A stretch of DNA of 64,000 bases from an uncultured Gammaproteobacteria bacterium (GTDB lineage: Bacteria > Pseudomonadota > Gammaproteobacteria > PS1 > Pseudothioglobaceae), in contig CACLHR010000003.1 of assembly GCA_902606745.1 (NCBI GenBank), forward strand, positions 1 to 64,000, given 5' to 3'. Below the pieces are notes generated by a model, which worked only from the letters and a program-made list of their open reading frames with translations, searched no databases and had not been told where the DNA came from. Below, piece by piece: positions 1-64,000 of this stretch (position 1 is its first letter; every line of letters begins with the position of its first letter). Made by a program: the position numbers and the translations under genes.

Positions 1-545
1 CGGCTATAGACAGAATTTCGAACCTCTTGAGACAGCTCAATACGTTTGATACGCACATCTACAACTTCAATACCATACTTGTCTTCTGCAATCGCCTTAA
101 GTTTACCTTTAACGCTAGCCATAATAGCTTCACGTTCATCTGAAATCACTTCAATTATGGTACGTTTTGAAAATTCACTCCTTAGTGCATCCTGATTATT
201 TTGTGCAAGCCTTAGGTTAGCTTGCGCCATTGCACCGCCAGTAGAAATGTAAAACTTTTGAGTGTCAACAATACGCCACTTAACAAATGAGTCCACTACC
301 ACATTCTTCTTTTCAACGGTCAAAAATGATTCCGCCGCTGAATCCAAAGTTTGAATACGTTTATCAAACCGCACAACGTTGTTCACAAAAGGGGTTTTAA
401 ACTTCAGACCAGGTTCATTTTCGATGGATACAATTTCACCTAATCGCAACTTAAGTGCTACTTGAGTTTCTTTGACAGTATATAAACTAGAACTCAACAA
501 GATTGCAATCAATACAGCCACAACTAAAATTATTCTATTCATCAT
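1..545 (-). CDS. hflC: HflC, protease modulator (5' part; runs off the window)
   Basis: SPFH/band-7 membrane protein that pairs with HflK around the FtsH protease. Only the N-terminal 181 codons are present; the frame stays open to base 1. The protein starts with two Met codons followed by a hydrophobic membrane anchor (about residues 4-20), then the band-7 domain with features such as TQVALKLRLGEI and RFDKRIQTLD. The start ATG overlaps the hflK stop as ATGA, so the two are translationally coupled. HflK-HflC pairing in this order is standard in proteobacteria. Confidence 0.93.
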   Translation of the reverse strand, partial: MMNRIILVVAVLIAILLSSSLYTVKETQVALKLRLGEIVSIENEPGLKFKTPFVNNVVRFDKRIQTLDSAAESFLTVEKKNVVVDSFVKWRIVDTQKFYISTGGAMAQANLRLAQNNQDALRSEFSKRTIIEVISDEREAIMASVKGKLKAIAEDKYGIEVVDVRIKRIELSQEVRNSVYS

Positions 546-1705
546 CTGTTCTCCCTTGAGCGTAATACACTTCCATCATTGCTCTGACTTGTCGGCGTAT
601 CTTTAAAAGTTTTAGAGGTTGATGACGAACTTGATGACCTCGAAGAATTAATCAACTGGTCTATCGGTAAATACATCAAAGAATCAGAATTAGAGTCTAC
701 AATAACTTTACTAGTGGAACCCAAAACCTCTTCAAGTGTCTCTCTATATAGTCTCTCTTTAGTTACAACTGGCGCCTTTAAGTATTCCTCTAGAATTTGA
801 TTAAAGCGATAAGCTTCACCTTCGGATTTAGAAACAACTTGAGATTTATAGGCTTCTGCTTCAGCAATAAGTCTTTGGCTCGCACCACGTGCCTTAGGAA
901 CAATGTCGTTAGCATAAGCTTTCGCTTCGTTAATGTATCTTTGTTCATCTTCTCGAGCCTTAACAACATCATCAAAGGCAGCTTTAACCTGTATTGGCGG
1001 TTGTGCGTCTTGCATAGTGACTGCGGTAATTACTAGACCGGTGTTGTATTCATTAAGTAAACCTTGGGAAGCACTTTTGACTTCTTGTGCAACTTGCTCA
1101 CGACCTGTCGTTAAGACATGATCCATGGTGTTGTCACCTACAACTTGTCTAATAACACTCTGGACAACATGACTCAAGGTTAATTCTGGATTAAAAACGT
1201 TAAATAAATAAGCCTGAGCATCTGCAATCTTATATTGAACGGCTAATTTAACATCAACCATATTTTCATCTTTAGTCAACATCAATGATTCAGAGCTTAC
1301 AGCACCACTATAAGATGAGTTTTGGATATTTCTAAAACCAATTTCTGTCGCCCGTATCTGTTCCACATTGACCTTGTATACTGATTCAAACGGGTAAGGA
1401 ATGCGCCAATGTGGGCCTTGATCGGTAGTGTTTTGGTATGCTCCGAATCTTAAAACAACACCCTTCTCAGCTGGATCAACAATATAGATACCAGATAGCA
1501 GCCAAAGCAATACAGCAAGTATTACAAAGTATTTCAAACTACCTTTAGCTGCCTTACTGACTCCACCTTTACCGGAACCGGAAGATCCGCCACCGAATCT
1601 TGTATTAAACTTATTTTTAAAGTCTTTAATAACTTCTTCTAGTTCTGGAGGTGTTTGGTTATTACCACCCCAAGGGTTCTTATTATTTTCATCGTTCCAA
1701 GCCAT
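542..1705 (-). CDS. hflK: HflK, FtsH protease modulator
   Basis: Partner of HflC in the inner-membrane HflKC complex that surrounds and modulates FtsH. The protein has a Gly/Asn-rich N-terminus (MAWNDENNKNPWGG), one transmembrane segment near residues 58-76 ending in YIVDPAEKGVVLRFG, a band-7 domain and a Ser-rich C-terminus. An in-frame start lies 18 codons upstream, but 1705 is preferred: the family typically begins MAWN, and a GGAG lies 6 nt before this ATG. The length of 387 aa is normal. First gene of the hflK-hflC operon, divergent from lptD. Confidence 0.94.
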   Translation of the reverse strand: MAWNDENNKNPWGGNNQTPPELEEVIKDFKNKFNTRFGGGSSGSGKGGVSKAAKGSLKYFVILAVLLWLLSGIYIVDPAEKGVVLRFGAYQNTTDQGPHWRIPYPFESVYKVNVEQIRATEIGFRNIQNSSYSGAVSSESLMLTKDENMVDVKLAVQYKIADAQAYLFNVFNPELTLSHVVQSVIRQVVGDNTMDHVLTTGREQVAQEVKSASQGLLNEYNTGLVITAVTMQDAQPPIQVKAAFDDVVKAREDEQRYINEAKAYANDIVPKARGASQRLIAEAEAYKSQVVSKSEGEAYRFNQILEEYLKAPVVTKERLYRETLEEVLGSTSKVIVDSNSDSLMYLPIDQLINSSRSSSSSSTSKTFKDTPTSQSNDGSVLRSRENR

Positions 1706-1748
1706 TTTAGCTCCAGTTTGTTTTTGACTCACCTGAAATCCCTTATCA

Positions 1749-1777
1749 TATATAGTCAAATGTTAAGATATGGCCAA
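1749..1777 (-). promoter_or_regulatory. Candidate sigma-70 promoter for hflK-hflC
   Basis: On the minus strand, TTGGCC (1777-1772) and TATATA (1754-1749) are separated by 17 nt. The predicted start of transcription near 1742 would give a leader of about 37 nt before the hflK ATG. Pattern recognition only. Confidence 0.45.
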
Positions 1778-2027
1778 ACACCAAAAAAAACAAGTAGCTA
1801 GGCCACTTTTTAGTAAAAACTTTTCAAAACATCTTACGTTATATAACATACGCACCATTTTGCCTAAAATATTACTGCTATCTATTATTGCAAAGCAAAA
1901 GCTATTTTACCCAAAAAATAATTTTTTTTAGAGCTGATTTTAATTGGATAACTCTATAGTTAATGTGGTCATGCACAGAGTCCATATAATGATAAAATGT
2001 GCCAATTTAGAATCACTATTTTTATTC

Positions 2028-4289
2028 ATGAAAAAACACTTAATTGTTTCCATTTTAGCCTTAAGTGCTTTTTCGATCGAAGCTGATGGCGTCAACCTGA
2101 TTTGTGCACCATATCAGCCTCTTTGCACGAATTGCCCCGAACATCAAACACTTTTTCCTCTTGAAACACTATCCAAAGACTCTGAAAGCTTAGACATTGA
2201 GGCAGATAAAAGCGAAATAATTGAGAATAAATATCACTTGAGTGGAGATGTTGAATTAAAGTCCGACTCTTATTTTCTCGCTGCCGATGATGTAGAAGTT
2301 TTTACTTCTGACAACTCCACACTAGCTAAGGGCAATGTAAGGTTTCAGGATAACACTTACTTAATTACTGGTGATGTATTATCTGCAAAAAAAGAAGACG
2401 ATAAACTCATAGCTACAGCTACAAATGCCAATTATCAACACTTTGCAGTAGGCCCGGGAGGAGCTAATGGTTATACTGAAATAATTTCTAAAACCTCTAA
2501 TAGTGTATTACTTACAAATGCAACATACAGTCTATGTCCTGTAAATGAGAATGACTGGTTAATTGATGCAGATTCTATAGAACTTAACCTAGATAAAAAT
2601 AGAGGTATTGCTGATAAAGCGACCGTCGTATTTTATGGTATTCCAATTTTTTATTTACCAAAATATAGCTGGGTACTTGAAGGTCGAGGGTCAGGCTTTT
2701 TAACTCCAAGTTACGACAGCTACACTGAAACAACACAGACTGGCAGTTCATATAGCTTAAGAGTACCTTATTACTTTAATATTGCACCAGACCGTGACTT
2801 AGTTGCTGCGATGACTTATATGTCTAGTAGAGGTTTTATTTATGAAGGCAAATACCGTCAACTAATTGCACCTAAAATCACTGAAGAACATGAGCATTCT
2901 CTCTGGGAAATAGAAACTAAATACCTTTCAGATGACAAAATAACAAATTTAAATCGCTGGCTTATTGATACAACAATAGAACTAGACCTATCTAAAAAAA
3001 CGCATTTGAGTGTAAAATATAACCGCGTATCTGATGCAAAATATTTTGAAGAAATTGCTCGTACTAATACTAAAGTAAAGACTCTTAATTCTCACTTAAA
3101 GCTCAGTTTTGATGATCCTAATAAACATCTAGGCGTAACGATTCTGACTGAAGACGAACAACCTGTCAATGCTGGCATATCAGTCTACACAAGAGCAGCA
3201 GAAGGATCTATTTCGAAAACTTTTAATGCTGATAATAAGATGCCAATTCAAGTTGATGTTGTCAGCACCAAGTTTGCTCACGATACGCCTGGTAAAGAAT
3301 CTGGTATCAGAACACATGGAAACCTTGGTATTACAAGAGAGCTCTCTAGAGATTTCCCAATAATTACAACAAGGGCAAATGTAAGCTCAACTTATTATAG
3401 GCTTGATAACAGTAACAACATCAATCGCACAATCGCTGGAACTGGTGTTGATTTTGCTTTTCCTTTTATAAACCAAGGTAATTTATATGGTTCAAAAGTT
3501 AATCATACATTGACTCCCAAAATTTCATACAACTACAGAGCAAAAAAAGTCCAAGGAAACATTCCAATTTTTGACAGTACCGACAAATATGACGACATTA
3601 TAACCTTCGCAGATCTTACTTCAGGAGAGAGGTATACAGGACTAGACAGAATCACCAATGCTAACGACTTGACCCTCAGTATTGAGTCAAGTCACAGAGA
3701 TGTAAATGCACTGGATGATGACAAAGATCTTTTAAATATGAAGATTGCTCAAACTTTTTACACTGATGACGAGGTAGTCAGTGATACGGCCAATACGAAT
3801 TATGAAACTAGGAAATCTTATTCAGATATAGTTGCATCAATAGATGTAGCTATTAGTAATTTTACCTTCGGTAGTGCAATCCAATTTAACCCTGACACCT
3901 CTTCAATAGTTAAAAAAGAGAATAGTCTAAGTTATATCCTCAACCCAAGAAAATTTGTTTCAATTGCTTTGAGTGACGAAGGTACAAAAAAGACTAGAAA
4001 AATTTATGGAGCCTATCCACTGAATAATTCAATACATCTGTTCGGTGGCCTTGATAGGACAACTTCAACTGGTGTCACGAATGCAGAAACCACTGGAATA
4101 GCCTATGAATCCTGTTGTTGGGCGTTTCGTCTTGCTCACTTTAAAGAAGACAACGGAGCGGGTGGTTATAATTATAGTACTGGTGTTGAATTAGTGTTAT
4201 CAGGCTTAGGCTCAACTGCAACGCCTTTAAAGGATCGCATAGAAACAAACATACCAGACTATAATGCAAACCTTAGGTACAAACCTTAG
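2028..4289 (+). CDS. lptD: LptD, LPS-assembly outer-membrane protein
   Basis: Outer-membrane beta-barrel that inserts lipopolysaccharide, with an N-terminal periplasmic OstA-type jellyroll. The chosen ATG gives a clear signal peptide (MKKHLIVSILALSAFSIEA). In-frame TTG/ATG codons upstream would bury it, so 2028 is preferred, although no strong Shine-Dalgarno is visible. An early cysteine cluster follows the signal (ICAP, PLC, TNC). A middle Cys sits in SLCPVNENDW and the paired Cys lies in ESCCWAF (about C696/C697), matching the disulphide pattern of the family. The size is 753 aa. It starts an lptD-surA-rlmB cluster, the usual lptD-surA neighbourhood. LptE is not in this window. Confidence 0.93.
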   Translation: MKKHLIVSILALSAFSIEADGVNLICAPYQPLCTNCPEHQTLFPLETLSKDSESLDIEADKSEIIENKYHLSGDVELKSDSYFLAADDVEVFTSDNSTLAKGNVRFQDNTYLITGDVLSAKKEDDKLIATATNANYQHFAVGPGGANGYTEIISKTSNSVLLTNATYSLCPVNENDWLIDADSIELNLDKNRGIADKATVVFYGIPIFYLPKYSWVLEGRGSGFLTPSYDSYTETTQTGSSYSLRVPYYFNIAPDRDLVAAMTYMSSRGFIYEGKYRQLIAPKITEEHEHSLWEIETKYLSDDKITNLNRWLIDTTIELDLSKKTHLSVKYNRVSDAKYFEEIARTNTKVKTLNSHLKLSFDDPNKHLGVTILTEDEQPVNAGISVYTRAAEGSISKTFNADNKMPIQVDVVSTKFAHDTPGKESGIRTHGNLGITRELSRDFPIITTRANVSSTYYRLDNSNNINRTIAGTGVDFAFPFINQGNLYGSKVNHTLTPKISYNYRAKKVQGNIPIFDSTDKYDDIITFADLTSGERYTGLDRITNANDLTLSIESSHRDVNALDDDKDLLNMKIAQTFYTDDEVVSDTANTNYETRKSYSDIVASIDVAISNFTFGSAIQFNPDTSSIVKKENSLSYILNPRKFVSIALSDEGTKKTRKIYGAYPLNNSIHLFGGLDRTTSTGVTNAETTGIAYESCCWAFRLAHFKEDNGAGGYNYSTGVELVLSGLGSTATPLKDRIETNIPDYNANLRYKP

Positions 4290-4292
4290 GTA

Positions 4293-5189
4293 ATGAAGAG
4301 AGTTTCGGCTCTTATTCTTCTCTGTCATCTCGGAGTATGTTTTGCAGCAAACACCATCATTGCGGTAGTCAACGATGAAGCTATCACCTTTCAATCAATA
4401 GAACAACAATTGAATGATACCAACTCACTTGATGAAAAAATTAACATTGTAGAACAACAGATTGACTTCGTACTCCAAATAAGTAAGGTAATAGAAATTG
4501 GTCTTAGTCCTTCCCAAGATGACATTAACGGAGTTCTCAATCAATTAGCTATTGATAACAATATATCTATGGAGCAGCTTCAGTCCTATCCAGAATTTCC
4601 ATCCTTAATCCAACAAATTACTGATAGACTTTCAATTCTTAACTTACAACAATATATTACAAAGGGTTTGATTATTGAATTGTCTGAAGATGAAATAGAT
4701 AATTGCACATCCAACATCAATGATAGAGATACTAAGCAAATCAGGATAGCTCAAATCATCATTTCACAAATTGATAACTCGGATTTGAGCATTGAAAATC
4801 AAGAAAAGGCTATCAGAAATTTTCTGAAAAAACTCTCAGACCATATTGTCAAAGGCGCTTCTTTTGATGCATTCGCTAAACTACATTCTCAGCATCCTAG
4901 TTACGTAAATGGTGGACTTTCAGAGTGGATGTTCGTTAACAACCCTACCATAGAGATGTTTGATTCACTCCAAGATGGCGAAGTTTCTGAAATCTATGCT
5001 ATAGAAGCAGGTTGGGCAATAGCAACAAAGATTGAGGAACGATATATAAACCTTGATATTGAAAACTGTAAAGAGAAAATTATTTATCAAAAAGCTCAAC
5101 AATTTTATTCTGATTGGTTGAAAGATCTAAGAGATTCCGCTTATATTGAAATTTATACTGATAAACTGAAGTTATTTTCAAATGTCTAA
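4293..5189 (+). CDS. surA: SurA-like periplasmic chaperone, single parvulin domain
   Basis: Periplasmic chaperone that assists outer-membrane protein folding. It has a signal peptide (MKRVSALILLCHLGVCFAA), then a SurA N-terminal region starting NTIIAVVNDEAITFQSIEQQ. One parvulin-type rotamase segment follows, roughly residues 147-247 (IRIAQIIIS, FDAFAKLHSQHPS, GGLSEWM, EAGWAIATKIEER). At 298 aa it is much shorter than the usual ~430-aa SurA with two parvulin domains, so one repeat appears to be missing. The start is 3 nt after the lptD stop, and the 3' end overlaps rlmB by 8 nt. The position next to lptD supports SurA over other SurA_N proteins. Confidence 0.82.
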   Translation: MKRVSALILLCHLGVCFAANTIIAVVNDEAITFQSIEQQLNDTNSLDEKINIVEQQIDFVLQISKVIEIGLSPSQDDINGVLNQLAIDNNISMEQLQSYPEFPSLIQQITDRLSILNLQQYITKGLIIELSEDEIDNCTSNINDRDTKQIRIAQIIISQIDNSDLSIENQEKAIRNFLKKLSDHIVKGASFDAFAKLHSQHPSYVNGGLSEWMFVNNPTIEMFDSLQDGEVSEIYAIEAGWAIATKIEERYINLDIENCKEKIIYQKAQQFYSDWLKDLRDSAYIEIYTDKLKLFSNV

Positions 5190-5928
5190 ATCAATACACA
5201 TATACGGCTTTCATAGCATTGAAGCTCAACTCAAATCAAACCCAGAATGTATCCTTAATGTTTTTGTTCAATCTGGAAGGTCTGATAGTCGCATGAGTAA
5301 AATAACTTCAGTTCTCACTACTCAAAAAATAAATTTTTCAAAAATTAACAAAAACAAACTTGACCGACTGGCTAAAGGCGAACTTCATCAAGGTATTGTT
5401 GCAGAAGTTATTTTGCCTCCACTGCAAGGACATGAAGCAATGATTGAGTTTGTTACTAAAATCTCAAGTATCCCTCTTATATTAATGTTAGATTCTATTC
5501 AAGACCCAAGAAATCTAGGGGCTTGCCTTAGAAGTGCCAACGCCGCAAGAGTCGACTGTGTTATTGTTAATAAAGATGGTTCTGCACCTATAAATGCCGT
5601 TGTTCATAAAACATCAGCTGGTGCAATCAATCAACTTAAAATATTCCAAGTGACAAACTTGGTAAGGGCTATTCAATCTCTACAAGGTCAAGAACTATGG
5701 GTGATAGGTCTTGATGGAGATGTTACAACTTCATTATATGACATTAATCTCAGTGATCCTGTAGTAATTGTAATGGGTACTGAGGGTAAAGGGCTAAGGC
5801 AACTAGTTAAAAAAACCTGTGATCAGCTAGCTCACATACCAATGATAGGTAATGTTGAAAGCCTTAACGTTTCTGTTGCAACCGGAATAGCTCTATTTGA
5901 AGGTATAAGACAGAGACAAAGTAGTTAA
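5182..5928 (+). CDS. rlmB: 23S rRNA (guanosine-2'-O-)-methyltransferase RlmB
   Basis: SpoU/TrmH-family knotted methyltransferase. RlmB modifies G2251 (E. coli numbering) in the 23S rRNA peptidyl-transferase loop. The N-terminal substrate-binding region begins IYGFHSIEAQLKSNP. The three SpoU motifs are visible: LDSIQDPRNLGACLRSA, VIVMGTEGKGL and IPMIGNVESLNVSVATGIAL. The length (248 aa) matches the family. The start overlaps the end of surA by 8 nt, so it is probably co-transcribed with lptD-surA. RlmB is preferred over TrmH because of the N-terminal domain and the length. Confidence 0.92.
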   Translation: MSKSIHIYGFHSIEAQLKSNPECILNVFVQSGRSDSRMSKITSVLTTQKINFSKINKNKLDRLAKGELHQGIVAEVILPPLQGHEAMIEFVTKISSIPLILMLDSIQDPRNLGACLRSANAARVDCVIVNKDGSAPINAVVHKTSAGAINQLKIFQVTNLVRAIQSLQGQELWVIGLDGDVTTSLYDINLSDPVVIVMGTEGKGLRQLVKKTCDQLAHIPMIGNVESLNVSVATGIALFEGIRQRQSS

Positions 5929-5944
5929 AAATTAAAGAGGTTTT

Positions 5945-5953
5945 TGGTATAAT
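5945..5953 (+). promoter_or_regulatory. Extended -10 promoter for DUF177-rpmF-plsX-fabH
   Basis: TGGTATAAT contains a consensus TATAAT at 5948-5953, close to an extended -10 TG. It lies 23 nt before the DUF177 start, in the only gap between rlmB and that gene. No good -35 is visible. Confidence 0.55.
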
Positions 5954-5976
5954 ATTCAGGCTTTAGAAAACAGAAA

Positions 5977-6477
5977 ATGGAATTAAATAAGAGTCTTCCA
6001 AACCAACTAAAACTCTTTAACTTTGCAAAAAAAGAAATTAGCTTGTCAGGACTATATCAGATATGTGATTTTCCTAAAATAAGTGAAATTGCTAGCAACA
6101 AAAGAGACAATATAAAGGTGGACTTGTCGTTTTATTTAAAAAATAATAAAACGCCTTGTGTTGATGGGATAATCGAGTTAGACATTGTATTAGAGTGCCA
6201 AAAGTGCCTGGATGATTTATCTATAGCATTGAAAGTTAATTTTAATTTGGTATTTGTAAAACATGACCAACAATCTGAAGAACCAGACTCACATTATGAA
6301 ATATATGTGATTGAAGAGGACGAGTTGGCAACACATGATTTAATTTCTGATGAAATTTTGTTATCAATTCCTATGGTTCCAGCTCACGATTATGATTGCA
6401 TAAAAGATATTAATAAACAAGAAATAGTTGAGGAAAAATCTGAAAATCCTTTTGCTATTCTAAAAAAATTAAAATAG
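5977..6477 (+). CDS. DUF177/YceD-family protein, 23S rRNA accumulation
   Basis: 166-aa protein of the DUF177 (YceD) family, which almost always sits directly upstream of rpmF, as here. The recognisable core is the Cys pair in LECQKCLDDLSIALK followed by an acidic segment with DLISDEILLSIPMVPAHD. YceD has been linked to 23S rRNA and ribosome assembly; the molecular role is not well defined. An ATG at 5977 follows a strong -10 element closely. Its gap to rpmF is 23 nt. Confidence 0.85.
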   Translation: MELNKSLPNQLKLFNFAKKEISLSGLYQICDFPKISEIASNKRDNIKVDLSFYLKNNKTPCVDGIIELDIVLECQKCLDDLSIALKVNFNLVFVKHDQQSEEPDSHYEIYVIEEDELATHDLISDEILLSIPMVPAHDYDCIKDINKQEIVEEKSENPFAILKKLK

Positions 6478-6500
6478 CCGATGGAGGCAAGGAGTAAAAA

Positions 6501-6701
6501 ATGGCGGTACAAAAAAGCAGAAAAACACCTTCTAAGAGGGGTATGCGTAGGTCACATAATGCATTGAAAAATCCTGCGTTGTCTGAAGACCAAGAGACAG
6601 GTGAAACCCACTTAAGGCACCACATTACTGCAGATGGCTACTATCGCGGCAAAAAGGTCATTAAGTCTACTGTAGATGATATAGAAGAAGCAGAAACCTA
6701 A
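6501..6701 (+). CDS. rpmF: 50S ribosomal protein L32
   Basis: Small basic ribosomal protein of the large subunit. It begins [19 protein letters not shown] and carries the family signature [18 protein letters not shown]. At 66 aa it is slightly longer than E. coli L32 because of an acidic C-terminal tail (about 10 residues). A strong ribosome-binding site (GGAGGCAAGGAG) precedes the start. The order DUF177-rpmF-plsX-fabH is the classic ribosome/fatty-acid junction. Confidence 0.97.
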
Positions 6702-6709
6702 ACATTGGT

Positions 6710-7732
6710 ATGACAATTAAGGTATCAATTGATGCCTCTGGCGGTGACTTCGGATTTCCTGTTACGGTGAAAGCCGGAATCAATGCATTAGGTGTTTATA
6801 AAGATCTTCATCTCCACTTTGTGGGTGATGAGAAAGGTATCCAGGAAGAGCTAAATAAACATTCAATTTATAAAACTTTATTAGATCGAATTTCTATTAC
6901 TCATGCAAGTGAAGTCATCAATATGGATGACTCCCCTTCTATTGCACTTCGTCATAAAAAAGACTCATCAATGAGAGTAGCAATTAACTTAATCCAGGAC
7001 GGAACAGTAGATGCCTGTGTTAGTGCTGGCAATACTGGAGCCTTGATGACAATAGCTCGATTTATTCTCAAAACAATTGAAGGTGTTGATCGACCTGCTA
7101 TTATGGGAAGTTTTCCAACTGTTAATGGGCATATCCATGTCCTTGACTTGGGTGCAAATGTTGACTCAAAGCCAGAAACTTTATTGCAATTTGCAATCAT
7201 GGGATCTATTACAGTACAAAACACTGAAAACATTCCAAATCCTTCAATCGGGTTGTTAAATGTTGGGGTTGAGGAAATGAAAGGGCATGATAGAATTCAA
7301 GACACAGCTGAGCTCCTTAAAGCTTCTTCACTAAATTATTCAGGATTTGTTGAGGGTGATGATATCTATAAGGGTGTAGTTGATGTTATTGTCTGTGATG
7401 GTTTTGAAGGAAATATTGCATTAAAGGCAAGTGAAGGGGTTGCTAACCTGTTCTCCCATTTTCTTAAAGAATCTTTTAACAGAAATTTCTTAACAAAAAT
7501 GGTTGCTTTACTAGCTAAACCTATCATGAATAATTTTAAATCTCATGTCGATCCTGGACAATATAACGGTGCAAGCCTTCTAGGCCTAAAAGGAGTTGTC
7601 GTTAAAAGCCATGGAAATGCTGACGTTAATTCATATTTTCAAGCAATTAAAGAAGCATACTTGGAAGCCCATGCTAAAATCACTGATAAAATTTCAGAAC
7701 AGCTGACACGCGAATTAGAAGAACATAAATAA
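6710..7732 (+). CDS. plsX: Phosphate acyltransferase PlsX
   Basis: Makes acyl-phosphate from acyl-ACP for phospholipid synthesis. It begins MTIKVSIDASGGDFGFPVTV. Family features include DACVSAGNTGALM, HVLDLGANVDSKPE, VGVEEMKGHD and VVDVIVCDGFEGNIALKASEG, and GASLLGLKGVVVKSHG near the C-terminus. The length of 340 aa is normal. It follows rpmF by 8 nt and precedes fabH by 10 nt, so it is an operon member. Confidence 0.96.
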   Translation: MTIKVSIDASGGDFGFPVTVKAGINALGVYKDLHLHFVGDEKGIQEELNKHSIYKTLLDRISITHASEVINMDDSPSIALRHKKDSSMRVAINLIQDGTVDACVSAGNTGALMTIARFILKTIEGVDRPAIMGSFPTVNGHIHVLDLGANVDSKPETLLQFAIMGSITVQNTENIPNPSIGLLNVGVEEMKGHDRIQDTAELLKASSLNYSGFVEGDDIYKGVVDVIVCDGFEGNIALKASEGVANLFSHFLKESFNRNFLTKMVALLAKPIMNNFKSHVDPGQYNGASLLGLKGVVVKSHGNADVNSYFQAIKEAYLEAHAKITDKISEQLTRELEEHK

Positions 7733-7742
7733 TAATTATTAC

Positions 7743-8687
7743 ATGAAAAAATTTGCAAGAATTGTTGGCACTGGCAGCTATCTACCTCCTAGAATAATCA
7801 CCAATTCTGAGCTAGAAAAGACACTTGACACTACAGACGAGTGGATAACAAGTAGGACAGGTATTAAGGAAAGAAGAGTTGTTAATGGTGAAAGTACTTG
7901 TGATCTAGCCCTAGAAGCGAGCAAAAGAGCACTAGAAATGGCTGAAATGAGCGCTTCAGAAATTGATTTAATTATTCTTGCAACCACTACTCCAGATAAA
8001 ATTTTTCCTGCAACTGCAACGATGCTTCAAAACCAAATTGGAGCCACTTGTCCAGCATTTGATCTCCAAGCAGTTTGTGCTGGCTTTGTTTTTGCCTTAA
8101 CAACTGCACAGCAATATATAGAAAATGGCGCTGCTAATAATGTTTTAGTCGTAGGTAGCGAAACTTATTCTAGAATTATTGACTGGAGTGACCGTTCTAC
8201 TGCAATTCTTTTTGGTGATGGTGCTGGTGCTGTAGTTTTGTCGAGTAATAACTCCACTGGAATTATGTATTCAAAAATCTTAAGTGATGGGAGATATCTG
8301 TCTTCACTACATGTCAATAACAACTATATTAACGAAACTGGTACTATTGAAATGGCTGGCAATGAAGTTTATAAAATAGCCGTCAATCGACTCTCAGAAC
8401 TTGCGGAAGAAACACTCAAAGATTGCAATATGACTTCAGATGATCTCACATGGATGGTTCCACATCAAGCCAACATTCGTATTATTAGTGCTGTTGCAAA
8501 AAGAATCAAGCTACCAATGAGTAAAGTGGTACTGACTATAGAAAAGCATGGAAACACTTCTGCTGCTTCAATTCCTTTGGCTCTCGATGTTGCAGTTCGT
8601 GATGGTCGTATTAAAAAAGGAGACAACCTCCTATTTGAAGGTATTGGTGGTGGATTCAGCTGGGGTAGCGTTCTTGTTGAGTACTAG
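7743..8687 (+). CDS. fabH: 3-oxoacyl-ACP synthase III (FabH)
   Basis: Initiates fatty-acid synthesis by condensing acetyl-CoA with malonyl-ACP. The catalytic triad is visible: Cys112 in LQAVCAGFVFAL, His in WMVPHQANIRI and Asn in KHGNTSAASIPLAL. A C-terminal FEGIGGGFSWGSVLVEY completes the thiolase fold. The length of 314 aa is normal. The cluster stops here: fabD, fabG and acpP, which usually follow, are absent, and the next gene is convergent with only 4 nt between the stop codons. Confidence 0.96.
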   Translation: MKKFARIVGTGSYLPPRIITNSELEKTLDTTDEWITSRTGIKERRVVNGESTCDLALEASKRALEMAEMSASEIDLIILATTTPDKIFPATATMLQNQIGATCPAFDLQAVCAGFVFALTTAQQYIENGAANNVLVVGSETYSRIIDWSDRSTAILFGDGAGAVVLSSNNSTGIMYSKILSDGRYLSSLHVNNNYINETGTIEMAGNEVYKIAVNRLSELAEETLKDCNMTSDDLTWMVPHQANIRIISAVAKRIKLPMSKVVLTIEKHGNTSAASIPLALDVAVRDGRIKKGDNLLFEGIGGGFSWGSVLVEY

Positions 8688-8691
8688 TTTT

Positions 8692-9570
8692 CTAGAAATC
8701 TCTTTTCATTAATTTTTCTGTCAATTTTCTTAATGGTTCTGCATTTACGCTAAGACCAGATATTTCATCCATCGCTTCCTTATAAAGATCTTTATAGATT
8801 CTAATAGATTCATCTAGACCTATGATAGTTGGATATGTAGGCTTCCCTTTTTCTAAATCTGAATTTTGGCGCTTTCCTAAAACTTCTTCAGTACTCAATA
8901 TATCAAGCACGTCATCTTGAACTTGATAAGCTAGGCCAATATTATTTGAATAGAAATTCAAAATATCACTATCTTTTGAATTAATTCTATTATTATGGAA
9001 TGCACCAAATTTAACTGCACAACTTATCAGTGAACCGGTTTTCTTTTTATACATATTATTTAAAAACTCAATATCCACTTTTTTAGAAATTACAGAAAGA
9101 TCAATTGATTGCCCATCAGCCATTTCATATGCTGAGATTGCCAATAATTTTAATAACTCAATTCTAATAACAGGTTCAATTGATTCGTCTCTTGAAAGGA
9201 TTTCAAAAGCTAGAGCCTGTAAACCATCTCCAGCAAGAATAGCATGAGCTTCTCCAAAAGTCTTATGGGATGAAGGCTGATTATGCCTCATATCATCATT
9301 ATCCATCGCAGGTAAATCATCATGTATCAATGAATATACATGAATAAGTTCAATAGCACAGGCGCAGGCATCGACTTTAATAAGATCAATGTCATACAAA
9401 CTTGCAGTTGTGTAAGTTAATATAGGTCTAAAGCGTTTACCACCTGCGAAAACGCTATAGCTTATGACATTTTTAAGTTCACTTTGTAGATAATCTTTGG
9501 AACAAATCGAACTAAGATATATCTCTAGTTTAGAATTAACACGTTCTTGATAAGTATTAAAGATCTTCAA
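8692..9570 (-). CDS. ispA: Geranyl/farnesyl diphosphate synthase (IspA type)
   Basis: Trans-prenyltransferase that makes farnesyl diphosphate for quinones and undecaprenol. It has the first Asp-rich motif in HDDLPAMDNDDMRHNQPS and the second in YQVQDDVLDILS, plus the family segments GGKRFRPILT and GDGLQALAFEIL. No ATG fits. A TTG at 9570 (Leu-Lys-Ile-Phe-Asn-Thr-Tyr-Gln) gives 292 aa, the usual IspA length, and overlaps the xseB stop by 14 nt. The frame is open further upstream but would overlap xseB heavily. The xseB-ispA order is the standard arrangement; the usual following dxs is absent. Confidence 0.88.
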   Translation of the reverse strand: MKIFNTYQERVNSKLEIYLSSICSKDYLQSELKNVISYSVFAGGKRFRPILTYTTASLYDIDLIKVDACACAIELIHVYSLIHDDLPAMDNDDMRHNQPSSHKTFGEAHAILAGDGLQALAFEILSRDESIEPVIRIELLKLLAISAYEMADGQSIDLSVISKKVDIEFLNNMYKKKTGSLISCAVKFGAFHNNRINSKDSDILNFYSNNIGLAYQVQDDVLDILSTEEVLGKRQNSDLEKGKPTYPTIIGLDESIRIYKDLYKEAMDEISGLSVNAEPLRKLTEKLMKRDF

Positions 9571-9781
9571 AGGTATTTTCTTCGCTATAGTTGTCTTTTT
9601 CACTAAGTATATTGACTCGTTGTTGAGCGTCAGTGAGTGCACTATGACATTGGCGATGAAGGTTAACACCTTTTTCAAAATACTTGAGTGAATCTTCTAG
9701 GCTTAGGTCGCCAGATTCCATTTTGTTAATTATTAATTCAAGTTCAGCTAAACCCTTATTAAAATCAAATTTACTACCCAT
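9557..9781 (-). CDS. xseB: Exodeoxyribonuclease VII small subunit
   Basis: 74-aa XseB, the small subunit of the ExoVII single-strand nuclease. The typical core is present: FNKGLAELELIINKMESGDL followed by SLEDSLKYFEKGVNLHRQC. The ATG overlaps the stop of the upstream short-chain dehydrogenase gene (TGATG), and the 3' end overlaps ispA. The large subunit XseA is not in the window. Confidence 0.93.
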   Translation of the reverse strand: MGSKFDFNKGLAELELIINKMESGDLSLEDSLKYFEKGVNLHRQCHSALTDAQQRVNILSEKDNYSEENTFEDL

Positions 9782-10632
9782 CAGTCTTTATCTCCTTTGT
9801 CCGACATACTTAGAATATGATCCATCCATGAACTAGGTAATATTCTACATAAAAACGCAAATAATTTTGTAGGAAAGGTAACTCGATAACGATTCTTTGG
9901 TATTTGGGAGTCTAAAGCATGCAAAACACATCTCAAAACTGATTCTGGAGCCAATGTAAATTTGACATTTTTATCTGAATTTAGGCGCTGAATCATAGAT
10001 TTATATTCTCTTTTATAGTCACTATTTGATGGATCAACATTTTCTTTAAAAGCCAAAAAGGCGTTTTCTCTAAATTTTGACTTGATCGGTCCAGGTTGCA
10101 CTAAACATAACTTAATTTTGGTTTTTTTTAACTCAAGTCTTAGCGTGTCTACTAGACCTTCAATGGCAAACTTAGAGGCTACATAAGATCCTCTAAACGG
10201 CATCGCAACAAATCCTAAAACAGAACTAATATAAACAATTCGTCCTATATTTTTTTCTTTCATTGAAGGCAGAACCAGATTAGTAAGTTCATGCCAACCA
10301 AATACATTTGCTTGAAATTGTTTTTCTAGCGCCTCTCGAGAGATGTCTTCAAGGGCGCCAGCTTGTCCATAAGCGCCGTTATTGATTAATGCATAAAGAC
10401 TATCAGTTTTTTGATAAAGCTCAGAGATAGCTGCCTTTATAGAATCCGATGAAGCTAAATCTAACGAAAAAGCATCAAATCCAAGTTTTTTCAGTTTTGT
10501 TACATCTTCTACTTTTCTTGCACTTGTAAACACACGATAACCCGCTGAACGTAAACCATGAGCAAGACAAAGACCTATGCCGCTAGAACAACCAGTAATT
10601 AGAACAGTTCTTAATGTTGAAGTTGATTCCAA
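9781..10632 (-). CDS. Short-chain dehydrogenase/reductase (classical SDR)
   Basis: NAD(P)-dependent oxidoreductase of unknown substrate. The Rossmann motif TGCSSGIG lies near residues 14-21. A variant NNGAYG replaces the common NNAG, and the catalytic YVASK follows a Ser in YISSVLG; QPGPIKSKF follows. The overall pattern resembles the YbbO-like branch. The start appears to be TTG at 10632, because no ATG lies ahead of the Rossmann motif; the 5' end then overlaps pcnB by 22 nt. Insertion of an SDR between pcnB and xseB is unusual. Confidence 0.82.
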   Translation of the reverse strand: MESTSTLRTVLITGCSSGIGLCLAHGLRSAGYRVFTSARKVEDVTKLKKLGFDAFSLDLASSDSIKAAISELYQKTDSLYALINNGAYGQAGALEDISREALEKQFQANVFGWHELTNLVLPSMKEKNIGRIVYISSVLGFVAMPFRGSYVASKFAIEGLVDTLRLELKKTKIKLCLVQPGPIKSKFRENAFLAFKENVDPSNSDYKREYKSMIQRLNSDKNVKFTLAPESVLRCVLHALDSQIPKNRYRVTFPTKLFAFLCRILPSSWMDHILSMSDKGDKD

Positions 10633-11750
10633 TACTTGGCCCTCTCTGCTAATTCAGGATTGATACTTTCTGAGCGTAATACTAAAAAATCATAGGCCAT
10701 TCGAAATCGTGGATGTGCAATTAATTCTTTGGCTTTTTTTTGGCTACAATTCTCTAACTGGTATTGCATTAGCCAGATATCTTTAACACGATTAGAAAGC
10801 CATCTCGGCATTAAAACCTGTTCAGTCTGTTTACTGATAACATCTTCTGATGCTTGATTCATTGTCAAAATTCGAGATTTTTTCTTTTTATTTAGTTCAT
10901 TAAAACGTTTGTTTTGCGCACCCCATAAAAAAACAGCAAACAGAAATGCAGGCGTTACAGTTTTACGATTTTTGATACGCTTCGATGTATTTATTAGGGT
11001 TTTATTTATGAATGAAGTTTCTTTAGTCTGACGAAAAAGATATTTCAGTAGTCCAAATTTTAAAAGTTGTTCAAATACCTCAAAAGATTTCTCGTTATGA
11101 AATAACTTTATGCATTCATCATAAAGTCTAGCGGCTGGAATATTAGCTAACAAATAAGCATGCTTAGTGATAGATATTGAGATTTTTGGATCAATTTTTG
11201 CATCTAATTTAACTTTAAATCTTATCGCTCTAATCATTCTTACAGGATCTTCTTTAAAACGCTCAGCTGGATTTCCAATCATCCTAATTTCTGAACTATT
11301 GATTGCCTCAAGACCATCAACATAATCAATGACTTGTGATTTTTCTATATCATAATAAAGCCCATTTACACTAAAATCTCGACGAAAAGCGTCCTCTCTA
11401 AGAGTACCATAAAAATTATCTCTAAGAATAGCACCATTTCTAGTGTTCTTAACTTTTCCAGAACGGAAAGTGGCAACTTCAATATATTTTCTGGATGAAA
11501 ACATAATATGAACTAGTCGGAATCTCTTTCCAATAAGTCTAGATCGTTTAAATGTTTTATGAACTTGTTCCGGAGTAGCACTGGTAGCAATATCAAAGTC
11601 TTTAGGTTTTTGGCCAACCAATAAATCGCGAATACAACCACCTACTAAGTAAGCCTCATGGCCAACTTGATTTAAGGTCTTAACAACCTTTTGTGCATCT
11701 TTATCTATTAATTTTTTGTCAAAATGAATGGTTTGACGTATAGGGTTCAT
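10611..11750 (-). CDS. pcnB: Poly(A) polymerase I / CCA-type nucleotidyltransferase
   Basis: Adds 3' poly(A) tails that mark RNA for decay. The nucleotidyltransferase head shows [20 protein letters not shown] with the [12 protein letters not shown] metal-binding segment, then the RNA-binding region [19 protein letters not shown] basic C-terminal tail follows. PcnB is preferred over a CCA-adding enzyme because of the N-terminal extension ([16 protein letters not shown]) and the signature [18 protein letters not shown]. The ATG at 11750 forms an ATGA overlap with the queF stop; an in-frame start 9 codons upstream is less likely. At 379 aa it is shorter than E. coli PcnB, mainly at the C-terminus. 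Confidence 0.9.
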
Positions 11751-12133
11751 AAACTCACTACATCTCTTGGTAACCAATTTTTTTGCCTGTGTTCAGACTC
11801 TATTGTGGTGTATATACCACCTCTAACATTAAATATTGCCTTCAAGCGCATAAAACGAGGATCAAGGGCGGATACCAGATCATCCAAAATTTGATTAGTA
11901 ACGGCTTCATGAAATGCACCCTCATTACGAAAAGACCAGATATAGTTTTTCAAAGCTTTAAGTTCAACACAACGCTTATCAGCAATGTACTCTAAGTTCA
12001 AGGTTGCAAAGTCGGGCTGACCAGTTTTTGGACAAAGGCAAGTAAATTCTGGAATATCAATACGAATCACAAAATCCCTCTCAATATTTGGGTTATCAAA
12101 AACCTCTAAAATCTTACTTGGTGAACTATGCAT
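11747..12133 (-). CDS. queF: 7-cyano-7-deazaguanine (preQ0) reductase QueF, short type
   Basis: NADPH-dependent reductase that converts preQ0 to preQ1 in queuosine biosynthesis. It is the single-domain type (128 aa). The catalytic Cys lies in [16 protein letters not shown]. The QueF signature is [21 protein letters not shown], which provides substrate and NADPH contacts. It overlaps lptF by 8 nt on the 5' side and pcnB by 4 nt on the 3' side. The pathway's final step is also in this window as queH, 38 kb away. Confidence 0.95.
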
Positions 12134-13307
12134 GACTTTTCTTTTTGAGATTCAAAGGGGTTATTTTTTCAAAATAGGTAGCTATTTCTCCTCGCCTGAA
12201 CTGATAAAGCAATAATATCAATATTACCATTAAAAGATGGATTCCCCAAAGTCCAATTATAGGGTCCAATTGTCCAAGCTCTATAGAACTTTTAGCTACC
12301 AACAATCCATTATAGTAAATCATAAAAACAATAACACCAATCAACAGATTAACCCCTTTACCTCCTCTAGGAGAGGCTTTTCCAAGAAAAACACCAAAAA
12401 CAGAAAGTATTAAAACAGTAATAGGTTGAGATAATCTCCATTGCAACTCGGCATTAGCATATCGACCTCCCTCTTTAATTAAGTCAATGGTGCTTTTACC
12501 TTCAATTGTTGTAAAAATTACTACCGACTTTTGAAGTTCTCCTGAAACAATTTCTAAATTATATGAATCAAATTCAAGAATTTTTTTGTTTTCATAGCTA
12601 GGAATTCCTTCGTATCGGACACCGTTTTTCAAGCGGAGATATATACTATCAGTTTTAGAATCAATATATTTTTGTGCCTCTGAAGCTAAGACAATGACTG
12701 GGTTTTCACTATCAAAAGCATAGATAAATACTTCTTCCATATTTTGATCTCCACTATTATCTAGAGATTTCGATTCAGAGGCATAAAAAACAATGTCGCC
12801 TTGCTTAAATACTTCAAATTCACCCTCAGTAATAAAGGAAAACTCTGAGGCATTATTGGTTTCCTCCTCCATAATATTTTTTTGTTGTTTTGCCCATGGA
12901 ACTGCATATATTGTTAGGAAAAAAATAATTACAAAAGATAAAAGAACTAAAGGCTGAATAAACATAATAAAGTGTTTATCACTCAAACCAAGTGAATTCA
13001 TCACAACAGCTTCAGAATTTTTGTACAACTGAGATATGGTTATAATAATAGCTAAGAAGAGTGACAGTGACAGAACTAATGACACATCTCTGATCATATT
13101 AAAGCTTACCAAAGGCATAAGTTCTTGTATGGGAATACCACGTTCAACGCTTTCTTGAACCATCAAAACGAATTGATTACCAAATAAAACTAACCCAATA
13201 ATGAAAACTATTGCAAAAAATTTAGTAACTACATTTCGCCTTAAATATTTGGCAATTCGGCTGTTTTGATACTTAAGAATAGTAAGAAGATTCGTTTGCA
13301 TAATCAA
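12126..13307 (-). CDS. lptF: LPS export permease LptF (YjgP family)
   Basis: Inner-membrane permease of the LptB2FG transporter that pulls lipopolysaccharide out of the membrane. It has about six membrane segments: two near the N-terminus plus one around residues 100-125, a large periplasmic domain (residues 130-280), and three at the C-terminus. The motif [17 protein letters not shown] matches the LptF cytoplasmic coupling region. The start could be 13307 or the Met at 13301. LptG, which usually follows, is replaced by queF; it must be encoded elsewhere if present. Confidence 0.88.
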
Positions 13308-13331
13308 CCGCTTCAGACATCCTAACAGATT

Positions 13332-14594
13332 TTATTTCTTTTGTTTCATGGAATCAAAAAATTCATCGTTAGTTTTTGTAAAACGAAGTCTTTCAATTAA
13401 AAATTCTGCTGCCTCAACAGTATCCATAGGATGAAGAATCTTACGCAATATCCACATTTTTTGAAGCTCCTGTTCTTCGGTTATTAGTTCTTCTCTTCGG
13501 GTTCCAGAGGCATTAAAATTGATAGCTGGAAATATGCGTTTTTCAGAAAGTCTACGTTCAAGATGTAGCTCCATATTTCCAGTACCTTTAAACTCTTGGT
13601 AAATAACTTCATCCATCTTGGAACCGGTGTCAATCAATGCAGTCGCTATAATAGTGATACTTCCACCATTTTCAATATTTCTTGCCGCTCCAAAAAATCG
13701 CTTAGGTCTTTGTAAGGCATTGGCATCAACTCCACCGGTTAATACTTTCCCAGATGAAGGAGCTACTGTATTGTATGCTCTCGCTAAACGTGTAATTGAA
13801 TCAAGTAGAATGATAACATTTTTACCTTGTTCAGCACGTCTTTTAGCCTTTTCTATAACTATTTCAGCGACTTGTACATGTCGTTTAGCCGGTTCATCAA
13901 AGGTGGAAGAAATAACTTCACCCCTAACAGTACGTTCCATCTCAGTCACTTCTTCAGGGCGCTCATCTATTAGAAGCACAATTAATTCGCAGTCTGGGTG
14001 GTTAACAGAGATTGATGATGCTATGTTTTGCATAATCATTGTCTTTCCGGCCTTTGGTGGGGATACTATCAAACCCCTTTGACCTTTACCAAATGGAGCC
14101 ACTAAATCAATCACTCTAGCAGTTATATCTTCTGTACCACCATTACCCAGTTCTAAGTTAAGCCTTTCATTTGGGTGAAGTGGAGTTAAAGAAGTATACG
14201 GTATTCGATTTCTTACATTTTCTGGTGTGTCCTCGTTAACTTCTGAGACTTTAACCAAGGCAAAATACTTTTCACCTTTCTTAGGTGCTCTGATTTTTCC
14301 AGCTACCACATCTCCAGTTGACAAATTAAATCGCCTTATTTGATTTGGTGACACATAGATATCATCTGGACCGGAGACATAAGAGTCATTTGAGGACCGG
14401 AGAAAGCCATAACCTTCTTGCAAAATATCTAACACTCCGTCACCTATAACTTCCTCATCATTGTCAGCCTTGTGTTTTAGGATAGCAAAGATAAGCGTTT
14501 GTTTTTTGGCTCTTGAAATGTTTTCGATACCGAGAGATTGAGCTAACTCCAACAGTTCTGCTGGAGTTTTAATTTTGAGGTCTGATAGTTTCAT
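13332..14594 (-). CDS. rho: Transcription termination factor Rho
   Basis: Hexameric RNA-dependent ATPase that terminates transcription. The N-terminal Rho domain ([21 protein letters not shown]) is followed by the cold-shock-like RNA-binding domain ([12 protein letters not shown]). The RecA-type ATPase core has Walker A (SPPKAGKT) and [10 protein letters not shown], plus the secondary RNA-binding Q-loop region [20 protein letters not shown]. The length of 420 aa matches E. coli. It lies downstream of trxA, as in many gammaproteobacteria. The 154-nt gap ahead of it contains only weak hairpins and no clear attenuator peptide. Confidence 0.97.
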
Positions 14595-14748
14595 ATTAAA
14601 GTATTTTTAAATTGTTGAGATTGACAATATGTCTAATAGGGAATTAAATCAACTCAGAGTTGAGCTTATATTATGTTTTAAGAGCTTTGTGTAGTAAGAA
14701 GATTTTTTTTATATTTATGAGTGATTATGAGTTAAAAAATTGGTCAAG

Positions 14749-15075
14749 TTAAATGTTAGAGTCTAAAAAAGCGTTTAAGTTAGCCTTAGAGAGTGCGCCA
14801 ACTTTTGTTGCCTGAACTGAGCCATCCTTAAATAAAAGCATTGTTGGGATACCTCTAATTCCATATTTAGGTGGTATTTGTAAGTTTTCATCAACATTAA
14901 CCTTTGCTATGGTTATGCGACCATCATATTCATTTGCTATTTCATCTAGAACTGGCGCAAGAGCCTTACATGGTCCACACCATTCGGCCCAAAAATCAAC
15001 TAAAACAGGTTGTGTGGAACTAATTACATCAGCATCAAAAGAAGCGTCACTGACTACTTTTATTTTGTCGTTCAT
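14749..15075 (-). CDS. trxA: Thioredoxin 1
   Basis: Cytoplasmic dithiol reductant. The active site WCGPC lies in [22 protein letters not shown], and the cis-Pro loop is [14 protein letters not shown]. The start at 15075 ([14 protein letters not shown]) gives a 108-aa protein, the family norm. An in-frame start 9 codons upstream adds residues that are not part of the fold. It lies directly upstream of rho, a conserved pairing. Confidence 0.96.
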
Positions 15076-15212
15076 GCACTCAAATAAAAAGGAAATTATC
15101 AATAGAATTAGAATAATTCGTAGCTACATTATATCACTTATATACAAAAAATCTATTTTTTTACAAAGATTATCTAATTTTCAAATAATTCTCTCTAAAA
15201 GATCAAAAAAGG

Positions 15213-16169
15213 CTAAGTAGCTATAAATGCCAAAATAATTGGTATCGTTATAAATGATAAAGCGACTTGTGTTGTAACAATACTTGTCATCAATTGCTCA
15301 TCTGCACCAAATTGCTTTGCAAAAGTGTGAGACATTGCTGCAGTTGGAACAGAAGCAAAGACAACAGCAATAATTACCTCTATCTGACTAAGGCCCATAA
15401 ATTTTGAGACAAAATAAGCAATTAGAGGAAAGGTAATTAATTTGAAAAAATTAGATATAGCAATAGGTGTAATTTCTAATGAGAGGTTCCTAATTTTTAT
15501 TTTAGCTCCAATGGTTAAAAGTATTATTGGCAATGCTGCAGAGCCAAGTAAATCTGAAATTTCAACTATTACTACTAATTTATCTGATTCCATCATTGAA
15601 AAGAACACACCTGCAATCATTGCTAGAATAAATGGGTTTTTTAGTAGTTCAACAAAAATATTAGATATGTTTTTTTTAGATCTAGTTTTTCCTGGTTGAT
15701 CTAAACTAGAGATCATAATTGTTATTACAATAATATTAATACTCGGAACATATATAAGCATGAATACTGTTGCAATTGCTAAACCCTCGTCTCCAAATAT
15801 GCTTCCTGCTATTGCAAGTGCAATAAATGCATTATGTCTAACAGCTCCCTGAAATATTGATGTCCATGTTTCTGGAGAATATCTAAAAAGCTTGGCTAGA
15901 ATTATGACTACTGTTGTTACAAACAATATTCCACTCAATATAACTGCAGCATAACTATAGAGCATTTCTGAAGACAGATTAATTTGAGATATGAAATGAA
16001 ATAAAAGAGAAGGAGCTAAAACCCAATATACAAGCTTATCACTTACATCCCAAAAAGAAATATCAGGAACTCGAATCCTCCGAAGAATATTACCAAGAAT
16101 TATAAGAAAAAATACTGGCGAAAGAAGCAAGAAAATTTCAATAAAACTTGATAGCACAGAGACTTTCAC
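15213..16169 (-). CDS. AEC-family transporter (auxin efflux carrier/malate permease-like)
   Basis: Membrane protein of 318 aa with about ten hydrophobic segments in two halves separated by a hydrophilic loop around residues 155-170. The pattern of the auxin efflux carrier family (PF03547) is clear: an N-terminal LSPVFFLIILGNILRR and a C-terminal ASVPTAAMSHTFAKQFGADEQLMTSIVTTQ. The substrate is not predictable. It follows gltX by 33 nt on the same strand and may be co-transcribed. Confidence 0.82.
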   Translation of the reverse strand: MKVSVLSSFIEIFLLLSPVFFLIILGNILRRIRVPDISFWDVSDKLVYWVLAPSLLFHFISQINLSSEMLYSYAAVILSGILFVTTVVIILAKLFRYSPETWTSIFQGAVRHNAFIALAIAGSIFGDEGLAIATVFMLIYVPSINIIVITIMISSLDQPGKTRSKKNISNIFVELLKNPFILAMIAGVFFSMMESDKLVVIVEISDLLGSAALPIILLTIGAKIKIRNLSLEITPIAISNFFKLITFPLIAYFVSKFMGLSQIEVIIAVVFASVPTAAMSHTFAKQFGADEQLMTSIVTTQVALSFITIPIILAFIAT

Positions 16170-16202
16170 TTTGTTAGTTATTTACAGAAATCAAAATAAA
16201 TT

Positions 16203-17591
16203 CTATGAGGGCAGGTTGTCAATCCAATCAATCGCCATTTTCAGTCTTAACAATACCCTTTCCTTGCCAACCAATTGAGCACACTTATCAATACTTCCAG
16301 CATTGCCATCTCCGCTAATAGCTAGCCTGAATGGCTGACCTACCTTGCCAAAGCCTATATTGTGTCCCTTACATATGCTTTGAATTACTTCATGAATATG
16401 TTCAACGGACCATCTCTCTAGAGTGTTTAAATTTTTAAATAAATCATCTAGCACTGGCCTTGATTCCAAATGAAAAAACTTTATTGCTAGACCAGAGTCA
16501 AAATCTTTAAAATCGTGATAAAACATCACGCAACTCTGTGCCATATCGACTAAAGATTTAGAACGATCTCTGAGGGCTTCAATAACCTCTTTTATATCTG
16601 GACCATCACTTAAATTAATAGAGAGTTGATTTAGGTGCCATTCTAACTCTGATACAAGTTCGTTAATCTCAGTAGTCTTTATATATGAATGATTGATCCA
16701 GTCTAGCTTGTCTTGATTAAAACTTGCTGATGATTTATTGATGTTTTCAAGTTCAAACAGATCAACCATCTCATCAACGGAGAAAATTTCTTGATCACCA
16801 TGTGACCAGCCTAAACGAACTATGTAGTTTAATAAAGCTTTCGGCAAATAACCTGCATCCCTATAAGACATAAGATTAACTGCCCCATGTCTTTTTGACA
16901 GACGCGAACCGTCAACACCCAAAATCATGGGTACGTGGGCAAATCTTGGAATATTCCAGTCCAAGGCCTCATACAGATTTATCTGTTTAGGTGTATTGTT
17001 TATGTGGTCATCACCTCTAATAACACATTCGATTTCCATATCATGATCATCAACGATAACTGTCAAATTGTATGTCGGTGAACCATCAGACCTTGCAATA
17101 ATTAAATCATCCAACTCACTATTCGAAATTTCAATTTTACCCTTGACGTAGTCATCAAAAGATACAGTCCCATTGTCTGGATTAAGGAAACGAATCACTC
17201 CGCTTGTAAGCTTCTTGTCACGACAACAACCATCATATTTGGGTTTGTCTCCGCTTGCCATTTGTGCTTCACGCATTTCCTCTAGGCGCTCTTTTGTGCA
17301 TTCGCAGTAATAAGCCTTACCTTCAGCGATCAACTGAGAAACTACTTCTTTATAGCGTTCGAGTCTATCGCTTTGGTAAATAGGTCCTTCATCATAGCTC
17401 AACCCTAGCCATTCTATTCCCTGTAAAATAGCATCCACCGAATCCTGAGTAGATCGATCCTTGTCGGTATCTTCGATGCGAAGAACAAACTTGCTTTCAT
17501 TTTTTTTGGCCCAAAGCCATGCAAAAAGAGCTGTTCTAGCACCGCCAATATGCAAATAACCTGTAGGTGAAGGGGCAAACCTTGATTTCAT
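16203..17591 (-). CDS. gltX: Glutamyl-tRNA synthetase
   Basis: Charges tRNA-Glu for translation. The class I HIGH-type motif is in RFAPSPTGYLHIGGARTALF, and the KMSKS-type loop is GSRLSKRHGAVN. A Cys-rich insertion (YYCECTKERLEEMREAQ through GCCRD) corresponds to the zinc-binding region of proteobacterial GluRS. The length of 462 aa is normal. It is divergent from the Mth938-like/rodA operon. Only one GltX is present in the window, so its discrimination for tRNA-Gln cannot be judged. Confidence 0.95.
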   Translation of the reverse strand: MKSRFAPSPTGYLHIGGARTALFAWLWAKKNESKFVLRIEDTDKDRSTQDSVDAILQGIEWLGLSYDEGPIYQSDRLERYKEVVSQLIAEGKAYYCECTKERLEEMREAQMASGDKPKYDGCCRDKKLTSGVIRFLNPDNGTVSFDDYVKGKIEISNSELDDLIIARSDGSPTYNLTVIVDDHDMEIECVIRGDDHINNTPKQINLYEALDWNIPRFAHVPMILGVDGSRLSKRHGAVNLMSYRDAGYLPKALLNYIVRLGWSHGDQEIFSVDEMVDLFELENINKSSASFNQDKLDWINHSYIKTTEINELVSELEWHLNQLSINLSDGPDIKEVIEALRDRSKSLVDMAQSCVMFYHDFKDFDSGLAIKFFHLESRPVLDDLFKNLNTLERWSVEHIHEVIQSICKGHNIGFGKVGQPFRLAISGDGNAGSIDKCAQLVGKERVLLRLKMAIDWIDNLPS

Positions 17592-17724
17592 TATTTAATT
17601 ATTTTGAATTAATTTTATAGACTCCAATACTAACATCTATGTCAACTTATTGGGCTTAAAATATTAGTCACAAGTAAGCCTTTCAACTCCAACAATAAAT
17701 CAAATGAAGTGTCAATTTTACACT

Positions 17725-17733
17725 GTTATAATT
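17725..17733 (+). promoter_or_regulatory. Extended -10 promoter ahead of the Mth938-like gene and rodA
   Basis: TGTTATAAT (TG at 17725-17726, TATAAT at 17728-17733) is a perfect extended -10. It lies 32 nt before the first gene, in the divergent gap with gltX. No convincing -35. Confidence 0.55.
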
Positions 17734-17765
17734 GAGTTCCAACATTCAAATAATTAAGTCATATA

Positions 17766-18128
17766 ATGGAATTCACAGAGCAAAGCGCTAATCAAAATAC
17801 CATTATTTCCATCAGTGAATCTGTAATTACACTCTCCCACACTCAACTAAAAATACCCTGTTTTATCTCCTCTAAAAAAGCACATGAAGTATCAATATCT
17901 TCACTAAAAGAAATTACTAAAATGCAAATATTCCCTTTATTAAGTCCAGATTCATTAAATTTGTTAATAATTGGTACCGGAAAACATTCAATATTTCTTT
18001 CTCCTAAACAACAAGTTGCCTTATCTGAACTTGGATTAGTTGTGGAATGTATGAATAATGTATCAGCATGTAGTAGCTTTAACCTATTGCTTTCAGATCT
18101 AAGACCTGTAGGTTTGCTAATTTTATGA
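17766..18128 (+). CDS. Mth938-like domain protein (DUF498/DUF598)
   Basis: 120-aa protein of the Mth938/NDUFAF3-like family. The conserved core is LNLLIIGTGKHSIFLSPKQQVALSELGLVVECMNN followed by a Cys/Ser segment and FNLLLSDLRPVGLLIL (family pattern TG ... A..YN.L..E.R.V). The molecular function is not established in bacteria; eukaryotic relatives assist complex I assembly. The stop overlaps the rodA start as ATGA, so it is the first gene of a rodA-dacA-dat operon. Confidence 0.8.
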   Translation: MEFTEQSANQNTIISISESVITLSHTQLKIPCFISSKKAHEVSISSLKEITKMQIFPLLSPDSLNLLIIGTGKHSIFLSPKQQVALSELGLVVECMNNVSACSSFNLLLSDLRPVGLLIL

Positions 18129-19261
18129 TTAATTACTTTTTCAAAAAAATTAAACTCTTCTATCGCTTTTTTAAAATAGATACACCCTTATTGGTTTTCA
18201 TTATCGTTCTTTCTGGACTTGGGTTATTGATTTTGTATAGTAGCTCAGGAGGTTCGCTTGATTTAGTGTATCGACAACTAATTCATCTTGGACTTGCTAC
18301 ATCTGTCATGCTGGTTGTTGCACAGATACCACCAATCTTTTTGATGAGGTCGGCTCCAATATTAATGCTTTTAGGAATAGCTTTATTAATCTTTGTGTTG
18401 CTTTTTGGTAGCTATGGTGGAGGTGCTCAAAGGTGGTTAGACTTGGGCTTTATTAGATTTCAGCCATCAGAAATGATGAAGGTTATAGTTCCAATAGCGA
18501 TAGCTTCAATATTGAGTGAAAGAACATTACCACCTAGAGCATTTCCGGTCATTATTTCTCTAATTGGTATCGCAATTGTTGTGCTTTTAATTGCTAAACA
18601 GCCAGACCTAGGGACTGCTTTATTGATTGGGGCTTCGGGTATATATGTGTTATTTTTTTCAGGATTCAGAATTCGTCTGGTAAAAAATCCTTGGCTTAAT
18701 TTAGGACTAATTTCAGGAATACTTGGGGGCTCACTTTATGCCGTAAGGAATTACTTACTGATTTCTTACCAAAAAAATCGAATCTTAACTTTATTCAATC
18801 CAGAATCTGATCCGCTTGGTTCTGGTTATCATATCCTTCAATCAAAAATTGCAATTGGCTCTGGCGGCCTTACAGGAAAAGGTATCACACATGGCTCTCA
18901 ATCCCGACTCGACTTCGTACCTGAGCAATCTACTGATTTTATTTTTTCAGTGTTAGCTGAGGAAATGGGCTTTCTTGGTTTTATTTTATTGTTATCAATT
19001 TACACTCTGATTATATATCGTTGCTTCAATTTATCACTTCGCTGTGAAGATAACTTTTCTAGATTACTAGGAGCAAGTTTGACATTTGTTTTGTTTACCT
19101 ATGTTTTTGTTAATATGGCAATGGTTTCTGGACTTTTGCCAGTCGTTGGTGTTCCACTACCTTTAATTAGCTATGGCGGTTCTTCTTTAATGACATTGAT
19201 GGCAAGTTTTGGCATTATTATGTCAATTCATAAACATAAAAGTCCACGCTATTTACAGTAA
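18125..19261 (+). CDS. rodA: RodA, SEDS peptidoglycan glycosyltransferase
   Basis: Polymerises peptidoglycan in the elongation (rod) complex. A 378-aa membrane protein of about ten segments with SEDS hallmarks: GGGAQRWLDLG, FQPSEMMKV, KQPDLGTALL, QSKIAIGSGGLTGKG and VPLPLISYGGSSL at the C-terminus. RodA rather than FtsW is supported by the length and by the dacA neighbour. The partner PBP2 (mrdA) is not in the window. Confidence 0.95.
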   Translation: MINYFFKKIKLFYRFFKIDTPLLVFIIVLSGLGLLILYSSSGGSLDLVYRQLIHLGLATSVMLVVAQIPPIFLMRSAPILMLLGIALLIFVLLFGSYGGGAQRWLDLGFIRFQPSEMMKVIVPIAIASILSERTLPPRAFPVIISLIGIAIVVLLIAKQPDLGTALLIGASGIYVLFFSGFRIRLVKNPWLNLGLISGILGGSLYAVRNYLLISYQKNRILTLFNPESDPLGSGYHILQSKIAIGSGGLTGKGITHGSQSRLDFVPEQSTDFIFSVLAEEMGFLGFILLLSIYTLIIYRCFNLSLRCEDNFSRLLGASLTFVLFTYVFVNMAMVSGLLPVVGVPLPLISYGGSSLMTLMASFGIIMSIHKHKSPRYLQ

Positions 19262-19381
19262 AAAAAAATAACCTTCCTACAACCTCAACTGTAACTCTAA
19301 TGATTTTATTAATTCTCCAATGAAAATGTTAATTTTTCAAACTTCTTTCTGAGTTTATAAAAATATTGTGTTATTACTCGT

Positions 19382-19387
19382 TATAAT
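19382..19387 (+). promoter_or_regulatory. -10-like element in the rodA-dacA gap
   Basis: A perfect TATAAT lies 78 nt before the dacA start within the 203-nt gap after rodA. No good -35 at the right distance. The rest of the gap is AT-rich without a hairpin-T-run, so dacA may also be read through from rodA. Confidence 0.35.
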
Positions 19388-19464
19388 CATCCTAATCCCT
19401 GTATTAATGCCAATATATCAAGTTTTCCAAGGTGATTAAAAAACTAACTAAAAAACACTATTCA

Positions 19465-20610
19465 ATGAAATCAAAAACCCTCGTCAGATTATTAAAATCC
19501 TTCGTTTTATTACTTTTTGTCTCAAGTGCTAATGCAGATGAGCCGCGCTTCTATATTCCGGATGCACCTGCTATCAGTGCAGTCTCATACATTCTCATGG
19601 ATCATAATTCTGGAACAATACTTGCTGCAAAGAACGAAAATGAAAAAAGGGCTCCTGCCAGCTTGACAAAAATAATGACTTCATATGTTGTATTTCAGCG
19701 CATCAAGGAAAAATTTATTACACTTGAGGATGATGTCAAAATCAGTGAAAAAGCATGGAAAACTGGAGGCTCAAGAAGTTTTATTGAGGTCGGCAAGATG
19801 ATTAAGCTTAAGGACCTACTGAGAGGAATGATAGTTCAATCTGGTAATGACGCCTCAGTGGCTCTTGCTGAGCATGTGGCTGGTTCTGAAGGTACATTTG
19901 TGCTCTTCATGAATGATTATGCAGAACAACTAGGTATGAAAAACTCTCGATTTGAAAATTCTTCCGGATTACCACATGACGATCAGTATACAACTGCAAA
20001 AGATATGGCTATTCTTTCTTCAGCCATGATTCGTGATTTTCCAGATTTTTACAAGTGGTATAGTGAGAAGGAATTTACGTACAACGATATTACTCAACCC
20101 AATCGAAATAAACTTCTATGGTCAGACAGCACAGTAGATGGACTCAAGACTGGTTATACTCAGAAAGCTGGATATTGCTTAGTAACGAGTGCAAATCGTG
20201 TAGGTATGAGACTTATTTCTTCGATTCTTGGTTCAGAAGGTCCTGCAATTAGATTTACAGAAACTGAAAAATTACTGGATTATGGTTTTCGCTTCTTTGA
20301 AACTCAACCTGTTGACGAAATATACCACCAAGTACCCATCTACAAATCTGAAAAAAGAAGTATCAAGGTTGGTGTAGCAGATTCAACTTATGTAACCTTG
20401 CCAAGAAACCAGTTTAAATACACCACTCAAACCATTAATCTCAACCAGGATTTAATAGCCCCAATCAATCAGGGTGAAAGGATTGGAAATTTAGTGATAA
20501 GTTTTAGCAATGAAACCATCGTAACACTACCTCTTATTGCTCTTGAGGATGCCCCTGAATCTGGATTCTTTGCAAGAATGATTGACACCATTAAGTTACT
20601 TTTTAGATAG
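19465..20610 (+). CDS. dacA: D-alanyl-D-alanine carboxypeptidase (PBP5/6 type)
   Basis: Trims the terminal D-Ala of peptidoglycan stem peptides in the periplasm. The start at 19465 exposes a proper signal peptide (MKSKTLVRLLKSFVLLLFVSS, cleaved after ANA); a GTG 11 codons upstream is less likely. The active-site motifs are SLTK (Ser66, Lys69), SGN in IVQSGNDASVALAEHVAG, and KTG in VDGLKTGYTQKAGYC. The C-terminus FFARMIDTIKLLFR looks like the amphipathic membrane anchor of this family. The length of 381 aa is normal. Confidence 0.94.
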   Translation: MKSKTLVRLLKSFVLLLFVSSANADEPRFYIPDAPAISAVSYILMDHNSGTILAAKNENEKRAPASLTKIMTSYVVFQRIKEKFITLEDDVKISEKAWKTGGSRSFIEVGKMIKLKDLLRGMIVQSGNDASVALAEHVAGSEGTFVLFMNDYAEQLGMKNSRFENSSGLPHDDQYTTAKDMAILSSAMIRDFPDFYKWYSEKEFTYNDITQPNRNKLLWSDSTVDGLKTGYTQKAGYCLVTSANRVGMRLISSILGSEGPAIRFTETEKLLDYGFRFFETQPVDEIYHQVPIYKSEKRSIKVGVADSTYVTLPRNQFKYTTQTINLNQDLIAPINQGERIGNLVISFSNETIVTLPLIALEDAPESGFFARMIDTIKLLFR

Positions 20611-20614
20611 AGTA

Positions 20615-21457
20615 TTGGTTTATTTAAACGGAAAATTTATCTTAAAAAGTGAGGCCTTTATTTCCGTTATGGACCGAGGTTTTCTTTTTGGTGATGGGGT
20701 TTATGAGGTCTTTCCTGTATACAATGGACTAATACTAGGACTGGAATTGCATCTAAAAAGACTTCAAGAAGGATTAGATACTATTAATATAGTTAACCCC
20801 CATAATAAAAAAGAGTGGACCTCAATAATTAATGAATTAATTTCATATCACAAAGAGAACACTAAACAGGCTATTTATTTACAAGTCTCTCGTGGCTGTG
20901 ATGATGATCGGAAGCATACCCATGACAAACTCAAGCCAACTGTTTATATGCAATCATCATCCTTTAAGAATCCAACTAAAGGTGACCTTTTAAAAGGCTC
21001 TGCAGCCATTACCCGTGATGACATTCGATGGAGTCAATGTGACACTAAATCTACCTCTTTGCTTGCTAATATCATGTTCGCTCAGGAAGCTAAAAATCAT
21101 GGCGTTGAAGAGACTATTCTTATTCGCGATGGTATCATAACGGAATGCTCTAGTTCGAACTTATTTCTAGTTAAAAATGATTGCATCTATACCCACCCCA
21201 AGGGGCCCTATATACTACCAGGAATAACCAGAGAAATAATCATAGATTGTGCTAAATATTGTGATACTGAAGTCAAAGAGGTTACATTTAATAAAGACTT
21301 TTTAATGGATGCTGACGAGGTCTGGATTAGTAGTTCTACACGCGAAGTTGTTCCGATAATCCGTATTGATGATAGTCCCGTTAATAATGGCAAAGTTGGT
21401 GAAACATGGTCGTTAATTTATGACCGTTACCAAGCAATAAAAAGTATTAATGTTTAA
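20615..21457 (+). CDS. dat: Aminotransferase class IV, probable D-amino acid transaminase
   Basis: PLP enzyme of fold type IV. It begins VYLNGKFILKSEAFISVMDRGFLFGDGVYEVFPVY and carries the later segment ILIRDGIITECSSSNLFLVKN; the SST loop is WISSSTREVVPI. The likely start is TTG at 20615, 4 nt after dacA, giving the usual ~280 aa; an overlapping TTG at 20582 is possible but adds residues outside the fold. Position after dacA matches the dacA-dat arrangement of other gammaproteobacteria, which favours D-alanine transaminase over IlvE or PabC. Confidence 0.8.
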   Translation: MVYLNGKFILKSEAFISVMDRGFLFGDGVYEVFPVYNGLILGLELHLKRLQEGLDTINIVNPHNKKEWTSIINELISYHKENTKQAIYLQVSRGCDDDRKHTHDKLKPTVYMQSSSFKNPTKGDLLKGSAAITRDDIRWSQCDTKSTSLLANIMFAQEAKNHGVEETILIRDGIITECSSSNLFLVKNDCIYTHPKGPYILPGITREIIIDCAKYCDTEVKEVTFNKDFLMDADEVWISSSTREVVPIIRIDDSPVNNGKVGETWSLIYDRYQAIKSINV

Positions 21458-21534
21458 TTAATGAAACGTCTTTTATTGAACGTAAAAAACACTTACAATA
21501 ACCAAGAAAAATTAATTGGAATAATCAAATCAAG

Positions 21535-21540
21535 TAAAAT
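21535..21540 (+). promoter_or_regulatory. -10 element for SRP RNA
   Basis: TAAAAT lies 6-7 nt before the inferred 5' end of the SRP RNA. A weak TTGGAA lies 13 nt further upstream, too close for a standard -35. Confidence 0.4.
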
Positions 21541-21544
21541 ACGG

Positions 21545-21656
21545 CTGTAGTGTCGAGGGTACACCGACAGTGAATGGTTATGAACCCCGCCAGGCCCGGA
21601 AGGGAGCAACGGTAATAATTTTTTTATGTGTTGGACCCTATTCTCGGCACTACCTT
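21545..21656 (+). ncRNA. ffs: Bacterial small SRP RNA (4.5S RNA)
   Basis: Signal recognition particle RNA that binds Ffh. The universal domain IV loop is visible: CAGGCCCGGAAGGGAGCAAC (21591-21610), with the GGAA tetraloop and the AGCA internal loop. The terminal helix closes with an 11-bp stem, 21547-21557 pairing with 21643-21653 (one G-U). The ends are taken from this stem. It sits immediately upstream of dnaX, a frequent bacterial arrangement. Confidence 0.95.
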
Positions 21657-21681
21657 TCAAAATGAGATAATACTAACCTTG

Positions 21682-23331
21682 ATGAGCAAACATTACCAAG
21701 TTTTAGCTAGAAAGTACAGACCCCATAAATTTGAAGAGTTGGTCGGTCAAAAACACACAATTAAAACCCTTGTTAATGCACTCGATAACAACAATCTGCA
21801 CCATGGATTTTTGTTTACAGGAACCCGTGGCGTGGGAAAAACTACAATTGCACGTATATTTGCAAAGTCTGTGAATTGTGAAAAAGGGATCAGCTCAAAG
21901 CCGTGTGGAAAATGTGAGACATGTCAAGAAATAGATCAAGGTCAGTCGGTCGATCTCATTGAACTAGACGCTGCCTCACATACTGGTGTAGACCATATGC
22001 GAGAAATTCTTGAAAATGCTCAATATTTACCAACAAAGAATCTCTATAAAATCTATCTCATAGACGAAGTTCATATGTTGTCAAAGAGTAGCTTTAATGC
22101 GCTATTAAAGACGCTTGAAGAGCCTCCAGGTCATATCAAGTTTTTGTTAGCAACTACTGACCCTAAAAAACTACCCATTACAATCCTGTCTCGTTGCTTG
22201 CAATTTAATTTAAATAAGCTCTCTCATAATGAAATTCTTTCGCAACTTAAATTTATTATGGATTCAGAGGGTCTACAGTTCGAAGAGTCTGCATTATCTA
22301 AGATTGCAGATTTTGGCAATGGTTCAATGCGCGACGCTCTTAGCCTCCTTGACCAGTCAATATCATATGGCAATGGATATGTCACAGACAAAGACATAAA
22401 AACAATGCTAGGCTTAGTACTCCACGATGATGTCATTAAACTGGCAAAACTGGTTATTGAAAGAAGAGCTGATGAAGTTATATTGTTTGTCAGGGATCTT
22501 GCACATAAGGGTGAAAGTCTCTCTAACGCCCTTCAAGAACTAACGTCACTTTTTCATCAAATATCAATTGCTCAAATGCTAACTAATAATGAACAAATTG
22601 CCAGTGAAATAATGGCCCTTGCTAGTCAAATCTCAGCACACGACTTACAGCTTTTTTATCAAATCGCTATTAATGCTCAAAAAGATCTCTCTTATTCACC
22701 AAGCGAACAGATCGGTTTAGAGATGACATTACTCAGAATGATTGCATTTCATCACGAATATGATGATGAAAAAAAAACTTTAAAAACGTCAACTAGACCG
22801 AAAAATAAATCTCTCAAAATTAAACAAAGTAATTTAGAATCAAAACTCGAAATTACACCAAAAAATACTAAAGAAGCACCTGCAACAAAGAACAATAAAG
22901 AAAAAGAAACCAACTCTCAAAAGCAAATCAAAATCAACAACCAGAAAGATTGGGAGAAAATTATCAATGACTTACCCTTTGAAGGCGCTACTAAAATGCT
23001 CGTAAAAAATACTCTTTTTAGCTCCTATGAAAGCGATAAACTTGTACTCACCCTGAATGAAGAATTCAATAACTTACTTACCAAGAATGTTCAAAAATCG
23101 ATCGAAAAAACTTTACTCGAAGAGTTTAACGAAATAATTTTGGAAATTGAATCTGGAAACACCAATGGAAGCACACTATCACAAAAAGAGGCCATCAAAA
23201 AACAACAAAAAAGAAAGCAAACTGAAAAACAATTTCTCGATGACGAAGGACTCAAAGAAATAGAAAAAGCCTTCAACACGAAAGTTGACCTTAAATCAAT
23301 CAAATCCTCAAAGGAGTCATCCAATGTTTAA
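21682..23331 (+). CDS. dnaX: DNA polymerase III subunit tau (gamma/tau)
   Basis: Clamp-loader ATPase. It begins MSKHYQVLARKYRPHKFEEL. Walker A is GTRGVGKTT, a four-Cys zinc module spans CEKGISSKPCGKCETC, Walker B is LIDEVHM, and the SRC motif is ILSRCLQF. The C-terminal half is a charged linker and a short tau region (549 aa in all, shorter than E. coli tau). An upstream in-frame start would overlap the SRP RNA and is rejected. A run of nine A at 22769-22777 falls at the domain III/linker junction. It overlaps ybaB by 8 nt. Confidence 0.95.
   Translation: MSKHYQVLARKYRPHKFEELVGQKHTIKTLVNALDNNNLHHGFLFTGTRGVGKTTIARIFAKSVNCEKGISSKPCGKCETCQEIDQGQSVDLIELDAASHTGVDHMREILENAQYLPTKNLYKIYLIDEVHMLSKSSFNALLKTLEEPPGHIKFLLATTDPKKLPITILSRCLQFNLNKLSHNEILSQLKFIMDSEGLQFEESALSKIADFGNGSMRDALSLLDQSISYGNGYVTDKDIKTMLGLVLHDDVIKLAKLVIERRADEVILFVRDLAHKGESLSNALQELTSLFHQISIAQMLTNNEQIASEIMALASQISAHDLQLFYQIAINAQKDLSYSPSEQIGLEMTLLRMIAFHHEYDDEKKTLKTSTRPKNKSLKIKQSNLESKLEITPKNTKEAPATKNNKEKETNSQKQIKINNQKDWEKIINDLPFEGATKMLVKNTLFSSYESDKLVLTLNEEFNNLLTKNVQKSIEKTLLEEFNEIILEIESGNTNGSTLSQKEAIKKQQKRKQTEKQFLDDEGLKEIEKAFNTKVDLKSIKSSKESSNV
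22769..22777 (+). other. Possible slippery A9 site for gamma production in dnaX
   Basis: The coding frame reads GAA AAA AAA ACT. A shift to the -1 frame (or one extra A in the RNA) gives six codons and a TAG at 22794-22796, a product of about 371 aa. A shift to +1 gives CTT then TAA at 22781-22783, about 366 aa. Both would yield a gamma-like protein lacking the tau region. Confidence 0.45.
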
Positions 23332-23629
23332 AGACGGCATGGTAAGCATGATACAAAAAGCCAAAAAAATGCAGGAAGACATGAAAATCGCCCAAGAAGA
23401 AATTAAATCAACTTTTTGCCAAGGAGAATCTAGTTCTGGTGCCGTTAAAATTACTATGACAGGTGAATATCTTGTTACAAATATTCAAATTGATGAATCA
23501 CACCTAACTGATAAGGAGTTGCTAGAAGATTCGATTATGACTGCGCTTAATGATGCTTCTTCCCAAATTAGTGAAATCTCCAAAGCAAAATTGAAAAATG
23601 TTACTGGTGGAATTAATCTACCCTTTTAA
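23324..23629 (+). CDS. ybaB: YbaB/EbfC nucleoid-associated protein
   Basis: Small DNA-binding protein (101 aa) that forms a dimer with an alpha-beta hairpin. It begins MFKDGMVSMIQKAKKMQEDM, and the core includes GEYLVTNIQIDESHL. An AAAGGAG at 10 nt before the ATG at 23324 decides this start; an in-frame codon 39 nt upstream lies deep in dnaX. The dnaX-ybaB-recR order is highly conserved. Confidence 0.95.
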   Translation: MFKDGMVSMIQKAKKMQEDMKIAQEEIKSTFCQGESSSGAVKITMTGEYLVTNIQIDESHLTDKELLEDSIMTALNDASSQISEISKAKLKNVTGGINLPF

Positions 23630-23649
23630 TAATTTGCTAGGTTTAATCT

Positions 23650-24237
23650 ATGATTGAAAAACTCAATAAAGCATTTTGTAAACTCCCAGGAGTCGGATCT
23701 AAGAGCGCTCAACGATTTATCTATCACTTACTTGAACGCGATAGAAAAGGTGGATTAGAACTAGCTAAAGCACTTACTGAAACAATGGAAAAGGTCAAAA
23801 ACTGTAAAAGATGTCGGACTCTTTCTGAAAAAACTCTTTGTAGTATTTGCTCAAATAACGTTCGTGATGGATCTCAATTGTGTATTGTGGAAACACCCAC
23901 AGACATCCATGTCATCGAACAGAGTGGTGTTTATTCGGGAAAATACTTTGTTCTTAGTGGTTATCTTTCACCGATTGATGGTATAGGTGCGGCTGAACTT
24001 GGTCTAGATGAACTTGAAAATTTACTCAAAAATGAGGAAGTAAATGAAATTATTTTAGCTACCAATGCGACAATAGAAGGCGAAGTAACTGCTCACTATA
24101 TTTATAATTTAGCCAAAAAATACCAAATAAAAACTACCAGAATAGCTCACGGTATCCCGCTTGGTGGTGAATTAGAATATACTGACATTAATACCATTGC
24201 TCATGCATTATCGGATCGTAAGAATTACGACATATAA
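23650..24237 (+). CDS. recR: Recombination mediator RecR
   Basis: Part of the RecFOR pathway that loads RecA at gaps. The N-terminal helix-hairpin-helix (FCKLPGVGSKSAQRFIYHLL) is followed by a zinc finger, CKRCRTLSEKTLCSICSN, and a TOPRIM domain (LCIVETPTDIHVIE). The C-terminal Walker-like ARIAHGIPLGGELEYTD pattern is present. The length of 195 aa is normal. Confidence 0.96.
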   Translation: MIEKLNKAFCKLPGVGSKSAQRFIYHLLERDRKGGLELAKALTETMEKVKNCKRCRTLSEKTLCSICSNNVRDGSQLCIVETPTDIHVIEQSGVYSGKYFVLSGYLSPIDGIGAAELGLDELENLLKNEEVNEIILATNATIEGEVTAHYIYNLAKKYQIKTTRIAHGIPLGGELEYTDINTIAHALSDRKNYDI

Positions 24238-24272
24238 AGCTAAAGTAGAAGTTAAATTATTGATAACTATTG

Positions 24273-24278
24273 TATAAT
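24273..24278 (+). promoter_or_regulatory. -10 element for valS
   Basis: A perfect TATAAT lies 29 nt before the valS ATG, in the 70-nt gap after recR. The -35 region is poor (TTAAAT-like). Confidence 0.45.
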
Positions 24279-24307
24279 ATCTCAGTTTTATCCATCTTCC
24301 TATTGCT

Positions 24308-27055
24308 ATGGAAAAAACGTACAATCCTGAACTAATCGAAGCAAAGTTTCGCGATATTTGGGAACAAGGAAATTACTTTTCCTCACAGTTAAACTCCAAT
24401 AGTCAGAATGCCTATAGCATAGTACTTCCGCCACCCAATGTAACTGGAAGCTTACATATGGGTCATGCCTTTCAACATACAATCATGGACGTGTTGACTC
24501 GTTACCATCGAGGTAAAGGCGATCAAACTTTATGGCAACCAGGTACTGACCATGCTGGAATTGCAACTCAAATGGTAGTCGAAAGACAACTCGAGCGTCA
24601 AAATATTTCACGACATGACCTTGGACGTGAAAAATTTACAGAAAAGGTTTGGAATTGGAAGCTCGATTCTGGAGGAACAATTACTTCTCAAATGAGACGA
24701 CTTGGAACATCAGTGGACTGGGAAAGAGAGTGCTTCACCATGGACAAGAAGCTTTCTGAAGCAGTGCAAAAGGTTTTTATTGAACTCTATAACGAAGGAT
24801 TAATTTATCGTGGAAAGAGACTCGTTAATTGGGATCCTGTACTTTTAACTGCTGTGTCTGACCTTGAAGTGATTAGTACCGAAGAACAGGGATCTTTATG
24901 GCACATTAGATACCCCATAGCGAACTCTGATGAGGTTATGGTGGTTGCCACAACTAGACCAGAAACCATGCTTGGGGATAGTGCCGTGGCAATCCATCCA
25001 GATGATACTCGTTACCAACACTTAATCGGAAAGATGGTCAATTTGCCACTAACTAAAAGACAAATTCCAATCATTACTGACGATTATGTTGATATGGAAT
25101 TTGGAACAGGTTGTGTAAAAATTACCCCTGCACATGACTTTAATGACTATGAGGTTGGCCAAAGACATGGCCTTGAAAATATAAACATCTTAACGGATGA
25201 TGCAAAGATTAATCGCAACGCTCCTAAAGCTTACCAAAATTTAGATCGATTTGTAGCTCGTGAAGTTGTAGTTAAAGATTTAGAAAAACAAAATTTAATA
25301 GAGAAAATTGATTCACACACCATGATGATACCTAGAGGTGATAGAACCAATAGTGTAATTGAGCCTTATATGACCGATCAATGGTTTGTCAAAATAAAGC
25401 CTCTAGCTGAACCTGCTATTCATGCAGTTAAAAATGGGGATATTCGGTTCGTTCCTGCAAATTGGGAGAAAACCTATTTCAACTGGATGGAAAACATTGA
25501 GGACTGGTGCATTTCACGTCAAATTTGGTGGGGACACCGAATCCCTTCTTGGTATGACAGAAATGGAAATATCTATGTGGCAAAAAACGTTGAAGAGGCA
25601 CAAAAACAGGCAGGCAAGGGTGTGGAATTAACTCAAGATGAAGACGTATTGGATACTTGGTTTTCCTCAGCTCTATGGCCATTCTCAACACTAGGCTGGC
25701 CAGAGAAGACTTCAGAATTATCACGGTTTTATCCGACAAGCGTTCTTGTTACGGGTTTTGACATTATATTTTTCTGGGTTGCTAGAATGATTATGTTTGG
25801 AATAAAGTTTGCCGGCAATGTTCCCTTTAAAGATATATATATTACTGGACTCATTAAAGATGGTCATGGCCAAAAAATGAGTAAATCTAAGGGTAACGTT
25901 TTAGATCCGATCGACCTAATTGATGGTATTAGTCTAGAAGAGCTGCTCGAAAAACGAACACAAGGAATGATGCAACCTGAATTAGCCTCAAAAATAAAAA
26001 AACAAACAGAAAAAGAATTTTCTAATGGAATACCGCCATTCGGTACTGATGCACTTAGATTTACATTTACTGCACTGGCCTCATTTGGACGAGATATTAA
26101 GTTTGACTTGAAGCGTGTGGAAGGTTGTCGAAATTTCTGCAATAAGCTCTGGAATGCATCTCGCTTCGTGCTAATGAAACTTGAATCTCGATCAATTGAC
26201 TTTGATGCCACTTTATCAATACCAGACAAATGGATATTGTCACGCCTCCAGCATACAAAAATTGCAGTTGAAAAACACTTATTTGACTATCGTCTTGATC
26301 TTATGAGTCAAACGCTTTATGAATTTGTATGGCATGATTATTGTGACTGGTACCTTGAATTATCAAAACCACTTTTAGATAATAAAGAAACAAGGTCAGG
26401 TTGCGAGGTGACACTCATACAAGTACTCTCTGAAACATTAACTTTACTACATCCAATAATTCCATTTATTACCGAAGAGATCTTTGAGCAATGCCGTAGC
26501 CTGAATAATGATAAATCCGAAAGACTTATTACCAAGCCCTATCCTGAAATAGATCAAACTTTAATTAGTAAGAGCTCTGAATCAGAGATCGCTTGGCTGC
26601 AAGAATTTATTCTAGGTATAAGACAAATTAGAGCTGAAATGAATATTACTCCAGGAAAGCCTTTACCTTGCTTTATTCAAAATCTTGATACTTCAGATGA
26701 AGCCTATATCAAAAACAATCTTTCAATAATTAAAAAACTTGCAAAATTGGAGAGTATTAAGCAGCTTTCAGAAGATGATTCATCTCCAGAGTCCGCAACC
26801 GTACTGGTCGGCGAAATGAAAATACTTATTCCATTAGCTGGTTTAGTTGACAAAAAGCAAGAAATATTAAGATTGAAGAAAGAAATTGAGAAATTAATTA
26901 AACACCAACAGCAATACTCAGGCAAACTAAATAATAAAAAATTTATCTCGGAAGCTCCAAAGGCGGTAGTTGAAAAAGAACAATTAAAACTCTCTTCAGT
27001 AGAAAAAACCCTAGAAGATTTAGAGTTACAATTGAAAAAAATATCATCACTATGA
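24308..27055 (+). CDS. valS: Valyl-tRNA synthetase
   Basis: Class I synthetase. The HIGH motif is in PPPNVTGSLHMGHAFQHT and the KMSKS loop in GQKMSKSKGNVLDPIDLI. The editing (CP1) domain is recognisable from VATTRPETMLGDSAVAIHP and TGCVKITPAHDFNDYEVG. A C-terminal arginine/lysine-rich coiled coil (about residues 845-915) contacts the tRNA. The length of 915 aa is a little shorter than in E. coli. Its stop overlaps ygiM as ATGA. Several long open frames on the opposite strand are shadows. Confidence 0.97.
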   Translation: MEKTYNPELIEAKFRDIWEQGNYFSSQLNSNSQNAYSIVLPPPNVTGSLHMGHAFQHTIMDVLTRYHRGKGDQTLWQPGTDHAGIATQMVVERQLERQNISRHDLGREKFTEKVWNWKLDSGGTITSQMRRLGTSVDWERECFTMDKKLSEAVQKVFIELYNEGLIYRGKRLVNWDPVLLTAVSDLEVISTEEQGSLWHIRYPIANSDEVMVVATTRPETMLGDSAVAIHPDDTRYQHLIGKMVNLPLTKRQIPIITDDYVDMEFGTGCVKITPAHDFNDYEVGQRHGLENINILTDDAKINRNAPKAYQNLDRFVAREVVVKDLEKQNLIEKIDSHTMMIPRGDRTNSVIEPYMTDQWFVKIKPLAEPAIHAVKNGDIRFVPANWEKTYFNWMENIEDWCISRQIWWGHRIPSWYDRNGNIYVAKNVEEAQKQAGKGVELTQDEDVLDTWFSSALWPFSTLGWPEKTSELSRFYPTSVLVTGFDIIFFWVARMIMFGIKFAGNVPFKDIYITGLIKDGHGQKMSKSKGNVLDPIDLIDGISLEELLEKRTQGMMQPELASKIKKQTEKEFSNGIPPFGTDALRFTFTALASFGRDIKFDLKRVEGCRNFCNKLWNASRFVLMKLESRSIDFDATLSIPDKWILSRLQHTKIAVEKHLFDYRLDLMSQTLYEFVWHDYCDWYLELSKPLLDNKETRSGCEVTLIQVLSETLTLLHPIIPFITEEIFEQCRSLNNDKSERLITKPYPEIDQTLISKSSESEIAWLQEFILGIRQIRAEMNITPGKPLPCFIQNLDTSDEAYIKNNLSIIKKLAKLESIKQLSEDDSSPESATVLVGEMKILIPLAGLVDKKQEILRLKKEIEKLIKHQQQYSGKLNNKKFISEAPKAVVEKEQLKLSSVEKTLEDLELQLKKISSL

Positions 27056-27705
27056 AACAATATAAAGCATTACCATTAGTTTTCTTTTTCTTAGCCAAAA
27101 TCGTTAGTGCAGATGCGATTGTCTATATTACAGATCAGGTAGACATACCTATCCGCTCAGACAAGGCTTTTGGTAATAATATTATCCGCTCACTACCCTC
27201 AGGCACTGAACTTTCTATCCTACAAATCACAGATGATAACGCATGGGCGCAAATCAAATATGAAGATACTGTTGGTTGGATTATTGCATCCTATTTGTCT
27301 AAGGACCCGCCAGCACGTGAAGAATTAAAAAAACTAAAAAGAACCCATAACGCCAACAAGTTAATAATCTCTAAATTCCAAGGAGAAAAGGAGGAATTTG
27401 AAAAGCAACTTGTATCTCTAAAACAAGAAAACGCTGAACTTGTTGTTCAGAGTTCTAAATCGCAAGCTGAGAAGGCACACATTGAACAGATCTATCAAGA
27501 CGCTCTTAAACTAGAACATGAAAATGAGAGACTCATACAAGAAACACTCCAACTAAAGACAGAGTTGCAGTTAGCAGAAAACAATACCCAAATAGAAAAA
27601 GACACAAGCTTAAGAAATTGGTTTATTGTTGGTGCTCTGGTTTTATTCTTTGGTATGGTAATTGGTTATATAGTACCAGGGCTTTTGAAACGTAGACGGT
27701 ATTAA
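27052..27705 (+). CDS. YgiM-like SH3-domain membrane protein (TIGR04211)
   Basis: 217-aa protein with a signal peptide (MKQYKALPLVFFFLAKIVSA), a bacterial SH3 domain (about residues 20-90, YITDQVDIPIRSD ... NAWAQIKYEDTVGWIIASYL), a long coiled coil (residues 95-185) and one transmembrane helix near the C-terminus (WFIVGALVLFFGMVIGYIV) followed by KRRRY. This architecture is typical of YgiM-type proteins of the envelope, whose role is not settled. It overlaps valS by 4 nt. Confidence 0.85.
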   Translation: MKQYKALPLVFFFLAKIVSADAIVYITDQVDIPIRSDKAFGNNIIRSLPSGTELSILQITDDNAWAQIKYEDTVGWIIASYLSKDPPAREELKKLKRTHNANKLIISKFQGEKEEFEKQLVSLKQENAELVVQSSKSQAEKAHIEQIYQDALKLEHENERLIQETLQLKTELQLAENNTQIEKDTSLRNWFIVGALVLFFGMVIGYIVPGLLKRRRY

Positions 27706-27709
27706 ATAA

Positions 27710-29185
<1,476 letters not shown>

Positions 29186-29204
29186 TTTAATTAAATAAGG
29201 CTGA

Positions 29205-29846
29205 TTATTGTACCTCTACTATACAATAAAAACCTTTTACATTTTTTTTGACCATATAGTCATTCTTACGTATCTCTAAGACCTTCCATACATTCTCAGA
29301 TTCAAGTTTCTTAATTTTAAAATTGAACCCATAGGGCTCATAAACTCCCTCATTTATAGTGAAACAAATAATTCCACCAGGTTTAACTATTCGAACCAAC
29401 TCATCTAGACATTCGGAACCTACATGGCCATGTGTAAAAACGCCTACACAGAGGGCAGCATCATACTCATCATTTTCACAAGGAAGAGAGTTATTAAGAC
29501 TACCAATAAATAGATTGGAATAACCTCTCTGTTTTGCAATATCAATCATTTCCTGAGAAATGTCAATACCATCGAAATTAGTAAAGCCATCTTTCTCAAG
29601 TTCGACTCCGACTAAGCCAGTACCACAACCAACATCAATGATTCTTCGTGATTTATCTTCAATATATTCTTTGAAAATTTGAACAGACAAAGGTTGTGAC
29701 ACTGTACCTAATAAATTGTCATTATCATGGTCATAGGCAGAAGCCCATTTTTTGTAGACATCTTGTAAATCTTCATCATTATGAGAATGAGTTAGATCTA
29801 AATTGTCATAAAACTCTAATCCTTTATTATCCTCACTCATATTCAA
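29205..29846 (-). CDS. Class I SAM-dependent methyltransferase
   Basis: 213-aa methyltransferase with the SAM-binding motif IIDVGCGTGLVGVELEKDGF (around residues 69-88), an acidic motif II (FDGIDISQEMIDIAKQRG) and a C-terminal LVRIVKPGGIICFTIN. The N-terminus has the pattern YKKWASAYDHD, seen in small-molecule methyltransferases related to WBSCR27. The substrate is unknown. It lies 15 nt after a 2OG-Fe(II) oxygenase on the same strand, so the two probably act on one compound. The Met two codons in (29840) is an alternative start. Confidence 0.82.
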   Translation of the reverse strand: MNMSEDNKGLEFYDNLDLTHSHNDEDLQDVYKKWASAYDHDNDNLLGTVSQPLSVQIFKEYIEDKSRRIIDVGCGTGLVGVELEKDGFTNFDGIDISQEMIDIAKQRGYSNLFIGSLNNSLPCENDEYDAALCVGVFTHGHVGSECLDELVRIVKPGGIICFTINEGVYEPYGFNFKIKKLESENVWKVLEIRKNDYMVKKNVKGFYCIVEVQ

Positions 29847-29861
29847 AAACTGGCTGATATA

Positions 29862-30656
29862 TCAATATAGTTTTCCAAAAAACGTTTTCCGAGCAGTCTC
29901 AGACAACTGAACTCCAGGCTCTGAGTTGTATGCCAGAACTGACAGAACCCTAACTCTATTGCCTATGGTAGGAGTTACCCTATGGACAGCATTACGACCT
30001 CGAAATAAGACGAGACAACCAGGCTCCATAGAGAGAACTTTTGGTTTACATTTACCATTAAGAAGATCTGTTACACCCTCATAGTTCATCTCATTGTTTT
30101 CAAAATCTCTAAAATCACGAATATACTCAAAAGAACCACCATCCTCAGGTTTTTGAATTAATAAAGTAATCGCGAATGACGAATTATCAAAATGCCATCC
30201 TAATTCTTGACCCTCATTCGCATAATGAATATTTATCGAAGATAAGTCATCATCATATTTATATAGTGATTTTTCACCAAGCACAGAACAAAGAAAGCTC
30301 TTAAATTCATCTGAATTGTATAGAATTCTTAATGGTGAATCTATTGAAACTTGGTTATCGGTAATACATCCTTTTGAAGACATTATATTTCTATTTCGCG
30401 CATGATCTGAAGAATAAGAATTATCTGAAGGTTCTAGATAAACATTATGGTTATTTACGCAAAAATATGCTAAGTGTTCCTGACTTTCAGCCTCTTTCAA
30501 AATTTGCTGAATTATATTTGATGGAAGTAATTCTTTGAGAACTAAAACACCTTCTTTGTCTAGAATTTCTTTACATTTCAGTCGATAAATTTCATTTCCT
30601 AAAGGATGTTTTACATTATCAACAATATTTGATAGATGTCTTTCAGCTTTATCCAC
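29862..30656 (-). CDS. 2-oxoglutarate/Fe(II)-dependent oxygenase
   Basis: Probable hydroxylase of 264 aa. The iron facial triad is visible: His155 and Asp157 in ELGWHFDNSSFA and His225 in RNAVHRVTPT; the 2OG-binding Arg is Arg234 or Arg236 in GNRVRVLSV. The segment around LLIQKPEDGGSFEYIRDFR recalls the HalD/BesD-type family. Radical halogenases of that family replace the Asp with Gly or Ala, so the Asp here predicts hydroxylation rather than halogenation. It forms a two-gene unit with the methyltransferase downstream. The substrate is unknown. Confidence 0.8.
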   Translation of the reverse strand: MDKAERHLSNIVDNVKHPLGNEIYRLKCKEILDKEGVLVLKELLPSNIIQQILKEAESQEHLAYFCVNNHNVYLEPSDNSYSSDHARNRNIMSSKGCITDNQVSIDSPLRILYNSDEFKSFLCSVLGEKSLYKYDDDLSSINIHYANEGQELGWHFDNSSFAITLLIQKPEDGGSFEYIRDFRDFENNEMNYEGVTDLLNGKCKPKVLSMEPGCLVLFRGRNAVHRVTPTIGNRVRVLSVLAYNSEPGVQLSETARKTFFGKLY

Positions 30657-30822
30657 AATTGTTTTAAATAAAAAGAATAGAAACTAATTATATATATGCA
30701 TAGATAAGCATAAATAGTAATTTATAGAGTACTCTAAATAACCTTTAGAATAACCAAAAAAATAAATAATAATAACGCTTTAACTCTTTGTCTTAACTAG
30801 TTAATTTAGTACATTACAGTAA

Positions 30823-30828
30823 TATAAT
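30823..30828 (+). promoter_or_regulatory. -10 element for pnp
   Basis: A perfect TATAAT, with TTAATT 16 nt upstream (30801-30806) as a weak -35. The likely transcription start is near the GGGG at 30831. The rest of the 299-nt divergent gap (30657-30820) is AT-rich with nothing else recognisable. Confidence 0.5.
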
Positions 30829-30845
30829 TAGGGGATAATTCAATG

Positions 30846-30929
30846 GTTTTATGGATTTTGGTAAGTTTTATCTCAAGCATACCTGCAAGGTATGTTTCAA
30901 ATAAAGCTTATTGCGTTAAACCATAAAAC
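30846..30929 (+). promoter_or_regulatory. Structured 5' leader of pnp
   Basis: The leader can fold into a closed structure: GTTTTATGG (30846-30854) pairs exactly with CCATAAAAC (30921-30929). It encloses a strong hairpin, AAGCATACCT (30875-30884) with AGGTATGTTT (30888-30897), with loop GCA and one G-U. E. coli pnp is autoregulated through RNase III cleavage of a leader stem, so this is a good candidate for the same control. Confidence 0.55.
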
Positions 30930-30955
30930 ACTTTTTATTTTATTGGAGACACAAT

Positions 30956-33049
30956 ATGAACATGAATATCGTTCAAAAAAGCTTTGCATTTGGCAATAGT
31001 CAAATCACATTTGAAACAGGAAGGATTGCTCGTCAAGCACACGGTGCTGTTCTAGCTAGTATGGATGACACACAAGTACTGGTTAGTGTTGTTGGAGCAA
31101 AAGAAGCTAGAGTAGGTCAAGACTTCTTCCCGCTTTCAGTTGACTACATTGAAAAAACTTACGCCGCTGGAAAAATTCCAGGTGGCTTTTTAAAGCGTGA
31201 AGGTCGGCCTAGCGAAAAAGAGACACTTACATCTCGCTTGATTGATCGCCCCATTCGACCACTATTCCCGAACGGCTATATGAACGAAGTTCAGGTAATG
31301 ATCCAAGTAATTTCTGCAAATAAAAATGTTGACCCAGATATGTTGGCAATGATAGCCACTTCAGCTGCTCTTGCAATTTCAGGAGTCCCATTCAAAGGTC
31401 CAATAGGTGCAGCTCGTGTTGGTTATCAAGAGGGTAACTATATCATCAACCCAACATACTCTGACCTTGTAACTTCAGACCTTGATATGGTGGTAGCGGG
31501 TACTAAAGATGCTGTTTTGATGGTTGAATCACAGGCCAATGAACTTTCTGAAGATATTATGTTGGGTGCTGTTATGTACGCCCATCAACAATTTCAAGTA
31601 GTAATCGATAGTGTTGCTGAGTTTGCTAAAGAGGTTGGTGTATCTCCACGTGAGTGGGAAGCTTCAGCTGAGAACGACTCTTTACTTTCTGATATTCAGT
31701 CTAAATTTGGTGATCAAATTTCTGAAGCCTACCAGACCGTTGACAAGATGGAGCGTTATGAAAAAATGGGTCAAATTAAAGAAACTGCTGTTGAAGAACT
31801 TGGTAGCGATGACGAAGACTCTCCAAGCTCTGATGAAATCAAAAACTATATTAAGAAAATTGAAAAATCAACTGTACGCGAACGAATTCTTGCTGGTGAA
31901 CCTCGCATCGATGGTCGCGATAGTTCGACTGTACGTGAACTTGCGATTGAGATTGGTGTGCTTGAAAACACTCATGGTTCTGCCCTATTCACTCGAGGTG
32001 AAACGCAGGCTCTCGTAGTCACTACATTGGGATCGAAGCGTGATGCACAGCTGATTGAAAAACTTGAAACCAATGACCGTATTGAAGATCACTTTATGCT
32101 TCATTACAATTTCCCTCCATATTGTGTTGGTGAAACTGGGCGTGTTATGGGTGTTAAGCGTCGTGAGGTTGGCCATGGTCGCCTTGCACGTAGAGGTATA
32201 ACTGCATGTCTTCCAAGTATTGATGATTTTCCATATTCAATTAGAGTGGTGTCAGAAATTACCGAGTCAAATGGCTCCAGCTCTATGGCTAGTGTCTGTG
32301 GCTCTTCACTGTCATTAATGGATGCAGGTGTTCCTATCAAAGCTCCGATTGCTGGTATTGCAATGGGTCTTGTAAAGGATGATGACCGCTTCACAGTACT
32401 AACAGACATTCTAGGTGACGAAGATCATCTAGGTGATATGGACTTTAAGGTTGCAGGTACATCGCGTGGCATTAATGCGCTGCAAATGGACATCAAGATT
32501 GATGGAATCACAGAAGATATTATGTCAATCGCACTTAAACAAGCTAAAGAGGCTAGACTTAATATACTTGGTCAAATGAATCTGGTCATCTCTGAGCCTA
32601 ACGAGGCCTCAAAGAATGCCCCTAAAACAAAGATTATTAAGATACCTACCGATAAGATTCGTGATCTTATTGGCAAGGGTGGTGAAACAATCAGAGGTAT
32701 CATTGCTCAATCTGGTGCCAGTATTGATGTCGATGATGACGGTAACGTTAATGTGTTTGCTAACGATGATGAGAGCTTTGAAAAGGCTGTTCAGATGGTC
32801 AAGGATGTTACTGCAGTGCCAGAAGTTAACAAGGTATATACCGGTAAGGTTGCCAAGATTGTTGAGTTTGGCGCCTTCATAACGATCATGCCAAATCAGG
32901 ATGGACTACTTCACGTTTCAGAGATTGCTCATGAAAGGGTCAATAAAGTCGAGGATTACCTTAAAGAAGGTGAAGAAATTGAAGTTAAAGTGCTTGGAAT
33001 TGACCGAGGTCGAATTAAACTTTCACGCAAAGTTTTAATAGATAAGTAA
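30956..33049 (+). CDS. pnp: Polyribonucleotide nucleotidyltransferase (PNPase)
   Basis: Phosphorolytic 3'-5' exoribonuclease of the RNA degradosome. Two RNase PH domains (first begins [21 protein letters not shown]; second contains [17 protein letters not shown]) are followed by a KH domain ([20 protein letters not shown]) and an S1 domain ([18 protein letters not shown]). The length is 697 aa. GGAG lies upstream of the ATG at 30956; a second Met is two codons in. rpsO, which usually precedes pnp, is absent here. A clear terminator follows. Confidence 0.97.
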
Positions 33050-33056
33050 GTTTATT

Positions 33057-33084
33057 TAAAGCCACCTTAAGGTGGCTTTTTTAT
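33057..33084 (+). terminator. Rho-independent terminator of pnp
   Basis: AAAGCCACC-TTAA-GGTGGCTTT stem-loop (33058-33079) followed by a run of T. It lies 8 nt after the pnp stop. Confidence 0.92.
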
Positions 33085-33195
33085 TTAAATTACTAAGTTT
33101 CACGTCTGAGAATAAGATTAATAATGACAAATCTCTCCGCTACTAGTTAGATTATTTTAAGTATTCAATGCTCAATTGGTATATTATGAAAATAA

Positions 33196-34038
33196 TTGAT
33201 AATAAACCCTATTAATATATTGAAAATTGAAAATAAAGAACTCAGAGAAACACTATTAGCCGCCGATGAACCTGCTCCTTTTGTAATCCTCAATTCTGAT
33301 GCAATTGTGCCAGTTCTGCTAGTTTGTGACCATGCCAACAATAGGTTTCCACGGTCGCTTGGAGCGATGGGTCTCAACTACCTCGATAGAGTAAGCCATA
33401 TTGCACTCGATATTGGTGCAAACGCAGTTGCAGAGGCGCTTGCCGACAATCTTGGGGCAACCGCTGTACTCTGTCAGTATTCACGCCTAATTGTAGATTG
33501 CAATCGTAATCTGATTGATGAAAGTGCCTTTCTTAACTGTAGCGATGGTGTTGAGATAACCGGTAATCACAACCTTCAAAATCATGAGAAGGAGAAGCGA
33601 GCATCTGAAATCTACTGGCCTTATCACAACGCTATCAAAGATCAGATCGTTCGCCTAAAGAAGCATGGTATTGATCCAGTTGTTATTTCCATTCACAGCT
33701 TCACTCCTGTTATCAATGGTGAAGACCGAAAATGGGAAATAGGCGTTCTCTGGGACAAGGATCCTGTAACGGCTGAGATTTTTTTAACTAGACTTGTCGA
33801 GGCAGGTTATTTCGTTGGTGATAACAAACCATACTCCGGTAAGGATCCTGAAGATTTCACAATTGATTTTCACGCTGAATCAGCTGGATTACCACATGTA
33901 GGTATCGAAATAAGCCAAGACCTCATCAATCATAGTGATGGAGGTAAACGGATATCAGATATCCTCAAAGAAATCATTAGCTTGGTTATTACTAAACATA
34001 GGTCAAAAAAAATTGAGAAAAAGGAATCTTCCAGATGA
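33196..34038 (+). CDS. N-formylglutamate amidohydrolase-like protein
   Basis: FGase-family (PF05013) zinc-dependent amidohydrolase, about 272-280 aa. Family motifs: LLVCDHANNRFPRSLG, RLIVDCNRNL, VISIHSFTPV and HAESAGLPHVGIEI. The start is uncertain: only TTG codons fit (33196 or 33220). The next gene, a YbdK-like ligase, starts inside its last codons (ATGA). This pairing suggests the two process the same small gamma-glutamyl or amide-linked metabolite rather than histidine-derived formylglutamate; no hut genes are nearby. Confidence 0.78.
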   Translation: MIINPINILKIENKELRETLLAADEPAPFVILNSDAIVPVLLVCDHANNRFPRSLGAMGLNYLDRVSHIALDIGANAVAEALADNLGATAVLCQYSRLIVDCNRNLIDESAFLNCSDGVEITGNHNLQNHEKEKRASEIYWPYHNAIKDQIVRLKKHGIDPVVISIHSFTPVINGEDRKWEIGVLWDKDPVTAEIFLTRLVEAGYFVGDNKPYSGKDPEDFTIDFHAESAGLPHVGIEISQDLINHSDGGKRISDILKEIISLVITKHRSKKIEKKESSR

Positions 34039-35171
34039 CACTTGATGAACCACAATTTACACTAGGTATCGAAGAGGAATATTTATTGGTTGATAAGGAG
34101 ACGCGCAGCCTTGTCATTGATCCTCCAAAATCTTTGTTGAGCGAGTGCAAGGAATTGCTCGGTCATCAGGTCACCAACGAACTTCTGCGATCACAGATCG
34201 AAATTGGTACAAAGGTATGTAACAACATACAGGAAGCTCGTGAAGACCTTGCGAAATTACGTAAACATGTCATAAAGGTAACAGAACAGCATGGTATTGC
34301 TCCGATTGCTTGTTCTACACATCCGTTTAGCCGTTGGTCCGAACAAGAACTAACGCCAAAAGATCGTTATGAATTACTAACAACAGAAATGCAGGCGGTG
34401 GCTCGGAGAATGGTTATCTGCGGTATGCATGTGCACGTCGGTATTAATGACGATGAATTGCGTATTGATTTAATGAGTCAACTCACCTATTTATTACCCC
34501 ACCTACTCGCATTATCCTGTTCTTCGCCTTTCTGGCATGGAGAGAATACTGGACTAAAGAGTTATCGTCTAACCATCTTTGATAATTTACCTAGAACGGG
34601 TCTACCCGCAGAATTTCAGAGTTACGCTGAATATCAGCGACATATAAAAATCTTAATCAATGCCGGTGTCATGGAGGACTCAACCAAGATTTGGTGGGAT
34701 CTAAGACCAAGTGCAAGATACCCTACACTTGAGACGCGAATTATGGATGTCTGTACTCGTATGGATGATGCAATCTCACTAGCAGCATTGCTTGTCTCTA
34801 CGATACGCATGCTTTATCGCCTAAGAATTAAAAATCAGCGTTGGCGCGAGTACAATCCTATGCTGATTAGGGAGAATCGCTGGCGTGCGATGCGCTACAG
34901 TTTTGACGAGGGACTTATCGATTTTGGCATTGGCAGCATTGTTCCATTCGAACAATTACTAGATGAATTCATAGAGCTTACACTTGAGGATGCAAAATCG
35001 CTCGGTTGTGAGTCAGAAGTTGCCGCTACGAAAGATATTCTGAGGCGGGGAACAAGCGCTCACCGTCAACTTAAAACCTACCAATCGTCGATAGATGCTG
35101 GAAAAAATAATGAGGATGCTCTGAAAGATGTAGTGGATATGTTAATCAGTGAAACTGCTGCAGAGCTCTAA
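34035..35171 (+). CDS. YbdK-type carboxylate-amine ligase (GCS2 family)
   Basis: 378-aa ATP-dependent ligase of the glutamate-cysteine ligase 2 family. The N-terminal TLGIEEEYLLVDKETR and the metal-binding MVICGMHVHVGIND are diagnostic; later SRWSEQELTPKDRY and LETRIMDVCTRMDD fit the same family. YbdK of E. coli has weak glutamate-cysteine ligase activity, but the natural substrates of most members are unknown. Translationally coupled (ATGA) to the FGase-like gene. Convergent with an MFS gene 6 nt away. Confidence 0.85.
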   Translation: MTLDEPQFTLGIEEEYLLVDKETRSLVIDPPKSLLSECKELLGHQVTNELLRSQIEIGTKVCNNIQEAREDLAKLRKHVIKVTEQHGIAPIACSTHPFSRWSEQELTPKDRYELLTTEMQAVARRMVICGMHVHVGINDDELRIDLMSQLTYLLPHLLALSCSSPFWHGENTGLKSYRLTIFDNLPRTGLPAEFQSYAEYQRHIKILINAGVMEDSTKIWWDLRPSARYPTLETRIMDVCTRMDDAISLAALLVSTIRMLYRLRIKNQRWREYNPMLIRENRWRAMRYSFDEGLIDFGIGSIVPFEQLLDEFIELTLEDAKSLGCESEVAATKDILRRGTSAHRQLKTYQSSIDAGKNNEDALKDVVDMLISETAAEL

Positions 35172-35177
35172 CTCCTT

Positions 35178-36335
35178 TTAGGAGTATTTTAAACGCTTCA
35201 TCATAACAAGCAGTGCCACCCCGTTGAGTCCCCAGATCACGCTAAGCAGGTACATATTAAAAGTTAGACCTAAGTATTCTGCTAAATAGCCTACAAGGGC
35301 AGGTCCAAAAATAAAACCAGCAAAACCAAGAGTGACTAGATTTGAAACAGTCAAAGGGATTGGCTCGTCAGTTATATTTATGGCTTGACGTATGACAATT
35401 GCAACAAAATTTGCAGTACCAAAACCAAAAATCAACATACCGATAACAATGACATATAAATTTGATGTCATTATGCAGAGAAATAGAATAATTCCAGAAA
35501 ATATACTTAAATATCCTCCAACAAATCTCTCGCTAGAATGTTTGATTAGTTTAGAAGCTAATAGTCTTGAAAAGATCTCTCCAATATTAAACATGATAAT
35601 AATAATTCCTCCTATAAATAGAGGCGCTAACAAATCTCTTGTTAACCAAAGCGCTGACCAATCAAGGATGATACCCATGGTTGCATAATTCATCATCATG
35701 AAAAATCCGAAAATCAAAATATTGTTTTTTGGCAATTTAAATCTTGGAGTTTTTTCAAGGATTTCTAAATTCTTTACTAATCCAATCCTGAAAATAGTTA
35801 TTGAACCTAAAGTCAATAACAAGCCTAACAATGAAAATATTAAGCGAGGATCACTTATATTTTTTATAAAAAAGGCTGCTGCAATAGCTCCTACCAATGA
35901 TCCAGCACTGAAAGCTGCTTGATATGCAGGTGTAATTATTCGAGATGTTTTATTCTCAATCATTGAGATTTGAGATTGAGCGGAAGGATGAAACAATCCA
36001 ACACCAATTCCAAATGGTATGTAGGCTAACAAAAATGATAAGTAATTAGGTGCTGATACTAAAATTAAGGGACAAAAAGCGACAATAAAAAGACCTAACA
36101 CCATGGAATTTTTTGTACCAATATTTGGTACGATATATCTACCTGAGATCTGATTACTGATGAGGTTTGATATACCAAAAACCAGAAGCCCTAATCCTAA
36201 TTCTGATTCGGAAATTTGCAACCTTTCAATATTCCAGGGAATATAAACAAAATACACTCCAATCTGAAAAAGCATCAGGAAGGCGCCCAAAAAGCAGCTA
36301 TAAATGGTTCTGTTAATTGATTTATTCTCAGTCAT
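35178..36335 (-). CDS. MFS transporter
   Basis: 385-aa membrane protein with about twelve hydrophobic helices in two six-helix halves, and the short basic loop between the second and third helices typical of the major facilitator superfamily (IVPNIGTKNSMVLGL). The substrate cannot be predicted; the profile resembles the YbjJ-like group. It lies 84 nt downstream of aceE on the same strand. Confidence 0.8.
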   Translation of the reverse strand: MTENKSINRTIYSCFLGAFLMLFQIGVYFVYIPWNIERLQISESELGLGLLVFGISNLISNQISGRYIVPNIGTKNSMVLGLFIVAFCPLILVSAPNYLSFLLAYIPFGIGVGLFHPSAQSQISMIENKTSRIITPAYQAAFSAGSLVGAIAAAFFIKNISDPRLIFSLLGLLLTLGSITIFRIGLVKNLEILEKTPRFKLPKNNILIFGFFMMMNYATMGIILDWSALWLTRDLLAPLFIGGIIIIMFNIGEIFSRLLASKLIKHSSERFVGGYLSIFSGIILFLCIMTSNLYVIVIGMLIFGFGTANFVAIVIRQAINITDEPIPLTVSNLVTLGFAGFIFGPALVGYLAEYLGLTFNMYLLSVIWGLNGVALLVMMKRLKYS

Positions 36336-36419
36336 TAATTGCTTAGCTTTTACCCTTTAGCAAAATCAATCTTTTTAACTGAAAGAGCAGTTTCATCAAT
36401 TGAAACTCCTTCCCAGTCC

Positions 36420-39068
36420 TTAGGTATACATCGGGTCTGATTTTTTCTTATCAATTTTAAGTTTTTTTATCGCACTTTTAAGCGTCTTTGAATCCAAGAT
36501 CTCATCATCAACAAGCGCTTTCAATACTGCATAAGTGATATAGTTGGCGTTTATTTCAAAGAAGTACCTTAATTCTTGACGAGAGTCTGACCGGCCATAA
36601 CCGTCAGTTCCTAAGACCTCATAATGCGCAGGTACATATTTACGAATCTGTTCTGCATAATTTCGCATATAGTCAGTAGCAGCAATCACAGGACCTTGGG
36701 ATTTCTGCAGACATTCTGTAATATATGGTGTTTTTTTGTTATTGCCCACTTGATAGAGATTGTCACGATCAACAGATTGGGCTTCACGGGTTATTTCATT
36801 AAAACTAGTAACACTCCAGATATGGGATTTGACACCCCAATCCTTGTCAAGCATATCTGCAGCCTTCTCGACCTCCCTAAGAATGGCACCGCTTCCCAGT
36901 AATTGAACTTCAACTTTAGATTTTCCAATCGTTTTTAAGGGATACATTCCTTTAATAATTCCCTCTTCCACCCCTTTTGGAATTGCAGGGTGAGTGTATG
37001 TCTCATTCATTAGGGTGATGTAGTAAAAAATATTTTCCATTTTTTCGTACATGCGTTTCATGCCGTCGCAAATAATGACTGCAAGTTCATAAGCATATGT
37101 TGGGTCATAGGAAATACAGTTTGGAATCGTATTTGCAACAATCAGTGAGTCACCATCTTGGTGCTGCAAACCTTCGCCAGCCAGAGTTGTTCTACCAGCA
37201 GTACCTCCCATCAAGAAACCTTTAGCTTGCATATCTCCGGCTGCCCAAGCAAGATCCCCAACTCTCTGAAAACCAAACTTTGAGTAATAGATATAAAACG
37301 GAATCATGGTGACATTATGAGATGCATATGAGGTTGCCGCTGCTATCCAGTCAGAAATTGCACCCGCTTCATTAATACCTTCTTGTAAAACTTGTCCCTT
37401 GATGTCCTCCTTGTACCACATTACTGTATCTGAGTCTTCAGGTTCATAGAGTTGTCCTGAGGAAGAATAAATACCCATCTGCCTAAACAGACCTTCCATG
37501 CCAAAAGTTCTGGCTTCATCTGGAACAATAGGTACTACCCTTGGCCCAAGTTCTTTATCTCTAATTAATAGTGACAGGAAGCGTACAAACGCCATTGTAC
37601 TGGACATTTCCTTTTTTCCACTAGATTCTAGTAATGGCTTAAAAACTTCTAATTTTGGAATATTGAACTTCTCTAACTCAAAACTTCTGCTTGGTAAATA
37701 ACCACCCAATGCTTCTCGCCGTTGCCTTAAGTGTACTAACTCTTCGCTATCTTCTTCGGGTTTATAAAAATTGAGCTCCTTTGCATCCTTTTCAGTGACG
37801 GGAATGTCAAATCTTTTAGCAACTTTAACTAGAGCTTCTACGCCTAATTTCTTTTGACTGTGTGTGGTGTTTTTTCCCTCTCCTGCTTCGCCCATCCCGT
37901 AACCCTTAACGGTCTTTGCCAAAATGACTGTAGGTTGACCAACATGTTCCTTCGCCTTCTTATATGCCTGATAAATCTTGTTTGGATCATGACCGCCACG
38001 GGTGAGTGCAAAAATCTCTTCATCGGACATATGCTCAACGAGCTTTAAAAGTTCAGGATATTTCCCAAAAAAATGCTTCCGAACGTAACCTCCATCCTTC
38101 GCTTTATAAGCCTGATACTGACCATCAACAACTTCCTCCATACGCTGCTTTAAGAGCCCAGAGGAGTCATTTGCAAGGAGTTCGTCCCATCCCCTACCCC
38201 AGATGACCTTGATAATATTCCAGCCAGCACCACGAAACATTCCCTCTAATTCTTGTATTATCTTTCCATTACCTCGAACAGGCCCATCTAGGCGCTGAAG
38301 GTTGCAATTAATCACGAAAATAAGATTATCGAGTTTTTCCCTACCAGCCAACGAAATCGCGCCCATTGATTCTGGTTCATCGGTCTCACCGTCACCTATA
38401 TAAGCCCAAACAGTTCTCTTGTCAGTCTTTATGATTTCACGGTGATGAAGGTATTTCATGAATCGCGCCTGAAAAATAGCCATAATCGGACCAAGACCCA
38501 TAGAAACAGTAGGAAATTCCCAGAAATTAGGCATTAGCCATGGGTGCGGGTAAGAAGAGAGGCCTTCTTGGTTAGCTTCCTGCCTGAAGTTAAGCATCTG
38601 TTCTTCAGTAATTCTGCCCTCCAAAAAAGCCCTTGAGTAGATTCCTGGAGCAATGTGGCCTTGGAAGAAGACTAAGTCAGCACCCTGATCCAATTCACTA
38701 CCACGGTAAAAGTGATTAAAACCTACCTCATAAAGTGTGGCACATGAGGCATATGAAGCAATATGACCTCCCAACTCAGTTGAAACTTGGTTCGCCTTAA
38801 CGACCATAATCATCGCATTCCAACGGATAATTGACTTAATCCTATGTTCAATCTCGTTAACAACTTGTTCAGTTTCTTGTTCTACTGGAATTGAGTTAAG
38901 GTAAGCAGTGTTGACACCTTCTGGAAGGTCCATTCCGTCTTCATGAGCCATATCCATGAGCTTCTGAAGGATGTATTTTGCTCGATCTTCTCCCTCAAAT
39001 CTAGCTACAGACCTGAACGCTTCCAGCCATTCCGTAGTTTCTTGGGGATCGATATCTTTTTCAGACAT
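36420..39068 (-). CDS. aceE: Pyruvate dehydrogenase E1 component, homodimeric type
   Basis: Thiamine-dependent E1 that decarboxylates pyruvate for acetyl-CoA. Family blocks: IIRWNAMIMVVKANQ, GGHIASYASCATLYEVGFNHF, the ThDP-binding GDGETDEPESMGAI ... NLIFVINCNLQRLDGPVRGN, and GLQHQDGDS in the C-terminal half. The length of 882 aa matches E. coli AceE. aceF (E2) and lpd (E3), which usually follow, are not here; an MFS gene does instead. Confidence 0.95.
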   Translation of the reverse strand: MSEKDIDPQETTEWLEAFRSVARFEGEDRAKYILQKLMDMAHEDGMDLPEGVNTAYLNSIPVEQETEQVVNEIEHRIKSIIRWNAMIMVVKANQVSTELGGHIASYASCATLYEVGFNHFYRGSELDQGADLVFFQGHIAPGIYSRAFLEGRITEEQMLNFRQEANQEGLSSYPHPWLMPNFWEFPTVSMGLGPIMAIFQARFMKYLHHREIIKTDKRTVWAYIGDGETDEPESMGAISLAGREKLDNLIFVINCNLQRLDGPVRGNGKIIQELEGMFRGAGWNIIKVIWGRGWDELLANDSSGLLKQRMEEVVDGQYQAYKAKDGGYVRKHFFGKYPELLKLVEHMSDEEIFALTRGGHDPNKIYQAYKKAKEHVGQPTVILAKTVKGYGMGEAGEGKNTTHSQKKLGVEALVKVAKRFDIPVTEKDAKELNFYKPEEDSEELVHLRQRREALGGYLPSRSFELEKFNIPKLEVFKPLLESSGKKEMSSTMAFVRFLSLLIRDKELGPRVVPIVPDEARTFGMEGLFRQMGIYSSSGQLYEPEDSDTVMWYKEDIKGQVLQEGINEAGAISDWIAAATSYASHNVTMIPFYIYYSKFGFQRVGDLAWAAGDMQAKGFLMGGTAGRTTLAGEGLQHQDGDSLIVANTIPNCISYDPTYAYELAVIICDGMKRMYEKMENIFYYITLMNETYTHPAIPKGVEEGIIKGMYPLKTIGKSKVEVQLLGSGAILREVEKAADMLDKDWGVKSHIWSVTSFNEITREAQSVDRDNLYQVGNNKKTPYITECLQKSQGPVIAATDYMRNYAEQIRKYVPAHYEVLGTDGYGRSDSRQELRYFFEINANYITYAVLKALVDDEILDSKTLKSAIKKLKIDKKKSDPMYT

Positions 39069-39146
39069 ATAGTATAATTAAATTCAATCTAAGATGCTCT
39101 TTATTTCAACTTTCGGGATTATTATCCCTAATAACTAAAGGCAAAT

Positions 39147-39524
39147 TTACCTAATTAAAAACCTTAACAGCACTAGACTAGCTGCCAAGGATGACAGGCC
39201 AACTAGTGTTTGAACAATATCATTTGAAGGAAAAAAAAGATTTGAAAGATAAGCACCAACAAATAACGCCAACAAAGGCATAAGATAGAGCTGGCTAGCA
39301 CGCAAAAAAAGTTCTTTCGATGAAATCTCTAAAGTAATCATGTCACCTGCTTTTACACCCTTCTGTAAGGGTCTTTCAAACAGACTGAAGCCTGAAAATA
39401 AATCCGAAAGAACTCCAGTACCGCAAGCACTTTTTGAAGCACACGAATTACAGCCACTCTGTCTATCAGCTTTGATGGTCATCGAGTCATGTGTTATTTC
39501 AATTACTTCAAAATCTTCTTTCAT
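39147..39524 (-). CDS. rseC: RseC/MucC-family positive regulator of sigma-E activity
   Basis: 125-aa inner-membrane protein. The N-terminal Cys cluster GCNSCASKSACGTG matches RseC, and two transmembrane helices lie at about residues 78-115 (LYLMPLLALFVGAYLSNLFF; then a second ending VLLRFLIR). RseC modulates sigma-E or the SoxR/Rnf system; no other sigma-E gene is here. It is upstream of aceE by 78 nt and divergent from the phosphomannomutase. Confidence 0.85.
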   Translation of the reverse strand: MKEDFEVIEITHDSMTIKADRQSGCNSCASKSACGTGVLSDLFSGFSLFERPLQKGVKAGDMITLEISSKELFLRASQLYLMPLLALFVGAYLSNLFFPSNDIVQTLVGLSSLAASLVLLRFLIR

Positions 39525-39581
39525 TATCTAAAATCATTATTTGTTAAAATAGAGATTACGCTTATTTTATCAACTATTTTA

Positions 39582-40958
39582 ATGGATATTACAAGTTCGA
39601 TCTTTAAAGCATACGATATTCGTGGAACTGTTGAAAAAGAGTTAACTCCAGAAGTAGTCAAATTAATAGGTATGGCGATTGGTAGTGAGTCAATTGCCCA
39701 AGGTGAGAGAGGTATAGTTGTCGGCAGAGATGGGCGTTTAACAGGACCTATACTATCTGAATCATTAATATCTGGACTCATTGAGAGTGGCTGTCATGTA
39801 GTTGATATTGGTATGGTTCCAACACCTCTGGTGTATTTCGCAACCTACACGAAGGGTGCGAGTTCAGGAGTGATGGTTACTGGTTCACATAACCCTCCAG
39901 AATACAATGGTCTTAAAATCATGATTGCTGGTGAGACACTTTTTTCTGACAAAATCCAGAAGCTCTATTCAAGAATCGTCAACCAACAATTTTCTTCTGG
40001 TGCAGGCTCTTCGACCTCAATCAACATTGACCAAGACTACATAGATACTATTAAGTCTGATATTGCCTTAGATCGAGAGCTCAACATTGTCGTTGATTGC
40101 GGCAATGGCATTGCAGGAAACATCGCACCTAAACTCTTTGAATCACTCGGTGCTAAAGTTACTAAACTTTTTTGTTTGGTTGATGGAAGGTTTCCTAACC
40201 ATCACCCAGACCCTTCAAATCCAGAAAACTTAAAAGATTTGATTAAAGAGGTTGTCGATACCGGTGCCGACTTGGGTCTTGCCTTTGATGGCGATGGTGA
40301 CCGTTTAGGTTTGGTTGACAATAACGGCAATGTAATTTGGGCTGATCGGCAAATGATTCTCTATGCAAGAGATGTTCTGAGTCGAAAGCCGGGGGCTAAA
40401 ATTATCTTTGATGTGAAGTGCTCTTCCTTGCTACCAAAAGATATTTCTAAGCATGGTGGTGAACCGATTATGTCACGGACTGGTCACAGCTTTATAAAAA
40501 ATAAACTCAAGGAAACAGGTGCGGAGCTCGGGGGAGAGATGTCAGGTCACATTGTCTTTAACGAGCGTTGGTATGGTTTTGATGACGCTCTCTATACTGC
40601 AGCTAGGCTACTGGAAATCATTTCAAAAACTGATAAAACCTGCGCCGAGATATTTTCCGAATTTCCTGGCGGTATTAGTACACCAGAGATTAATATTCAT
40701 TTTGACGAACAAGGACAACAGTTCGATGCCATGGAGACCCTCTCCAAAAGTGTCGACTTTCCAGGCTCTGAGATTAACACCCTTGATGGTGTTAGAGTTG
40801 ACTATGAAAACTGCTGGGGTTTGGTGAGAGCCTCAAACACCACACCTTGTTTAGTGTTACGTTTTGAAGGGAGTGACAAAGAGGCACTAAAATCCATTAA
40901 AAATAAGTTCAAAGATTGGCTAGAAAAAAACAATATTTCAACTAAAACTTTACAGTAA
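39582..40958 (+). CDS. Phosphomannomutase/phosphoglucomutase
   Basis: Alpha-D-phosphohexomutase of AlgC/ManB type that supplies mannose- or glucose-1-phosphate for surface polysaccharides. It begins MDITSSIFKAYDIRGTVEKE. The catalytic phosphoserine loop is TGSHNPPEYNGLKI, the metal loop is FDGDGDRLG, and the sugar-binding loop is GGEMSGHIVFNERWYGFDDAL; the C-terminal phosphate loop lies in VRASNTTPCLVLRFEG. The start at 39582 gives 458 aa, the family norm; a much longer frame extends upstream across rseC and is rejected. Confidence 0.93.
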   Translation: MDITSSIFKAYDIRGTVEKELTPEVVKLIGMAIGSESIAQGERGIVVGRDGRLTGPILSESLISGLIESGCHVVDIGMVPTPLVYFATYTKGASSGVMVTGSHNPPEYNGLKIMIAGETLFSDKIQKLYSRIVNQQFSSGAGSSTSINIDQDYIDTIKSDIALDRELNIVVDCGNGIAGNIAPKLFESLGAKVTKLFCLVDGRFPNHHPDPSNPENLKDLIKEVVDTGADLGLAFDGDGDRLGLVDNNGNVIWADRQMILYARDVLSRKPGAKIIFDVKCSSLLPKDISKHGGEPIMSRTGHSFIKNKLKETGAELGGEMSGHIVFNERWYGFDDALYTAARLLEIISKTDKTCAEIFSEFPGGISTPEINIHFDEQGQQFDAMETLSKSVDFPGSEINTLDGVRVDYENCWGLVRASNTTPCLVLRFEGSDKEALKSIKNKFKDWLEKNNISTKTLQ

Positions 40959-41051
40959 ATAAGCAATAAATAAGGTATAAATACACATCTATTTTTAGAA
41001 GGTTTATAACTTATAAAGTCGTTTAACAGATATTAGATTCAGAGGAAAACA

Positions 41052-42176
41052 ATGGTTGGTAATTTAGAAATTACACTATCAGATCGTTTAAGAAAATCTC
41101 CATATTACGAAGCTACGCTGCGTTCTGGAGCTAAAAGTTTTACAATCTACAACCACATGCTTATGCCTGTCGTTTACGAGGGAACAGAGGATGACTACTG
41201 GAATCTCATCAACAATGTCACGCTTTGGGATGTTGCCGCTGAACGTCAAGTTGAGATCACCGGAAGTGATGCCTACCGTTTCGTTGAATATATCACTCCA
41301 AGGGATCTTTCCAGCCTTGAGATTGGACAAGGTAAATATGCAATGATTACTGATGAGAAAGGTGGTGTCATCAATGACCCTATCATACTTCGTTTGGGCG
41401 AGAACCATTTTTGGCTTTCAATCGCGGACAGTGACGTCCTTCTGTGGACTAGAGGGTTGGCTCGTGGACTTGGTTGGGATGTCCAGATCATTGAACCTGA
41501 CGCCTCCCCACTAGCTATCCAGGGGCCAAATAATTTACCCTTAATGGTAGACCTTTTCGGAGAATGGGTTAAAGAGCTCAAATACTTCTTTTTCAAGGAG
41601 ACTGAACTTGACGAAATACCTTTAATTGTTCAGCGCTCAGGTTGGAGCAAACAAGGCGGCTTTGAACTCTATCTAAGAGATGGGTCCCAAGGTGAGAAGC
41701 TTTGGGATATGGTTATGGAAGCAGGCAAAAAATACGACATTAAGCCGGGCTCTCCAAACAACATCGAAAGAGTAGAGTCAGGCCTTTTCTCTTGGGGTAA
41801 TGACATGGATCTGAACACTAATGCACTTGAATTGCCACTTGAAAAGTTTTGTCAGCTCGATAAGAGTGCTGAATACTTGAGTCGTGACGCGCTCCATAAA
41901 ATTAGATCTGAAGGGGTTGCCAAGAAGGTTGTTGGTTTAATTGTTGAGGGTGAAGCGTTTGATGGTGGTTGCGCAAGCCCATGGGAAGTTACAACTAACA
42001 ACAAAGTTTGCGGAAAAGTTACCAGCGCTGCATATTCACCTAGATTGAAAGAAAATATAGCCATTGCAACGATAGATAAAGGTTTTAACGCTATCGGTTC
42101 AAAAGTTAATGTAGAAACTCCGTGGGGCTCAAGGCTAGCAACAGTAACGAACATACCATTCAATAAAAACTTATAA
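41052..42176 (+). CDS. dmdA: DMSP demethylase DmdA-like (GcvT family)
   Basis: 374-aa tetrahydrofolate-dependent aminomethyltransferase-fold protein. Segments AKSFTIYNHMLMP, WDVAAERQVEITGSDAYRFVEYITPRDLS, WLSIADSDVLLWTRGLA, QRSGWSKQGGFELYL and SAAYSPRLKENIAIA agree with DmdA, which transfers a methyl from dimethylsulfoniopropionate to THF, rather than with GcvT of the glycine cleavage system. A good AGAGGA ribosome-binding site precedes it. No gcvH or gcvP is nearby, consistent with a stand-alone demethylase. The distinction from other DmdA-like paralogs needs a tree. Confidence 0.72.
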   Translation: MVGNLEITLSDRLRKSPYYEATLRSGAKSFTIYNHMLMPVVYEGTEDDYWNLINNVTLWDVAAERQVEITGSDAYRFVEYITPRDLSSLEIGQGKYAMITDEKGGVINDPIILRLGENHFWLSIADSDVLLWTRGLARGLGWDVQIIEPDASPLAIQGPNNLPLMVDLFGEWVKELKYFFFKETELDEIPLIVQRSGWSKQGGFELYLRDGSQGEKLWDMVMEAGKKYDIKPGSPNNIERVESGLFSWGNDMDLNTNALELPLEKFCQLDKSAEYLSRDALHKIRSEGVAKKVVGLIVEGEAFDGGCASPWEVTTNNKVCGKVTSAAYSPRLKENIAIATIDKGFNAIGSKVNVETPWGSRLATVTNIPFNKNL

Positions 42177-42241
42177 GGCATTACCATAACTCATTGAATG
42201 TGATATTCTGTATCTCTAGTTAATTTTGTTTGGAGACTTTT

Positions 42242-42784
42242 ATGCCTAAAATGCTAGTCCCTTTAGCCGAGGGTTTTGAGGAAATAGAGGCTATCACTAT
42301 TATTGACGTTTGTAGACGAGGTAACATTGATGTTACTGTTGCTGGAGTCACTGGAATGACCATTAAAGGTGGCCAGGGAATAGAAGTTGCCGCCGACTGT
42401 CTAATAGACTCAGTTGACATAAATTCTTACGATATGATTACTCTACCTGGAGGCTTAGCAGGAACTATGGTGCTTAGTGAGAGCAAAAACGTTCAATCGA
42501 TACTGAAGCAAATGAAAGAACAGGGTAAATATATAGGTGCCATCTGTGCAGCACCTCTAGCACTCCATACTGCTGACGTTCTAAATGAAGAGTTTACATG
42601 CTATCCAAGTATCGAAAATCAAATCAGGCTTGACGGGTATCACCAAGAACAATCTACTGTTATCGATGATAAGGTGATGACTTCTCAAGGAGTCGGGACT
42701 GCTATAGATTTTGCCCTTAAAATTGTCTGGCAGTTGCAAGGAGAATCTTCATTTAAAGCTCTCAAAGAAAATATTTTAGCTTAG
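42242..42784 (+). CDS. DJ-1/PfpI family protein (YajL-like)
   Basis: 180-aa DJ-1 superfamily protein. It begins MPKMLVPLAEGFEEIEAITI, and the nucleophilic Cys (about residue 102) is in GAICAAPLALHTADVL. ITLPGGLAGTMVL is the preceding conserved strand. E. coli YajL is the closest known type: a chaperone/deglycase-like oxidative-stress protein whose exact activity is debated. The start at 42242 follows a TTGGAGA ribosome-binding site. Confidence 0.85.
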   Translation: MPKMLVPLAEGFEEIEAITIIDVCRRGNIDVTVAGVTGMTIKGGQGIEVAADCLIDSVDINSYDMITLPGGLAGTMVLSESKNVQSILKQMKEQGKYIGAICAAPLALHTADVLNEEFTCYPSIENQIRLDGYHQEQSTVIDDKVMTSQGVGTAIDFALKIVWQLQGESSFKALKENILA

Positions 42785-42813
42785 CTCTACCTCCCTTACA
42801 CATGAAAAGCAAT

Positions 42814-42843
42814 TTGGACTTTTTATCTCACTAAGTTTATACT
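42814..42843 (+). promoter_or_regulatory. Sigma-70 promoter for the 22-aa membrane peptide gene
   Basis: TTGGAC (42814-42819) and TATACT (42838-42843) with an 18-nt spacer. This is one of the best promoter matches in the window and points at the tiny ORF starting 46 nt downstream. Confidence 0.6.
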
Positions 42844-42888
42844 AGGCTCCAATATTGTTGTATATTCAAATATCAATAGGGAGTAATT

Positions 42889-42957
42889 ATGAATCGCACG
42901 ACGATGTACATCATTGGAGCTGTTGTAGTTCTTGTGATACTCTATTTAATTTTTTAA
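42889..42957 (+). CDS. 22-residue single-pass membrane peptide
   Basis: Too short for normal gene calling. Starts MNRTTMYIIGAVVVLVILY: a positive N-terminus followed by one continuous hydrophobic helix, ending in Phe before TAA. A GGGAG lies 6 nt before the ATG, and the promoter at 42814-42843 precedes it. No signal for cleavage. Not recognised as a named family; similar tiny membrane proteins exist in other proteobacteria. Function unknown. Confidence 0.62.
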   Translation: MNRTTMYIIGAVVVLVILYLIF

Positions 42958-42991
42958 ATTAAATCAGTTAAATTTTAGTACCGTCCTTCTC

Positions 42992-43432
42992 TCATCTGAG
43001 AGAGTTTGGGCAATTTAGTGCCTTAAACATTTTAATGTGATCAATTCCAGCTTCTTTATAAATCTCACCAACACAAACAAAACCAAGATCTAAATAGAAA
43101 CTTTGAGCATGCCATTGCGAAGACAGCCAAACTTTTTTTAGACTCATATCCTGAGCCCACTTGATCAGATCTTTCATAATTAACTTGCCAATTCCAAGAC
43201 CTCGGTGATTCTTTAGGACGGCTACCCTACCAATATGCCCATCATTTAATATTCTGCCAGTACCTATTGGTATTCCATTAACAAAAGCCAAAACGTGTTT
43301 CGCTTTGCCATCAAGGCCATCAATTTCGAGCTCCTCTGGGACATTCTGCTCGTCAACAAAAACCTCATACCTTATTGCACAAATAACTTCAGTATGAGAT
43401 TCATAGTCACAAATTATGGATGTAATGTTCAT
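42992..43432 (-). CDS. GNAT family N-acetyltransferase (YjcF/ElaA-like)
   Basis: 146-aa acetyl-CoA-dependent transferase. The motif IRYEVFVDEQNVPEELEIDGLD is typical of the YjcF/ElaA branch. The acetyl-CoA-binding loop lies in VAVLKNHRGLGIGKLIMKDLI, and SSQWHAQSFYLDLGF is the C-terminal conserved strand. Substrate unknown. It is convergent with the 22-aa peptide gene. Confidence 0.88.
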   Translation of the reverse strand: MNITSIICDYESHTEVICAIRYEVFVDEQNVPEELEIDGLDGKAKHVLAFVNGIPIGTGRILNDGHIGRVAVLKNHRGLGIGKLIMKDLIKWAQDMSLKKVWLSSQWHAQSFYLDLGFVCVGEIYKEAGIDHIKMFKALNCPNSLR

Positions 43433-43603
43433 TCAAATTAATTTAGTCTACCAAGTAGCAAAAAATAGCTTAATTGCTAGAGCAAAATATACCAAAGCTG
43501 CAAGTATAATGTGATAAATTAGACTTTTATATTAATCTTTATTATGTTATTGTAGCGCAGTTTGCAGTTTTTTTAGTAGACATAAAATTATTCAGAAATT
43601 ATT

Positions 43604-45001
43604 ATGAAGTATAGTGAATTAGGATTTTGGTTAAAAAAGTCTGCCGAATGGGTTGATGAATACTACAAACGAATAAAAAACAAGCCCGTTCGACCCACTC
43701 TGTCGCCTGGAGAATTTAGGGCATTACTACCGAATTCTCCACCTCAGTCGAGCGAACCTATAGCTGATATCGTAGCCGATTTTAAACGCATAGTGCCCGA
43801 TGCTATGACTCATTGGCAACATCCACGTTTTTTTGCCTATTTTCCCGCAAATGCCGCACCTGCCTCAATATTAGCTGAAAATTTTGTTAATGCTATGGGG
43901 GCACAGGCTATGTTGTGGCAAACCTCACCAGCAGCTACAGAAATGGAACAGGTTATGGTGGATTGGTTGCGTCAAGCTTTAGGTCTACGAGAAGGTTTTA
44001 CCGGCACTATTCATGACACTGCCACTACTACTACATTTTGTTCTGTATTAACCATGCGAGAAAGAGCATTAAACTTTAAAGGTCTAACTGAGGGTATTTG
44101 TGGTGCTCCAAGATTACGCATTTATACCTCTACCCAAACCCATAGCTCGGTCGATAAAAGTGTGCGTTTGTCGGGTATTGGCCAAGACAATCTTATTAAA
44201 ATTGAAGTAGATCAAAACCTATCTATGGATGCGACGCTATTACGTCGCCAGATAGAAGCTGACTTGACACAAGGCTACATACCTGCCGGGGTTATATTGT
44301 GCATTGGTGGCACTTCCATCGGTGCCTCAGATAACATCGCCGAAATTATTGCCGTGGCCAAGGAATTTAACCTCTACACCCATGTAGATGCTGCCTGGGC
44401 TGGATCGGCTATGATTTGCCCCGAATTCCGGCAATACTGGCAAGGGATAGACGAAGCCGATTCTATTGTCTTCAACGCCCACAAATGGCTGGGCGCGCAG
44501 TTTGATTGTTCAGTACAGTTTTTGGCTGACCCCACGGCACAGATTAATACCCTAGGTTTAAGACCCACCTACCTACAAACTCTGGATGCAGAAGAAGTCA
44601 CTAACTTTAATGAATGGACTGTGCCATTAGGACGTCGCTTTAGAGCTTTGAAACTTTGGTTTGTAATGCGTGCTGAAGGTCTTGATGGGTTACAAGAAAT
44701 GATACGAAATCATGTGGATTGGGCGCAAAAATTGTCATATAAGTTTGTCCAAGATTCGGACTATAAAGTCTTAACTAATTGCCCATTTGGTTTGTTTACT
44801 TTTCAGTATTGTCCGACTGGTCAGGATGCCAATGAGGCCACCAAAAATCTTTTAAATGCAATTAATGAGGATGGTCGAACCTACCTCACGCAAACCCTAG
44901 TTGATGAGCAATTTGTAATTCGGGTTAGCGTAGGGCCTATTGCCTGCACCGAAATTGATGTAATGAGTGTTTATAAGATATGCAAGGAACTACAAAACTA
45001 G
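43604..45001 (+). CDS. Group II PLP decarboxylase, aromatic-L-amino-acid decarboxylase type
   Basis: 465-aa pyridoxal-phosphate enzyme. The PLP lysine is Lys294 in VFNAHKWLGAQFDC, and the cofactor Asp is in HVDAAWAGSAMICPEF. The N-terminal WQHPRFFAYFPANAAPASILAE and MLWQTSPAATEMEQVMVDWL agree with tryptophan/tyrosine/DOPA decarboxylases. Base composition is higher than the surroundings: line 44401-44460 has 32 G+C of 60. It stands alone between minus-strand genes, which suggests acquisition. The exact substrate is uncertain. Confidence 0.86.
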   Translation: MKYSELGFWLKKSAEWVDEYYKRIKNKPVRPTLSPGEFRALLPNSPPQSSEPIADIVADFKRIVPDAMTHWQHPRFFAYFPANAAPASILAENFVNAMGAQAMLWQTSPAATEMEQVMVDWLRQALGLREGFTGTIHDTATTTTFCSVLTMRERALNFKGLTEGICGAPRLRIYTSTQTHSSVDKSVRLSGIGQDNLIKIEVDQNLSMDATLLRRQIEADLTQGYIPAGVILCIGGTSIGASDNIAEIIAVAKEFNLYTHVDAAWAGSAMICPEFRQYWQGIDEADSIVFNAHKWLGAQFDCSVQFLADPTAQINTLGLRPTYLQTLDAEEVTNFNEWTVPLGRRFRALKLWFVMRAEGLDGLQEMIRNHVDWAQKLSYKFVQDSDYKVLTNCPFGLFTFQYCPTGQDANEATKNLLNAINEDGRTYLTQTLVDEQFVIRVSVGPIACTEIDVMSVYKICKELQN

Positions 45002-45077
45002 AGTTAAAAACAACCAAGGCAGTAAGAAAAGCTATTATTGTTTAAATATTAAATATTTCAAAAATCTACAGACCACA

Positions 45078-45491
45078 TTACTTACTAAACACTTCTGAGG
45101 GATTTTGATAAGCTTTAATTTCAAGAGCGTTTTGAAAAGGGTCCTCAAAAAACATTATCGCCTGCTCTCCTAGCATACCTTCAAATCTAGTAGTTGGCTC
45201 AATAATAAACAGAATTTCTGCTGATTTTAATTTATCAGCTAAATCATGAAATGAGTCCCAATCAAGAATACAACCAAAGTGAGGCATAGGAACTGAGATA
45301 TCATCCACCTTTGAGGAGGTTTCGCTTCTTTTAACTACCTCACCTAAATGAAGCGATAACTGATTACCAAAAAAATTAAAGTCAACCCAGGTATCTGTAC
45401 TTCTGCCCTCATGACATCCCAAAAGTTCACCATAAAAGCTTCTTGCAGAATCAAGATCGCTAACTGTATATGCTAGATGAAAAACATTCAT
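45078..45491 (-). CDS. VOC (glyoxalase/bleomycin resistance) family protein
   Basis: 137-aa vicinal-oxygen-chelate fold protein. It begins MNVFHLAYTVSDLDSARSFYGELLGC, with further metal-site segments HFGCILDWDSFHDLADKL and MFFEDPFQNALEIKAY. Probably a metal-dependent dioxygenase or isomerase-like protein; the reaction is unknown. Last of a possible mgtE-DUF2007-VOC series on this strand. Confidence 0.83.
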   Translation of the reverse strand: MNVFHLAYTVSDLDSARSFYGELLGCHEGRSTDTWVDFNFFGNQLSLHLGEVVKRSETSSKVDDISVPMPHFGCILDWDSFHDLADKLKSAEILFIIEPTTRFEGMLGEQAIMFFEDPFQNALEIKAYQNPSEVFSK

Positions 45492-45535
45492 GCATTAAGT
45501 TCCATCAAATCATCCAAATAGATAGTGGTGAAATA

Positions 45536-45841
45536 TCAAAATTTATCTCGCTTGCAGTTCCAACAATAATCGAACGTTGTATCGTTCATTTCAAGACATT
45601 TTCTACATTGCCACATTGCTGTCTTAATTTCAACATCGAGTGACTTAATAATCTTCATGGATGAGCCAAAATCGTCATTATTTACAATCCAAACTTCAGG
45701 CCATGTATCAATAGGAGCCAAACCGCCTGCAGCGCTCGAAGCATACTCCTTATTAAGAACAACTTTAATTCCATAATCACTCAAAATGTTCTTCACATTC
45801 AGAACCATTAAGCGATTTTCATGAGTATATACAAGCTTCAT
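45536..45841 (-). CDS. DUF2007 (putative signal-transducing) domain plus zinc ribbon
   Basis: 101-aa protein. The N-terminal DUF2007 domain (MKLVYTHENRLMVLNVKNIL; AGGLAPIDTWPEVWIVNNDDF) resembles the GlnB-like fold. A C-terminal zinc ribbon has two Cys pairs: WQCRKCLEMND and YCWNCKRDKF. Binding partner and function unknown. It follows mgtE on the same strand with a 59-nt gap. Confidence 0.78.
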   Translation of the reverse strand: MKLVYTHENRLMVLNVKNILSDYGIKVVLNKEYASSAAGGLAPIDTWPEVWIVNNDDFGSSMKIIKSLDVEIKTAMWQCRKCLEMNDTTFDYCWNCKRDKF

Positions 45842-45900
45842 AAGTTCATTAATAATTAATTGTATTTGAAGTTCCTTGCAGAAGTTTGATACCTCTTATC

Positions 45901-47256
45901 TTATATAACCAACGCCGCCAAACCCAAAAAGGCAACAAAGCCAATCACATCAGTAATGGTAGTAAGTATGACACCTCCCGCTAAGGCAGGGTCAATTCTA
46001 AGTTTAGTTAGTAATAATGGTAAAAATGCACCCGAAAATGCGGCAACTACTAAGTTAACAACAATGGCCAAACCAATGACAACACTCAGCACAATATCAC
46101 TAAACCAATAATAGGTTGCCAGGGCAATGACGATTGACCAAATAATACCGTTCAATCCACTAACCGCCACCTCTTTGTTGATTAGGGATTTGATATTGGC
46201 TGTTGTCACCCTGCCTGTTGCAATTCCCCTTGTCACTATGATTAAGGTTTGGGTGCCAGCAATACCGCCCATACTGGCAACTACAGGCATGAGAATGGCT
46301 AGTGCAATTTTTTGCTGTAATGTTGCCTCGAACAAGCCAATAAAATATACCGCAATGAATGCAGTCACTAGGTTCACACCCAGCCAAATACTACGACGCA
46401 TTGTGCTTTGAACAATCGGAGCAAAAACGTCCTCATCTTCATCCAAGCCAACCATTGACATCACCGAGTGTTCCGCTTGGTCTCGGATAACATCAACCAC
46501 ATCATCGATCGTAATCCTTCCAACCAATTGATTGTTTTTATCAATCACCGGGGCGGAAATTAAATTTCTTTGCTCAAAAAGGAGTGCTACTTCGGCTTCA
46601 TCTGTGTCGGCATGGACTGGCTTTGAAAAATCACTATTGATGACCGACATGATCACCTGTTCAGGCTCCTCTGTGAGAATGGTTGATATGAGAAGAGAAC
46701 CTAGATAAGTAAAATTCCGATCAACTACAAACACCTGATCAGTATCGACTGGCATCTCTTTAAGCAGCCTTAAGTAACGAATAACAGCACTGATGGTCAC
46801 ATCTGGTCTGACCGTAATGAAATCGGTATTCATTAATCCGCCGGCAGAGTCTTCAGGATATTCGAGGACCTTGTTGAGGTGCTCTCTGTGCTTGTAATCT
46901 AATGTCAGTAACAGACTATGGACAGCCGATTCAGGTAGATTTGGAACAATATCAGCCAGATCATCAGTATCTAGGTTTTCAGTTGCCTTAACCAAGGCCT
47001 CAACTGACATTTCATCGATTAACTGGGATTGAACATACTCGTTGACTTCTTTTAGCACTTCTCCCTGAACAGAGGCCTCTATGCCTGGCCATATAATAGT
47101 TCGATCCTTTGGTTGTATGGCTTCCAGAAGGAGTGAAATTTCACCTGGGTGTAAATCCTTGAGTTGCTCTATGGCCTCCTCATGGTTTGAAGCTTCTAGG
47201 GCAGTCATTAAATTTTGCAGGCACTCTTCGAAGGAAGTGATTTCAATTTCAGCCAT
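45901..47256 (-). CDS. mgtE: Magnesium transporter MgtE
   Basis: 451-aa channel. The N-terminal superhelical domain (LHPGEISLLLEAI), two CBS domains (about residues 135-255) and five transmembrane helices at the C-terminus form the family layout. The pore-helix segment is PVVASMGGIAGTQTLIIVTRGIA, and a conserved Asp lies near DPALAGGVILTTITDVIGF. A -10-like TATAAT sits on this strand at 47324-47319, in the gap behind hpf. Confidence 0.94.
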   Translation of the reverse strand: MAEIEITSFEECLQNLMTALEASNHEEAIEQLKDLHPGEISLLLEAIQPKDRTIIWPGIEASVQGEVLKEVNEYVQSQLIDEMSVEALVKATENLDTDDLADIVPNLPESAVHSLLLTLDYKHREHLNKVLEYPEDSAGGLMNTDFITVRPDVTISAVIRYLRLLKEMPVDTDQVFVVDRNFTYLGSLLISTILTEEPEQVIMSVINSDFSKPVHADTDEAEVALLFEQRNLISAPVIDKNNQLVGRITIDDVVDVIRDQAEHSVMSMVGLDEDEDVFAPIVQSTMRRSIWLGVNLVTAFIAVYFIGLFEATLQQKIALAILMPVVASMGGIAGTQTLIIVTRGIATGRVTTANIKSLINKEVAVSGLNGIIWSIVIALATYYWFSDIVLSVVIGLAIVVNLVVAAFSGAFLPLLLTKLRIDPALAGGVILTTITDVIGFVAFLGLAALVI

Positions 47257-47335
47257 AATTACAATCCGTCATCAACAGAAACATATCAAGCTTAGCTCGA
47301 TATGCAAAAATTGGACATATTATAATTTATATGGA

Positions 47336-47629
47336 CTAGCCTCTGTGGCTATGTAGTTTTTCTTTATGCCTTAGTATTTGTGAATCTAGTTTATTGATGA
47401 GCTTGTCAATGGATGCATACATGTCATGACTTTCGGCTTTTGCAAATAAATCAGCACCCCTCACGTGAATCGTAGCCTCAGCTGTTTGAACGTCTTTTTG
47501 AACTTCCAAAATCATATTGACGTTCATGACTTGGTCAAAGTGGTGTTTAATTTTTGAGAGTTTTTGGTTTGTATGTTGCTTGAGAGCTGGAGTGATATCG
47601 AGATGGTGACCTGAGATGTTTAATTGCAT
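47336..47629 (-). CDS. hpf: Ribosome hibernation-promoting factor (HPF/YfiA family)
   Basis: 97-aa short-type HPF that silences ribosomes in stationary phase. Features: ISGHHLDITPALKQHTNQKL, VQTAEATIHVRGADLFAKAE and DMYASIDKLINKLDSQILRHKEKL. TAGGAG lies 7 nt upstream of the ATG. rpoN and pts genes, which often flank hpf, are absent. Confidence 0.92.
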   Translation of the reverse strand: MQLNISGHHLDITPALKQHTNQKLSKIKHHFDQVMNVNMILEVQKDVQTAEATIHVRGADLFAKAESHDMYASIDKLINKLDSQILRHKEKLHSHRG

Positions 47630-47762
47630 TTTTACTCCTAAAATAAATGAAATAAAATATAAATAAAAACAACTCTATTGTGTCACAAAGTTCTAACAAA
47701 TGTTGACTTTTTTATCTTTTTTTTTAATAGAATTTCAGAAAAATAAAATCACAAGACTAGGT

Positions 47763-47768
47763 TATAAT
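47763..47768 (+). promoter_or_regulatory. -10 element for the argD leader
   Basis: A perfect TATAAT with no clear -35. A transcript from about 47775 would cover the small ORF and terminator. A TTGACT at 47703-47708 with a weak TAATAG at 47725-47730 is a second possible promoter. Confidence 0.45.
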
Positions 47769-47795
47769 TACTCTTTTAAATATTTTGAAACAGAA

Positions 47796-47885
47796 ATGCT
47801 GAACACTGTAAAGCTTTTAAGAAAAAATTTGGTTCGAAGACTTGGTCTTTTGACAGTTATTTCAATGGCGGCTCGACTGCAGTAA
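47796..47885 (+). CDS. Possible leader peptide ahead of argD
   Basis: 29-codon ORF inside the leader. It starts MLNTVKLLRKNLVRRLGLL and contains four Arg codons: AGA at position 9, a tandem CGA-AGA in VRRL, and a CGA near the end (AARLQ). No convincing Shine-Dalgarno. It ends 22 nt before an intrinsic terminator that precedes argD. It could be a regulatory leader peptide, a small protein, or chance. Confidence 0.35.
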   Translation: MLNTVKLLRKNLVRRLGLLTVISMAARLQ

Positions 47886-47906
47886 TAATGCATTCAACTT
47901 AGTTTC

Positions 47907-47939
47907 AAAGGCCCCATTATGGGGCTTTTTTATTTTTTT
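47907..47939 (+). terminator. Intrinsic terminator (possible attenuator) ahead of argD
   Basis: Stem GCCCC-ATTAT-GGGGC (47911-47925), extended by AAAG/TTTT pairs, followed by a long T run. It ends 10 nt before the argD ATG, so most initiating transcripts would stop here unless antiterminated. Confidence 0.9.
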
Positions 47940-47948
47940 GGAAACACT

Positions 47949-49112
47949 ATGTCAAATTTAATGTCAAACTATTCACCTCTCGATGTGACCTTCACTAGCG
48001 GTAGTGGTTGCTGGCTCACTGACACCTCTGGTAAGAAGTATTTTGATGCACTTTCGGGAGTTGGTGTGGTTAATCTTGGTCATTGCCATCCCAAAGTCAC
48101 TGAAAGCATTATAGAACAGTCACAAAAACTATTGCACACTTCGAATTGGTATCGTATTGAGCGCCAAGAGGAGCTTGCGGTTCGACTGTGCGAATTAGCC
48201 AACATGGATAAAGTGTTTTTCTCTAATTCTGGTGCCGAGGCTAACGAGACGGCGATTAAGATTGCTCGACTTTTTGCTCGACAGAAAAACATAGATATGC
48301 CAGTTATTTTGACCGCAAAAGAAAGTTTTCATGGTCGCACAATGGCGACACTTTCTGCAACAGGGAATAGTAAAGTTCAGGCTGGTTTCTCACCCCTAAT
48401 GAGTGAATTTATACATGTCGATTTTGACGATGTCGAGGCCATCAAGCAATACAGAAATAATAAAAATATTGTCGCCGTGATGTTGGAGCCTATCCAGGGC
48501 GAGGCAGGAGTGATTATTCCTCAAAAGGATTATCTAAACGAAGTCAATGCAGTGTGCGAAGAGAACGATTGGTTGTTTATTTTGGATGAAGTACAATCTG
48601 GTATGGGCCGGACTGGCAAGTTATTTGCTCACCAGTACAACAATCTCACTCCTGATGTGCTTTGTTTAGCAAAAGGGCTTGGTAATGGCGTCCCAATTGG
48701 TGCCTGCCTAGCAAGAGGAAAAGCCTCTGAAATGCTTCTACCTGGGAGTCATGGCTCAACTTTTGGAGGAAACCCATTGGTCTGTAATGTTGCTTTGAGA
48801 GTTTTAGACGTCTTTGAAGAAGATGCAATCCTTGATAATGTTAATGCGATAAGTAACTACGTTAATAATCAACTCAAAAAAAATCTAAAAGACTCTTCTG
48901 CGGTGATCCAGATTCGTGTCAAAGGTTTAATGATAGGTATTGGACTAGATGAAAGTACTATCGACTGCACTAAGTTACTTCAGAAGGCACTGGAAGACGG
49001 ATTATTAATTAACATCGCAGGTAACTCGATTAGAATGTTGCCTCCGCTGGTTATCACTCAGCAAGAAGTAGATATTTTGATTAAAAAAATTATAAAATTA
49101 ATCAACACCTAG
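47949..49112 (+). CDS. argD: Acetylornithine/succinyldiaminopimelate aminotransferase
   Basis: PLP-dependent aminotransferase of arginine (and possibly lysine) biosynthesis. It begins MSNLMSNYSPLDVTF; GVGVVNLGHCHP and FSNSGAEANETAIKIAR are conserved. The PLP lysine lies in CLAKGLGNGVPIGACLA, and FILDEVQSGMGRTG is the PLP Asp region. The length of 387 aa is normal. An in-frame ATG at 47919 lies inside the terminator and is rejected; GGA sits 6 nt before 47949. Followed by argF after 8 nt. Confidence 0.94.
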   Translation: MSNLMSNYSPLDVTFTSGSGCWLTDTSGKKYFDALSGVGVVNLGHCHPKVTESIIEQSQKLLHTSNWYRIERQEELAVRLCELANMDKVFFSNSGAEANETAIKIARLFARQKNIDMPVILTAKESFHGRTMATLSATGNSKVQAGFSPLMSEFIHVDFDDVEAIKQYRNNKNIVAVMLEPIQGEAGVIIPQKDYLNEVNAVCEENDWLFILDEVQSGMGRTGKLFAHQYNNLTPDVLCLAKGLGNGVPIGACLARGKASEMLLPGSHGSTFGGNPLVCNVALRVLDVFEEDAILDNVNAISNYVNNQLKKNLKDSSAVIQIRVKGLMIGIGLDESTIDCTKLLQKALEDGLLINIAGNSIRMLPPLVITQQEVDILIKKIIKLINT

Positions 49113-49120
49113 GAAATATT

Positions 49121-50023
49121 ATGACAAAACATTTTATCGATTTCGATAATCTCTCTTTCGAAGTATTACAGGACATTATTGATTGTGCAATAGATCTTAA
49201 AAAGCAACACAATAAGGGTACTATCAATAATTCACTCAAAAACAAAACCCTAGCAATGATTTTTGATAAATCATCAACTCGAACTAGGGTTTCTTTTGAA
49301 GCAGGAATGACGCAGCTGGGTGGTCATGCTCTATTTCTCTCAAACAAAGATATACAACTAGGTAGGGGTGAGCCGATAACTGATAGTGCCATTGTTATAA
49401 GCTCCATGGTTGATGCTGTTATGCTAAGAATATCCTCTCACGAAGACATTATTGAATTCTCTAAATACTCAAATAAACCAGTCATTAATGCCCTTTCTGA
49501 TCTGTCACATCCCTGCCAAATACTAGCTGATTTGATGACCTTTCAAGAACAAAGAGGGTTGATAAATGGCATTAAAGTAGCCTGGATTGGAGACGGTAAT
49601 AACGTTTGTCAGACCTATATGCAAGCAGCTAAAATATTTAATTTTGAGCTAACTATCGCCACTCCAAATGGCTATGAACCAAATCAATCGTTTGTTGAAA
49701 GTTATCAAAACAATATCGATTATTGCAATAGTCCAATAGATGCCTGTAAAGGCGCCGACCTTGTGGTGACAGATGTTTGGGCCAGTATGGGTAAAGAATC
49801 AGAGCAAAAACAGCGAGAATCAGATTTCAAAGGCTACCAGGTTGACCAAAAAATGATGTCTGTTGCAAATAGTCATGCTCTCTTTATGCATTGTCTTCCT
49901 GCACACCGTGGAGAAGAAATTAGCGCAGATGTGATTGACGGAAAACAGAGTGTGGTATGGGATCAAGCTGAAAATCGCTTGCATACTCAAAAGGCATTGC
50001 TACTTTATCTCATCGAAGCTTAA
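49121..50023 (+). CDS. argF: Ornithine carbamoyltransferase
   Basis: Makes citrulline from ornithine and carbamoyl phosphate. The carbamoyl-phosphate motif is [25 protein letters not shown] is the second conserved element, and the ornithine-binding Cys is in [13 protein letters not shown]. The length of 300 aa is normal. It forms an argD-argF unit; its last 4 nt overlap the convergent queH stop. Confidence 0.96.
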
Positions 50024-50712
50024 CCATCCTGAGAAACTTCGAGTTTCGCCTCTTGATAGAACTTTACTCCTCTCTCAATTTTCTCGCGACCCTTTGAAAC
50101 ACGCCAACGATTGGTGTCTCTTAAAGAATACACACAGCCACAATATTCCTGTTGATAAAATCCCTCTCTTTTAGATAACTCGAGCATCCTCGAAGAACCA
50201 CCTTTTTTTCTCCAATTAAAATCCCAGTAAGGGATGTTGTATGGCGCAGATGATTTTGCACCAGATGCATTTATTTGTTCCATGTCTTTCCAACGAGAAA
50301 TTCCCAACGTTGAAGAAATCAAATCAAAATCATTATCGGATGCAAATTGAGCAGTCCTCTCAAAGCGCATATCAAAACAAGTTGAACAGCGCTCACCTCT
50401 TTCTGGTTCGTTCTCTTGACCTTTTGTTCTCTCAAACCACTCATTTCGATCGTAATCTGCATCAATAATAGGCATACTCAGCTTTTTAGCAAACCGTATA
50501 TTCTCCTGTTTGCGTATTTCATACTCTTCGATGGGGTGAATGTTTGGATTATAGAAAAATATCGTTGTATCAATATCTGAGGCAGCTAACGCTTCCATAA
50601 CTTCTCCAGCACAAGGTGCACAACATGAATGAAGCAATAATTTCTTTTCACCATTAGGTGTGGAGAGTTTTGGACGTTTGTAGGAAGTCAATGAGTAATC
50701 TAACTTAGACAT
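50020..50712 (-). CDS. queH: Epoxyqueuosine reductase QueH
   Basis: DUF208 family enzyme that carries out the last step of queuosine synthesis (the non-orthologous partner of QueG). 230 aa. The vicinal Cys pair [13 protein letters not shown] and the [10 protein letters not shown] and EYCGCVYSL cysteines match the iron-sulphur/redox sites of QueH. The start at 50712 is backed by an AAAGGTGA site; upstream in-frame Met is less likely. It overlaps the preceding gene by 13 nt. Complements queF at 11.7-12.1 kb. Confidence 0.93.
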
Positions 50713-51113
50713 TGTTTCACCTTTTTTAATACCTCCCATACTGCTCTTTTAAGGGCTGGATTTTCCAGAATGTCTCTTGGATGGTGAGTAAAGAATAGAT
50801 TATCTGAATTAGAGTTGATCGACTCTCCCATAACCAAGACGACTCTTGCTGGATGATTCTTAATACTCTCTTCAAGGTCTCCAGATTGAATCGAGATAGA
50901 AACCGTATTGTTTAGTGACAAACCAATCGAAGATAACATCTTTTCTAACAATTTTTTACTATCACCTGGCTCACAAAAAGATTTCTCTGGGTTAGTTTCT
51001 ACCAATAAACATTGAACACTAATTTTAGTTTTTTGAATTGAATCATTCTTGTTATAAAGAAACTCAGGTATGCCTAGAGCCTCAAGATAGTCATTTCTCA
51101 ATTCTGGGGTCAT
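50700..51113 (-). CDS. HolD-like protein (DNA polymerase III psi subunit candidate)
   Basis: 137-aa protein of uncertain family. The N-terminus ([20 protein letters not shown]) resembles that of HolD, which has a similar RRDWQLQQLGI start, and the C-terminus ([20 protein letters not shown]) resembles the end of the psi/uracil-DNA-glycosylase-like fold (LxxxPxxKRxxW). Length matches HolD. No active-site residues of a glycosylase are visible. It sits between leuA (4-nt overlap) and queH. The function is inferred from similarity by eye only. Confidence 0.5.
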
Positions 51114-52642
51114 ATTTGTGGGTGCTCCCTCTCTACATTTTCCATTACTTTATTCAATGCTTGTACATAGGCTTTAGCTGAAGATGTGATAATATCAGTA
51201 TCAACCCCCTGTCCGTTAACAATTTTCCCCTCATACTCTAGTCGAACATTAACCTCTCCAAGAGAATCAGTACCCTGAGTAACATTTGTCACTGAATATA
51301 ATTGCAATTTTGGCTCAATATCGACCAAAGATAATATTGCATTGAAAGTTGCATCAACCGCTCCTGAAGTTTTTGCAGAGGCGCTTTTCTCCTTGCCATC
51401 AACTAAAAGGGTGATTTTTGCAGTATTTTCTTTACCCGTCTCGGTACAAACTTTCAGTGAAATTAGACGGACAAATTCTGTAGCCTCAGCCTGAGCTTCT
51501 GTAACCAGTGCTTGAAGGTCTTCATCAAAGATATCATGTTTCTTGTCGGCGAGCGCTTTGAATCTTGAAAATGCATTATTCAATTCATCATCTGAATCAA
51601 ATTCAACACCTAATTCACTCATTCTCACTTTAAATGCATTCCGACCAGAATGTTTACCCATTACAAGGGTATTGGTATGCCAACCAACATCTTCTGCTTT
51701 CATGATTTCATAGGTTTCACGGTGTTTAAGAATACCATCCTGATGGATTCCAGCCTCATGAGCAAATGCATTAGCACCAACAATTGCCTTATTGGGTTGA
51801 ACAACAAAGCCAGTAATAGATGAAACCAGTCTCGAGGCAGCTAAAATGTTTTTGGTGTCAATGTTTGTGTCACAACCAAAGATATCCTGCCTTGTACGAA
51901 CCGCCATCACAACCTCTTCAAGGGATGTATTTCCTGCACGCTCTCCTAGACCGTTGATAGTACACTCTATTTGTCTTGCCCCGTTAAGGACTGCTGAAAG
52001 TGAATTCGAAACTGCTAACCCTAGGTCATTATGACAGTGGGCTGAAAATATTGCTTTGTCAGAGTTTGGCACTCTTTCGATAAGTTCTCTCATGGTTTCA
52101 CCAAACTGGTGAGGGATGTTATAACCAACTGTATCAGGAATATTAATCGTTGTTGCACCAGCATTAATAGCAGCTTCAATGATTCGGCACAAAAAATCAA
52201 CGTCAGATCGGCCCGCATCCTCGGGGCTAAATTCAATATTGTTAGTAAACTTTGTCGCTCTTTTAACGGATCGAATGGCTTGAGAAACCACTTCATCTGG
52301 TGTCATCCTTAATTTCATCTGCATATGAATGTCGGATGTCGCAATAAAGGTATGTATTCTCGCTGAATTGGTATTTTTTATAGCTTCACCTGCACGATCT
52401 ATATCTTTGTCAAGCGCTCTAGCGAGCGAACAGACAGTTGAATCTTTTACAGCTTTTGCTACTGCCTGTACTGCCTCAAAGTCACCCTGAGAGGCTATTG
52501 CGAACCCAGCTTCAATGACATCGACCCGCATTTTTTCCAAAATCTTAGCAATACGAACCTTCTCGTCCTTGGTCATCGAAGCACCTGGTGATTGTTCACC
52601 ATCTCTAAGAGTTGTATCAAATATAATTAATTTATCGGACAT
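51110..52642 (-). CDS. leuA: 2-isopropylmalate synthase
   Basis: First committed enzyme of leucine synthesis: condenses 2-oxoisovalerate with acetyl-CoA. The catalytic barrel begins [19 protein letters not shown]; the metal His pair lies in [17 protein letters not shown], and [20 protein letters not shown] is conserved. The C-terminal LeuA allosteric domain (about residues 385-510) is present, so leucine feedback is expected. The length of 510 aa is normal. A leucine-rich leader peptide precedes it (52721-52795). Confidence 0.96.
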
Positions 52643-52688
52643 TATTTGCTCCTTGTTATTGTTTCAAATATAAGCTTGAGTAATAGTG

Positions 52689-52704
52689 ATAGACTTTCGT
52701 CTAT
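52689..52704 (-). promoter_or_regulatory. Second hairpin of the leuA leader (switch element)
   Basis: ATAGAC-GAAA-GTCTAT in the RNA (6 bp, GNRA-type loop). Its first arm (with the next G) is also complementary, 7 of 7, to the RNA at 52800-52794, which includes the leader-peptide start codon, so the two pairings exclude each other. No T run follows, so it is not a simple terminator. Confidence 0.5.
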
Positions 52705-52711
52705 TGAGATC

Positions 52712-52733
52712 ATTATTGCCTTACGGCAATAAT
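52712..52733 (-). promoter_or_regulatory. First hairpin of the leuA leader
   Basis: ATTATTGCC-GTAA-GGCAATAAT (9 bp) overlapping the stop codon of the leucine-rich leader peptide. A ribosome stalled on the last Leu codons would cover its first arm. Confidence 0.55.
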
Positions 52734-52795
52734 CGCAACAACGCAAGAAGGTTGTCCAATGAAAGAGAAATTAGCAAATTTGTATTTGTTCTCAT
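52721..52795 (-). CDS. Leucine-rich leader peptide ahead of leuA (leuL-like)
   Basis: 24-codon ORF, too short for normal calling. It begins MRTNTNLLISLSLDNLLALL and ends RLLP: ten of 24 residues are Leu, with four tandem pairs in the C-terminal two-thirds. It lies entirely between pssA and leuA, 78 nt before the leuA start. No Shine-Dalgarno is visible; a TATAAT (52809-52804) would start transcription only about 1-3 nt before its ATG. The architecture matches ribosome-mediated attenuation of leucine genes in proteobacteria. Confidence 0.72.
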   Translation of the reverse strand: MRTNTNLLISLSLDNLLALLRLLP

Positions 52796-52816
52796 AGACG
52801 CTGATTATAAAGGAAC

Positions 52817-53578
52817 TTACCTAGCTTTGCCTCTTTTTTTCTCTTGTCTTCTTTTGTAAATCCCAAAGATTGTTATATAGGGGCCAGAAAGCATATAGAT
52901 AAAGAAGACAGTAAATAAGACAATATTAGGTTTATATAGAAGCAAAATAAAACTTAAGACTGTCAATAAAAGAAACCTAAATGAAGCTTTTTCTGTTGAA
53001 TTAAACTCCTTAAAACTGAAGTATCGTACATTACTAACCATAAGTAGACCACAAAGTATTGTTATTGCAATGCCAACGTAGTAGCTAAAAGAAACAACAC
53101 CAAAATCAAAATATTCGAAATTCCAAAATTTAAGCCATATCATGCTGGCGATTACACCTGCAGAAGCAGGTGAAGGCAAACCTTGGAAATAACGCTTATC
53201 AGTAGTTCCAACTTGAGTATTGAATCTTGCCAACCTTAAAGCTGCACAGGCCAAATAAATAAATGCAGCAAGCCAACCAATCCTTCCTAAATCAGACAAA
53301 GACCATTCATATACTAGGAGTGCCGGCGCCAAGCCAAATGACACTAAATCTGATAGTGAATCATATTGTGCACCAAAAGCACTTTGAGTTTTAGTTAATC
53401 GAGCAACTCGACCATCTAAAGTGTCCCATAACATAGCAACCATTATTGATATAGCTGCTAATGTAAAGTCACCATTAACTGAAGCAATAATAGAATAAAA
53501 ACCAGCAAACAAAGCAAAAGTAGTAATAATGCTTGGTAGCAAATAGATACCTCTTTTGGTTTTTATTTTTTCAGTCAC
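52817..53578 (-). CDS. pssA: CDP-diacylglycerol-serine O-phosphatidyltransferase
   Basis: Makes phosphatidylserine, the precursor of phosphatidylethanolamine. Integral membrane protein of 253 aa with the CDP-alcohol phosphatidyltransferase motif spanning DGRVARLTKTQSAFG and AQYDSLSDLVSFG. It belongs to the CDP-alcohol-type PssA of many non-enteric bacteria. The position between ilvC and leuA is a widely conserved arrangement. Confidence 0.93.
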   Translation of the reverse strand: MTEKIKTKRGIYLLPSIITTFALFAGFYSIIASVNGDFTLAAISIMVAMLWDTLDGRVARLTKTQSAFGAQYDSLSDLVSFGLAPALLVYEWSLSDLGRIGWLAAFIYLACAALRLARFNTQVGTTDKRYFQGLPSPASAGVIASMIWLKFWNFEYFDFGVVSFSYYVGIAITILCGLLMVSNVRYFSFKEFNSTEKASFRFLLLTVLSFILLLYKPNIVLFTVFFIYMLSGPYITIFGIYKRRQEKKRGKAR

Positions 53579-53613
53579 AATTAATTATAGAATTAAGCTG
53601 TGATAACAACAAC

Positions 53614-54627
<1,014 letters not shown>

Positions 54628-54633
54628 CTATAT

Positions 54634-55119
54634 TTATATTAACTTTTTACCTCTAGAAATTCCAGTTACCCCAGTTCTTGAAACTTCTAAAATACTCGTA
54701 GGATCGAAGGCATCTAGAAATGCGTTAATTTTTTTGGTCTTTCCAGAGATCTCGATAGTGTAAGTTGAATCAGTAACATCAACGATTTTGCAAGAAAAAA
54801 CATCCACCAACTGTTTTAAGTCAAAATTGTCTTTTTTAGTGGGACTTATTTTAACTAGCATTAAATCGCGCTCAATATGATCTTGGCTGGTTAGATCACT
54901 AACTTTTACAACCTCAATTAACTTGTTTAGCTGCTTAACAATTTGTTCTAACACTCGATCATCTCCAGTGCTCACGATTGTCATCCGAGACAAACTGGGA
55001 TCATTTGTCTGAGCGACAGTAAGAGACTCAATATTAAAACCTCGCTGTGAAAAAAGACCTGAAACTCTCGAAAGAGCACCGGTTTCATTTTCTAAAACTA
55101 CAGAAATAATGTGTCTCAT
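54634..55119 (-). CDS. ilvN: Acetolactate synthase small (regulatory) subunit
   Basis: 161-aa ACT-domain subunit that confers valine feedback (IlvH type in size). It begins MRHIISVVLENETGALSRVS, and GLFSQRGFNIESLTVA is the effector-binding turn. An in-frame start far upstream would overlap the large subunit and is rejected; the ATG at 55119 is 4 nt after the ilvB stop. Confidence 0.95.
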   Translation of the reverse strand: MRHIISVVLENETGALSRVSGLFSQRGFNIESLTVAQTNDPSLSRMTIVSTGDDRVLEQIVKQLNKLIEVVKVSDLTSQDHIERDLMLVKISPTKKDNFDLKQLVDVFSCKIVDVTDSTYTIEISGKTKKINAFLDAFDPTSILEVSRTGVTGISRGKKLI

Positions 55120-55123
55120 ACAT

Positions 55124-56857
55124 TTATACCGCGTTGAAGTCTGTCTCATCTTTTGAGACCATATCATCACGCCCAGCCAATAACATGTCACAATGAGCGC
55201 CACCTGCAGGGATCATTGGAAATACATTTTCATTTGGATCGGTGATGATATCGACAAAAACAGTCCGATCCTTTTGCTTAAGGGATTCAATCAATGCTGG
55301 CTTTAAATCTGCTTCCTTTTCAACCAAAATACCTACATGTCCATAACTCTCTGCTAACTTCACAAAGTCAGGTAAAGCATCCATGTAAGACATAGCGTAG
55401 CGCTTTTCGTAGAAAAACTCTTGCCACTGCCTAACCATTCCCAAATAACGGTTATTAAGGTTCACGATTTTAACTGGGGTCTTGTATTGCAACATTGTCG
55501 AAAGCTCTTGCAACATCATTTGAATACTACCTTCTCCAGTGACACAGACAACATCCTTATCAGGCATTGCTATCTTAGCTCCCATTGCAGCTGGTAAACC
55601 AAAGCCCATTGTACCGAGACCACCAGAATTAATCCAACGACGAGGTTCATCAAACAGGTAATATTGCGCAGCCCACATCTGATGCTGACCAACATCTGAT
55701 GTCACGATAGCTTCACCCTTGGTGACCTCATAGAGAATCTCAATCACCGTTTGAGGCTTAATAACTCCTGGTTTCTTTTTGTAAGCTAAGGAATCCACTT
55801 CCCTCCAGGTATTGATTTGTGACCACCACTTAGAGATATCTTCAAGCTTTTCATCTTTTAGTTCTTCAATGAGAGCCTGCAATACCTGTTTTGTTTGGCC
55901 AACAATCGGAATATCAGCAACAACATTTTTTGAAATTTGAGAAGGGTCGATATCAATATGAATAAATTTAGCAGAGGGACAAAATTTTGCCAGATTTCCA
56001 GTAATTCTATCATCAAAGCGGGCACCAATAGCAACCACACAATCGGAATCATGCATTGCCATGTTAGCTTCATAGGTGCCATGCATGCCCAGCATTCCAA
56101 TTGACAATTCATCAGTACCTGGATAGGCTCCTAGACCCATCAATGTTTGAGTAATAGGAAACCCAAGTAACCGCGTAAATTCTCTCAATTCTTTGGAAGC
56201 ATTACCTATAACACTACCACCTCCTGAATAAAGGATTGGTCTCTGCGAATTTGCAATCAGTTCTGATGCCTTTTTAATTTGACGATTACTTGCCTTGGTT
56301 GTAGGCTTATAGGACCTCATCTTGACCGTCTCTGGATATTCTTCCAATTCCATTTGATTAATTGTTACATCCTTTGGGATATCAATTACAACTGGCCCCG
56401 GTCTACCAGTAGTTGCAATATGAAATGCTTTTTTGACAGTGATTGCAACTTCGCTAATATCCTTAATAAGAAAGTTGTGCTTAACACAGGAGCGTGTGAT
56501 ACCAACAGCATCAACCTCTTGGAATGCATCGTTACCAATCAATGGCGAAGGCACCTGGCCAGAGATAACCACCATAGGTATAGAGTCCATATTGGCAGTT
56601 GCAATACCCGTAACGGCGTTGGTAATTCCTGGTCCAGATGTTACTAAAACAACACCTGGCTTACCATTTGTTCTTGCATAACCATCTGCTGCATGGGCAG
56701 CGCCTTGCTCATGTCGAACCAAAACGTGGATAATTTCTTCTTGTGCTTCTAGTGCATCGTAAATATGCAAAGTTGCACCGCCCGGATATCCAAAAATGTG
56801 TTCAACACCCTCTTTCTGCAGACAATCTATTAGTATCTCAGCACCATTCAATTTCAT
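55124..56857 (-). CDS. ilvB: Acetolactate synthase large subunit
   Basis: Thiamine-dependent enzyme (577 aa) that joins two pyruvates or pyruvate and 2-oxobutyrate. The ThDP-activating Glu is in LVRHEQGAAHAADGYA. FAD/ThDP segments include VLVTSGPGITNAVTGIA and INSGGLGTMGFGLPAAMGAK; the ThDP-Mg segment (GEGSIQMMLQELSTML) follows. IlvI or IlvB naming is interchangeable here. First gene of ilvB-ilvN-ilvC-pssA-leuA. Confidence 0.96.
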   Translation of the reverse strand: MKLNGAEILIDCLQKEGVEHIFGYPGGATLHIYDALEAQEEIIHVLVRHEQGAAHAADGYARTNGKPGVVLVTSGPGITNAVTGIATANMDSIPMVVISGQVPSPLIGNDAFQEVDAVGITRSCVKHNFLIKDISEVAITVKKAFHIATTGRPGPVVIDIPKDVTINQMELEEYPETVKMRSYKPTTKASNRQIKKASELIANSQRPILYSGGGSVIGNASKELREFTRLLGFPITQTLMGLGAYPGTDELSIGMLGMHGTYEANMAMHDSDCVVAIGARFDDRITGNLAKFCPSAKFIHIDIDPSQISKNVVADIPIVGQTKQVLQALIEELKDEKLEDISKWWSQINTWREVDSLAYKKKPGVIKPQTVIEILYEVTKGEAIVTSDVGQHQMWAAQYYLFDEPRRWINSGGLGTMGFGLPAAMGAKIAMPDKDVVCVTGEGSIQMMLQELSTMLQYKTPVKIVNLNNRYLGMVRQWQEFFYEKRYAMSYMDALPDFVKLAESYGHVGILVEKEADLKPALIESLKQKDRTVFVDIITDPNENVFPMIPAGGAHCDMLLAGRDDMVSKDETDFNAV

Positions 56858-56886
56858 GGCTAATCACAATAATTTAAAAGCTATCG

Positions 56887-56892
56887 ATTATA
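56887..56892 (-). promoter_or_regulatory. -10 element for the ilv operon
   Basis: TATAAT on the minus strand, 29 nt before the ilvB ATG. No good -35. No leader ORF is seen in the short leader that would result, unlike at leuA. Confidence 0.45.
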
Positions 56893-57002
56893 CCCAAAGA
56901 TTTAAAAACTAAAAGCTCTTCGTTATCGAGTGTTTTGGCTGATAAAGTAGGAAAATCAAGACATTCAAAGTTGACAAATAATCACCACCACGAGAACTTT
57001 AT

Positions 57003-57914
57003 CTAGAGTTCATTCTGCCAATCTTCTGAATAGTAATGTATCGGAGAATCAAGTTCTTCATAAGTTTCAATACTGAATGCTTGAGGTTGAGAAAGTATCG
57101 CAGAAAGTAATTGATCATTAAGCATGTGACCAGTCTTGAAACCTTCATAGTGTCCAATCATGTTGCCACCTAATAGAAAAAGGTCACCAACGATATCTAA
57201 TATTTTATGTTTTACAAATTCATTATGGTATCGCATCCCATCTTCATTAAGAATGGCATCATCTGAAAGAGCTATTGCATTGTCAAAACTTGCACCTAAT
57301 GCAAGTCCATCAGCCTGTAGTTCCTCAACATCTCTCTCATAACCAAAAGTTCTTGCACGAGAGATTTCTTTTAAGTAAGACTGTTCAGCAAAATCAATTG
57401 TCAACTTCTGACCACTCTCTTTAATCTTTTTGTGTTCAAAGTCAATTTCTAAAGTAACTTTAAAGCCATTGTGTGGCGAGACCTGCGCCCATGATTCACC
57501 GTTTTCAACCCTAATGATGTCCTTGATCACGATAAATCGTTTTGGTGCATCCTGCTCTTCTATTCCAGCTGACTGAACCAAAAAAACGAAAGGTGCCGAA
57601 GAGCCATCCATTATTGGTACTTCAAATGAGTCCAATTCCACTAAAACATTGTCGACACCGAGCGCAGAAAAAGCGGACATTAAATGCTCTATAGTGGAAA
57701 CCTTGACACCCTGAGATTCAAGTCCAGTTGACAATACAACCTCGTTAACAAATGCACTATGTGCATGAACCTGCCTGCCTCCCGCATCTAGTCGCTTAAA
57801 GACAACGCCATGATCAGGCACAGCAGGAATCAATGTCATATTCACAAGCTTACCACTGTGAATACCAACACCACGAGCTTTTACAGTCTTCTTAATTGTT
57901 CTTTGCTTTACCAT
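57003..57914 (-). CDS. lpxC: UDP-3-O-acyl-N-acetylglucosamine deacetylase LpxC
   Basis: Zinc deacetylase, the committed step of lipid A synthesis. It begins [22 protein letters not shown]. The zinc His in [17 protein letters not shown] and the [15 protein letters not shown] block, plus [17 protein letters not shown] with the catalytic His, are present. The length of 303 aa matches the family. It starts only 3 nt after the ftsA stop, with no ftsZ between. Confidence 0.96.
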
Positions 57915-57917
57915 AAA

Positions 57918-59144
57918 TTAGAAGTTCCCTACTAAAACCTTTTTTATTTTTCCCATAACGCCATTTCTTCCCTTTGACATTACGAAATCGACTTGAGGTA
58001 AGTCTTCCTGATGCAACAAAAGTCCAATCGAACTCACATATCGATGGTCCATAAGGATTGTTTCTAGACCTGAAATTCGATCACGTTGTACGACGCCTAT
58101 TTTAGTTCGTCGGGTGAAGAATTCTCTTACAAGCTCTTCACATCCTAAGGCCTGTGCTCCACCACCACACAAAACAAAACCCGATTTAATATTTGCCTCT
58201 AAATTGTGGTGTTTTAGTTCATTTTTCAATGTTGATAGAATATCCGAATATGCCTCTTCAATGACTTCTGATAATTGAAGACTAGAGAGTTGATGAGACT
58301 CCTTATTAGTTGTAGCCTGCACAAATTCGACAAACTGTTCATCCTCCATGACCGATGATTTAGCAAAACCATAATCCTCTTTTAGTCTCCTCGCTTCCTC
58401 AAATGAAGTATCAAAAGCAAACGCAATTTCCTGTGTGATGTAATCACCACCTATTGAAATAATACCACTACGAACAATACCTTCCTCCTGAAAAACAGAG
58501 TAGCTAGTAACGCCAGCTCCAAAATCAATCAGGCAAACACCGCCATCCTTCTCTTCTTGACTTAGTAGTGCTTCAGAATTTGCAATCGGGTCAAGCACAA
58601 TTCTATCTACCATTAAGTCACACTTCTTCAAGCAGTTTTCAATATTTCTCACGCTTGCACTTGAAACAGTCACAATGTGCACTTTGGATTCAAGAACTTC
58701 TGCTTCCATATCCTCAGGATTGTCAACAATAATTTCTTCGTCAATGATAAATTTCTTCTTTATGGTGTGTAGTTTTTCCTTGTTCGTAGGAGTGGATATT
58801 GCACTTGCAGACTCAAGTACCTTATTGACATCATCTGAAGTAACGACATCATGAATTGGAACTCTGCCATAGCCATCACTACAGGTAAGGTGAATATCTG
58901 AGAGATTGACACGAACCAATCCTATTTCTAAACCAAAACTCTTATGAGTTTGATCTAAGGCCTTTGAAATTGCACGTGAAAGAGGGTCGATTGAAGAAAT
59001 TGAGCCCTTCCTAACACCATCAGAGGGACTAATATTATGTCCAATAATGCGTAATCTATCACCATCTTCTTTTTCAGCGACCAATACGACAATCTTGTCT
59101 GTCCCAACATCAATACTAGCTATATAATCGTTTCTGCCAGCCAT
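57918..59144 (-). CDS. ftsA: Cell division protein FtsA
   Basis: Actin-like ATPase that tethers FtsZ to the membrane and recruits division proteins. The nucleotide-binding elements are SIDVGTDKIVVLVAE, CLIDFGAGVTSYSVF and VLCGGGAQALGCEEL. The 1C subdomain, unique to FtsA, spans about residues 85-165, and a C-terminal amphipathic helix (VMGKIKKVLVGNF) would bind the membrane. The length of 408 aa is normal and no disruption is visible. Upstream is dusA, not ftsQ; downstream is lpxC, not ftsZ. Confidence 0.95.
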   Translation of the reverse strand: MAGRNDYIASIDVGTDKIVVLVAEKEDGDRLRIIGHNISPSDGVRKGSISSIDPLSRAISKALDQTHKSFGLEIGLVRVNLSDIHLTCSDGYGRVPIHDVVTSDDVNKVLESASAISTPTNKEKLHTIKKKFIIDEEIIVDNPEDMEAEVLESKVHIVTVSSASVRNIENCLKKCDLMVDRIVLDPIANSEALLSQEEKDGGVCLIDFGAGVTSYSVFQEEGIVRSGIISIGGDYITQEIAFAFDTSFEEARRLKEDYGFAKSSVMEDEQFVEFVQATTNKESHQLSSLQLSEVIEEAYSDILSTLKNELKHHNLEANIKSGFVLCGGGAQALGCEELVREFFTRRTKIGVVQRDRISGLETILMDHRYVSSIGLLLHQEDLPQVDFVMSKGRNGVMGKIKKVLVGNF

Positions 59145-59179
59145 AATTAGTTAATAAAAGAGAAACATTTGTAACGAAA

Positions 59180-59207
59180 ATTTTACCAAACTATTGAGAC
59201 CATCCAA
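59180..59207 (-). promoter_or_regulatory. Sigma-70 promoter for ftsA-lpxC
   Basis: On the minus strand TTGGAT (59207-59202) and TAAAAT (59185-59180) with a 16-nt spacer, 35 nt before the ftsA ATG. Supports ftsA-lpxC as an independent unit. Confidence 0.5.
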
Positions 59208-59218
59208 ACACTGTTCAA

Positions 59219-60172
59219 TTATTTTTTTATAAATTCCAACCACTCATCTAAGTGACCTAATTCAACCGACTTGCCACTTAATAAGCGACGAAAAAATTTT
59301 GCATTATTTTGACCATGATATAGGCCTAATATATGACGAGTCATTGCTCTGATTGGTACGCCCTCTTTGAGTTGCTTTTTAATATAGCTCATATAATCGA
59401 CAAGAACTTGCTCTCGAGTTCTGGAATTAGTTTTTTTACCAAAAACCTTGCTGTCAATATCTGCCAATAGATATGGTTGATGATAAATTGCCCTACCCAG
59501 CATCACACCATCAACATGACCGAGATGTTTGACAATCTCACTATATTTAGTAATTCCTCCATTCAAGGTTATTTTGAGTTGAGGAAAGTCCTTCTTGAGT
59601 TGATATACCCAAGGATAGTTTAAGGGTGGTATGGTACGGTTTTCTTTAGGACTTAAGCCCTGAAGCCAAGCCTTACGAGCATGTATGATGAAATGCTTAC
59701 AACCCTTTTCATGAATTCGGAATACAAAGTCACTGAGCTGATCGTAAGTCTCCATATCGTCGATTCCAATTCTACTTTTAACACTAACCGGTATGTCACT
59801 TATATCAATCATGCTTTCAACACAAGATGCCACTAGGTCAGGCTCTTTCATTAGGCAAGCACCAAAGCTACCGGAGAATACCCTGTCAGAGGGACAACCG
59901 ACGTTTATGTTAACCTCGTCATAACCCCACTGTTTTGCGATTTGAGCACATTGGGCCATTTCTTTTGGGTTAGATCCTCCCAGCTGAAGAACCAATGGAT
60001 GTTCTCTGGAGTTATAGTCTAGTAATCGATTCTTGTCGCCTCTCAAGATGGCCTTTGAGGTAATCATCTCGGTATAGAGCTGGGTAAATGAGCTAAGTAG
60101 GCGAAAAAAATAACGGCAATGCCTATCGGTCCAATCCATCATTGGTGCTACTGAAACTGCACGAGGATCCAT
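59219..60172 (-). CDS. dusA: tRNA-dihydrouridine synthase A
   Basis: FMN-dependent tRNA uridine reductase acting on the D-loop (U20/20a). It begins MDPRAVSVAPMMDWTDRHCR. The catalytic Cys is in NINVGCPSDRVFSGSFGACLM, and VSVKSRIGIDD and FIIHARKAWLQGLSPKENR are DusA-type. The ATG at 60172 forms a TGATG overlap with the pncC stop, and gives 317 aa; an in-frame TTG one codon upstream is less likely. Confidence 0.94.
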   Translation of the reverse strand: MDPRAVSVAPMMDWTDRHCRYFFRLLSSFTQLYTEMITSKAILRGDKNRLLDYNSREHPLVLQLGGSNPKEMAQCAQIAKQWGYDEVNINVGCPSDRVFSGSFGACLMKEPDLVASCVESMIDISDIPVSVKSRIGIDDMETYDQLSDFVFRIHEKGCKHFIIHARKAWLQGLSPKENRTIPPLNYPWVYQLKKDFPQLKITLNGGITKYSEIVKHLGHVDGVMLGRAIYHQPYLLADIDSKVFGKKTNSRTREQVLVDYMSYIKKQLKEGVPIRAMTRHILGLYHGQNNAKFFRRLLSGKSVELGHLDEWLEFIKK

Positions 60173-60642
60173 CAAAGCCTAAAAGAGAGCTGTTTCAAAG
60201 CGTACGAAACGCTCTGAGACACAATGTTTGCTCTGTCGCCAGAAAATAGTTTTGTAGTGGTACTCGTTTTGCCATCATAGGAAAAACCAAAACATACCAT
60301 ACCTACAGGTTTTTCAGGTGTTCCGCCAGTAGGACCTGCCACTCCAGTAATTGATATCGCAACATCGCTATGAGATTTAACGGTCACACCGATCACCATT
60401 TCGAGAGCAACTTGTTCACTGACAGAACCATAAGTTTTAATTGTTTGAATATTGACACCAAGCATCTCAACCTTTGATGAATTACTATAAGTTATATAAC
60501 CACTATCAAAATAAGAAGAGGCGCCAGGAATTCTAGTAAAAGCATTAGATAGAGAACCACCAGTGCAAGACTCAGCCACAGAGATTGTCAAGCCGTTGGC
60601 TATTAATAGCTCTGATAATTCTCGCGCTTCAGTTGACAACAT
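60172..60642 (-). CDS. pncC: Nicotinamide-nucleotide amidohydrolase (PncC/CinA C-terminal)
   Basis: 156-aa stand-alone CinA C-terminal domain that deamidates NMN in pyridine recycling. The signature SVAESCTGGSLSNAFTRIPGAS is followed by ISITGVAGPTGGTPEKPVGMVC. Its ATG overlaps the pepN stop by 1 nt. recA, its common neighbour, is absent. Confidence 0.93.
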   Translation of the reverse strand: MLSTEARELSELLIANGLTISVAESCTGGSLSNAFTRIPGASSYFDSGYITYSNSSKVEMLGVNIQTIKTYGSVSEQVALEMVIGVTVKSHSDVAISITGVAGPTGGTPEKPVGMVCFGFSYDGKTSTTTKLFSGDRANIVSQSVSYALKQLSFRL

Positions 60643-63167
60643 TAGATCTTACCTTCTAGTGCAATGTGAACAATTTCATAAACATTCTTTGAAAGGTTAT
60701 CTACTTCGCTGATGGTTTTAAGTTCAACCTCTTGGAGTTTAGAGTAGTGAGACGTAAATCGCCTCCAGTGATTAAAGACACTTGCAAACCTTGCTGCAAT
60801 TTGTGGATTCAATGAGTCCAATTCAAGAATCACTTCAGTCATCAACTGATAACCTTCTCGGCAGTGGAACTGGATGTGATTTTGAGCAAATGCACCTAAC
60901 AATGAGCGCACCCTATTTGGATTTTTCATCGTGAACAGTTTATGACTCATAAGCTTTCTAATTCCTGCCACAGAAACACTAGGCGATATACTCTGCGCAC
61001 TAAACCATCTATCAACAGTTTGGGTGTCTTCACGGTAAAGTTCATAAAAACGCTCGATCACTTCCTTCTGGTAAGGATTATGGTTTTCTAAAAGTGCCTG
61101 AAAAGATGACAATTGATCGCTCATACATTTGGCATGATTGAACTGTTTATAGGCCAATTCATATTCACCACTCTTCACTAAATAAGACAGACATCTATTT
61201 TTTAAAGCACGCTCACCGATTGATTGGGTAGATAAATCAAAAATCTTGTTATGATTCAATTCTTCATATTTGCTTAGTAAAAACTCTTCTAAATACTTAA
61301 TAACACAGAAGTTAACATTTTCACGTTTTTGATTGACCTCTGCGACATTAATTTTCCCAACACTTTGGTGAATGATACGTTCTGACGGCAATGTCATCAT
61401 CTCGGAAAGCAAGGCTAAGTCAGATTCCTCCTGAAGGAGTTTTTTTAGCATTTCAAAGAGGCTTTTCTGATCAATCTTTTCTGGCGTTAAAATATAATCT
61501 AACCATAGACCTTGGATATTGTGCCAACGATTATAAGGATCAGTGTCGTTAGCACATAAATAAAGTTTATCGCTAACTGTTAGCTTAGAGTTAAACTTGA
61601 TGGGAGCAGATAAACCTCTAAACCAAGAGGGTGTTGGCTTTTGCTTTATGTCATCAAATTCAAAAGTCTTTTCTAATTCATCGATAAGAATCATGCCAGA
61701 TGCGACTTCGCCACCGTTTTCATCTAGCAATCCAAATGCATTTGGCATAATGAAAGGCTCTTGCTGATTTTTTTGAATAAAAGTGACTCGATAAATTTTC
61801 GAATCTGAATCATACTCATCAATTACTTCAACTTCGGGCGTTCCTGATTTGCTATACCAAGACATGAATGGCTCAAAATTGAAGTCATTCGCGTCCGCCA
61901 TACTCCCCACAAAGTCATCAATGGTGACTGCATCTCCGTCGTGACGGTGAAAATATAACTGCATACCTTTTTGGAATCCCTCCTCCCCAAGTATTGTGTG
62001 AATCATACGGATTACTTCTGCACCCTTTTCGTAAACGGTTGCAGTATAAAAGTTATCCATTGAAATATAGGATTCTGGTCTTACAGGATGGGCCATAGGG
62101 CCTGAGTCCTCGGCAAATTGATAGGTCTTCAAAGCAACTACATCTTTGATTCGTTGTATCGCTCGTGAACGGATGTCTGAAGAAAATTCTTGGTCTCTGA
62201 ATACTGTCAATCCCTCTTTTAAACTTAACTGAAACCAGTCACGGCAAGTGACACGATTACCTGTCCAGTTATGAAAATACTCATGACCAATAATTGACTC
62301 AATTCTAATAAAGCCCTCATCTACAGTTGTCTCTTGGTTAGCCAAAATGCAATCGGAATTAAAAATATTTAACCCCTTATTCTCCATAGCACCGGAATTA
62401 AAATCGTCCACAGCGACAATCATATAAATATCTAAATCATAGCTAAGATTAAATCTCTCTTCCTCCCATGCAAAGGCTTTTTTAAGTGACGCCATCGCAA
62501 ACTCAGTCTTGTGCATGTTGTGTGCTTCAACATAGAGCCTCAGATCAACCTTTCTGCCTGTTGCCGTTGTGTAGCTGTCTTGCAGGTAGTCTAATTTGCC
62601 TGCTACCAAAGCGAACAGATAGCAGGGCTTTGGTGCTGGATCATGCCAGATAGCATGAGAATTGGACTCTTCAACTAGATTACCGTTACTAAGCAGTATA
62701 GGGTAATGATTCCTGTTTGCTTTGATTTTGGTAGTAAAAACACTTAGAATGTCTGGCCTATCAAGATAATAGGTTATCTGTCGAAATCCATGAGCCTCGC
62801 ACTGAGTACAGAAGTTGCCACTCGACTGATAGAGACCGTTAAGATTAGTGTTACTTTCAGGATGAATACGAACTGTTGTTTCTAAAATGAAACTATCGGG
62901 CGGTTCAACTAACAATAAACCGTCATCTTTGAGTTCATGGTTTGCCCTTGTACCATTTATTTCGATTGACAGCAATTCTAGAGACTCACCATTAAGAAAG
63001 AGTTCTTTTGGTGTCTTACTAACCTTAGGATTTTTATAAAAAGAAATTCGAGAAGAGATGATTGTTTCATAGTCTTTCAGTTCAAACTCAAGCTTGGTAG
63101 TTTTGATCAGGTGAGAGCTTGGTGTGTAATCTTTTCGATAAATTGGTTGTGGCTTTAAATCGTTAAT
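60642..63167 (-). CDS. pepN: Aminopeptidase N, apparent ATT start
   Basis: Zinc M1 aminopeptidase (841 aa with the start chosen here). GAMEN lies near residues 259-263 and the zinc motif HEYFHNW near 295-301, with KEGLTVFRDQEF providing the third ligand. Conserved N-terminal sequence continues upstream of the first conventional start (TTG at 62975): the frame reads KPQPIYRKDY and ELFLNGESLELL, matching the start of PepN. No ATG, GTG or TTG occurs there. The ATT at 63167-63165, 7 nt after AGGAG (63179-63175), fits best. It overlaps uppP by 13 nt. Confidence 0.88.
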   Translation of the reverse strand: MNDLKPQPIYRKDYTPSSHLIKTTKLEFELKDYETIISSRISFYKNPKVSKTPKELFLNGESLELLSIEINGTRANHELKDDGLLLVEPPDSFILETTVRIHPESNTNLNGLYQSSGNFCTQCEAHGFRQITYYLDRPDILSVFTTKIKANRNHYPILLSNGNLVEESNSHAIWHDPAPKPCYLFALVAGKLDYLQDSYTTATGRKVDLRLYVEAHNMHKTEFAMASLKKAFAWEEERFNLSYDLDIYMIVAVDDFNSGAMENKGLNIFNSDCILANQETTVDEGFIRIESIIGHEYFHNWTGNRVTCRDWFQLSLKEGLTVFRDQEFSSDIRSRAIQRIKDVVALKTYQFAEDSGPMAHPVRPESYISMDNFYTATVYEKGAEVIRMIHTILGEEGFQKGMQLYFHRHDGDAVTIDDFVGSMADANDFNFEPFMSWYSKSGTPEVEVIDEYDSDSKIYRVTFIQKNQQEPFIMPNAFGLLDENGGEVASGMILIDELEKTFEFDDIKQKPTPSWFRGLSAPIKFNSKLTVSDKLYLCANDTDPYNRWHNIQGLWLDYILTPEKIDQKSLFEMLKKLLQEESDLALLSEMMTLPSERIIHQSVGKINVAEVNQKRENVNFCVIKYLEEFLLSKYEELNHNKIFDLSTQSIGERALKNRCLSYLVKSGEYELAYKQFNHAKCMSDQLSSFQALLENHNPYQKEVIERFYELYREDTQTVDRWFSAQSISPSVSVAGIRKLMSHKLFTMKNPNRVRSLLGAFAQNHIQFHCREGYQLMTEVILELDSLNPQIAARFASVFNHWRRFTSHYSKLQEVELKTISEVDNLSKNVYEIVHIALEGKI

Positions 63168-63949
63168 AATAGTGCTCCTAATAATAGTCTGTAAATGACG
63201 AATGGTAGTAATCCAATTCTTTCAACTAGTCGGATAAATAAAACAATCGTTGAGTAGGCAGTAATTGCCGAGATAATGAATCCTAATAACAGTAACGACC
63301 AGTCAAAGTTGTCTACTTGATTAGCTAAATCAAATGTCTTTATAATCATTGCAATCGCAATCACAGGGATTGACAATAAAAAGGAAAACTTAACTGATAG
63401 AGACCTAGACAACCCAATTAAAAGTGCTGCGGTGATGGTAATACCAGAGCGAGATGTACCGGGTATCAAAGCCAAAGCCTGAAAACATCCGATAATTAAA
63501 ATGTCAGAGCCTCTAATGACCTCACGACTGTGGCCAAGAAAACGATTTAACCAGTCAGAGAAACCCAACATGAAGCCGAAAAAAATTGTCGCAAATGCTA
63601 TTACTTCAATTGTTCTTAAGTTAAGCTCAATACTATCTTTAAAAATAATTCCTGCCAACCCTACCGGAATTGTTCCCAATAAAACACCCCAAGCAAGCAA
63701 CGCCTCTCCTTCCATTTTTTTTGTGTATATTGAACTGATGAAGTCTTGACACATTACAATCAAATTATTGCGATAGTAGTAAATGATTGCACATAGCGTT
63801 CCAAAATGAAGGACAACATCAAAAGCCAACCCTTGGTCCTGCCAAGCGAATAATTTTGGCAATAATACTAGGTGTGCTGAAGAAGATATTGGCAAAAACT
63901 CAGTTAAACCCTGAATCAGCGATAGAGTGATTGTTTGCAAAATATCCAT
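63155..63949 (-). CDS. uppP: Undecaprenyl-diphosphatase UppP (BacA)
   Basis: Recycles undecaprenyl diphosphate for peptidoglycan and other glycans. 264-aa membrane protein with the two active-site motifs QGLTEFLPISSSAHLVLLP (near the N-terminus) and PGTSRSGITITAALLIGLSR. About eight membrane segments. Head of a uppP-pepN-pncC-dusA run; its stop overlaps pepN. Confidence 0.96.
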   Translation of the reverse strand: MDILQTITLSLIQGLTEFLPISSSAHLVLLPKLFAWQDQGLAFDVVLHFGTLCAIIYYYRNNLIVMCQDFISSIYTKKMEGEALLAWGVLLGTIPVGLAGIIFKDSIELNLRTIEVIAFATIFFGFMLGFSDWLNRFLGHSREVIRGSDILIIGCFQALALIPGTSRSGITITAALLIGLSRSLSVKFSFLLSIPVIAIAMIIKTFDLANQVDNFDWSLLLLGFIISAITAYSTIVLFIRLVERIGLLPFVIYRLLLGALLLTI

Positions 63950-63958
63950 AGTTAATTT

Positions 63959-64000
63959 TTAAAGCTTGTTTAAAAGATTCTGCTCTCTGAAACCATCCAA
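63959..64000 (-). CDS. C-terminal end of an unidentified gene
   Basis: In the last 42 nt one minus-strand frame is open up to the window edge and ends LDGFREQNLLNKL then TAA, 9 nt before uppP. The length is too short to identify. It could be the tail of the gene upstream of uppP or chance. Confidence 0.3.
   Translation of the reverse strand: MDGFREQNLLNKL

Follow-up and report, generated by a model that had tools for sequence, protein, structure and literature searches.

In the actinobacterial LEU element (Seliverstov et al. 2005), a leader ORF with Leu codons lies before leuA, a base stem pairs these Leu codons with the Shine-Dalgarno sequence, and the structure includes either two internal helices or a pseudoknot, with no terminator (PMC1262725). 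The Streptomyces leader LeuL1 is leaderless and is likewise without a terminator (PMC8079986), while mutants of a similar actinobacterial element were reported as not fitting classical leader-codon control (PMC1262725). The leuABCD attenuators of the Enterobacteria and Shewanella (Leu_leader) employ terminator and antiterminator hairpins (PMC2659441). In Campylobacter, LeuL is a peptide of 20-35 aa with C-terminal Leu codons that is encoded upstream of leuABCD; it has a ribosome-binding site, and its RNA ends after the leader stop codon, indicating termination (PMC3847290).

Here, we describe an element upstream of leuA in a 64,000-nucleotide stretch of DNA from a small, uncultured marine gammaproteobacterium, the whole of which is referred to below as the window. 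As judged from the published description, its anatomy appears strikingly like that of the actinobacterial LEU element. In both, leuA is preceded by a leader ORF in which Leu codons form a run, and the base stem has a predicted equivalent (P1) in the clade of the window, which is modest across the class and weak or absent in some lineages. The two differ in that the window element belongs to another phylum and another class of enzyme gene, its leader C-terminus and hairpins are different, and the loop of one of its hairpins (P2) contains the leader stop codon. Like the enterobacterial and Shewanella Leu_leader, it is a gammaproteobacterial element with a Leu-rich leader peptide ahead of leuA, but it has neither a terminator nor an Rfam match. 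The leader also resembles Campylobacter LeuL in its length and in having Leu codons toward its C-terminus, whereas LeuL has been described with a ribosome-binding site and termination.

Results

The leuA leader region

The source genome comprises 1.36 Mb in 63 contigs and is 82.5% complete. On the minus strand of the window, the genes are ordered ilvB, ilvN, ilvC, pssA, and leuA, the last of which (51110..52642) matches the 2-isopropylmalate synthase models NF002087 and TIGR00973 of NCBIfam above cut-off and is the putative gene under control. About 20 bases past the end of pssA begins the leader ORF leuL (52721..52795, minus strand; MRTNTNLLISLSLDNLLALLRLLP), which reads, as originally predicted, as 24 codons including ten for Leu, with four adjacent Leu pairs among them. 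Its TAA stop codon (52723-52721) is separated from leuA by a 78-nt gap. Two hairpins are present on the same strand, both of which had been recognized previously. The first, P2 (52712..52733), consists of 9 bp closed by a GUAA loop (ATTATTGCC-GTAA-GGCAATAAT); its 5' arm encodes Leu-Leu-Pro and the leuL stop codon sits within its loop. The second, P3 (52689..52704), has 6 bp and a GAAA loop (ATAGAC-GAAA-GTCTAT). Overall, the 198-nt leader region is more stably folded than its own shuffles (z = -2.9).

The original prediction had remarked that no T run follows the last hairpin, and indeed no intrinsic terminator, i.e. a GC-rich hairpin with a U-run, was found before leuA at this locus; the sequence 3' of P3 is A-rich throughout the genus alignment. 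It had suggested Rho-dependent or translational control instead of classic termination, and control is probably translational. Between P3 and the Shine-Dalgarno sequence (52690-52656, minus strand) lies an A/T-rich segment, TTAAGATAAAAT in the genus, that might serve leuA as a second -10, and no good -35 was seen for it. When the region ahead of ilvB was read (57002-56858, minus strand), no leader rich in Leu, Ile, or Val was seen. Thus, the leuA leader may be the sole leader-type switch of the ilvB-ilvN-ilvC-pssA-leuA run.

No ribosome-binding site was seen upstream of the leader ATG in the window sequence. A TATAAT hexamer (52804..52809, minus strand), a candidate -10 for a promoter belonging to the leader itself, has its first T 14 nt upstream of this ATG, so that a transcription start site at ~52798-52795 would yield a leaderless or nearly leaderless mRNA. 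This placement had been regarded as odd, but the presence of the hexamer is not peculiar to the window. Every sequence of the genus alignment has it unchanged apart from locus L023, whose aligned segment begins later owing to an insert, and 57 of 69 family members have it starting 12-17 nt upstream of the scored leader ATG. Of 50 leaders from across the class, 26 also have a -10-like hexamer no more than 18 nt from the ATG, mostly beginning 12-14 nt before it, compared to 5% in shuffles. From this recurrence in family and class, the near-leaderless -10 can be regarded as a conserved feature rather than an oddity.

Conservation in the genus and family

The leader, P2, and P3 are present in all 23 genus members having leuA, and leuL is exactly 24 codons long in 22 of them. 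The L023 leader (L023:1282-1416, genome G026) carries a 20-codon in-frame insert for a total of 44 aa, with the ALLRLLP end, P2, and P3 all retained. Each of the 11 genera in the family was further found to have the leader and both hairpins. Of 83 genomes from the family, 72 were matched at E≤0.1 by a covariance model built from the genus (R1), and 75, including 49 of 49 near-complete ones, by a core model built from 46 diverse members (R2). Within its own genome, the leuA leader locus is the sole R2 match at E<1.

Variation within the genus alone is too scant for a covariation test. In the core alignment of the family, however, 8 of 13 pairs vary on both sides, amounting to 91 cells, a value that none of 500 shuffles reached, and pairing registers slid by 1-3 columns fail the same test. 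Most of this covariation comes from P3, where the signal is strong and all six pairs change on both sides across the family, with some contributed by P2. In the latter, the arms are exchanged among TTGCC/GGCAA, TTACC/GGTAA, and CTGCC/GGCAG, all of which leave the pairing intact and keep the Leu codon.

Comparison of related genomes was less favorable to the switch that had originally been proposed. In that scheme, P3 and a pairing between its arm ATAGACG and the RNA around the leader start codon (CGTCTAT, 52800-52794) would exclude each other. The 7-nt complementarity is real in the window; however, it extends to 7 nt in only three of the 23 genus members and to 2-5 nt in the others. Therefore, whereas the Leu-rich ORF is kept and both hairpins show changes on both sides, the alternative pairing is not conserved and was rejected as the switch.

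Distribution across the Gammaproteobacteria

Searching 369 gammaproteobacterial genomes with R2 yielded one further genome, in which the match lies just upstream of leuA and the leader ends in ALLRLLP. A DNA pattern scan of species genomes identified at least 80 loci, and of 83 loci checked (the pattern-scan loci together with three R2 loci), 33 lie directly before leuA, including those of Salinisphaerales and relatives of Nevskia. Since the pattern itself presupposes RLLP, conservation of the peptide was instead judged on an unbiased sample, for which the DNA upstream of leuA was taken from 80 genomes spread over many families; orientation could be established for 77. An upstream ORF with at least five Leu among its last 14 residues was found in 65% of these 77, compared to 2.4% in dinucleotide shuffles, which upholds the view that a leucine leader peptide serves leuA; a recognizable leader is missing in part of the class. 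Similarly, 66% of 50 class leaders have a strong hairpin whose loop contains the stop codon, compared to 7% when the flanks are shuffled. On this comparative sequence evidence, it is close to certain that the leuA leader of the window is a real leucine leader element.

The position of P3 is occupied by CCTGGCGAGG in 27 of the 77 class members (among L266-L345), and in 26 of the 27, ACGC or ACGT occurs a few bases 3' of it. The two segments could possibly form a small pseudoknot (GCG with CGC or CGT), and there is one covarying case, L339, in which both candidate sides are altered (GACG with CGTC). No pseudoknot was seen inside the element in the family of the window.

Rfam matched the window just once, at the bacterial small signal recognition particle RNA (RF00169; 21554-21649, plus strand). 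No other Rfam family reached its gathering threshold there, leucine leader and T-box included, and raising the cut-off to E = 10 returned only below-threshold, chance-level matches. The loci of 20 class relatives likewise had no Rfam family match, which leaves the candidate pseudoknot uncovered as well. No leader-peptide family of Pfam or NCBIfam was matched, such short queries having low power, and no gammaproteobacterial description of the element was found in the open-access literature searched, subscription papers lying outside its scope. Thus, the element occurs before leuA over much of the Gammaproteobacteria, and none of the searched libraries of RNA or protein families contains a model for it.

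Predicted pairing of leader Leu codons with the leuA Shine-Dalgarno sequence

Minimum free energy folds of the leader region repeatedly joined the Leu codons of the leader to the leuA Shine-Dalgarno sequence, a pairing overlooked in the original prediction. In the window, the 5' arm of this putative stem P1 is CTTCTTG (52744..52750, minus strand), an anti-Shine-Dalgarno sequence comprising Leu codons 16-17 and the first base of codon 18, while its 3' arm is CAAGGAG (52649..52655, minus strand), which includes the Shine-Dalgarno sequence. Possible extensions would pair 52742-52737 with 52663-52658 and 52759-52753 with 52641-52635, the latter covering the leuA start codon. The unpaired probability of the window Shine-Dalgarno sequence is 0.04 and rises to 0.28 after synonymous recoding of the leader. 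Among 69 family members, the Shine-Dalgarno sequence is less accessible than in recoded versions in 46 (Wilcoxon p = 0.0015, the sequences being related rather than independent). For 45 class members of many families, its pairing to the leader is 0.59, compared to 0.49 with permuted codons (p = 0.02), while no significant difference from the codon-permuted controls is seen in its overall accessibility (p = 0.12). No P1 changes on both sides occur within the genus, and genus g9, the L009 type, and L014/L024 have a weak P1 or none at all. Some P1 complementarity would also come free, since the Shine-Dalgarno sequence is under constraint of its own and Leu codons are by nature rich in pyrimidines. 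Considering the recoding, permutation, and lineage results together, P1 appears well supported in the window clade and some other groups, modest across the class, and not universal. Accordingly, universal sequestration of the Shine-Dalgarno sequence was rejected as a description of the element, as several groups and the window clade show strong predicted masking and others show none.

The folding model was also applied with a ribosome placed on the leader. In the window clade, the Shine-Dalgarno sequence is 0.05 unpaired without a ribosome and 0.06-0.09 with one at codons -3 to -1 from the leader end, whereas P-site positions from -14 to -4 leave it 0.23-0.56 unpaired. Over this latter range, the A site receives Leu codons 13, 16, 17, 19, 20, and 22. 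A class-wide model of ribosome position points weakly in the same direction (p = 0.018), and in genus g5, a ribosome stalled past codon -10 is predicted to leave the Shine-Dalgarno sequence masked. As modelled, the geometry would suit translational attenuation, because a stalled ribosome covers the anti-Shine-Dalgarno sequence and a terminating one leaves it free. Based upon these folds, a switch formed by the leader Leu codons and the leuA Shine-Dalgarno sequence appears better supported than one formed by the leader start and the P3 arm.

Discussion

Our results lead us to propose, with moderate confidence, that leuA is under leucine-responsive translational attenuation, in which a leaderless leader peptide governs whether the leuA Shine-Dalgarno sequence is masked or freed. 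Transcription would probably begin at the leader's own promoter, and we infer that ribosomes start directly on the leader AUG. With ample Leu-tRNA, the ribosome would reach the stop codon inside P2, after which codons 16-18 would be free to pair with the leuA Shine-Dalgarno sequence in P1, enclosing P2 and P3 and leaving leuA untranslated. When Leu-tRNA is scarce, the ribosome would stall at the C-terminal Leu codons and cover the anti-Shine-Dalgarno sequence, such that leuA is translated. The element thereby probably lets the cell make this leucine enzyme only when leucine is scarce. In the ermC and cat translational attenuators, a ribosome stalled in the leader similarly frees the Shine-Dalgarno sequence of the next gene, although these systems sense antibiotics rather than the supply of aminoacyl-tRNA; the likeness of the leuA switch to them is one predicted by the folding model.

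Several other mechanisms were considered. Once the ribosome is released at the leader stop codon, Rho might load on the stretch preceding leuA (52690-52656), which is untranslated and poor in G, and terminate transcription. This would agree with the lack of an intrinsic terminator at the locus. Leader-controlled Rho termination is established for the tna operon of E. coli. Even so, the gap spans just 78 nt, accommodates two hairpins, and is rich in A and U instead of C, all of which would make it a poor Rho site, and the pairing of Leu codons with the Shine-Dalgarno sequence would go unexplained. We therefore consider Rho-dependent attenuation unlikely.

It is also conceivable that P2 and P3 are the site for an RNA-binding regulator and that the leader peptide is secondary, as has been proposed for the actinobacterial LEU element. 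The conserved structure and tetraloop of P3 would be in keeping with such a site, as would CCTGGCGAGG followed by ACG[CT] with its possible pseudoknot in 27 of 77 class members. However, the strong class-wide selection for Leu codons requires that translation of the leader matter, and we find a regulator-binding site of this kind quite improbable.

A third mechanism would be an arrest peptide like TnaC, whose nascent chain senses free leucine or another ligand and halts the ribosome at RLLP-stop. In its favor, the RLLP preceding the stop codon is near-invariant in the family, even though its last Leu codon varies synonymously (TTG/TTA/CTG). Much of this conservation nevertheless follows from the RNA, as the P2 arm CTGCC itself encodes Leu-Pro, and many class leaders end differently (LRLPR, LRLPH). 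Moreover, in four symbiont genomes of genus g5, which are reduced to ~1.0 Mb (G033, G042, G037, and G034; loci L087, L091, L102, and L143, respectively), a stop codon has replaced the Arg codon that precedes LLP, giving a leader that ends ...FLL*, while P2 is mostly retained (mismatched in L143); these copies may be decaying. In view of these features, peptide-mediated arrest seems very improbable. Separately, the leuA Shine-Dalgarno sequence has seemingly been lost in G036 (L142), and both this loss and the early stops possibly represent decay in symbionts. Lastly, a classical leucine attenuator like that of enterobacterial leuABCD, with a competing antiterminator and intrinsic terminator, would account for a Leu-rich leader before leuA and a hairpin holding its stop codon, but is extremely improbable given that there is no hairpin with a U-run, the sequence after P3 is A-rich genus-wide, and the Rfam leader families are unmatched.

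Returning to translational attenuation, the anatomical likeness to the actinobacterial LEU element raises the rather unlikely scenario that one ancient leucine-sensing translational attenuator, with a leaderless mRNA and built partly around a pseudoknot, acts upon leuA in both Gammaproteobacteria and Actinobacteria, in which case the window would contain a reduced, pseudoknot-free version. An unusual aspect of the gammaproteobacterial element is a leader peptide that is seemingly initiated without a ribosome-binding site in many families. Likewise, its Leu codons would double as the anti-Shine-Dalgarno sequence, since these pyrimidine-rich codons complement AGGAG. The covariance model could allow the element to be annotated widely. 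If our interpretation is right, leuA in much of the Gammaproteobacteria would be under the control of an element that is unlike the textbook enterobacterial leu attenuator and has no entry in any of the RNA or protein family collections searched, and it would equip small marine genomes, in which few regulators are known, with a leucine sensor.
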